From an uncultured Bacteroidota bacterium (GTDB lineage Bacteria; Bacteroidota; Bacteroidia; Chitinophagales; Chitinophagaceae): a stretch of DNA of 42,432 nucleotides. This document shows, one piece after another, positions 1-42,432 of this stretch; position 1 is the stretch's first letter, and each line of letters opens with the position of its first letter. The stretch spans positions 1-42,432 of the forward strand of contig CAIYKV010000003.1 in the NCBI GenBank assembly GCA_903926855.1, written 5' to 3'. A program made the position numbers and the translations under genes. The notes beneath the pieces were generated by a model that worked only from the letters and a program-made list of their open reading frames with translations, did no database searches and was not told where the DNA came from.

Positions 1-277
1 CGGCTAACTGTTTTATGACCGTTGATCCTAGCAAAAAAAGAAAGGTACAAAAAGAAAAATTGTTTTGAAATAACCTGTGATTATTGCAAATAGCAGGATT
101 AATTATGCAATCGGGGTTGTAATATAGGGCGATAGATAAGTTAGGGGATAAAAGCAAAAAGTAAAATAGAAAGCTACAAAGTAGTCCAAGTTAATAGATA
201 TTTTCTATGAGATTATAAATTAAATAGATAAATGATTTGCTAAATCCTTGATACCTTCACCTTCCTTAGTTTACTAA

Positions 278-2524
<2,247 letters not shown>

Positions 2525-2551
2525 TTGTAATATAGCGTAAGAATCATTTAC

Positions 2552-2583
2552 AAGGTGGCCCCTCAATAGGCCACCTTTTTATT
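2552..2583 (+). terminator. Rho-independent terminator after katG
   Basis: Perfect stem AAGGTGGCC-(CCTCAATA)-GGCCACCTT followed by a T-run. Confidence 0.85.
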
Positions 2584-2673
2584 TCTGGTCTATGATACTT
2601 TGATTACCAGATTATATATTGTAAAAAGGAGTATTTTTAAGCATAGTATTTCAAACATGTTAAACAACATCTT

Positions 2674-3675
2674 ATGTCAATAAACTCATCACGCCGGGTA
2701 TTTCTCTACCAAAGCAGTCTGGCATCTCTCGGTATATTGGTTTCGGGCAAATCTGTTTTTGCCGGAAATTTGCTGCAGACAAAACCGAACTCTTTGATTA
2801 AAGGAGTGCAGATAGGCGTTACTACCTATTCATTTAGGAGCATGCCCGGTCACCCCGATAAACTGCTGCAATATTGTATTGATAGTAATATCAATGCAGT
2901 TGAATTAAAAGGTGATGAGGTAGAAGACTATTTAGGCAAACCCGTTAACCCGGTCAAGCCATTACCCAGGGTAGCCGGACAGCCTAAGCAGGAGTTGAGT
3001 GAAGAGAGTAAGGCCCAGGCTAAACAATACATACTGGATGTAGCTGCCTGGAGAGAATCTGTTTCTATGGATAAGTTTGAAATGATTCGAAAAAAATTCA
3101 ATGCAGCAGGTGTATTTATTTTTGCCTTCAAGCCCAATGCGCTGGCGCCAGAAAATACAGATGGTGAAATCTCATATGCCATACGTGCAGCAAAAACATT
3201 AGGTGCCACTATGGTTACTGTTGAATTGCCTGCTGATCCTGCCCAAACCAAGCGACTGGGTGATTTGGGTGAGAAATATAAAATGTATATAGGTTATCAT
3301 GCTCATTTGCAGGCATCTGAAACCGCTTGGGATACTGCATTGTCTCAATCGCCTTACAATTCTATGAACCTGGACTGTGGCCATTATATTGCTGCAGGTA
3401 ATTCCAAAGAAAGTTTATTGAAGTTGATCGAATCAAAACATAAACGAATTACCAGTATGCATATCAAGGATCGGAAAACTAAAGATAATGGCGGCATAAA
3501 TATGCCATGGGGTGAGGGAGATACGCCTTTGAAAGAAATATTCACACTGATGAAAGAAAAAAAATATAAAATGCCTGCCACGATTGAATTGGAATATGAT
3601 ATCCCGGCAGGTTCTGATGCAGTAAAAGAAACAAAAAAATGCAGAGACTTTGCACAATTATTGTTGGAAGCATAG
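2674..3675 (+). CDS. sugar phosphate isomerase/epimerase (xylose isomerase-like TIM barrel), exported, Tat-like N-terminus
   Basis: N-terminal SSRRVFLYQSSLASLG signal; GVTTYSFR, HAHLQ, NLDCGHYIAAG, MHIKDRK, ELEYD motifs. Confidence 0.85.
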   Translation: MSINSSRRVFLYQSSLASLGILVSGKSVFAGNLLQTKPNSLIKGVQIGVTTYSFRSMPGHPDKLLQYCIDSNINAVELKGDEVEDYLGKPVNPVKPLPRVAGQPKQELSEESKAQAKQYILDVAAWRESVSMDKFEMIRKKFNAAGVFIFAFKPNALAPENTDGEISYAIRAAKTLGATMVTVELPADPAQTKRLGDLGEKYKMYIGYHAHLQASETAWDTALSQSPYNSMNLDCGHYIAAGNSKESLLKLIESKHKRITSMHIKDRKTKDNGGINMPWGEGDTPLKEIFTLMKEKKYKMPATIELEYDIPAGSDAVKETKKCRDFAQLLLEA

Positions 3676-3697
3676 TGCCATACAAATAGTATCAGTT

Positions 3698-3730
3698 ATA
3701 AATGGCAGATAGATTCTATTAGCCATTTAT
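3698..3730. terminator. possible bidirectional terminator/hairpin between convergent genes
   Basis: ATAAATGGC ... GCCATTTAT 9-bp inverted repeat, 15-nt loop, AT-rich flanks. Confidence 0.4.
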
Positions 3731-3773
3731 ATTATAACTCTACATTTTTTATAAATCTTTTTTCTTCTGCTTA

Positions 3774-5204
3774 TTAAATTGTGTAATACTGTTCCCATCC
3801 TTTTCTTGGCGGGATTCCTACCAGCATATCATTGGCTAGTTTATGATTGGTGATGGTTTTTGTTTTCCTGTCGAATTTGAGTGTGGTATTTAATTTTTGA
3901 GCCAATACACCCAAACAGAAAACCTGGCTTAAAGGACCGGCAATTGCAAAAGGAGAACGGGTTTTTTCCTGTCCCATACAAGCTTTTAAATAATTGGCAT
4001 AATGGTTAGAAGTACTAGCGGGCACTTCTGGTAGCAGGGATGCCATCTGTTTCGCTTTTTCTTCAGGAATAATGGAAAGCGTTGCTCCATGTGAGCCTCC
4101 TTTAAAAGTCAACTCTTTGCTATAAATGATTTTGCCAGGGTTTAATTTTGCAGCCTGTATAACCCCGGTACTGGGTGGTGGAATATTAGGGTCTAATCCC
4201 ATCACACCATAACCCGCAGGAATGGGAGGTAAATTATTTACTCCATCATACCAGGTAATATCACATGGCGGCATATGTTCTCTTGCTGGGAAACGGAATA
4301 GAATAGTGGATGATTGCGGATAGAAAAATTCGTTATGCCCCTCTGCTTTTACCAGAGACACTTCATAAGGTAATCCGAGATCAAGAAATTGGTGAGCTGT
4401 ATCTATCAGGTGCGCGCCCCAGTCTCCAAGAGCCCCCATTCCAAAATCGTACCAGCATCGCCATTGTGCATTGATATAATCATGATTGTATGCATGCATT
4501 TGTGTTACACCATGCCAGGTATCCCAGTCCAGGGTTAACGGAATAGATTCTGCTGAAGGGAATTGGGTAATATGTGTATCCCATCCATGCCATCGACGTG
4601 CGCTATTCATATGTGCAGTTATGGCAGTTACATCCTTAATAATACCCGCTTCTTTCCAGGCTTTGAACTGAAAATAATTGGCTTCTGAATGCCCCTGATT
4701 ACCCATTTGTGTAACCAGGTTCGGATGCAGGGCAGCTACTTTCATCATCAGTTCTACTTCCTGAAAAGTACGTGCCATTGGTTTCTCTACATATACATGT
4801 TTACCCATGGAAAGTGCCAGCATCGTAATGGCAAAATGAGAATGGTCTGGAACCCCAATGGTTACTGCTTCTATCTGACTCCCCATTTTATCGAACATAG
4901 TCCTGAAATCCTGAAACCTGGGAACTTCCGGAAATTTTTTTAAAACTTCCTGGGTATGCGGGGCGCCCATATCTACATCACAAAATGCCACAAAATTGGC
5001 CAGACCGGTTTTATCAAAAGACAGTACATCCTGTCCACCCTGGTTGCCAATTCCGATACAAGCCAGGTTTACTTTTTCACTGGTTTTGCCAGATTGCCCC
5101 CAGTGCGTAGATGCTTTGGTAACAAATGAGGGTAGAGCAGATCCCGCTGAAAGCAAAGCAGCATTTTTGAGAAAATTACGACGGTTTTCTTTTCTTGGTT
5201 TCAT
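3774..5204 (-). CDS. Gfo/Idh/MocA family oxidoreductase with Tat signal
   Basis: N-terminal RRNFLK Tat motif (start set at MKPRKEN, internal to the ORF track start 5240); CIGIGNQG, EKPMART, GDWGAHLID motifs. Confidence 0.9.
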   Translation of the reverse strand: MKPRKENRRNFLKNAALLSAGSALPSFVTKASTHWGQSGKTSEKVNLACIGIGNQGGQDVLSFDKTGLANFVAFCDVDMGAPHTQEVLKKFPEVPRFQDFRTMFDKMGSQIEAVTIGVPDHSHFAITMLALSMGKHVYVEKPMARTFQEVELMMKVAALHPNLVTQMGNQGHSEANYFQFKAWKEAGIIKDVTAITAHMNSARRWHGWDTHITQFPSAESIPLTLDWDTWHGVTQMHAYNHDYINAQWRCWYDFGMGALGDWGAHLIDTAHQFLDLGLPYEVSLVKAEGHNEFFYPQSSTILFRFPAREHMPPCDITWYDGVNNLPPIPAGYGVMGLDPNIPPPSTGVIQAAKLNPGKIIYSKELTFKGGSHGATLSIIPEEKAKQMASLLPEVPASTSNHYANYLKACMGQEKTRSPFAIAGPLSQVFCLGVLAQKLNTTLKFDRKTKTITNHKLANDMLVGIPPRKGWEQYYTI

Positions 5205-5293
5205 ATAGCTCGAAGATAAATGGGTATGCAGGGATATCATTCGAAAAGATCCCTGGTTATTAAATAATGCGAGAACAACACTGACAACTTCGA

Positions 5294-6124
5294 TTAATTA
5301 AACCCCGCAATGACGGTAATTTCCAGTTGCTCGGCAATCTCATCGGTATTGATTCCAAAATCAGCTCGCTTGATGTTGAAGATGCTTTTCAATGTTAGTT
5401 TACCTCCTGCTATCTTCACTGAACCGTTAGCGGTTATATTTTTTGTGACCCCATGAATGGTTAAGGCACCGGATGCCGTTACCGGATAATCACCATCTTT
5501 CGTAAAATTAACTGCCTGTATATTTTGAATATCCCCGTTAAAACTGGTTTTGGGATATACCTCGCTGTTCATATAATCCTTGTCATTAAAATGCTCCTGC
5601 ATCATTTCATTTTCAAACTGAAACCCCCTGATTAATCCAGTGAACTTAAGATGCCCGGTTTTATCATTGAGTGAACAAGCTACTGAATGATTGGTGGCTT
5701 CAATATCTTCCGATGCATGAGAGAAAAACCGGATACTTGCTTTATTGGTAAGATAAGTTTTACCCTTTTCCTCAATCACAGGAGCTTTCTCCTGTTTAGC
5801 GCTATCTTTTTTTCCGATAGCAATCATGGGTTTATGAATCGTATCATTTTGAGAAGAATCCGCAAGAAGTTCTGCCGGGGATAATGAGACCTCAGTAACG
5901 GGGTGCTTTTTAAAATGGGTAGGAATATATTCTACAAATACCCATATATCGGTAGCTGTTAATACCAATGCAATGAAAGCAGCTACAAGGCTGCTTCTGT
6001 GTTTTGCAAAAAATGAACTGTCGATTTTTCTGGAATTCCTGATAACCAGTATCAAAACAAAGCCCCAGATGATTGCTGCAATCACAAACATCTGGGGTAT
6101 TTCTTTCAGTAATTTTACAAACAT
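5294..6124 (-). CDS. YceI family protein with N-terminal membrane segments
   Basis: Hydrophobic N-terminus; C-terminal YceI-like domain (ASIRFFSHASEDIEATNHS, PKTSFNGDIQ, GALTIHGVTKNITANGSV). Confidence 0.8.
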   Translation of the reverse strand: MFVKLLKEIPQMFVIAAIIWGFVLILVIRNSRKIDSSFFAKHRSSLVAAFIALVLTATDIWVFVEYIPTHFKKHPVTEVSLSPAELLADSSQNDTIHKPMIAIGKKDSAKQEKAPVIEEKGKTYLTNKASIRFFSHASEDIEATNHSVACSLNDKTGHLKFTGLIRGFQFENEMMQEHFNDKDYMNSEVYPKTSFNGDIQNIQAVNFTKDGDYPVTASGALTIHGVTKNITANGSVKIAGGKLTLKSIFNIKRADFGINTDEIAEQLEITVIAGFN

Positions 6125-6181
6125 AATCTACTATTCAAAATATATCTAAATGGATCTGTGCAAACTGTTTCCTACTCTCCA

Positions 6182-6667
6182 TTATCTTCCTGGTGGAGGA
6201 GCAGCAGGTCTTGGTCCTTGTCCGGGTGGTGGTTGTTGTTGAGGCAATGGTTTGCCAAAAGGCTTCGGAGCGCCACGGTGACAGGTATTACAAGTTACCA
6301 CCTGAATTTTTGCCGTATCTGATTCTGTATGCTTGATGCTGGAAATATATTTTTTATTCATTTCATCCGTCATGCGAATCATTTCTCTGGCAATATCTTT
6401 TTTGGGATTATCATCGCTGGGCATATCCATTTTTCTGGGATTGTCTTTTTCAGGTGCATGACAGTAATTACATTTTACACCCAGGTCAACTTTAAACTGG
6501 TCCATTGCATGATCCACTTCCTGATAAGTTGCCGTTGCCGGGAAGACTTTGATATTTTTTAGTTTTTTAACCGGCTGTTGCTGAACATTGAATGACTGGG
6601 TAATCAATGCGCCTGCAATCGTAATCACCAGTAAGAAGTTTAATTTTTTTCTGTGCTGTGCTAACAT
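6182..6667 (-). CDS. c-type cytochrome (photosynthetic reaction-centre cytochrome c subunit-like), two heme motifs
   Basis: CNYCH and CNTCH motifs, signal peptide, proline-rich C-terminus. Confidence 0.88.
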   Translation of the reverse strand: MLAQHRKKLNFLLVITIAGALITQSFNVQQQPVKKLKNIKVFPATATYQEVDHAMDQFKVDLGVKCNYCHAPEKDNPRKMDMPSDDNPKKDIAREMIRMTDEMNKKYISSIKHTESDTAKIQVVTCNTCHRGAPKPFGKPLPQQQPPPGQGPRPAAPPPGR

Positions 6668-7075
6668 AGGGAAGTATTTTGACTAAATATAAAGCATCAA
6701 AAACAATTTTATAAAAATACCTGATGCTGATTCGGTAAAATGACAGTTTTTGCTGATAAAAACAATATATATTAAATAAATTTAATAAATGACTATTTTG
6801 AAAAATTGTCATTTACTGATGTTCTAGATAAAGTATTAACTAAGTCACTTTTTGTCAGATATCTCAGGCTTAATAAATTTTCAGGGGAATAACTATCTTA
6901 CAGCAGAATTGGATTGTGATATCGGTAGTATCATTCTTTTAAAACTTTGGCGGAAGCGGTTTAACCTGTTATATGTTATGTGTTTTGAAAGCATTGTTGG
7001 GGCCTTGAATAGCGCATTAAGTAAATTCAATAAATCAGTAGTCTAAGCGTTTCCGATCATCTATATAATCATTTT

Positions 7076-8530
7076 ATGAAAAGAGCTATTGCCATTTCCC
7101 TGTTATTGGTTTCCTGCAATCAGTTTACCAGTAATCCTTCCAAAAGCGAATCAACTTTTTCTCTGAACAACAAAAAAGCCATCGTATATACAACAGCAGA
7201 TAGTACGGAATTGCGGTTATCCGCTACCGATACATTGCAGTTTTCTGAACAGGGGCAACCTGTTGAAACACAGGTTTGTGTTTTTGTTGATCCTCTAAAA
7301 AAGTTTCAAACCCTATTGGGAATTGGAGGGGCTTTAACAGATGCATCAGCCGAAACTTTTGCAAAACTTCCTAAAGAAAAACAAAATGAAGTATTGCAGG
7401 CCTATTATGATTCAAAAAAAGGAATTGGGTATACACTCGGAAGAACAAATATTCATAGCTGTGATTTCTCCAGCGGCAGTTATACGTATGTTGCCGATGG
7501 CGACAGCGACCTAAAAACGTTTTCTGTAGCCCATGATGAAAAATACCGTATCCCATTGATTAAACAGGCAATCGCTACTGCGGGTGGTAAACTTACTTTA
7601 TTCGCCAGTCCCTGGAGCCCACCATCCTGGATGAAAGAAAATAATGATATGCTACATGGGGGGAAATTGAAGCCTGCTTATTACCAGGCATGGTCTATGT
7701 ATTATACAAAATTTATCAAGTCATACGAACAGCAAGGTATCCCCATCTGGGGCATTACGGTTCAGAATGAGCCTATGGCTACGCAAACATGGGAATCCTG
7801 CAATTATACGGCAACGGAAGAACGCGATTTTTTAAAAAAATACCTGGGACCTACGATGGAGAAACAAGGATTGGGAGACAAGAAAATAATTGTCTGGGAT
7901 CATAACAGGGATTTAATCTATCAAAGAGCCAGCACTATTTTCGATGACCCCGAAGCAGCTAAATATGCATGGGGATTAGGATTTCACTGGTATGAAGACT
8001 GGAGTGGCGGTGACCAGGTATTTGACAATGTAAAAAGAGTTGCGGAGGCCTTTCCTTCAAAAAATATTTTGTTTACAGAAGGTTGTAACGGGCCATTTGA
8101 TATGAAAAAGATCAATGACTGGAAATGGGGTGAGCGATATGGAAAAACGATGATTGAGGATTTTAATAATGGGTCTGTGGGCTGGACAGATTGGAATATT
8201 TTACTGGATGAAAATGGAGGCCCGAATCATGTGGGTAATTACTGCTTTGCACCCATTCATGCAGATACCAAAACTGGTAAGCTGTATTATATGAATGCGT
8301 ATTATTATATAGGGCATTTTTCTAAGTTTATTAAACCGGGAGCTAAAAGAATTATTAGTTCTGCAAGCAGAAGTGCTTTGTTAAGTACAGCATTTATGAA
8401 TGCAGATGGTAGTGTTGCTGTAGTGGTAATGAACCCGGGCAATCAGAAAGTTCCCTATTATTTATGGATTTCGGGGAAATCTGTTTTAATCAACAGTAAA
8501 CCACATTCTATACAAACAGTTGTTTTTTAA
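7076..8530 (+). CDS. glycoside hydrolase family 30 (glucosylceramidase-like)
   Basis: Lipoprotein-like N-terminus; GIGGALTDASAETF, SPWSPPSWMK, TVQNEP, FTEGC, GWTDWNILLDENGGPNHVGN motifs. Confidence 0.93.
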   Translation: MKRAIAISLLLVSCNQFTSNPSKSESTFSLNNKKAIVYTTADSTELRLSATDTLQFSEQGQPVETQVCVFVDPLKKFQTLLGIGGALTDASAETFAKLPKEKQNEVLQAYYDSKKGIGYTLGRTNIHSCDFSSGSYTYVADGDSDLKTFSVAHDEKYRIPLIKQAIATAGGKLTLFASPWSPPSWMKENNDMLHGGKLKPAYYQAWSMYYTKFIKSYEQQGIPIWGITVQNEPMATQTWESCNYTATEERDFLKKYLGPTMEKQGLGDKKIIVWDHNRDLIYQRASTIFDDPEAAKYAWGLGFHWYEDWSGGDQVFDNVKRVAEAFPSKNILFTEGCNGPFDMKKINDWKWGERYGKTMIEDFNNGSVGWTDWNILLDENGGPNHVGNYCFAPIHADTKTGKLYYMNAYYYIGHFSKFIKPGAKRIISSASRSALLSTAFMNADGSVAVVVMNPGNQKVPYYLWISGKSVLINSKPHSIQTVVF

Positions 8531-8561
8531 AGAATGAATAAAATTTTATGATTGGTAAAAA

Positions 8562-8600
8562 AATAGTATCCATGTAGGTTTCAGGTACATGGATACTATT
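8562..8600. terminator. bidirectional terminator between convergent genes
   Basis: 15-bp perfect inverted repeat AATAGTATCCATGTA-N9-TACATGGATACTATT flanked by A-runs and T-rich sequence. Confidence 0.75.
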
Positions 8601-8604
8601 CAAA

Positions 8605-9800
8605 TTATCCGACTGCTCCACCACCACTACCGGCAGCTGGTTTTTTAGATTTTGATTTTTTTAAATCAATAGCCTTTACTCCTCCTGTTTTTCCGCTTTT
8701 ACTTGCAGGCGGTTTCTTTTTGGATATTATTTTAGTTTGACTACCTGGTTTGCCACCAGTTTTTCCGCTTTTGCTAGCAGCAATTTTCTTTTTAGCACTG
8801 GGTTTTACTTCAACTCCTTTTAGCCCGCCTTTCCCTCCGCCCTTACCTGCTTTTATTTTCTTTTTAACAGTAGGCTTTAACTCATTTCCTTTTGCACCGC
8901 CCTTAACACCTGCGCTTCCTGCCACAATTCTTTTTTTAGCAATGGGCTTTACCTCATTTCCTTTTGCACCACCTCTAGTTCCTGCGCTTCCTGCAGCAAT
9001 TCTTTTTTTAGCAATGGGCTTTAGTTCATTCACTTTTGCTCCACCTCTTTGACCACTTTGACCTGATGCTGATTTTTTATTTGGTTTTGTTTTTTTGCTC
9101 ATAATGGGCTGTTGTTTTTTTAGTTGTTTTTGTAATGTTTTTTTCGCTTTTGTGAGGGCTAATAAATCGGCTGCTAATTTTGCAAGGTTTATCCCTATTG
9201 GGTTTTTATTGTCAGCAATGAAATCTTCTGTTACTATTGCATAGAGTTCATCACAATAAGCGTCCCAGAAGTCCCAGCTTATTTTTTTCTTTTTCCCCCA
9301 ACTAATACAGGTCAGGTATTTAGTATCATATGCTAAAACAGTTACGGCATGACCACCAAAAGAACCAGGTGCATTATCCCCGGTTAGTCCTCCAGGCATC
9401 AATTCCCATACCTCCTGCCCCTTTATGGTGTTAGGTAAATTTAAACCTACATAGATACCGCCAAACAGGTAAACAGCTGCTTTAACCAGGTCATGATTTT
9501 TATATTGAATAGTAGCATATGCCCTAATTTTATGGCCACCAATTCCCTTTTTACGCCAGTAATTCATGGCATCTGAGAGATATATTGGATTGTCATTTTT
9601 GCCGGTAGCCGGGTCATAGCCGGATAGTGCAATAAATGCTTTTAAAATTGCCTTATCGCGTATGATATTCTCTTTTTTGGCATAGTTAGAACCTGGCGCG
9701 ATTTAATTTATGAGGCACTGCCTTAATCTTCTCTAGCCAATCAATCATTATTGCAACAGTAATCCCCGAATTGGACACTGTTTTTTTGAATTATCATCTA
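8605..9800 (-). pseudogene. papain-like cysteine protease-like protein with Lys/Gly-rich repeat tail; 5' end apparently frameshifted
   Basis: ORF 8605..9567 has GGHAVTVLAYD and SWG motifs. In-frame coding similarity continues upstream without an ATG (APGSNYAKKENIIRDKAILKAFIALSGYDPATGKNDNPIYLSDA-MNYWRKKGIGGHK) to a TAA at 9703-9705; other frames then carry TVAIMIDWLEKIKAVPHKLNR and NSVQFGD. Confidence 0.65.
8734..9021 (-). repeat. in-frame 72-bp tandem repeats (24 aa: KPIAKKRIAAGSAGTRGGAKGNEV and variants)
   Basis: KP.xKKxI...GxxGxKGG.KGxEx repeats starting at residues 183, 207, 231 and 255 of ORF 8605..9567; degenerate copies on both sides. Confidence 0.9.
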
Positions 9801-9930
9801 TATTCGGTTTGAGTAGGCAAGCTATCTAATCTTGTCCTGAATCAAAAGATTAGTTAAACTAAAATTATTTTGGGTTAATAATAAAATTCGGTTTAAATTA
9901 AAGCCTAATTATTCAAATTGATTCTTTGCT

Positions 9931-11193
9931 ATGACAAAATTGAATCGCCAGTCCAAATATTTTATACCTTTTATCCTTGTCACAAGTCTTTTTTTTCTTT
10001 GGGGGTTTGTACATAACCTCGACCCGATATTGATACCGCATCTCAAAAAATCCTTTAGCCTGTCAACACTGCAATCCTCACTGGTAGATTCCGCTGTATT
10101 TATTGCCTATTTTCTAATGGCACTTCCTGCAGGGTTTATCATGAAGAAATACGGGTACAAAGCAGGTATTATTACCGGGTTGATGCTTTTTGCAACAGGT
10201 TCTTTCTTGTTTATACCGGCTGCGAATACACAACAATATATTTTTTTCCTGATGGCATTGTTTATCATTGCTTGTGGACTTACCATTCTCGAAACCGCAG
10301 CAAATCCCTATGCGGCTTCTCTTGGAGATCCTGCTACGGCTACCCAGCGATTGAATTTTGCCCAATCTTTTAATGGACTGGCAGTTACTTTGGCACCGAT
10401 TATCGGGGCAAGAATTATACTTACCAAGGGGTTTTCTGATGCTGAATTAAATAAAATGACGGCTGCAGCCAAACAAATGGCACTTGCTTCTGAAGCTTCC
10501 AGTGTAAAAACCCCTTATTTTATTTTGGGAACAATTATCCTGGTAATTGCGATTTTGTTTGCGCTCATTAAATTACCTGAAATACAGGAAGAGGGAGAAA
10601 TCAGTGCAGGGAAAAATATTTTTCATGCTTTCCGGCACAGACACCTGCGTTGGGCGGTGGCTTCTCAATTCTTTTATGTTGGAGCACAGGTTTGTGTATT
10701 CAGCTTTTTTATTTTGTATGCTGTAAAAGCCGCAGGTATCGATAAAATTAAAGCAGCTGATTACCTGGGCTGGGGTTGTGGAGTAGCATTTATGATAGGC
10801 CGCTTTTTTGGCACATTCCTGATGAGATATATACAACCCAATAAATTACTTGCATTCTATTCTTTCATGAACATACTTCTTTGCGGAGTAGCTATTTTTA
10901 GTCATGGTTTAATAGCCGTATATGCCGTTATCGGTATCGCTTTTTTTATGTCCATCATGTTTCCTACTATTTTTTCCTTGGGAATAAAAGGGTTGGGCGG
11001 TGATGCAAAATTTGGCAGCAGCCTCATCATTATGGCCATCGTGGGCGGTGCAGTTTTGCCCCCTATATTAGGACAGATCAGCGATGTTACAGGCAATATA
11101 CAGAATGGATATATTGTTCCTTTATTGTGTTTTGTAGTGCCCCTGATTTTCGGGCTTAAAACACATGAAGTAGCAATGCCTTTAAAAAAATAA
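9931..11193 (+). CDS. MFS sugar transporter, FucP/glucose-galactose permease-like
   Basis: 12-TM pattern; FFLWGFVHNLDPILIPHLKK, ETAANPYAASLG, FAQSFNGLAVTLAPIIGARIIL motifs. Confidence 0.9.
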   Translation: MTKLNRQSKYFIPFILVTSLFFLWGFVHNLDPILIPHLKKSFSLSTLQSSLVDSAVFIAYFLMALPAGFIMKKYGYKAGIITGLMLFATGSFLFIPAANTQQYIFFLMALFIIACGLTILETAANPYAASLGDPATATQRLNFAQSFNGLAVTLAPIIGARIILTKGFSDAELNKMTAAAKQMALASEASSVKTPYFILGTIILVIAILFALIKLPEIQEEGEISAGKNIFHAFRHRHLRWAVASQFFYVGAQVCVFSFFILYAVKAAGIDKIKAADYLGWGCGVAFMIGRFFGTFLMRYIQPNKLLAFYSFMNILLCGVAIFSHGLIAVYAVIGIAFFMSIMFPTIFSLGIKGLGGDAKFGSSLIIMAIVGGAVLPPILGQISDVTGNIQNGYIVPLLCFVVPLIFGLKTHEVAMPLKK

Positions 11194-11280
11194 TGCGTAA
11201 AATCTGTGCAAATCAGTGCTATCTGTGGCAAACAAAAAAGCTAACTTGCAATAGAATCAGTCATTTTAAAAAAGAAGGAT

Positions 11281-12045
11281 ATGTTCTCTCTTATAAATAA
11301 ACATGCAGTCATCACCGGAGCCGGAAGTGGTATTGGTAAATCCATTGCTGAAACTTTTGCCAGGCAAGGTGCTACGGTGCATATTATTGAACTGAATGAA
11401 GCAGGCGCATCAGAAACTGTAAAAGCAATTGAACAAGCAGGTCAACAGGCATTTGCTTATGGATGTGATGTCAGTAATCAGGAACAGGTAAAAAAAGTGT
11501 TCGAAAGGATCGGCACCCTGGATATATTGGTAAATAGTGCCGGAATTGCACATATTGGAAAAGCGGACACCACTTCAGTAGAAGAGTTTACCAGAATATT
11601 TGATGTAAATGTAAAAGGGACCTATAATTGTTTGCACGAAGCTATCCCTTTACTGAAACACAGGGGAGGCGGGGTGATATTAAATATTGCTTCTATTGCA
11701 GCATGGGTAGGTATCCCTGACAGGTTTGCTTATAGTATGAGTAAGGGGGCTGTGTTTGCTATGACCTTAAGTGTAGCCAAAGATTATATGCAGGATCATA
11801 TTCGATGTAATTCCATTTCTCCCGCCAGGGTACATACCCCATTTGTAGATGGGTTTATTGCTAAGAACTATCCGGGTAAAGAAGATGAAATATTCGAAAA
11901 ACTGTCCAAATCACAACCTATCGGCCGAATGGGATCTACGGAAGAAGTAGCTGCACTTGCTTTATACCTGTGCAGCGACGAAGCTTCCTTCATTACAGGA
12001 AACGATTATCCAATTGATGGCGGCTTTATCAAACTAAATAACTAA
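11281..12045 (+). CDS. SDR family NAD(P)-dependent oxidoreductase
   Basis: TGAGSGIGKSIA, NSAGIAH, YSMSKGAVFAMT, CNSISPARVHTPF motifs. Confidence 0.93.
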   Translation: MFSLINKHAVITGAGSGIGKSIAETFARQGATVHIIELNEAGASETVKAIEQAGQQAFAYGCDVSNQEQVKKVFERIGTLDILVNSAGIAHIGKADTTSVEEFTRIFDVNVKGTYNCLHEAIPLLKHRGGGVILNIASIAAWVGIPDRFAYSMSKGAVFAMTLSVAKDYMQDHIRCNSISPARVHTPFVDGFIAKNYPGKEDEIFEKLSKSQPIGRMGSTEEVAALALYLCSDEASFITGNDYPIDGGFIKLNN

Positions 12046-12220
12046 TGCTGATATACCTGCTCATCCTTTGCATTTCTCAGTATAAGAGTTAGTGATTATG
12101 AATAGGCAGAATAGTAAGTATTTATCGGTAGAATCTAACACTCAACTCATGAGATGAACTATCGATTACTTACATTCGTTATTCCTAAACCCGTCTTCAA
12201 AAACATTACACCCGAAGTTC

Positions 12221-13099
12221 ATGTACGATATTTGTTGTGTTGGGCATATTACATTAGATAAAGTAGTTACTACGAAAGCTACTTTTCATATGCCGGGAGG
12301 AACAGCTATTTATTTTTCCAGTGCCATCCGGAATATGCCGCTGAAATATAGCCTGGTTACTTCCCTTGCTGGTAAAGAGATGGATATCGTTGCCGGTCTT
12401 CGTGAAAAAGGGATAGAGATAACCGTATTACCCAGTAACCATACTGTATATTTCGAAAATATTTACGCTGAAAACCAAGACCATCGTACGCAACGTGTAA
12501 CACAGAAAGCAGACCCTTTTCTCCAAGGTGTATGGAATGAAATGGAGGCAACAATATATCATCTGGGCCCATTACTTGCAGATGATATACCCGTATCATT
12601 GATAAAAATGCTGGCTGCTAAAGCAAGGGTATCATTGGATGTTCAGGGATATTTGCGGGAAGTACGAAATGAAAATGTATACCCGATTGACTGGGTCGAT
12701 AAGTTGGAAGCACTTCGCTATATTGATATTCTAAAAGCCAACGAGCATGAAATGGAAGTATTAACAGGCAGCAGTGATGTATATACAGCGGCAAGAATAC
12801 TCAATGAGTGGGGAGTAAAAGAAGTGGTAATTACACTGGGCAGCATGGGCTCTGTTATTTATAAAGAAGCTGTTTTTTATCATATCCCTGCCTATAAGCC
12901 TATCGCAATTGTAGACGCTACCGGTTGTGGAGATACGTATATGGCTGGCTATTTATACCAGCGGATCAACGGAGCAGATATACAGGAAGCCGGAGAATTT
13001 GCAGCTGCAATGGCTACCCTAAAAATCGAATCATCAGGCCCTTTTACGGGCAACCGGCAGGATGTGGAGGAAGTATTACGTACCCATACAGTTGGTTGA
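12221..13099 (+). CDS. PfkB family carbohydrate kinase (ribokinase-like)
   Basis: GHITLDKV, PGGTAIYFSSAI, VDATGCGDTYMAGYLY motifs. Confidence 0.9.
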   Translation: MYDICCVGHITLDKVVTTKATFHMPGGTAIYFSSAIRNMPLKYSLVTSLAGKEMDIVAGLREKGIEITVLPSNHTVYFENIYAENQDHRTQRVTQKADPFLQGVWNEMEATIYHLGPLLADDIPVSLIKMLAAKARVSLDVQGYLREVRNENVYPIDWVDKLEALRYIDILKANEHEMEVLTGSSDVYTAARILNEWGVKEVVITLGSMGSVIYKEAVFYHIPAYKPIAIVDATGCGDTYMAGYLYQRINGADIQEAGEFAAAMATLKIESSGPFTGNRQDVEEVLRTHTVG

Positions 13100-13387
13100 T
13101 AGGCATCTTTTGATGTAATGGATAGTGTAAAAGTCCAAACGACCAATTACCAATATCCAATATATCATTTGCAGATAATCCTCACTTCACAACTTGGGTC
13201 AGATTTCGATATTAGGATGTGTAATCATACTGCGAGATAGGTAAAATCTGATTTTGTGGCCGGCAAAATGATAATTTTATCGATTTATTACATGGAAATT
13301 ATATATTACTAATTTGTTTATATATATTAGCTGATCAACCATTTAATACACAGTTTTCAGTGTAAATACTTTAAAAGAAATTGACGA

Positions 13388-13885
13388 ATGATAAAATGGC
13401 TGTTGGCTTTCTTTTGTTTATGTATGGTGAAATCTGGGTTTTCGCAAAACACCGCGGTTTCCTGCAATGTACAAACAACCTATACGGTTGATGGTAGATT
13501 AACAAAATTCGTTGGATCTCAAACCATAGATAGTACTAAAGATATGGTAACCTCATTGGGCGCTGAGCTTACCGGAAGCTATTATTATATAACTATTCGG
13601 GTGGTATACAAAACTGCTGTAAAAACAGTGGTAGGCGATCTGGTCATTCAATTTTCGGATAATACTTCGATGAATCTGCCCTTAACGAATTGTAATAGTA
13701 TGGGTGCGGGTATTTTTGAATCTACCACCTGTAGCTATATTGTATTGGACAAGTTTATAAGGCCATTAACTATTAAGTCAATTGATAAAATCATTTTTCG
13801 AATGATTGATAATACATTTAAAGCAATTGACCTGAAAACCAAAAGCACTCTTCTCAAAGATGCTTTAACCTGCCTCCAGCGATAA
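13388..13885 (+). CDS. hypothetical secreted protein
   Basis: 165-aa ORF with signal peptide (MIKWLLAFFCLCMVKSGFSQ). Confidence 0.7.
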   Translation: MIKWLLAFFCLCMVKSGFSQNTAVSCNVQTTYTVDGRLTKFVGSQTIDSTKDMVTSLGAELTGSYYYITIRVVYKTAVKTVVGDLVIQFSDNTSMNLPLTNCNSMGAGIFESTTCSYIVLDKFIRPLTIKSIDKIIFRMIDNTFKAIDLKTKSTLLKDALTCLQR

Positions 13886-14005
13886 TTAATTCCCTGGATG
13901 CAGGCGATAGTGGAAGCATGTTAGCTCTATTTCCTACTTTTCGGATAGTTAGCTTCCAGTATCATATTTATTCTTATTTTAGATTTCCTTTTACAACTAC
14001 TACTT

Positions 14006-15472
14006 ATGAAGAGAGCTATCCTTTTATCTGTTTTGTTTTGCCTGTTTATTTTTGGAAATAGTATTGCCCAGGGTAAACCTGAGTGGAATGGTATATTCAA
14101 TAATATTAACCAGGATGTACAAACCAATTCCAAAGCCTATGCAACCCTAAAAGAAGCTACTGAAACCATTGGGCATAGATTAACCGGTTCAGCGAATGGT
14201 AAAAAAGCGGAAGAATACGCTTATAACCTGTTAAAGAGTTACGGATACAAGGACCTCCATTATCAGCCATTTGAAGTAGAAAGCTGGAGCAGGGGTAAAC
14301 TATCTGTTACAGTAGGAGAGCAGGATAAATTACAACCAGTAAAAGCTGTTACCCTTGCGCATTCTCCTGTAAAAGCAGATGTAATCCTTGAATTAGTAGA
14401 TATGGGAAATGGTCTTGAAGAAGACTATCTTTCAAACCCTGGTAAAGTAACCGGTAAAATCGCCCTGGTTTACCTAGGTGTATTACCTGGTTCAAAGCCT
14501 GGCACAAAAACCTTACACAGATCTGAAAAAACAGCTATTGCTACTAAATATGGCGCAAAAGGAATTATTATTATCAACACGCCTGATGGCGGTATTTTAT
14601 TAACTGGCACAGCTTCTGTTACGGGTAAACTCATCCCTATTCCGGCTGTTTGTATTGGTAAAGAAGATGGACTTCGCCTTAGACAACAATTATCTGCCGG
14701 TAAACTATATAGTCATATTTCTATGACCAATTTTTCCGGAATGATCAAAGCCAGAAATGTAGTGGCCACTATAAAAGGTAAAAAATACCCTACCGAAAAA
14801 ATTGTGGTTGGCGGTCATCTGGATAGTTGGGATTTAGCCACCGGGGCGATTGACAATGGAATAGGCTCTTTTTCTGTATTGGATATAGCCCGCTGTTTTA
14901 AAAAGCTAAACCTGCAACCCGATCGCACGGTTGAGTTTGTTATGTTTATGGGTGAAGAAGAAGGATTATTGGGCTCTAAGGCTTATGTTGAGGAAGCTGT
15001 CAAAAATAAAAGCATTACTCAACTCCGGTATATGCTGAATTATGATATGACCAATGATCCAAAAGGATTTTCTACTACGGCCGAAGAAAGTAAAGAACTG
15101 TTTCAATACATAGGCGGCATTGCCCGCTCAATCGATTCCAGTTTTAAAAACCAGTTCCGCACCGGAGCAGGTTTGCATAGTGATCACCAGCCATTTATGT
15201 TATATGGAATTCCTACAGGCGGTGGTTCAGGTGGTGGTTTGCCAAATAATGCCGGTCCCTGTTACCATGCAGATTGTGATAAATTCAGCCTGGTTGATGA
15301 ACAGGGTATGAAAAATACGGTAAGGTTTAGTGCTATGTTATTATATGGCATTGCAGATGCCCCCGAAATCAAAGCCAAACATTTTACAGATGAAGAAACA
15401 AAGGCCTTCTTGCTAAAAAATAACCTGAAAGAACCTTTGCAGATTGCCGGAGAATGGCGCTGGAAAGAGTAA
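14006..15472 (+). CDS. M28 family metallopeptidase (carboxypeptidase Q-like, with PA domain)
   Basis: Signal peptide; VVGGHLDSWDLATGAIDNGIGSF, MFMGEEEGLLGS, HSDHQPF motifs. Confidence 0.92.
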   Translation: MKRAILLSVLFCLFIFGNSIAQGKPEWNGIFNNINQDVQTNSKAYATLKEATETIGHRLTGSANGKKAEEYAYNLLKSYGYKDLHYQPFEVESWSRGKLSVTVGEQDKLQPVKAVTLAHSPVKADVILELVDMGNGLEEDYLSNPGKVTGKIALVYLGVLPGSKPGTKTLHRSEKTAIATKYGAKGIIIINTPDGGILLTGTASVTGKLIPIPAVCIGKEDGLRLRQQLSAGKLYSHISMTNFSGMIKARNVVATIKGKKYPTEKIVVGGHLDSWDLATGAIDNGIGSFSVLDIARCFKKLNLQPDRTVEFVMFMGEEEGLLGSKAYVEEAVKNKSITQLRYMLNYDMTNDPKGFSTTAEESKELFQYIGGIARSIDSSFKNQFRTGAGLHSDHQPFMLYGIPTGGGSGGGLPNNAGPCYHADCDKFSLVDEQGMKNTVRFSAMLLYGIADAPEIKAKHFTDEETKAFLLKNNLKEPLQIAGEWRWKE

Positions 15473-15509
15473 GGAAATTTGATTCCAGGCTTTATCTAAT
15501 TAGGGAATA

Positions 15510-16148
15510 CTAATCATAGGTCTCAGTAATTTCGATAGCTACTAATCCATTATTATAATCTGGATAGTCTGGACAATTCTGGCACCAATTGGGTTTGATC
15601 CATTTGATAAATTCTGCATCATACAAAAGATTACCGATGGTGAAAGAAATGGTTTCGCCTATCTGGTAATCGCTTGAATAAGAAATTCTTCTTTTAATAT
15701 CTTTTGCCCCATTGGCTTTAATGATTGCGATAAATTCTTCCTGTGTATTTCCCCCTTCATTTTCCAGGATATTGGCATTATTTTCCTGGTTCGGTGTAGC
15801 CCTTCTATATCGGTAAGTGGAAGCAAGACGAATACCCAGATCCAGCCAGTTTTGAGGTAATACATGATGAGATACTGCTAAAAAACTGATTTTTACAACC
15901 GATTGATCAGGGCTGGTATACAGGTAAAACTTATCACCCGACATGCTGAAACGGGTACACCGAAAACTGGAATCAGGCATTCTTATTTTGGCTACACAGA
16001 TTCCTTTACTTTCTATCTCTGCATTTTTTGTAATTCCCATGCGGATACCCAATGGTAAAACAGCTAACTGGCTTTGTGCCAGAATAATAGTATCTGATAC
16101 AAATGTGAGTAATAGGGTACTGATAAGTATGTAGTAGATACGTTTCAT
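15510..16148 (-). CDS. hypothetical secreted protein
   Basis: ORF with signal peptide from MKRIYYILISTLLLTFVSD (upstream M at 16166 less likely). Confidence 0.7.
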   Translation of the reverse strand: MKRIYYILISTLLLTFVSDTIILAQSQLAVLPLGIRMGITKNAEIESKGICVAKIRMPDSSFRCTRFSMSGDKFYLYTSPDQSVVKISFLAVSHHVLPQNWLDLGIRLASTYRYRRATPNQENNANILENEGGNTQEEFIAIIKANGAKDIKRRISYSSDYQIGETISFTIGNLLYDAEFIKWIKPNWCQNCPDYPDYNNGLVAIEITETYD

Positions 16149-16297
16149 GAAAATACTCCTTTCCATGCGCGGTTAAAAGGGCTATTCAGCAAAAGCATGG
16201 TCGGCTAAGCAATCGGTATCCTACAATATAATACTTATATTAATTATGTTAGCCTTTTTTGTGGTCTTTTTACTACAACTTGTGGGTTTTCAATGGG

Positions 16298-17563
16298 TTA
16301 TTTCTTCAATATTGGTCTGAGAACCTCTATTTTTCCATCAATCATATCCTTTTGCCAGCTCAATCCCAGAATAGTTGCAATCAGCGGGTATACATGCACA
16401 TTTTCAAAACTGCCAATCGACATATTGTTTTTGAAAGCTGGTCCCCAGGCATAAAAACTGGCATGCATATCTGGAATGACCGGATCAAATCCATGTTTAC
16501 CCAGAGAAGTTGAACGATTACCTAAATTAAAAACTTTCGGCAGATGGGGTACCAGCAAAATATCTCCGATCCGGTTATAATGATCATCTGAGCGACTATA
16601 ATGCCATTGCTTAGGCATATCTTCCGTAAGATACACATCAAAATCCCTGGCTTCTTTCTGTAAAGCCTGGTAGGTTGGCAAAATGTCTTTTTTGTCTTTT
16701 GCATACAGGTGCACCAGTGCATCACCTGATGGAATAATAAATTTAGCAGGGTCGATGGAGGATGGTAATTTCAAGGTATTCTTATTATCTACCACTGTCA
16801 TTCCATGGTCAGAAACAAATACAAAATTGATAGGCAGGTGTAATGAGGCTGCCATAGTATTCAATTTTCCAACTGATTCATCAACAAAATGAACAGCTGC
16901 TTCTGTTTCTTTTGAATCAGGTCCATACAAGTGTTCAGCATGATCTACTTCCGGGAAATAAAATGTAATCAGGTGGGGCCTTTTATCTTCCGGTAATAAA
17001 AGCCAGTTCTTAACGGTCTCTATGCGTGAATCGATGCCGATTTTATCATTGTAGATATAATAATAGCTGGGTCTTGTATCCTGGATATTACTTTCAGATG
17101 CTACCCAGTAAAAAGAAGCAGATAACATATGCTGTTTCTCTGCCAAAACCCATAAAGGGGTTCCCCCATACCAATAAGGATCAGCTACCTGTTTTTTATT
17201 ACCCATACTATAACTGGTATCTCTACTTTCATCAAAAAAGGAATTATCAACGAGACCATGATGGGAAGGGTATAAGCCTGTAATAATGGTATAATGATTA
17301 GGAAATGTAACTGAGGGGAAAGAGGGCTGCATATAACTCGCAGCCACCCCCTGTTTTCTTAACCTCAGTAAATTGACAGCCTGGTATTTGTCAGCCAGAT
17401 CGGCACGGAAACCATCGGCAGAAATCAAAATGATATAAGGTTTATTCGTTTGTTCCTTACTATTTACTCTTCCGGCAACAACCTGTTGTGTTGTATCCTG
17501 AGCAGAAGCCATTGAAAAAAAACAAAAAACAAATGCAATAGAGATACAATTCTTAAATACCAT
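16298..17563 (-). CDS. alkaline phosphatase family protein (ectonucleotide pyrophosphatase/phosphodiesterase-like)
   Basis: Signal peptide MVFKNCISIAFVFCFFSMASAQ; ISADGFRADL, FPSVTFPNHYTIITGLYPSHHGLVDN, FVSDHGM, GKHGFDP motifs; ORF-track start at 17779 appears too long. Confidence 0.93.
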   Translation of the reverse strand: MVFKNCISIAFVFCFFSMASAQDTTQQVVAGRVNSKEQTNKPYIILISADGFRADLADKYQAVNLLRLRKQGVAASYMQPSFPSVTFPNHYTIITGLYPSHHGLVDNSFFDESRDTSYSMGNKKQVADPYWYGGTPLWVLAEKQHMLSASFYWVASESNIQDTRPSYYYIYNDKIGIDSRIETVKNWLLLPEDKRPHLITFYFPEVDHAEHLYGPDSKETEAAVHFVDESVGKLNTMAASLHLPINFVFVSDHGMTVVDNKNTLKLPSSIDPAKFIIPSGDALVHLYAKDKKDILPTYQALQKEARDFDVYLTEDMPKQWHYSRSDDHYNRIGDILLVPHLPKVFNLGNRSTSLGKHGFDPVIPDMHASFYAWGPAFKNNMSIGSFENVHVYPLIATILGLSWQKDMIDGKIEVLRPILKK

Positions 17564-17622
17564 AAATAGATTTTGATTGAAGAGTAATAATAATACTTTT
17601 GAAATAGCTATATAAACGAATA

Positions 17623-18234
17623 TTATCTGGAAAATCTTTTTTGAATCAATAAACTTATAAAAGCCGTAACCAGCCCGGTAATAATGCCCGCACCTACATC
17701 TACGGGAAAATGTTGTGCAAGATAAATTCTTGAATAACCAACCATCGATGCATACAAAAATCCAAGTGGTATGACCCATCGATTCCTGATCAACAAACAG
17801 CCTGTTAAAAAGATACTAAAAGCCGTACCGGTATGTCCTGAGGGAAAACTATTCACTTTGTTTAATTCCACACCTCTAACGGTGTGAATCTGTTTCATAT
17901 CAATCAGTCCATACGTAGGTCTTGGCTGATCAGGAAAAATATAATTTTTAGTTACCTGGGTAATCAATGTAGAAATAACAATGGCAGCAAAAACAAGTGG
18001 CAACATTTTTTTCCGGTAGATAAATACCAGTGCCACAATTATTACCCATATGGAGCCATCACCCAGCCAGGTCCAGAAACTAAATAATGTGTCGGCAGCA
18101 TTACCAAGATCTGTATTTGATAATAGAAAAAATGCATTCTTGCCAATCATCCAGGTGCCTGCTAAAAGACAGGCAGCCGTTACTGCACTGATAAGAGAAC
18201 CAATATAAAAATTACGGTAGTTGAGTTCTGACAT
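17623..18234 (-). CDS. PAP2 family phosphatase
   Basis: Membrane protein with KNYIFPDQPRP, SFPSGHTGTAFS, SRIYLAQHFPVDVGAG phosphatase motifs. Confidence 0.92.
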   Translation of the reverse strand: MSELNYRNFYIGSLISAVTAACLLAGTWMIGKNAFFLLSNTDLGNAADTLFSFWTWLGDGSIWVIIVALVFIYRKKMLPLVFAAIVISTLITQVTKNYIFPDQPRPTYGLIDMKQIHTVRGVELNKVNSFPSGHTGTAFSIFLTGCLLIRNRWVIPLGFLYASMVGYSRIYLAQHFPVDVGAGIITGLVTAFISLLIQKRFSR

Positions 18235-18295
18235 GATAATATATGCCGAAGGTTTGTTGCAAATCTACAAATTGTAAGGGTTTCCTGAGAATAAA

Positions 18296-18328
18296 AAAGA
18301 CCCTGAAGAGAATTCAGGGTCTTTAAAA
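18296..18328 (-). terminator. Rho-independent terminator downstream of homoserine dehydrogenase
   Basis: 12-bp stem AAAGACCCTGAA/TTCAGGGTCTTT, T-run on minus strand. Confidence 0.8.
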
Positions 18329-18348
18329 AACAAACACAAATAAAAAAC

Positions 18349-19605
18349 TTAGATAATACCAGCCAGTTCGAGGCTTCTTTTTTTAAGGTGGATGATATCC
18401 AGGTTATCAATAATGGGGTCTGGGGTTAGAATTAGAGAAGTATTGTTTTCTTTCCACCAGTTTGCTTCTGCCAGATGATGAAAATGCAATACACCCACCA
18501 GGTATTTTCTTTCCGAATCTGCATGCCATTCTTCAATCCACTCAAACTTTTCTCTAGGGATATATTTCCAGTCATCAAAACTCAGGTAAACCTTCAGATA
18601 ATAATCACTGGTAAGTTCATGAGGGGTATGGTGATATAATTTTTTGTATTCATAGTGATAATCATATCTCAAAGCAGCAATATCACTCAAAACAGCAGAA
18701 GCAGTGGGGAAACTTCCGGCACCCTTTCCGTAAAAAAACTGTTTGTCGGCAAATCCACTTTCTATAACTACCCCATTGTACTCATTTTTTACAAAAGATA
18801 GCGGATCATTCAACTTCACAAACTGTGGTAAAACAAAGGCAGCCACTTTCCCATTCCCTAATTTCTGGGCCTGGGCAATCAGTTTTATATCGAAATGTTT
18901 TTCTCCGGCAACCACAGCATCCGATAATTGAATATTCTGAATTCCTGTGAACAGAATTTTATCCGGGTGTACCACAATTCCATAGGCATGATTCAACAAA
19001 ATCGACCATTTATTCACTGCATCATAGCCATCTACATCGAGTTTCGGATTGCTTTCGGCAAAACCCAATTGCTGTGCCAGTAATAATGCTGAAGTAAAGT
19101 CCAGCTTATCCTCAAACATTTTGGTCAAAATAAAATTGGTTGACCCGTTTACAATCGCTTTGATGGAATGCAAGAGGTCATTGTCATAATATTCTTCGAG
19201 GTTACGGATAACAGGGATAGAAGCACATGCCGCAGCTTCACATAGAAAGGGAAGACCCGTTTCCTTTTGTAATTTCAGGATTTCGGGTAAATGCTCCGCG
19301 ATCATCTTTTTACTGGCACTCACTACCGCTTTCCCATTGCGTAAAGCTGTGGATATAATTTCAAATGCGGCATCCGCATTATCTATCACTTCAACAATTA
19401 CATTAATGTCCTTGTCATTTAACAATTCCTCTTTCTCCGTTGTAAACAAAGAAGCAGGCGCATTTCTTTTTTTAGCCGGATTCTTGATACATACTTTTTT
19501 GATAGATGCTTTCAGCGAAGGTGTTTGTTGTAATACTTTATACAATCCTTCACCAACTATACCAAATCCAAACAAACCGATTGTTAATTGCTTATGTGTT
19601 TCCAT
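18349..19605 (-). CDS. hom: homoserine dehydrogenase
   Basis: GLFGFGIVGEGLY, NGKAVVSASKKMIAEH, CEAAACASIPVIR, VNGSTNFILTKM, ESNPKLDVDGYDA motifs. Confidence 0.94.
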   Translation of the reverse strand: METHKQLTIGLFGFGIVGEGLYKVLQQTPSLKASIKKVCIKNPAKKRNAPASLFTTEKEELLNDKDINVIVEVIDNADAAFEIISTALRNGKAVVSASKKMIAEHLPEILKLQKETGLPFLCEAAACASIPVIRNLEEYYDNDLLHSIKAIVNGSTNFILTKMFEDKLDFTSALLLAQQLGFAESNPKLDVDGYDAVNKWSILLNHAYGIVVHPDKILFTGIQNIQLSDAVVAGEKHFDIKLIAQAQKLGNGKVAAFVLPQFVKLNDPLSFVKNEYNGVVIESGFADKQFFYGKGAGSFPTASAVLSDIAALRYDYHYEYKKLYHHTPHELTSDYYLKVYLSFDDWKYIPREKFEWIEEWHADSERKYLVGVLHFHHLAEANWWKENNTSLILTPDPIIDNLDIIHLKKRSLELAGII

Positions 19606-19690
19606 TCTTTTAGTCTTTTTACTGATGATCTTGCAAAGGGCTTTTCATTTTTTTGTGGTGAGCCAATATTTTTTTGAATTAATCAGTTAA

Positions 19691-20872
19691 TTACAAAAAG
19701 GCTAATGATTCTGTTGAAACCGAAACTGCTGCTGTTTTCTCAAAACTCAATTCCAAATCTGCAATCAGGTCCTCGACATCTTCCAAACCTACAGATAGCC
19801 TAATCAGACTATCCGAAACCCCTGCTGCTCTTCTTTTTTCAGCCGGTATCGATTTATGGGTCATATTCGCCGGATGTGATACCAGACTTTTAATACCCCC
19901 CAAACTTTCAGCCAGCTTGAACAAATGCGTTTGTGTTACAAAACGGATTGCTGCTTCTTCCGTATCATCTTTTAGTGTAAAAGATACAATCCCCCCAAAA
20001 TATTTCGACCTTTTTTTTGCGATTGAATGATTGGGATGTGAAGGTAGGCCGGGATAAAATACTTTGTCAACAGCCGGATGATTCTCCAGAAACCTGGCCA
20101 CTTCAATCGCAGAGTTACTATGTTGCTTTACCCGTAAATGCAATGTCTCAATTCCCCTGATCACCAGCCAGCTGTCGAAGGGAGCAAGAATGGCACCACA
20201 GGCATTTTGAATATATTTAAGTTTATCACCCAATTCCTGTGTTTTGGTAATCACCAAACCGGCAATCAGGTCGCTATGCCCTCCTAAATATTTGGTAGCA
20301 CTATGAATCACGATATCTGCACCTAATGCTATCGGCTGTTGCAAAACAGGAGAGGCAAAAGTATTGTCTACACAAAGTAAACAGTTATGCGCTTTTGCAA
20401 TTGCGGCAATGGCTTCAATATCTGAAATTTTGAGGGTGGGATTGGTTGGTGTTTCCAGCCAGATCAGTTTTGTTTTCGGGGTAATGCTACTGAGCACATT
20501 TTCAATATTCGAAGTATCCGTATAATTTACATGGATACCGAATTTCTCATAAATCGTCGTAAAAAGTCGAAACGCACCTCCATAAATATCATCAACAGCC
20601 AATATCTCGTCTCCTGATTGTAACAGTTTAACGATAGCATCTATTGCTGCCAGTCCGCTCGCAAATGCAATACCAGTGGTCCCTTTTTCCAATTGTGCAA
20701 TAATCTGCTCTAATGTTCCCCGGGTAGGATTATTGGAACGAGCATAATCATACCCTTTGTTTACACCTGGTGCTTCCTGCACATACGTGGAGGTCTGATA
20801 AATCGGAACAGAAATAGCTCCAGTTAAGGGGTCAACCGGAATACTGTGGATCAATTGTGTGGCTGTGCTCAT
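19691..20872 (-). CDS. trans-sulfuration family PLP-dependent enzyme (cystathionine gamma-synthase/lyase or O-acylhomoserine sulfhydrylase)
   Basis: YDYARSNNPTRGTLEQ, FASGLAAIDA, HSATKYLGGHSD, GGIKSLVSHPANMTH, LSVGLEDVEDLI motifs. Confidence 0.95.
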   Translation of the reverse strand: MSTATQLIHSIPVDPLTGAISVPIYQTSTYVQEAPGVNKGYDYARSNNPTRGTLEQIIAQLEKGTTGIAFASGLAAIDAIVKLLQSGDEILAVDDIYGGAFRLFTTIYEKFGIHVNYTDTSNIENVLSSITPKTKLIWLETPTNPTLKISDIEAIAAIAKAHNCLLCVDNTFASPVLQQPIALGADIVIHSATKYLGGHSDLIAGLVITKTQELGDKLKYIQNACGAILAPFDSWLVIRGIETLHLRVKQHSNSAIEVARFLENHPAVDKVFYPGLPSHPNHSIAKKRSKYFGGIVSFTLKDDTEEAAIRFVTQTHLFKLAESLGGIKSLVSHPANMTHKSIPAEKRRAAGVSDSLIRLSVGLEDVEDLIADLELSFEKTAAVSVSTESLAFL

Positions 20873-21011
20873 GGGTAAAGTTTTTGTTCCCTGCCTTCGA
20901 CAGTGGAAGTTTACGTTTGATAATAATTCTCACGATAAAACTTTACAAGAAAGGATGCTTACCGGGTTACTTTTTTCTGCCGGATCTTCCCTGAGGATGA
21001 GTATAGGACAT

Positions 21012-21043
21012 AAAAAAAGCTCATCGGTAAGTCAGATGAGCTT
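21012..21043 (-). terminator. riboswitch expression-platform terminator
   Basis: Minus strand AAGCTCATC-TGACTTACC-GATGAGCTTTTTTT; 9-bp stem plus U-run just downstream of the SAM aptamer. Confidence 0.88.
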
Positions 21044-21093
21044 GCATATAGTAACTACGAAAAACGTAGTGAAATACCAAACTTTTACTCTGA

Positions 21094-21207
21094 CTTATCT
21101 CTTTCCATCAATGACGGAAATGGAGTTGGCACCTTCATACAATTGAGTGAACTGTATGGGTTGCCAAGGCTTCATCGGGCCAAAATCCCTCTGCCTTTCT
21201 TGATAAG
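21094..21207 (-). ncRNA. SAM-I (S-box) riboswitch aptamer
   Basis: Minus strand CTTATCAAGAAAGGCAGAGGGA...GCCCGATGAAGCCTTGGCAACC...AAGGTGCCAACTCC...GGAAAGAGATAAG matches the S-box consensus with P1 CTTATC/GATAAG. Confidence 0.95.
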
Positions 21208-21227
21208 TAATACTGAAAGAACTGGTA

Positions 21228-21260
21228 CAAATGTATAGTAGAAAAATGGAAATCACCAAA
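21228..21260 (-). promoter_or_regulatory. Bacteroidetes-type promoter for the SAM riboswitch operon
   Basis: Minus strand TTTG (21260-21257), 21 nt, TACATTTG (21235-21228); fits TTTG/TAnnTTTG. Confidence 0.6.
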
Positions 21261-21396
21261 TTTTTAATAAAAAAAAATACAAAAAAAGCGATAAAACCCT
21301 TTACTGTAAAGGGTTTGGCTTGATAAAAAATAATTCAGAAAATATTCACATGCAACTTTTCCGGTGCCCGGTTGTTCTTATCTTTACTAACCACTT

Positions 21397-24270
21397 ATGG
21401 CAAAATCACCTAACCCCGTTGTAAAATCTCCTATTATTACCGAAGAATTTATTGAAGTATCCGGCGCAAGAGAGCATAATCTTAAAAATATTGATATTTC
21501 GATTCCTAAAAACAAACTCGTTGTTTTTACGGGGGTTAGTGGCAGCGGAAAATCATCTTTGGCTTTTGATACCATTTATAATGAGGGGCAAAGACGTTAT
21601 ATGGAAAGCTTTAGTGCTTATGCCAGGCAATTTATTGGTGATATGGAAAGACCCGATGTAGATAAAATCACCGGATTATCCCCGGTTATTTCCATTGAAC
21701 AAAAAACAACGAATAAAAACCCCAGATCTACGGTTGGCACTGTTACGGAAGTGTATGATTTTATGCGTTTATTATTTGCCAGAATCGGGGAAGCCTATAG
21801 CTATAATACGGGCAAAAAAATGGTCAAATTTAGTGAGGAAGAAATTGTAGAAAATATTTTTACCCGGTACAAAAATAAAAAAATCAGCCTGCTGGCTCCC
21901 TTGGTAAGAGGAAGGAAAGGGCACTATAGAGAATTGTTTGAAGACATTCGTAAAAAAGGATTTGTAAAAGTGAGGGTAGATGGAGAGATCATGGACCTGA
22001 CTCCCAAACTCCAGGTTGATCGCTATAAAATTCATGATATTGAAGTAGTAATAGATCGTTTACCCGTAACGGATGAGATGAAAACCCGTCTCAGCCAAAG
22101 TGTTCAACAATCTTTGAAGATGGGAAAAGAACTGATGTTTATGCTGGTTAATGATACAGGTAAACTGGTTCAATATTCCAAGCAATTGATGTGTGAGGAT
22201 ACGGGTATTAGCTATGAAGAACCGTCCCCCAATGCGTTTTCATTTAACTCTCCTTATGGGGCTTGCCCAACCTGCAAAGGATTGGGCAATGTGTATACCA
22301 TCAGTTTGGATGCAGTAATGCCCGACCGAAATCTGAGTGTAAATGAAGGTGGCATAGCCCCATTGGGTGAACAGCGGGATGCCTATTTATTCCGGAATGT
22401 AGAAGCACTGGCCAAAAAGAACAAGATTAATCTCGATAAACCCATAAAAGACCTTTCTGCAGCTGCTTTAAACACTTTATTATATGGTAATGAAGAAGGG
22501 AGTAGTCTGGAAGTTACCGATTCTGATGAGTTGCCAATAGGCCAGCCCTATGAAGGTGTATTTGAAGGCATCGTTCCGATGCTCAAACGCTGGTTTGCCG
22601 GAACCAATAGTACCGAAAGTTTGCGGGAATGGGTAGAGAAATACATGGAACTGAAAGTATGCGATGTCTGCAATGGTGCCCGTTTAAAAAAAGAAAGTCT
22701 ATGGTTTAAAGTAGATGAAAAAAATATTGCTGAATTAAGCCAACTGGATCTGGATAAATTATATCACTGGTTTATTAATATCGAAAAAAGATTAAGCAAA
22801 AAGCAGAACCTGATTGCTAAAGATATTTTAAAAGAGATCAGAGAACGTGTTAGCTTTTTATTGGATGTTGGTCTGACTTATCTCTCACTGGATCGACCGT
22901 CCAGAAGCCTGAGCGGTGGTGAATCACAGCGTATCCGCCTGGCCACACAGATCGGCTCACAATTACAAGGAATTACTTATATCCTTGATGAGCCCTCTAT
23001 TGGCTTACACCAACGGGATAATCATCAATTGATCATTGCATTACAAAATCTAAGAAATATCGGGAATAGTGTTTTAGTGGTGGAGCATGATAAAGATATC
23101 ATGATGGCTGCTGACTACCTCGTAGATATCGGTCCGAAAGCAGGAATTTATGGCGGACATGTGGTAGCAGCCGGAACACCGAAAGAAGTACTGCTTAGTA
23201 AATCGGATACAGCATTATACCTGAGTGGTAAAAAGTCAATCCCGGTTCCTTTGGAAAGGAGACATGGAAATGGAAAAACCCTGGAATTAAAAGGGGCTAC
23301 TGGAAATAACCTGAAGAATGTAGATGTGAAATTTCCATTAGGTAAACTGATTGTGGTAAGTGGGGTTAGTGGAAGTGGTAAATCCACATTGATCAATGAA
23401 ACCTTATACCCCATACTTTCAAAGCATGCCTATAATAGCAGGGTAACACCCATGCCATTTAAAAGTATCAAAGGACTGGAACATATTGATAAAGTAATTG
23501 AGATAGACCAATCGCCTATCGGTCGCACACCCAGAAGTAACCCTGCCACCTATTGTGGATTTTTTACAGAGATCAGAACCTTGTTTGCAGCGGTTCCTGA
23601 AGCTAAAATCCGGGGATATAATGCGGGGCGATTCTCATTTAATGTAAAAGGGGGAAGATGTGATGTTTGTGAAGGTGGTGGTATGCGTGTGATTGAAATG
23701 AATTTTCTACCCGATGTATATGTTCATTGCGAAAAATGCAATGGTAAAAGATATAATCGTGAAACATTGGAAATTCGTTACAAGGGAAAATCGATCAGCG
23801 ATGTATTGAATATGACTGTTGACGAAGCCTGCGAATTCTTTCAACCCATTGCCTATCTATACAGAAAGATAAAAGTATTGCAGGATGTGGGTCTGGGATA
23901 TATCACCCTTGGCCAGTCTGCAGTAACTCTTAGCGGTGGCGAAGCACAACGGGTAAAGCTGGCAACGGAACTGGGAAAAAAGGATACCGGTAAAACATTT
24001 TATATTCTCGATGAACCTACTACGGGTTTGCATTTTCAGGATATTCAACATTTGCTGGATGTATTAAATAAACTGGTTGATCGCGGAAATACAGTTTTAG
24101 TGATTGAACACAATCTCGATGTTATTAAAGTAGCCGATCATATTATTGATCTCGGTCCGGAAGGTGGCGGTGGTGGTGGAACTATATTATTTGAAGGGGT
24201 TCCAGAAAAAATGGTGCATATTAACAAAAGCCATACCGCAAGGTTCTTGAAAACGGAATTAGGCCTCTGA
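21397..24270 (+). CDS. uvrA: excinuclease ABC subunit UvrA
   Basis: GVSGSGKSSLAFDTIYNEGQRRY, zinc-finger CPTCKGLG / CDVCEGGGMR, two LSGGE signatures, ILDEP motifs. Confidence 0.99.
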   Translation: MAKSPNPVVKSPIITEEFIEVSGAREHNLKNIDISIPKNKLVVFTGVSGSGKSSLAFDTIYNEGQRRYMESFSAYARQFIGDMERPDVDKITGLSPVISIEQKTTNKNPRSTVGTVTEVYDFMRLLFARIGEAYSYNTGKKMVKFSEEEIVENIFTRYKNKKISLLAPLVRGRKGHYRELFEDIRKKGFVKVRVDGEIMDLTPKLQVDRYKIHDIEVVIDRLPVTDEMKTRLSQSVQQSLKMGKELMFMLVNDTGKLVQYSKQLMCEDTGISYEEPSPNAFSFNSPYGACPTCKGLGNVYTISLDAVMPDRNLSVNEGGIAPLGEQRDAYLFRNVEALAKKNKINLDKPIKDLSAAALNTLLYGNEEGSSLEVTDSDELPIGQPYEGVFEGIVPMLKRWFAGTNSTESLREWVEKYMELKVCDVCNGARLKKESLWFKVDEKNIAELSQLDLDKLYHWFINIEKRLSKKQNLIAKDILKEIRERVSFLLDVGLTYLSLDRPSRSLSGGESQRIRLATQIGSQLQGITYILDEPSIGLHQRDNHQLIIALQNLRNIGNSVLVVEHDKDIMMAADYLVDIGPKAGIYGGHVVAAGTPKEVLLSKSDTALYLSGKKSIPVPLERRHGNGKTLELKGATGNNLKNVDVKFPLGKLIVVSGVSGSGKSTLINETLYPILSKHAYNSRVTPMPFKSIKGLEHIDKVIEIDQSPIGRTPRSNPATYCGFFTEIRTLFAAVPEAKIRGYNAGRFSFNVKGGRCDVCEGGGMRVIEMNFLPDVYVHCEKCNGKRYNRETLEIRYKGKSISDVLNMTVDEACEFFQPIAYLYRKIKVLQDVGLGYITLGQSAVTLSGGEAQRVKLATELGKKDTGKTFYILDEPTTGLHFQDIQHLLDVLNKLVDRGNTVLVIEHNLDVIKVADHIIDLGPEGGGGGGTILFEGVPEKMVHINKSHTARFLKTELGL

Positions 24271-24327
24271 TGAATGAGACTTATTTTCATTGTATTCTTT
24301 AGTAATTCTCTTTCGTCAATAAGAAAA

Positions 24328-24783
24328 CTAATCACGGAGCATCAGGATATGCTGAATATCATCTTCCAGATAAATATCACTGATTTGTTTAAAACCAAAA
24401 GATTCATAAAATTTTTTCAGGTATAATTGGGCCCCGATCTGAATGGCCCCCGTTCCAAATAATGTGATACAAGCTTCAATAGAGCTTTCCATTAATAATT
24501 TCCCAGCACCATTGCCACGGTAAGCTGGAGAACTAATAACCCGGCCAATAGACATGTGTTCATAAACTAACCCCGGGTACAATAAACGAGAATAGGCAAC
24601 CAGGTTTTCTTTATCCCAAATCATTAAATGATGACAATCAAGGTCCTTATTATCGGCATCCTGAAATACACAGTTTTGCTCTACTACAAAAACTTCATTC
24701 CTTAAACGGATAATGGCATAAAGCTCATAAGGTGTCAGTTTGGCAAAAGGCTTGTATTCGATTTGGTATTTGGGTTCAGTCAT
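24328..24783 (-). CDS. GNAT family N-acetyltransferase (ElaA-like)
   Basis: LYAIIRLRNEVFVVEQNCVFQDADNKDLDCHHLM and GRVISSPAYRGNGAGKLLM motifs; start at MTEPKYQIEY. Confidence 0.88.
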   Translation of the reverse strand: MTEPKYQIEYKPFAKLTPYELYAIIRLRNEVFVVEQNCVFQDADNKDLDCHHLMIWDKENLVAYSRLLYPGLVYEHMSIGRVISSPAYRGNGAGKLLMESSIEACITLFGTGAIQIGAQLYLKKFYESFGFKQISDIYLEDDIQHILMLRD

Positions 24784-24902
24784 TTCAATGTTTTTATACG
24801 CTGACAGGCAGGTTTGCCCGCAAAAATAACGGTAGTACCACAATTATTTCACACCTTTGTCGCCATATTTACATTTCTGATCAATTCATAGGAAAATAGA
24901 CT

Positions 24903-26378
24903 ATGTCAAAACGAGTAGCCATTATCGGGGCAGGGCCAGCCGGGTTAACCGCGGCATATTTATTGGGTAAAGCCAACCAACAGGTGGTTGTATTTGAAAA
25001 AGACCCTGTATATGTTGGCGGTATTTCCAGAACAGAATCCTATAAGGGGTATCATTTTGATATTGGAGGCCATCGATTTTTCTCCAAATCAAAAGAAGTA
25101 GAAGATTTCTGGACCGAAATTCTGGGAGATGAGATGCTGGAGCGTCCGCGTAGTTCAAGAATCTATTATAACAATAAGTTCTTTTCTTACCCGCTGGTGG
25201 CTTTTGATGCATTAAAGAAACTGGGGATTATTGAAAGTACTTTGTGTGTACTCAGTTACCTGAAAGCAAGAATATTTCCTGTTAAGAACCCAACCAATTT
25301 TGAAGATTGGGTGGTTAATCAATTTGGGCGCCGACTTTTTAATATCTTTTTTAAAACCTATACAGAAAAAGTATGGGGGATACCTTGTAAAGAAATTTCA
25401 GCTGACTGGGCGGCACAGCGAATCAAAGGTTTATCCTTAAGCAGTGCTATCTGGAATGCATTATTTAAATCAGGAACAGGAGGAAGTAAAGATAAAGTAA
25501 TCAAAACCCTGATTGATTCTTTCCGTTACCCTAAACTAGGTCCGGGAATGATGTGGGAAGTATGCGCCGCAAAATGTAAAGAGATGGGTGTTGACATTGA
25601 GATGAATTGCGGAGTAAAGGATATCAGTTTGGCAAATGGGAAATGGACAATACATACTACCACTGGAAAAACAGAAGAAGGATTTGATTATGTTCTTTCA
25701 TCTGCACCCATGCGCGAATTGATTGCTTCTGTATTACCGAAATTTCCTGAAAACGCATTTAGTTCTTCGCAGCATCTTGGCTACCGTGATTTTCTAACCG
25801 TAGTATTGATTTGCAGAGACGAGGATGCATTTAGCGATAACTGGATCTATATTCACGACCCTAGTGTAAAAGTTGGACGGATACAGAATTTTAAATCCTG
25901 GAGCCCCTATATGGTTCCCGATCCATCCATGGCATGTTATGGATTGGAATATTTTTGTTTTGAAGGAGACGGATTATGGACCAGTTCTGATGAAACCCTA
26001 ATCAACCTGGCCAAAAAGGAGATTGAAAAAATCGGATTAACAAAACCCAGCGCAGTGGTAGACGGATATGTGGTTCGACAACCAAAAGCCTACCCGGTTT
26101 ATGATCAGTCCTACAAAGAAAATGTGGAAGCCGTTCGTGAGGCTTTGAAATCTTACCCAGGACTTTACTTGGTTGGTAGAAATGGAATGCATAAATATAA
26201 TAATCAGGATCATAGTATGATGACGGCAATGTTGGCAGCAAAAAATATCATAGCTGGTAATGAATTATATGATCTCTGGGATGTAAATGAAGATGCAGAA
26301 TACCATGAAGGTGGGGAGAGAGGAGCAGAGGAAACAGAAAAGGTATTGGGAAGAATGGTACCTGAGAAAGTCAATTAA
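24903..26378 (+). CDS. NAD(P)/FAD-dependent oxidoreductase (UDP-galactopyranose mutase/amine-oxidase-like)
   Basis: [19 protein letters not shown] dinucleotide fold, [23 protein letters not shown]-terminal [19 protein letters not shown]. Confidence 0.88.
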
Positions 26379-26406
26379 CAAGTAATAATTAGTAATTAAT
26401 AATTTA

Positions 26407-26450
26407 TACAAACAAAAAAGCACAGAATTTTCTGTGCTTTTTTGTTTGTA
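26407..26450. terminator. bidirectional terminator, perfect 21-bp palindromic hairpin
   Basis: TACAAACAAAAAAGCACAGAA-TT-TTCTGTGCTTTTTTGTTTGTA between convergent genes. Confidence 0.85.
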
Positions 26451-26495
26451 TGTCTTTTGAAATTAACTTAGTTTCCTACGAAGTAATTTCATCAA

Positions 26496-27851
26496 CTATC
26501 TTCTGGATACGCCAGGTATGACTGCCAGGCTTTCGTTACCATCTTCGCCTACAGATTGTATAGCAAAAAAGTAGTTGTCTTTTGAATAAGGAAGTGTGTA
26601 TTCATTTTGGGTGGTAAAGAATTTCTTTTGCCAGAATGCATTGGTGGTTTCACGCATAAGGATATAATAGCCTTTTACTTTACCGGTCTTAGGAGCTTTC
26701 CAGTTAAGGGATGTATAATTATTTAGGTTCTTAACTTCCACTTTTACATCTTCGGGCATGGGGGGAGCTTTGGAAAGATTGGTCAGACTAGATAAATTCA
26801 TGGCAGTGTTCTTGCGGAGGTATTCAAAATCCATGAACTCCGGAAGATCACCATATTGTATTCCATTTTCCATTCTTACATTCTGGTGCTGATGATAATA
26901 ATTTTCATTCATCTCAGTAATACGTACTGCCGCATAGCCATTTAATACATAGGGAGTATGGTCTCCACCACGTAAGAACCTGTCATTGCGATATACCATG
27001 ACTACTTCCAGGTTCTCTACATATCGTTCACCAATTTCTTTCACATAGCGTGCTAGCTGACGGGCTTTTCCATCATTTTCCAAACCCAGGTTTCGGATAT
27101 TCGTAGCTACCTTGCCGGTATCTAATACGGATAATCCTTCACTGAACACACGAATACGTGTATTGTCTACTATTTTGGTTTCACTGGTATTATTACTGCC
27201 CATGATATCATTATTCAACACCGCTTCAATATTCCAGTTTTCTTTTTTGGCTTTATTCGCCATATAATAAGCGCCAAGCAACCCTTGTTCTTCTCCACTG
27301 ACTGTTACAAAAATAACAGTAGCCGGAAAAGCATGTTTACTCATGATACGGGCACATTCAATCACAGCAGCAGAACCGCTCCCGTCGTCATTAGCACCTG
27401 GGGCATCGCCTGTACTATCTGTTGGACTGGATCGCATATTATCTAGATGACCACTGATTAGGAATATGCGTTTATCATTCGGGTCTGTTCCTTTTAATGT
27501 AGCCACTACATTCCCCAAAACAATATCCCTGCTTACCCTGTTTTTATCTGCCTTATAAATAGTGGTATCAATAAAAGCAGTTAAACGGCCATTACTCTGT
27601 TTGGCAAACTCATTGAATTTGCTTAATACCCAGTCCCTCGCGGCTGCAATACCACGTGTATTACTAGGCTGTGTACTCAGCGTACTGCGGGTTCCGAAGC
27701 TGACCATTTTGTAGATATAGGACTGTAAAGAATCTGCCGATACCTCTTTTACCATTTTGTCAATTTCAGCATCACGCTGAATAATGGTTTGAGCAGTAAC
27801 AAAATGACAAATCAATGACAGAATAAAAGCGGTAAAAATACTTTTTCTCAT
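26496..27851 (-). CDS. M28 family metallopeptidase with C-terminal FnIII-like domain
   Basis: Signal peptide (MRKSIFTAFILSLICHFVTAQ); SGHLDNM, GANDDGSGSAAVIE, VSGEEQGLLGAYY, GGDHTPY motifs; C-terminal LNWKAPKTGKVKGYYIL. Confidence 0.92.
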   Translation of the reverse strand: MRKSIFTAFILSLICHFVTAQTIIQRDAEIDKMVKEVSADSLQSYIYKMVSFGTRSTLSTQPSNTRGIAAARDWVLSKFNEFAKQSNGRLTAFIDTTIYKADKNRVSRDIVLGNVVATLKGTDPNDKRIFLISGHLDNMRSSPTDSTGDAPGANDDGSGSAAVIECARIMSKHAFPATVIFVTVSGEEQGLLGAYYMANKAKKENWNIEAVLNNDIMGSNNTSETKIVDNTRIRVFSEGLSVLDTGKVATNIRNLGLENDGKARQLARYVKEIGERYVENLEVVMVYRNDRFLRGGDHTPYVLNGYAAVRITEMNENYYHQHQNVRMENGIQYGDLPEFMDFEYLRKNTAMNLSSLTNLSKAPPMPEDVKVEVKNLNNYTSLNWKAPKTGKVKGYYILMRETTNAFWQKKFFTTQNEYTLPYSKDNYFFAIQSVGEDGNESLAVIPGVSRR

Positions 27852-28100
27852 GGGTGTTGGTTGAGGCTTAAAGTTAAGCACAAGAAGGATTTCCACCCAT
27901 TTTTTTGCAGAAGATGGTTTTGTTATGAAAAATTTCGTGAATTCTTCTGGCTCAATTATGGGAAAATAGAAATGGATATTTGACGCCTCCAGAATACAAA
28001 GTAAATAAATCAGGTTTGAACAAAATAATTCATCAGGTGTTTAGTACTTTTATACACCTTCATTTGAGTCTATATCATTAAATATTATAAACTTTTATCT

Positions 28101-28859
28101 ATGAAATCAAGATTCCTCCTGATAATATTGTTAGCAGTTTTGGGAAAACTCAATGCCCAGCTGGCAAAACCTGACACCATCAAAACCCGGATTGGATCCC
28201 TAGTGATTCAACCTGTTCAGCATGCAAGTCTGGTGTTTGTGATAAACGGTGTAACCATTTATGTAGATCCCTCAGGTGGTGCAGACCTTTTTAAAGAAAT
28301 GCCAGCACCGGGTATTATTATCATAACAGATATTCATGGTGATCATTTCGATAGCAAAACATTAGATGCAGTAAAATCTTCCAATACCTTATTGATAGTG
28401 CCCCAGGTGGTAGCAGATAAATTGTCGGGTATTAATAAGGAAAAACTGGTAATACTTAAGAATGGGGAAACTACCCAACAGGCAGGTATTTCTATTGCCG
28501 CAATACCCATGTATAATTTACCCGAATCCGCTACTGCTATGCATACCAAGGGAAGAGGGAATGGATATGTTTTGGGAATAGGAGGTAAAAATATTTATAT
28601 AGCAGGTGATACACAAGGTATTCCGGAAATGCGGTCCTTGAAAAATGTTGATATCGCTTTTGTTTGTATGAACCTGCCTTATACCATGAATATCACAGAA
28701 GCGGCTGATGCTGTACTGGCTTTTTCACCAAAGATTGTATACCCTTATCATTATCGCGGACAGGGCGGTTTTAGCGATGTAAATGCATTTAAAGATTTGG
28801 TTGCAGCGGGCAATAAAAAGATAGAAGTAAGATTACGTAATTGGTATCCTGCTAAATAG
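28101..28859 (+). CDS. MBL fold metallo-hydrolase, secreted (UlaG/YtnP-like)
   Basis: Signal peptide; QHASLVFVINGVTIYVDPSG, ITDIHGDHFD, IYIAGDTQGIPEM motifs. Confidence 0.85.
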   Translation: MKSRFLLIILLAVLGKLNAQLAKPDTIKTRIGSLVIQPVQHASLVFVINGVTIYVDPSGGADLFKEMPAPGIIIITDIHGDHFDSKTLDAVKSSNTLLIVPQVVADKLSGINKEKLVILKNGETTQQAGISIAAIPMYNLPESATAMHTKGRGNGYVLGIGGKNIYIAGDTQGIPEMRSLKNVDIAFVCMNLPYTMNITEAADAVLAFSPKIVYPYHYRGQGGFSDVNAFKDLVAAGNKKIEVRLRNWYPAK

Positions 28860-28869
28860 GATATTGGTT

Positions 28870-30153
28870 TTAGTAACCATATTTTCCTTTCCATCTTTCT
28901 TTCAGGAATTTTCTTAATTCATTTTCCCGGGCATTATTACCGGGTTCATAAAAAGTAGTACCTGCAATTTTATCGGGCAGGTATTCCTGTTCAATAAAAT
29001 TACCCTCCCCCTGGTGTGAGTATTGGTAGCCTTTACCATAATTCATGTCTTTCATTAGCTTGGTGGGAGCATTCCTGATATGAAGAGGAACAGATAAGTC
29101 GCCGTATTGCTGTACAGCCGATAAAGCAGCTCCAATAGCTGCATACGACGCGTTGCTTTTAGCAGATGAAGCAAGATAAGTGGCACATTGCGAAAGAATG
29201 ATCCTGCTTTCGGGATATCCGATTTTGCTCACAGCATCAAAACATGCATTGGCCAAGAGCAAAGCATTCGGGTTAGCATTGCCAATATCTTCACTGGCAA
29301 AGATTAACATACGTCTCGCTATGAATTTTACATCTTCTCCGCCTTCAATCATTCTTGCCAACCAGTAAACGGCCCCATTTGGATCACTGCCACGCATACT
29401 TTTGATAAATGCAGAAATAATATCATAATGCTGCTCACCCTGCTTATCGTATAATGCAATTTTTTTCTGGGCAATCTGCATCACCAGTTCATTGGTGATT
29501 ACCAATTTTTTTGAATCGGATGTATTTTCGGAAAACTGCGTTTGTACAACCAGCTCAAACAGGTTCAGTAATTTTCTTCCATCTCCTCCTGAAATATTGA
29601 TCAGCGCCTCGGTTTCTGATAAACTGATATCCTTATTTTGGAATAATTCATCTTTCCCGATAGCCTGCTCTAAAAGACTTACCAGGTCTTTCTCCTGTAA
29701 TGCTTTCAACACATATACCTGGCAACGACTCAGTAAGGCACTGTTTACTTCAAATGAAGGGTTTTCGGTAGTGGCACCAATTAATGTGATCACCCCTTTT
29801 TCAACGGCTCCCAATAAAGCATCCTGCTGTCCTTTGTTAAACCGATGTATCTCATCTATGAATAAGATGGTACCAGGATTATGTTTGGCTTCTTCAATCA
29901 CTTCCCTAACTTCTTTTACACCACTACTGATGGCACTTAACTGAAAATAAGGAACCTGTAAAGTATTGGCGATAATATTTGCGATGGTTGTTTTTCCCAC
30001 ACCCGGAGGTCCCCATAAAATCATGGAAGGTATCCTGCCCTGATATATGGAGTTGTATAAAATGCTGTTTTTGCCGGTAAGATGTTCCTGTCCTACAAGA
30101 TCATCCAGACTTACCGGGCGCATTCTTTCGGCTAAAGGAATGGTAGTATTCAC
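28870..30153 (-). CDS. rarA: replication-associated recombination protein A (RarA/MgsA) AAA+ ATPase
   Basis: RMRPVSLDDLVGQEHL, WGPPGVGKTTIA, FIDEIHRFNKGQQDALL, GATTENPSFEVNSALLSRC motifs. Confidence 0.96.
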   Translation of the reverse strand: MNTTIPLAERMRPVSLDDLVGQEHLTGKNSILYNSIYQGRIPSMILWGPPGVGKTTIANIIANTLQVPYFQLSAISSGVKEVREVIEEAKHNPGTILFIDEIHRFNKGQQDALLGAVEKGVITLIGATTENPSFEVNSALLSRCQVYVLKALQEKDLVSLLEQAIGKDELFQNKDISLSETEALINISGGDGRKLLNLFELVVQTQFSENTSDSKKLVITNELVMQIAQKKIALYDKQGEQHYDIISAFIKSMRGSDPNGAVYWLARMIEGGEDVKFIARRMLIFASEDIGNANPNALLLANACFDAVSKIGYPESRIILSQCATYLASSAKSNASYAAIGAALSAVQQYGDLSVPLHIRNAPTKLMKDMNYGKGYQYSHQGEGNFIEQEYLPDKIAGTTFYEPGNNARENELRKFLKERWKGKYGY

Positions 30154-30219
30154 TCTGGAAAAGTAGTGAAAAATGACTGATAAAGGTTTTTTGAAATACC
30201 CACAAACTTTCTGGAGTTC

Positions 30220-30732
30220 TTATTCTTCCTGTTTACCGAAAAGATGGGCGTATTGTTTCAGTAAACGGAAATTAAGGAAGATATGGTATACTAAGATTAT
30301 TCCCATAAATAACATAAAATAGGCTGCTATTTTCATGGCTTTCATAAAGAATTCCGGGGTAAGTAAAGCGGGCACATTGGGTTGCGTTTCCAGCATTTGA
30401 CCCACTATTTGTCGTAAACTACTGTCACTACTGGCCAGAATGCTAATCGAATTCATTAAAATCATGGTACCAATAAAAAGAGATATATAGGCATTTACTT
30501 TAATCCAGTCTTTTAAAGAGGGTTTACTCGGTCGTCCTGTATCGATATGCTGGGTAAGAAAGCGAAGACTGGCAAATGTATAAATCACGAAGCAGGCTAC
30601 CATAAATACAATCAGAAAAAATGCTGGGTTTACCAGGGCATTAATCAGCATAAAAATATCCAGCAGGGCAAAAAATGCGGCAATCGGGATCAGGATAAAA
30701 CTCAGTATTCGAAAAATGGTCAATGGTTTCAT
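30220..30732 (-). CDS. hypothetical membrane protein
   Basis: 170-aa ORF, four hydrophobic segments. Confidence 0.7.
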   Translation of the reverse strand: MKPLTIFRILSFILIPIAAFFALLDIFMLINALVNPAFFLIVFMVACFVIYTFASLRFLTQHIDTGRPSKPSLKDWIKVNAYISLFIGTMILMNSISILASSDSSLRQIVGQMLETQPNVPALLTPEFFMKAMKIAAYFMLFMGIILVYHIFLNFRLLKQYAHLFGKQEE

Positions 30733-30749
30733 GCAAAAATAGCAGACAA

Positions 30750-31697
30750 TTATTGTTGTTGCTGCCCGACAAATGTATCAATAATAATTTCTTCGACCTC
30801 ATTGCCTTCCTGCTTTTCCAATTGTACACTCGTAAGTTCCTCAAAAGTAACTCCGTCTTCATAGCCAACGGAAACATAAACAGAAAGTGATTGACGGGCA
30901 GGGCCCTTAAAAGTACCTTTTACGGGAGAGCAGTTTTCGAAATTCCGGCCTACGGCCAGTTTCACATGGGTATTGGTTACCCATACATTATTGGTAGGGT
31001 CAATACCAGCCCATCCAAAATGGGGTATATAGGCTTCTACCCAGGCATGGGTAGCACCTTCTCCGCGCATGCCATTTTTATTGGGACAAATATACCCACT
31101 TACATATCTCGAAGGAATTCCCATCATTCTTAAAAGTTCAAGCATCACATGGGCAAAATCCTGGCAAACACCCGCCTGTTTTTCCAAAATCTCGTCAACG
31201 GTTGATTCTATAGTGGTGATTCCTTTGATATAGGTAAAATGAGTAAAAATAAAACTGCAGGTATCCTGAACAATCTCCAAAATGGATTTATTGTTAGGTG
31301 CTAACTCAGTAATATATTCCTCCATTAAATGCATTGCATTAACCGGGGAAGCCCTTGATAACTCAAGTAACTGCAGATCATTGCCAATAAAACTATCGAG
31401 TTCCTGTATATAAGATGCAATAGGAGTTTTCATCTCTGGTTGAGCCAGGGTTCGGATGATGAGTTTGCTTTCAATAATCATTTCCCGGTGAGGAGAAAGC
31501 AGGTTAAACGTACCAGATTTATTACCCCAATAATCTGTATACGTATGTACTTCGGGATCGTCTGTAATTAACAACTGGTGTTCAAGGGTTTCCTGATCGG
31601 GTGTTTGGTAAGGGAAAATTTTTATATCATTCACACTCTCTTTAACCGGTCTGTCGTATTCGTATTTTGTGATGTGATGAATCCTGAAAATCGACAT
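30750..31697 (-). CDS. transglutaminase-like family protein
   Basis: MSIFRIHHITKYEYDRPV start; GVCQDFAHVMLELLRMMGIPSRYVSGY, ATHAWVEAYIPHFGWAGIDPTN catalytic Cys/His/Asp pattern. Confidence 0.93.
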   Translation of the reverse strand: MSIFRIHHITKYEYDRPVKESVNDIKIFPYQTPDQETLEHQLLITDDPEVHTYTDYWGNKSGTFNLLSPHREMIIESKLIIRTLAQPEMKTPIASYIQELDSFIGNDLQLLELSRASPVNAMHLMEEYITELAPNNKSILEIVQDTCSFIFTHFTYIKGITTIESTVDEILEKQAGVCQDFAHVMLELLRMMGIPSRYVSGYICPNKNGMRGEGATHAWVEAYIPHFGWAGIDPTNNVWVTNTHVKLAVGRNFENCSPVKGTFKGPARQSLSVYVSVGYEDGVTFEELTSVQLEKQEGNEVEEIIIDTFVGQQQQ

Positions 31698-31707
31698 TCG
31701 AATTTTT

Positions 31708-32649
31708 TTATGAATAAGAAAAATAGATCTGCGCAAATATCCGGTTGAATTCTGTCATTTCCTTCCTGATAAACAAAAGAAATTTTTCAAGCCCTGTTTC
31801 TTCTACAATGCTTAGGTCTGAGAAATGAACATAACTATGTAACCTACCAAATGACCTGTTAAGAGCAGTGGTGCCTTCAACCGGGTTGGACGCGGTTATT
31901 TCTGATAAATATTTCTGGGCCCTTCCCAATGCATAATACAAAGAACGGGGGAAATGCCGGTCGAACAAAACCTGCTGGGCAACATTATAGTTATGATTCT
32001 GGTTGCTATAGTTTTTCAAATGCAATTCATAGCCCGATAATGCCAGCAACAAACTGCGCCAGAACAGTATATCCTGCTCTTTGGCAAAATCAAAATCTAC
32101 TTTTTTGAAAAAAGAATGTGTAAACTCCACAGTTAATAAACATCTTTCTGTGTACTTACCCAAATTCATATAATTCCAACCCTGCCCTCGTGGCATCGTA
32201 CTATCCGTAATTCCACAAAACTGGTCACTGCTATTAATCAGCAAATCAATTACACTGATCGCTTCCGGTCCTGCTAATTTCTCGGTCAAAAAAGGATCAT
32301 TCACCAGATGGTATATATGATTCACCTGCTCCCATACTTCTTTGGTAATCTGGTCCTGCACCCCTCTTGCATTTTCCCTGGCACGGGTAATAATCACTTT
32401 CAGTGAATTGTGATTATCGGTATTGGCAACCAGGTATTGAAGGGAAGCGCTGTCATTCATCTTCAATACCTCGATTTCTTCTGCAGACAGGGAAGTGAAT
32501 ATTTTTAAAGAAGGTTCCCAAGTTAAGCCACTGGTTTGTACTTTATCTAATGATAAAATATAGCTTGTTTTTAATAAGCGTAACATACCATCGGCTCTTT
32601 CCATATAACGGTGAAGCCAGTATAAAGAGTCTGCAATTCGGCTAAGCAT
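31708..32649 (-). CDS. alpha-E domain-containing protein
   Basis: MLSRIADSLYWLHRYMERADGMLR, GQGWNYMNLGKYTERC motifs; conserved neighbour of ATP-grasp and transglutaminase genes. Confidence 0.93.
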   Translation of the reverse strand: MLSRIADSLYWLHRYMERADGMLRLLKTSYILSLDKVQTSGLTWEPSLKIFTSLSAEEIEVLKMNDSASLQYLVANTDNHNSLKVIITRARENARGVQDQITKEVWEQVNHIYHLVNDPFLTEKLAGPEAISVIDLLINSSDQFCGITDSTMPRGQGWNYMNLGKYTERCLLTVEFTHSFFKKVDFDFAKEQDILFWRSLLLALSGYELHLKNYSNQNHNYNVAQQVLFDRHFPRSLYYALGRAQKYLSEITASNPVEGTTALNRSFGRLHSYVHFSDLSIVEETGLEKFLLFIRKEMTEFNRIFAQIYFSYS

Positions 32650-32711
32650 AAAGAAATCTGTTTGTTAGTTTACTATTTAGTTTGCTTACTAATTTTTGGT
32701 AACGGTGCTGG

Positions 32712-34157
32712 TTAGTCAACCACCCAGGTATCTTTACTGCCACCTCCCTGTGATGAATTCACTACCAATGAACCTTCTCTAAGTGCTACCCTGGTTAACC
32801 CGCCGGGTACAATCTCAATCCCTTTCGGCCCGCATAATGCATAGGGTCTCAGGTCAACATGTCTTGGTTGTAATTTTCCATCAAGCAAACAAGGCACTGT
32901 AGATAAATGAATAATCGGTTGTGCAATAAAATTCCTCGGATTGGCCAGTATCGCAGTTTTTGCTTTTTCCAACTGCTCTTTGGTAGAGCTATTACCCATC
33001 ACCATCCCATAACCACCCGATTGATTGGTTTCCTTGATCACCATATTGGTCATGTTCTCAAAAGTATATTGCCTTTCTTCCTCATTCTTCATCTGGTATG
33101 TGGGAACATTGGAAAGTATGGGTTCTTCATTCAAATAATACCGGATCATTTCCGGAACATACGCATACACAGCTTTATCATCAGCAACACCGTTACCCAG
33201 TGCGTTTACAATGGCCACATTTCCTTTCCGGTACGCACTCATCAAACCCGGAACACCCAAAGCACTATCGCTTCGAAAAACAAGCGGATCAAGAAATTCA
33301 TCGTCTACTCTTCTATAAATGACATCAACTTGTTGTAAACCCGCAGTGGTTTTCATATATACTTTCTGGTTATCTACCAGCAGGTCCCTTCCTTCCACTA
33401 ACTGGATACCCATTTGCCTGGCCAGGAAAGTATGCTCGAAATAAGCAGAATTGAAAACACCCGGAGTGAGTAATACTACCACCGGATTCTCAATTTGTCT
33501 GGGTGCCAATGCAATCAGGTTATCATGTAAAATCAGTGGATAATTATTGATCATCCGCACCTTATTTTGGGCAAGCAGATCAGGAAAGATGCGTTTGGTT
33601 ACTTCCCTGTTTTCCAGCATATAGGATACGCCGGATGGTGTGCGCAGGTTATCTTCCAGGATATAGAATTTACCGTTATCTCCTCGTATCAGGTCAATAC
33701 CGGCAATATGTACATAAATATCATAAGGTACCTGTATGCCAAATACTTCTCGGGTAAAATGGGGACAAGTAGCTACCAGTGCAGCAGGAACAATATTGTC
33801 TTTGATGATCTGCTGATCATTATATACATCTTTCAAAAAAAGATTTAGGGCGGTAAGTCTTTGCTTGATCCCTTTTTCAACATGCTCCCATTCCACCCCG
33901 GTGATAATGCGGGGAATGATATCAAAGGGAAAAATCCGCTCAATACCTTCATTGTCTGTATACACAGTGAACGTAATTCCCTGGCTCATAAAAAGTTCAC
34001 TGGCCAGTTTGTCTTTCTGCTCCAGATCGGTCAGTTTTAGTTTGCTGACGGTTTCTTAGATGGACTGGTACTGTTGCCGGACGGAAGCTTCGTCTTTCAT
34101 CTCGTCCCAGATATGAGACACAGTAGGGTATTGCTGGAAAAGGAAATCTCCATTCAT
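32712..34157 (-). CDS. circularly permuted type 2 ATP-grasp protein, interrupted by in-frame TAA at 34056-34058 (ORF track begins 33989)
   Basis: GITFTVYTDNEGIERIFPFDIIPRII, LEDNLRTPSGVSYMLENR, NALGNGVADDKAVYAYVP, SQGGGSKDTWV motifs; upstream in-frame MNGDFLFQQYPTVSHIWDEMKDEASVRQQYQSI*ETVSKLKLTDLEQKDKLASELF. Confidence 0.85.
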
Positions 34158-34292
34158 ATACAGGCAATTTGTAGGGTCAGATACAAATAAAAATGTTGCC
34201 ACCCGGTTTGGGCTAAGCAACAAGTACAAGTTAAGGGAAAAAATAATAAATCGAACAGGAATCAGGACAGGAATAAAAAAAAATATACCTAA

Positions 34293-34325
34293 TTTGATTA
34301 TGTATCGGAAACTTATGTATGTTTG
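34293..34325 (+). promoter_or_regulatory. Bacteroidetes-type promoter motif immediately upstream of the PadR gene
   Basis: TTTG (34293-34296), 21 nt, TATGTTTG (34318-34325). Confidence 0.5.
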
Positions 34326-34328
34326 GGT

Positions 34329-34661
34329 ATGAATAAATCCACTTTATATAAAGGTTGCCTGGAACCCATTATCATGCGGTTACTAAAAGATAATGGCCGA
34401 ATGTATGGATACCAGATTACCCAGATGGTGAAAGAGATTACCAAAGGAGAACTCCAAATTACCGAAGGCGCATTATATCCCTTATTGCATAAACTGGAAG
34501 AGCAGGGGATACTGGAAACCGAGCTGGAAAATGTAGGTAACCGGATACGTAAATACTATACCCTGACCAAGGCAGGAAAAAAGCAAACTTCGATGGCCAT
34601 GGAAGAGTTAAAGACTTTTATGCAAAGTCTTCAATTGATTGTCAACCCAAAATTAGCCTGA
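34329..34661 (+). CDS. PadR family transcriptional regulator
   Basis: MNKSTLYKGCLEPIIMRLLKDNGRMYGYQITQMVKE...LQITEGALYPLLHKLEEQGIL. Confidence 0.95.
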   Translation: MNKSTLYKGCLEPIIMRLLKDNGRMYGYQITQMVKEITKGELQITEGALYPLLHKLEEQGILETELENVGNRIRKYYTLTKAGKKQTSMAMEELKTFMQSLQLIVNPKLA

Positions 34662-34662
34662 T

Positions 34663-35385
34663 ATGCAGAAACAGGAACTATCAAAAGAGCAGATCGCTCA
34701 ATTATATCTATTCTGCGAAAAACACTATGTACGCTTTTATGATGTACAAGTGGAACTGGTGGACCATTTGGCGAATGCTATTGAAGAAAAAATGACAACA
34801 AACCCAAAGTTATCATTTGATGATGCATTAAATAGTGTGTATGCAGGATTTGGAGTTATGGGATTTTCAAAAGTTATATTTTCTAAGTCACAATTAGTCC
34901 ATCGTAAATGGAGAAAAATGCGTTGGCAGTATTTCTGTTCTTTTTTTACCTGGCCTAGAGCAATATTTAGTCTGTTATTAATTGCGCTTGTATTCTTTAT
35001 ACATTCATTTTTGAGTATTTCAAGTCAAAAAATAGTATTGCTAAGTCTTGCGGTACTCTTTCTGATCAAAGAAATAATAATCTCTAAACAATTTTTTAGT
35101 AGAAATAAGCAAGTAAAAGGTAAATTGTTAATGACGGTTAATGGTTATTTTTTTCCGGTTATGTCACGTATGTATTTTAATATGGTTATCAACTTTTATA
35201 TAGGAGGGGAGAGAATTTTTTATAAGACATGGTTCGGGCCCGAAGAATTCTTTTCGCAGGCATTGTTTTTCTTATCTGCTTTCACTCTTATAACCCTTTA
35301 TTTGCTTTCGCTTGCTTATCAATATGCAACTGAGAAAATTCTATCAGAAGCAGAAAGGCAATACCCTGAAGCATTTGCTCAATAA
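34663..35385 (+). CDS. hypothetical membrane protein, PadR-coupled
   Basis: Starts 2 nt after the PadR stop; soluble N-terminal YDVQVELVDHLANAIEEKM helix region then TM segments. Confidence 0.8.
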   Translation: MQKQELSKEQIAQLYLFCEKHYVRFYDVQVELVDHLANAIEEKMTTNPKLSFDDALNSVYAGFGVMGFSKVIFSKSQLVHRKWRKMRWQYFCSFFTWPRAIFSLLLIALVFFIHSFLSISSQKIVLLSLAVLFLIKEIIISKQFFSRNKQVKGKLLMTVNGYFFPVMSRMYFNMVINFYIGGERIFYKTWFGPEEFFSQALFFLSAFTLITLYLLSLAYQYATEKILSEAERQYPEAFAQ

Positions 35386-35425
35386 AAAATACCTGCTTGA
35401 AATCTATTCAAGCAGGTATTTTTTA
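35384..35425. terminator. bidirectional terminator
   Basis: AAAAAATACCTGCTTGAA ... TTCAAGCAGGTATTTTTT inverted repeat between convergent genes. Confidence 0.85.
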
Positions 35426-35454
35426 AAGAAAGTATAAACCGTTAAAGTAAAAAT

Positions 35455-37293
35455 CTATTTGAGGTTCAATTGAATCTGCAACTCCTCAAACTGCTTATCA
35501 TCAATCGTACTCGGCGCATCCAGCATTACATCCCTTCCGCTATTATTTTTAGGGAAAGCAATAAAATCGCGGATACTTTCACTACCACCCAGTATTGAGC
35601 AAAGTCTGTCAAACCCAAATGCGATACCACCATGCGGAGGCGCACCATATTCAAAAGCTCCCAATAAGAACCCGAATTTATGTAAAGCCTCTTCCTCACT
35701 CATACCCAAAGCCGCAAACATTTTCTCCTGTAGTTCTCTTTGATAGATACGAATAGAACCACCCCCAATTTCATTTCCATTCAATACCATATCATAGGCA
35801 TTTGCCTTAATATTGGCATAAGGATGTTCCAGGTATTTATCTGCCTGTTCAATCAAAGGATTATTGTTGATCATTACTGCAATATGATCAGGTTTCGGAG
35901 AAGTAAACGGATGGTGACGGGCCACCCAACGGTTATCATCCTCTGTATATTCAAATAATGGGAAATCCAATACCCATAATAATTTGAACTCATTCTCTTT
36001 TCTCAGTCCCAGTCTCTTACCCATTTCCAAACGTAACTCACTGGCTGCTTTACGGGTTCTTTCTTCGCGTCCGGCTAATATGAATACAAGGTCGCCTGCC
36101 TGCGCATCTGCCTTATCCGCAATCCCCTTTAATTTGTCTTCGGTAAAAAATTTGTCCACGCTGCTTTTGTAGCTACCATCCGCACTGCATTTGATATACA
36201 CCATTCCCTGCATACCAATCTGCGGACGTTTTACCCATTCTGTTAATTCATCAATCTGTTTGCGAGTATATTCACTGCAACCTGAAACAGCAATCGCCAC
36301 AACTGTTTCTGCATTATCAAATACAGAAAATCCACAATCGCCTATACCGATCAATGAACTTTGTAAATGCGCTATTTTATTCGGAAAACTGTGTAAAGGA
36401 AATTTCAGGTTGGCCAGTTTCATTCCAAAACGGATATCGGGTTTGTCATTTCCATACTGCCACATGGCTTCTTCCCAACTCATTCTTTCTATATACTCAG
36501 TATAGTCAATCCCCTTTACATCTTTAAAAATCCGTTTGATCAGGTTCTCAAACATCAACAGAATATCTTCCTGTTCTACAAACGACATCTCGCAATCAAT
36601 CTGGGTAAATTCCGGCTGTCTGTCAGCACGCAGATCCTCATCCCGAAAACATTTTACAATCTGGTAATAGCGATCATAGCCACTTACCATCAATAATTGT
36701 TTAAAAGTTTGGGGAGATTGTGGTAGTGCATAAAACTGACCAGCATTCATTCTGGAAGGCACTACAAAATCCCTCGCACCTTCCGGTGTTGATTTAATCA
36801 GGAAAGGCGTTTCAATATCCATGAACTGGTTCTCATGTAAATAATTTCTGGCAGACCTGTTTACAGCATATCGTAATTCCAGGTTTTTCTTTACCGCATT
36901 TCTGCGCAGATCCAGGAAACGATATTTCATTCTCAAATCATCACCTCCATCGGTATCGTCCTGTATGGTAAAAGGAGGGACTGCAGATTTATTGAGAATC
37001 TTATAAGAACTAACTGCGATTTCAATATCGCCGGTGCTGATATTCGGGTTTTTATTACTTCTTTCTGAAACAATTCCCGTGGCCTGAATGACAAATTCCC
37101 TGCCCAATGGAGCTGCGTCCAGTTCAGCATTCAGGTTTTCTCCAAATAATAATTGGGTAATGCCATAACGGTCCCTCAAGTCAACAAATGTAATAGCCCC
37201 GAATTTACGGATGGTTTGTACCCATCCCGCTAAGGTTACTTGTTTTGTAATGTCACCAATTTTCAATTCTCCACAGGTGTGCGAACGATACAT
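35455..37293 (-). CDS. aspS: aspartyl-tRNA synthetase
   Basis: [26 protein letters not shown] start; [46 protein letters not shown] motifs. Confidence 0.98.
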
Positions 37294-37456
37294 ACGATTT
37301 CTGATTGTAAATGTGAATCTGGAACACCCTTCATCAGTTTCTGGATGGTTTATGTTCCGGCGGCAAATATAAATGAATTGGCCCAAGCGGCTTTATTTGG
37401 ATCATTTTCGCATGGAAAAGGGCGAAAAACTCTGAATTTGGTTCATATTTGTATCT

Positions 37457-38599
37457 ATGACGAATCAGCCGGTTTCTAAAAAAGCCAACCGAATAGCGGT
37501 TGCCTGCTTTTTTTTCATTGCCGGAATCAGTTTTGCCAGCTGGGCAAGCCGTATCCCGGATATCAAAGCGAAACTACATTTAAGTGATGCAGCTTTGGGG
37601 GGCGTTTTATTTGCATTACCAGTGGGTTCTATGATCAGTTTACCCCTTTCAGGCTGGTTAGTAGCAAAATATGGCAGTAAACGCATGGTTACCATTGCTG
37701 TTACCTGTTATCCGCTCATTCTGATACTAATTGGCACTACCATAAGTATCTGGCAATTGGTTTCCGTATTATTAGTATTTGGATTATTTGGCAACCTCTG
37801 TAATATATCGGTAAATACGCAGGCTATAGGCGTGCAGGTATCATACGGTCGTTCTATCATGGCCACATTTCACGGCATTTGGAGTATGGCGGGTTTTACG
37901 GGTGCAGCTATTGGTACATTCCTGGTATCCAAAGACATCTCACCTGTATATCATTTTGCGATTATCTGGCTTGCCTGTCTTATTTTATTATTATCTGTTC
38001 AACGGTTTGCACTCGCAAAAGATCATGGACATGCGAGTCAACAGGTTTTTGTTAGACCAGATAATTCCTTAATGAAACTTGGACTGATCGCATTCAGCTG
38101 CATGGTATGCGAAGGAACCATGTTCGATTGGAGTGGGGTTTATTTCCAAAAAGTAGTCGTTGCGCCCAAAGAACTGATAACTCTTGGCTATGCTGCTTTT
38201 ATGGCAACCATGGCAAGTGGTAGGTTTATCGGAGACTTTATAGTTACCAGGTTCGGTAGCCGTAAAGTATTGGAAGGAAGTGGTATACTTATCACAACCG
38301 GATTATTGATATCTGTACTGTTTCCAACCATTATACTAGCCACAATCGGTTTTTTACTGGTTGGTTTTGGCGTATCCTCAGTAATCCCACTTGTTTATAG
38401 TGCAGCAGGAAAATCCAAAACCATGTCGCCCGGAATGGCCCTTGCAGCCGTATCCACTATCGGTTTTCTCGGATTCCTACTAGGCCCCCCATTAATCGGC
38501 CTGATCGCCCAGGCCTTCAGCCTCCGCTGGTCATTTTCCCTTATAGCGGTTTTAGGATTTGGGACTAGTTTGTTAGCGGCGAGAGTAAAAACTTTTTAA
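37457..38599 (+). CDS. MFS transporter
   Basis: 12-TM pattern; FASWASRIPDIKAKLHLSDAALGGVLFALPVGSM, GIWSMAGFTGAAIG. Confidence 0.9.
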   Translation: MTNQPVSKKANRIAVACFFFIAGISFASWASRIPDIKAKLHLSDAALGGVLFALPVGSMISLPLSGWLVAKYGSKRMVTIAVTCYPLILILIGTTISIWQLVSVLLVFGLFGNLCNISVNTQAIGVQVSYGRSIMATFHGIWSMAGFTGAAIGTFLVSKDISPVYHFAIIWLACLILLLSVQRFALAKDHGHASQQVFVRPDNSLMKLGLIAFSCMVCEGTMFDWSGVYFQKVVVAPKELITLGYAAFMATMASGRFIGDFIVTRFGSRKVLEGSGILITTGLLISVLFPTIILATIGFLLVGFGVSSVIPLVYSAAGKSKTMSPGMALAAVSTIGFLGFLLGPPLIGLIAQAFSLRWSFSLIAVLGFGTSLLAARVKTF

Positions 38600-38732
38600 T
38601 TTGAAAATTTGAAAATGTGGCAATTTGAAAATGAAAAAATGGGGTATGATTTCTATATTAGTATCACTTCATTTCTAATATGAAACACTGACAAAAAATT
38701 TTCAAATTTTCAAATTGCCACATTTTCAAATT
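38598..38732. repeat. REPIN-like inverted pair of TTTGAAAA-type repeat elements
   Basis: AATTTGAAAATGTGGCAATTTGAAAAT (38606-38632) and its exact reverse complement (38706-38732), 73-nt spacer containing an inner ATATTAG/CTAATAT inverted repeat. Confidence 0.85.
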
Positions 38733-39861
38733 AAATAATTACATGTGGCACAAACCTGCTCACATTATCAGTAATTAAACTATCTGATTCTCTAATACCC
38801 ATGCCTGCCGGTTGTTGCCCGATTACCCAGCTGCCGATTACAGGATAATGATTAGAGTAATTGGGAAGGGTAAATAGATCCTGGTAGATATATCCTTCTG
38901 CTCCATAACTTCCTTCTGTTTTCTGGAGAGAAATATTTTTCATGACCATATCAATATTGGCACCTTCTCGGGAGAGGATGGGTTTCTTGACATAGTCGGT
39001 TAATTTACCTTCTTCAAAATACGCAGGTAATAGATAAGGACAATCCGGGAATAATTTCCATAGTATGGGTAAGATGGCTTTATTGGATAAGATGATTTTC
39101 CAGGCAGGTTCTATCCAAAAAGCCTGGTTAACATCATTCGGAATATTTTTTCCAAAATCATCATTTACCAGCCATTCCCAGGGATAGAGTTTGAAAATAT
39201 TTTTTACAGGTTGATCTTCCAGATCAAGAAACTGGTTATTGGCCGAATCCCAACCAATATCATCTATAAACAGGAGTTTTGTTTCAAGTCCTGCCTGTAT
39301 AGCGCAATCCCGCATATACTCGGTATTGGTAAGGTCTTCCAACGTTTCTTTCAGGCAACTAAAATGAACCGCGCCTGCATGTAAGTAATTCTGTAAGTAT
39401 TTCCAATAAGCAATCAGTTTTTCATGAATACTATTGAATTGATCCTTTGTGTTATCAAAATCCTGTAACCAGAACCATTGTACAATGCCCGCTTCATATA
39501 GACTGGTAGGGGTGTCGGCGTTGAATTCCAGAAGTTTTACCTGCCCGTTTTTATAACAGAGATCAAATCGCCCATAAATAGCCGGGTGATCATTGTTCCA
39601 GCTATTTTCTATTTGTGGTATTACCCATTCAGGGATACCAAATTTGGAATACAGGTTATTATCAATTACATGCTGAACAGCCCCCAGACAAAGATCCCAG
39701 AGTTCGGCGGTGGCTTTTTCAATAAACAGAATTTCCTTCATTTCCATTTCATAATAAACAGACTCATCCCAATACGGAACGGTTGTGGTATGAAATCCAA
39801 AACCCAAAGCTTCTACTGCCGATTGCCAGTTATTCCTGGGGGCAGTGGTTATTCTTTTCAT
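38731..39861 (-). CDS. glutathionylspermidine synthase-like ATP-grasp protein (YgiC-like)
   Basis: GFHTTTVPYWDESVYYEMEM, HPAIYGRFDLCYKNGQVKLLEFNADTPTSLYEAGIVQWFWLQD, REGANIDMV, PVIGSWVIGQQPAGMGIRES. Confidence 0.92.
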   Translation of the reverse strand: MKRITTAPRNNWQSAVEALGFGFHTTTVPYWDESVYYEMEMKEILFIEKATAELWDLCLGAVQHVIDNNLYSKFGIPEWVIPQIENSWNNDHPAIYGRFDLCYKNGQVKLLEFNADTPTSLYEAGIVQWFWLQDFDNTKDQFNSIHEKLIAYWKYLQNYLHAGAVHFSCLKETLEDLTNTEYMRDCAIQAGLETKLLFIDDIGWDSANNQFLDLEDQPVKNIFKLYPWEWLVNDDFGKNIPNDVNQAFWIEPAWKIILSNKAILPILWKLFPDCPYLLPAYFEEGKLTDYVKKPILSREGANIDMVMKNISLQKTEGSYGAEGYIYQDLFTLPNYSNHYPVIGSWVIGQQPAGMGIRESDSLITDNVSRFVPHVII

Positions 39862-39911
39862 GCGATACTTTCATTAAGACATCAATTAAATAATAGGGGA
39901 ACTTAGTGTAT

Positions 39912-40256
39912 CTAACTGCTTACGCTAAAACCACTTCTTCCGAATCCGCCACGACTCACCGCCGTTTTGAATCCATTGGTACCCAGGTTTGAGAAAGCAC
40001 TGATTCCACCCGAATAGTATCCGGCTCTTTGGTAACCGCCATTATAATAATTACCATAGGGTCTGAAAGCATAGTACCAGAGAAGGGCATTACCCATGCC
40101 GCCGCCACCATAATAATGATGAACCGTTGTATATGGTGCAGTGGTATCACTTCTTAAGTGTACCTGGTTATTTTCTTCCCAATCTTTTTTCGGTGTATTA
40201 CAGGCAGCCAACGCTGCGGTGATTAATACCAGTTCAATATATTTGGATTTTTTCAT
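39912..40256 (-). CDS. small lipoprotein, Gly/Tyr-rich, C-terminal SRGGFGRSG (YgiB/DUF1190-like by position and tail motif)
   Basis: Lipobox LAAC; YYGGGGMGNALLWYY; ends TAVSRGGFGRSGFSVSS; directly upstream of the YgiC-like gene. Confidence 0.7.
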   Translation of the reverse strand: MKKSKYIELVLITAALAACNTPKKDWEENNQVHLRSDTTAPYTTVHHYYGGGGMGNALLWYYAFRPYGNYYNGGYQRAGYYSGGISAFSNLGTNGFKTAVSRGGFGRSGFSVSS

Positions 40257-40268
40257 CTGTTCTGTGTT

Positions 40269-40598
40269 TTACTTTACTGTGATAAAAATCTCATAATCTT
40301 TTTTCACATGCACATTTTTGGTATCTCCATCTGCATTTTCTGCAGTTGCATTTATTTTTCCCAGAGAGGGTAATGTATCTCTGTAAAAAATAGTTTTTAC
40401 TTCATGGTTATCAGCCCAAACTTTATGCGATGTGATTAATACATCGTGCAGACTATCCAGGTGTTCAACCTGAACAGCTGTTTCAATCGATCCTGATTTA
40501 TTGACTGTTTGTGTAATGTCTTCATTCTGCTTGTCTTCGCAGGAAAAAAGAAAAAATAAAGCGGCGGCTCCCAGTATCGCTAAAACGATAGGTTTCAT
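40269..40598 (-). CDS. hypothetical lipoprotein
   Basis: MKPIVLAILGAAALFFLFSCEDK lipobox; 13 bp upstream of the next gene. Confidence 0.75.
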   Translation of the reverse strand: MKPIVLAILGAAALFFLFSCEDKQNEDITQTVNKSGSIETAVQVEHLDSLHDVLITSHKVWADNHEVKTIFYRDTLPSLGKINATAENADGDTKNVHVKKDYEIFITVK

Positions 40599-40719
40599 GT
40601 GTATATTCATAAATAGGTAATTTCAAAATGGTTAATACGGTTCCGTTGCCGCTTATTTGCGGATGACTGAAAGATAAATATTATCGTGAATGTAATCAGA
40701 ATACCCGAAGGTAATTTCA

Positions 40720-40905
40720 GTGATCACGATTAACGGAAAATATCTTTATCTGAATGTTTACGGAACAAAAGGGTTAAAAGCCCGGTGGTTTAATATGCTG
40801 GCGAAAACGAAAGAGCAGGTAGTCGAGCAAAAGGTTCATATTACATGGGAGCGAGGCTCCATTTACTTTGATCCCATAAAGATATATCTATCGGCAGCGC
40901 ATTAA
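40720..40905 (+). CDS. possible small hypothetical protein (GTG start)
   Basis: 61-codon ORF only; no recognised motif. Confidence 0.25.
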   Translation: MITINGKYLYLNVYGTKGLKARWFNMLAKTKEQVVEQKVHITWERGSIYFDPIKIYLSAAH

Positions 40906-40997
40906 AAAGGCGAACAGGGTTAAACGGGACTTGCGGTTTCACAAGTGGTAAAAGCTATCTGATGAGCGGTAAAATCAAGAATTTTTGCGATCTTTTG

Positions 40998-41414
40998 CTA
41001 CATGGTTTCAAGTTCGTTCTTATGTAAGGGCTTCCAGTATACATAATAGAAGGCCAGAATCAGTAAACCTATGCCAAAAGGGATAATAGCCAGGTGTTTA
41101 TAGGTATAATGCGTGAACAAAGGCTTTGTATCAAAACCGGCAAATTCACTAATCATCCAATAGGAGTTGGCACTGATCCAGATGGTTATTGCAACATTGT
41201 GGCATAGTTCAGAAACAAATTGTCGGGTTCTCCAGGCTATTACAATTGAAATAATCAGTGTAGGAAAAATCATGGCAATACCCAATGGTCGCCAAACCAT
41301 ACACCAGGAGATATCCTTAAGCAACCAGAAAACAATATGTAGATTTTCCATTTTACGGTAACTAAGCGGAATGCTATAAGCCGTTTCTGAAGGGGCGGTT
41401 GGTTTTGTGGCCAT
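40998..41414 (-). CDS. hypothetical membrane protein
   Basis: 138-aa ORF with four hydrophobic segments. Confidence 0.7.
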   Translation of the reverse strand: MATKPTAPSETAYSIPLSYRKMENLHIVFWLLKDISWCMVWRPLGIAMIFPTLIISIVIAWRTRQFVSELCHNVAITIWISANSYWMISEFAGFDTKPLFTHYTYKHLAIIPFGIGLLILAFYYVYWKPLHKNELETM

Positions 41415-41474
41415 GATGATGATTTAGTAGCTGGTTAATGTGAGATAATCAACTGACTAAAAATAAGGAAAACA

Positions 41475-42432
41475 CTATTTCCTGCCACTCAAAATTTTGG
41501 AGAACCTCCTTACATCTACCTGGGGTGTTAGCGGGGAACCATTAACCAGGTAATTTGCAAACTCATGCGAGAAATAGGGAGTCAGCGAACAACCCTTAGT
41601 ACCCATTCCGTTAAATATACCTACCGATTCCATTACCGGATGTAATCCTACAAATGGTCGGCGTTCCATATTGGCGGGTCTTTCAGAAGCGATATGGTCC
41701 ACAATTTCATAAGGAAGATTCAACCAGTGATGTAATTGATCTTCTACTTTTTTTCGAAAATCGGGACTGGGTTGTATATCAGTAAAATCCCATTCATAGG
41801 TAGAGCCAATCCAAAACAGATCTTCTTGCCAGGGAACAATATTGATGCCCTGTTTGAAAATATGATTCCTTGGTAATCCGGGTATTTTAGCAATGATCGC
41901 TTGCCCTTTGTTTCTGGCATAAGGCAAGATTTGAAAATAGGGGTTCGAGAAGCCAGCAACACCATCACAAAAAATAATTTTTTTCGCAATGATTTTTTTA
42001 TACATCACCTGCTCATTCGAAATGGTGCAATCTTCCAAATGAAATCTTTCATCGAGCAATAATCCCTTTTCTGATAACTGTTTTCGCCATTTGTTTAGCA
42101 GCGTGTTGATATCGATTAACCAGCAGGGATTAATTTCTCCTATACTAAAATCATAATTAAAGTATTGTTTCCATTGATCCGCATTCTCCGGAAAAAGCAG
42201 GTATTCTTTTTCTATGGGTTGCCTTTCTGCAAAAGCCAATACCATTTGCGGAGTGGGGTGAAAATCCAGGATATTACATTGCTCAACCAAATCCACTCCC
42301 AACTCATTTCCAAAATCCTTATAGGCATTTACTGCAAAAGGCATTACTTTCTCAATCTCCCAAGTTCTCACCATTCTTCTCCCCGTAATCGGATTGATAA
42401 CACCACTGGCTACTTTGGATGAAGAAAATGGC
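41475..42432 (-). CDS. FAD-dependent oxidoreductase (DAO family), 5' end beyond window
   Basis: Frame stays open to the window edge: SSKVASGVINPITGRRMVRTWEIEKVMPFA; C-terminal RPFVGLHPVMESVGIFNGMGTKGCSLTPYFSHEFA. Confidence 0.88.
   Translation of the reverse strand, partial: PFSSSKVASGVINPITGRRMVRTWEIEKVMPFAVNAYKDFGNELGVDLVEQCNILDFHPTPQMVLAFAERQPIEKEYLLFPENADQWKQYFNYDFSIGEINPCWLIDINTLLNKWRKQLSEKGLLLDERFHLEDCTISNEQVMYKKIIAKKIIFCDGVAGFSNPYFQILPYARNKGQAIIAKIPGLPRNHIFKQGINIVPWQEDLFWIGSTYEWDFTDIQPSPDFRKKVEDQLHHWLNLPYEIVDHIASERPANMERRPFVGLHPVMESVGIFNGMGTKGCSLTPYFSHEFANYLVNGSPLTPQVDVRRFSKILSGRK

Follow-up and report, generated by a model that had tools for sequence, protein, structure and literature searches.

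Gss-type enzymes ligate a C-terminal carboxylate, Gss itself using the Gly carboxylate of free glutathione, and amidoligases were reportedly the subject of a 2009 study by Iyer. In E. coli, two gene pairs, ygiB-ygiC next to tolC and yjfM-yjfC within the yjfIJKLMC operon, encode a tag protein followed by a ligase, and both ligases, YgiC and YjfC, have been reported to be peptide-spermidine ligases (Pederick et al. 2023, as cited in PMC12568646 and PMC10948618). An earlier note on the locus described here had called the substrate and product of this ligase family unresolved; this is outdated in part, as to the activity, while a natural substrate is unnamed in the sources that we searched. Operons that join an ATP-grasp ligase, DUF350 and a DUF1190 lipoprotein and that are PSP-linked have been described by Ravi et al. 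2024 (PMC11237479), who call DUF1190 a metal-chelating lipoprotein; its passages on these operons name the genes and mention no shared C-terminal tag. Our search of the open literature returned no paper linking RGGFG to YgiB or YgiC, its one RGGFG match being unrelated, and the portable C-terminal tag presented below appears to be undescribed there.

We analysed the window, the whole stretch of 42,432 bases, which is one complete contig out of the 275 that make up a 3.54 Mb genome, and found that it carries a new branch of this known operon type. Three genes, all on the minus strand and separated by gaps of 12 bp and then 50 bp, encode a second lipoprotein (40269..40598, 109 aa, its ORF opening at 40610), a tag-bearing lipoprotein (39912..40256, 114 aa) and a YgiC/YjfC-type ATP-grasp ligase (38731..39861, 376 aa, signal peptide absent); the amino-acid codons of the three span 40272..40598, 39915..40256 and 38734..39861. 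The earlier note had placed the ligase at 38731..39861 and the second lipoprotein at 40269..40598, with a lipoprotein ending in an RGGFG tail directly upstream of the ligase on the same strand and the second lipoprotein just upstream of that one, and our re-reading of the open reading frames agrees on each point. The order, tag protein then ligase, is that of both E. coli pairs, and the ligase is about 40-43% identical to YgiC and YjfC; the cassette differs from these pairs in its additional beta-domain lipoprotein and in a partner that ends in Ser rather than in Gly-Gly. With the PSP-linked operons of PMC11237479, it shares the combination of a ligase, a cell-surface lipoprotein and a polyamine theme; in contrast to those operons, it is without PspA and DUF350 members, and phmmer searches of the window locus (37237-41328) with E. 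coli YjfJ, YjfL and YjfK returned no DUF350, DUF2491 or PspA relative.

Several features flank the cassette. A small membrane protein encoded upstream of it (41001-41414) matches no Pfam family and is kept in one locus of the same genus (L009) and in one other (L056). An FAD oxidoreductase (DAO) frame at 41478-42374 matches profile positions 133-351 of 353 and is probably cut by the contig end, given that the match is partial and lies so near to it. Between the ligase and a convergent MFS gene, a long unstranded inverted repeat (38606..38732, fold z -8.1) is built from TTTGAAAATGTGGCAATTTGAAAAT, a dispersed repeat with 16 occurrences in the genome at two mismatches or fewer, some of them in facing pairs, and is likely a two-way terminator from a dispersed REP/terminator element.

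The earlier assignment of the ligase to the YgiC/glutathionylspermidine-synthase-like ATP-grasp family is confirmed by a full-length match to PF03738 (GSP_synth), covering positions 1-371 of 371 and scoring 490.7 bits (cut-off 29.3). Of the proteins with a solved structure, YgiC of E. coli resembles it most (7uk8; 355 bits, 5e-105), ahead of 7uk6 (286 bits) and Gss (140 bits), which places the ligase with the stand-alone enzymes, nearer to YgiC/YjfC than to Gss. The bifunctional glutathionylspermidine amidase/synthetase (PRK10507) was considered as an identity and rejected, the score being 182 bits against an equivalog cut-off of 882 and the amidase domain being absent; this absence also sets the window ligase apart from Gss and trypanothione synthetase, with which it shares PF03738 and six catalytic residues. 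R98, D100, E112, N114, K293 and R357 of the window ligase align with Gss R316, D318, E330, N332, K533 and R598, which we take to be the catalytic residues of the ATP-grasp centre. The peptide-spermidine ligases of Pederick et al. 2023 (PDB 7uk6-7uka) have the full-length family match and these residues in common with the window ligase, and by analogy with YgiC and YjfC its chemistry is presumably the same peptide-spermidine ligation.

The tag-bearing lipoprotein has an MKKS signal peptide, a lipobox (LAAC) whose Cys19 is invariant in the alignment made, a variable body and a C-terminus reading SRGGFGRSGFSVSS; its AlphaFold model, with a mean pLDDT of 44 and values below 50 across residues 74-114, is disordered outside the signal peptide. 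The C-terminal tag comprises residues 98-114 (TAVSRGGFGRSGFSVSS; 39915..39965, minus strand), the segment that we propose for docking and amidation, and within it the RGGFG core (residues 102-106; 39939..39953, minus strand) is 100% identical across 11 Chitinophagaceae-group rows. The statement in the earlier note that E. coli YgiB has an RGGFG-type motif near its C-terminus is correct (VTRGGFG), and YjfM, which ends in TVSRGGYGRSSSARGHWGG, carries VSRGGYG. Likeness to YgiB is confined to this end of the protein: when a profile of 18 Bacteroidota and phage homologues was compared with YgiB, only the tail aligned (14 columns, 57% identity), and partner bodies from which signal peptide and tail had been removed gave no alignment with DUF1190 bodies (hhalign probability 0.4%). 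DUF1190 bodies have four invariant Cys; the window lipoprotein, which is without this four-Cys body and has no PF06693 match, was rejected as a DUF1190 protein, while it does carry the [RK]GG[FLYW]G tag at its C-terminus and ends in a small residue. Among 52 diverse tag proteins, 15 match DUF1190 (PF06693) and the remainder match no informative Pfam family; blastp clustering of tag-protein bodies chained, apparently through low-complexity segments. The earlier remark that, the tail apart, the partners are little alike applies to the body and not quite to the N-terminus, where an MKKS-type signal-peptide start recurs and is common among tag proteins. Lipidation as an essential feature of the partner was rejected, three partners being without a lipobox Cys (L017, L020 and L022).

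The second lipoprotein, which ends in KKDYEIFITVK, is predicted to form a five-stranded beta domain (pLDDT 92-97 across residues 41-110), for which a fold search against the PDB gave no match (best E 0.22). It is kept together with the tag lipoprotein at 21 loci in Bacteroidota and their phages (phmmer) and marks a Bacteroidota version of the cassette.

The association between tag and ligase was assessed on ligase loci drawn from the window's family and phylum, GTDB genomes, IMG/VR, and plasmid and phage records, which were dereplicated at 80% ligase identity and searched for the strict motif in the last 40 aa of ORFs. The motif was present in the upstream ORF at 61 of the 83 cellular loci, against 7 of the 2,072 other ORFs of those loci (0.3%), and at 34 of 54 IMG/VR loci, against 12 of the 1,657 other ORFs there. 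In a non-circular test, a tail HMM built from 15 Chitinophagaceae-type tails only was run on 3,883 ORF ends from 127 other loci. With E<=1 as the limit, it matched 49 of the 273 ORFs in the upstream position and 4 of the 3,610 elsewhere; all four of the latter are partner genes from phage contigs where the partner follows the ligase, and the HMM is almost error-free at finding the partner. These results bear directly on the notion that the tail is low-complexity drift at the ends of small lipoproteins, with RGGFG shared by chance. Ser/Gly-rich tails do lift the chance rate of the motif, but shuffled tails contained the strict motif in 1-1.5% of cases and the other ORFs in 0.3%, and the motif counts against these controls, together with the non-circular HMM test, refute a chance origin, to which we attach next to no probability.

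On these counts, the tag is found next to YgiC-type ligases of about ten phyla and of phages. The listed hosts belong to Bacteroidota, Ignavibacteriales, Actinomycetota, Acidobacteriota, Pseudomonadota and delta-proteobacterial lineages, and Gemmatimonadota, and also to Planctomycetota, Verrucomicrobiota (Opitutus), Nitrospirota and Hydrogenedentota. The check put forward in the earlier note, whether the gene upstream of the ligase always encodes a lipoprotein with RGGFG near its C-terminus, gave a tag of this type at the 61 dereplicated cellular loci given above; the partner is not always a lipoprotein, and the tag is not always a strict RGGFG. Several loci that fail the regular expression have the near variants RGLLG, TKGFG, VGGFG, RGGIG or RGGAG, and at others the tag gene is placed farther upstream or downstream of the ligase; at four (L074, L095, L161 and L197), no tag was found in the stretch available around the ligase. 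At 12 distant PF03738 loci in Bacteroidota (L044-L055) there was no tag, and several adjoin what reads in sequence as a DUF350-like membrane protein; this subfamily probably has a different substrate. No tag gene adjoins gss in E. coli. In Actinomadura barringtoniae, two tag-bearing ORFs lie upstream of a single ligase.

The anatomy of the tag suggests where a bond might be made. The distance from the core to the C-terminus is 7-13 residues in 88 of 95 partner proteins, and 94 of the 95 end in G, S, A or E, residues that make up 66% of inner tail positions (p 5e-16); after strong dereplication the figure is 52 of 53 (p 6e-9). Conservation is seen in the end residue and in its distance from the core, and not in the side chains of the span between them. 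As aligned here, the conserved unit is [RK]-G-G-[F/L/Y/W]-G followed by a Ser/Gly-rich stretch of 7-13 residues, the last of them small, so that the RGGFG of the earlier note captures the shared core and is too narrow as a definition. Chemistry on a C-terminal carboxylate fits this pattern because it would require a constant reach and an end residue that is small, and in the window the amidated carboxylate would be that of Ser114 (39915..39917, minus strand), proposed from the last-residue statistics. One point against amidation is that the last residue is not a single fixed amino acid. Tags ending in Glu (...GAGE, ...GGGE) occur at nine loci (L088, L092, L093, L102, L117, L075, L132, L100 and L084) of Acidobacteriota and some Bacteroidota, and may represent an alternative acceptor end.

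It is also conceivable, though we consider it unlikely, that the tag docks the ligase while the bond is formed at another site, either a side chain or a free tail-derived peptide, the protein being a RiPP-like precursor with its body as carrier. A core followed by a variable spacer recalls the logic of recognition sequence and core peptide, and the tails are Ser/Gly-rich and, in the AlphaFold model, disordered. However, a bond to a side chain sits poorly with conservation of the end and its distance rather than of the side chains between, and Gss-type enzymes ligate a C-terminal carboxylate. Moreover, the neighbours, which were viewed unsystematically, showed no regularly linked protease, with one SprT-like metallopeptidase in an Ochrobactrum phage.

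The distribution of the two genes across genomes points the same way as their adjacency. Among 200 genomes of the window's family, the lipoprotein occurs in 12, each time together with the ligase, which is itself over cut-off in 20 of the 200 (hypergeometric 2e-14, phylogeny ignored). One genome (G100) has both on different contigs, and another (G079) has two ligases and two tag lipoproteins. The tag profile had a single match in each of three genomes (G000, G005 and G089) and, in one E. coli genome, matched YjfM, YgiB and a chance frame of 14 codons, and a genome-wide tag search of the window's organism found no tag-bearing protein besides the partner. By these profile searches, there is one tag protein per ligase. 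As the same tag occurs, within about the last 20 residues, on varied bodies beside the ligase, the partner's C-terminus may be the ligase's missing natural target.

The covariation between tag and ligase adds a possible site of contact. Ligase column 192 tops the ranking of all ligase columns for covariation with the tag: it is Phe or Trp in 18 of 18 ligases with RGGLG partners and aromatic in 16 of 119 with RGGFG partners, where it is typically Leu or Ile. The pattern is found separately in Bacteroidota (aromatic in 6/6 RGGLG versus 0/22 RGGFG) and in Actinomycetota (12/12 versus 1/20). A second covarying column, 198, is P/A in RGGLG lineages, from F/Y in Bacteroidota and from A/T in Actinomycetota. 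In the window ligase these positions are L192 (39286..39288) and F198 (39268..39270), both codons on the minus strand. This amounts to 2-3 independent events, two of them on supported branches, and a sign test is not significant; with events so few, we regard the covariation, and the reciprocal size swap that it implies in a ligase pocket near 192/198, as suggestive.

Both the distribution and the covariation weigh on a further possibility, namely that the tag is an export, assembly or membrane-sorting element and that ligase and partner just share a pathway. Partners generally have an export signal, the MKKS... signal-peptide start is conserved as well, Gly/Ser-rich tails can be structural, and DUF1190 is, according to Ravi et al. 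2024 (PMC11237479), a metal-chelating lipoprotein. Against this, phages and phyla of both Gram types share the identical tag type on differing bodies, tag proteins are confined to ligase-bearing genomes in the sets scanned, and the covariation speaks against a pure sorting element. We therefore find this explanation quite improbable.

The cassette is also carried by phages, whose homologues already bear a PHROG name. In seven records of the phage collection, the tag protein lies near the ligase in six and the seventh locus lies at the record end, and the pair is found in isolated phages, T4-like ones of Aeromonas and Acinetobacter and others of Ochrobactrum, Sinorhizobium and Achromobacter. 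Six viral contigs (L140-L144 and L158), of Bacteroidota-type phages, have a three-gene cassette in the order ligase, second lipoprotein, tag lipoprotein. One of the three-gene phage contigs has rIIA/rIIB and an RNA ligase, one a portal protein and DNA polymerase, and another a homing endonuclease and a 17-tRNA array. In Achromobacter phage Motura (L248:803-3628), homospermidine synthase, tag protein and ligase are consecutive and are followed by a DUF350-like gene; homospermidine synthase also adjoins the ligase locus of viral contig L171. Read from gene content, the Motura and L171 genes are a phage polyamine-ligation module. At a further locus (L089), a spermidine synthase lies 414 bp upstream. 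In the genome of the window's organism, nspC gave a match below cut-off only, and PF01916 (deoxyhypusine/homospermidine-type) is present, split over two contigs, and is found in ligase-free relatives too.

Taken together, we think it reasonably probable that RGGFG is where the ligase docks, and that it then joins a polyamine by an amide bond to the C-terminal carboxylate of its partner, ahead of export. The suggestion in the earlier note that the tail is recognised or modified by the ligase fares best in its first half: recognition is well supported at the level of sequence, having passed every such test run, that is, cross-phylum conservation, co-occurrence including the unlinked case, absence from distant PF03738 and covariation, while for modification we infer the tail carboxylate as the acceptor. 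With a cytosolic ligase and an exported partner, the timing needs explaining. The ligase could bind the disordered end of the lipoprotein partner while this is still unexported, with a pocket near residues 192/198 taking the Phe (or Leu) of [RK]GG[FL]G. The docked tag would set the carboxylate 7-13 residues downstream into the ATP-grasp site, where that of Gly, Ser, Ala or Glu would be activated to an acyl-phosphate and then attacked by spermidine or homospermidine, much as Gss does with glutathione. The capped precursor would then be exported and lipidated to give a flexible polycation in the envelope, and this order of events, like the envelope role, is what the anatomy of the partner leads us to expect.

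More generally, a portable tag of [RK]GG[F/L]G and 7-13 residues with a small end may mark dissimilar exported proteins for C-terminal polyamine amidation, a proposal that we hold to have about an even chance. The tag names candidate substrates, in E. coli the C-terminal ends of YgiB and YjfM and in almost all other lineages one protein each, and it predicts the position of the bond and the ligase residues that would read the tag. If true, this would be a new modification, widespread among bacteria and phages, that caps envelope proteins with polycations, and phages would bring their own substrate, enzyme and even polyamine synthase. The tag would then define a new class of C-terminal protein modification, present in many phyla, tied to envelope stress operons and borne by phages.
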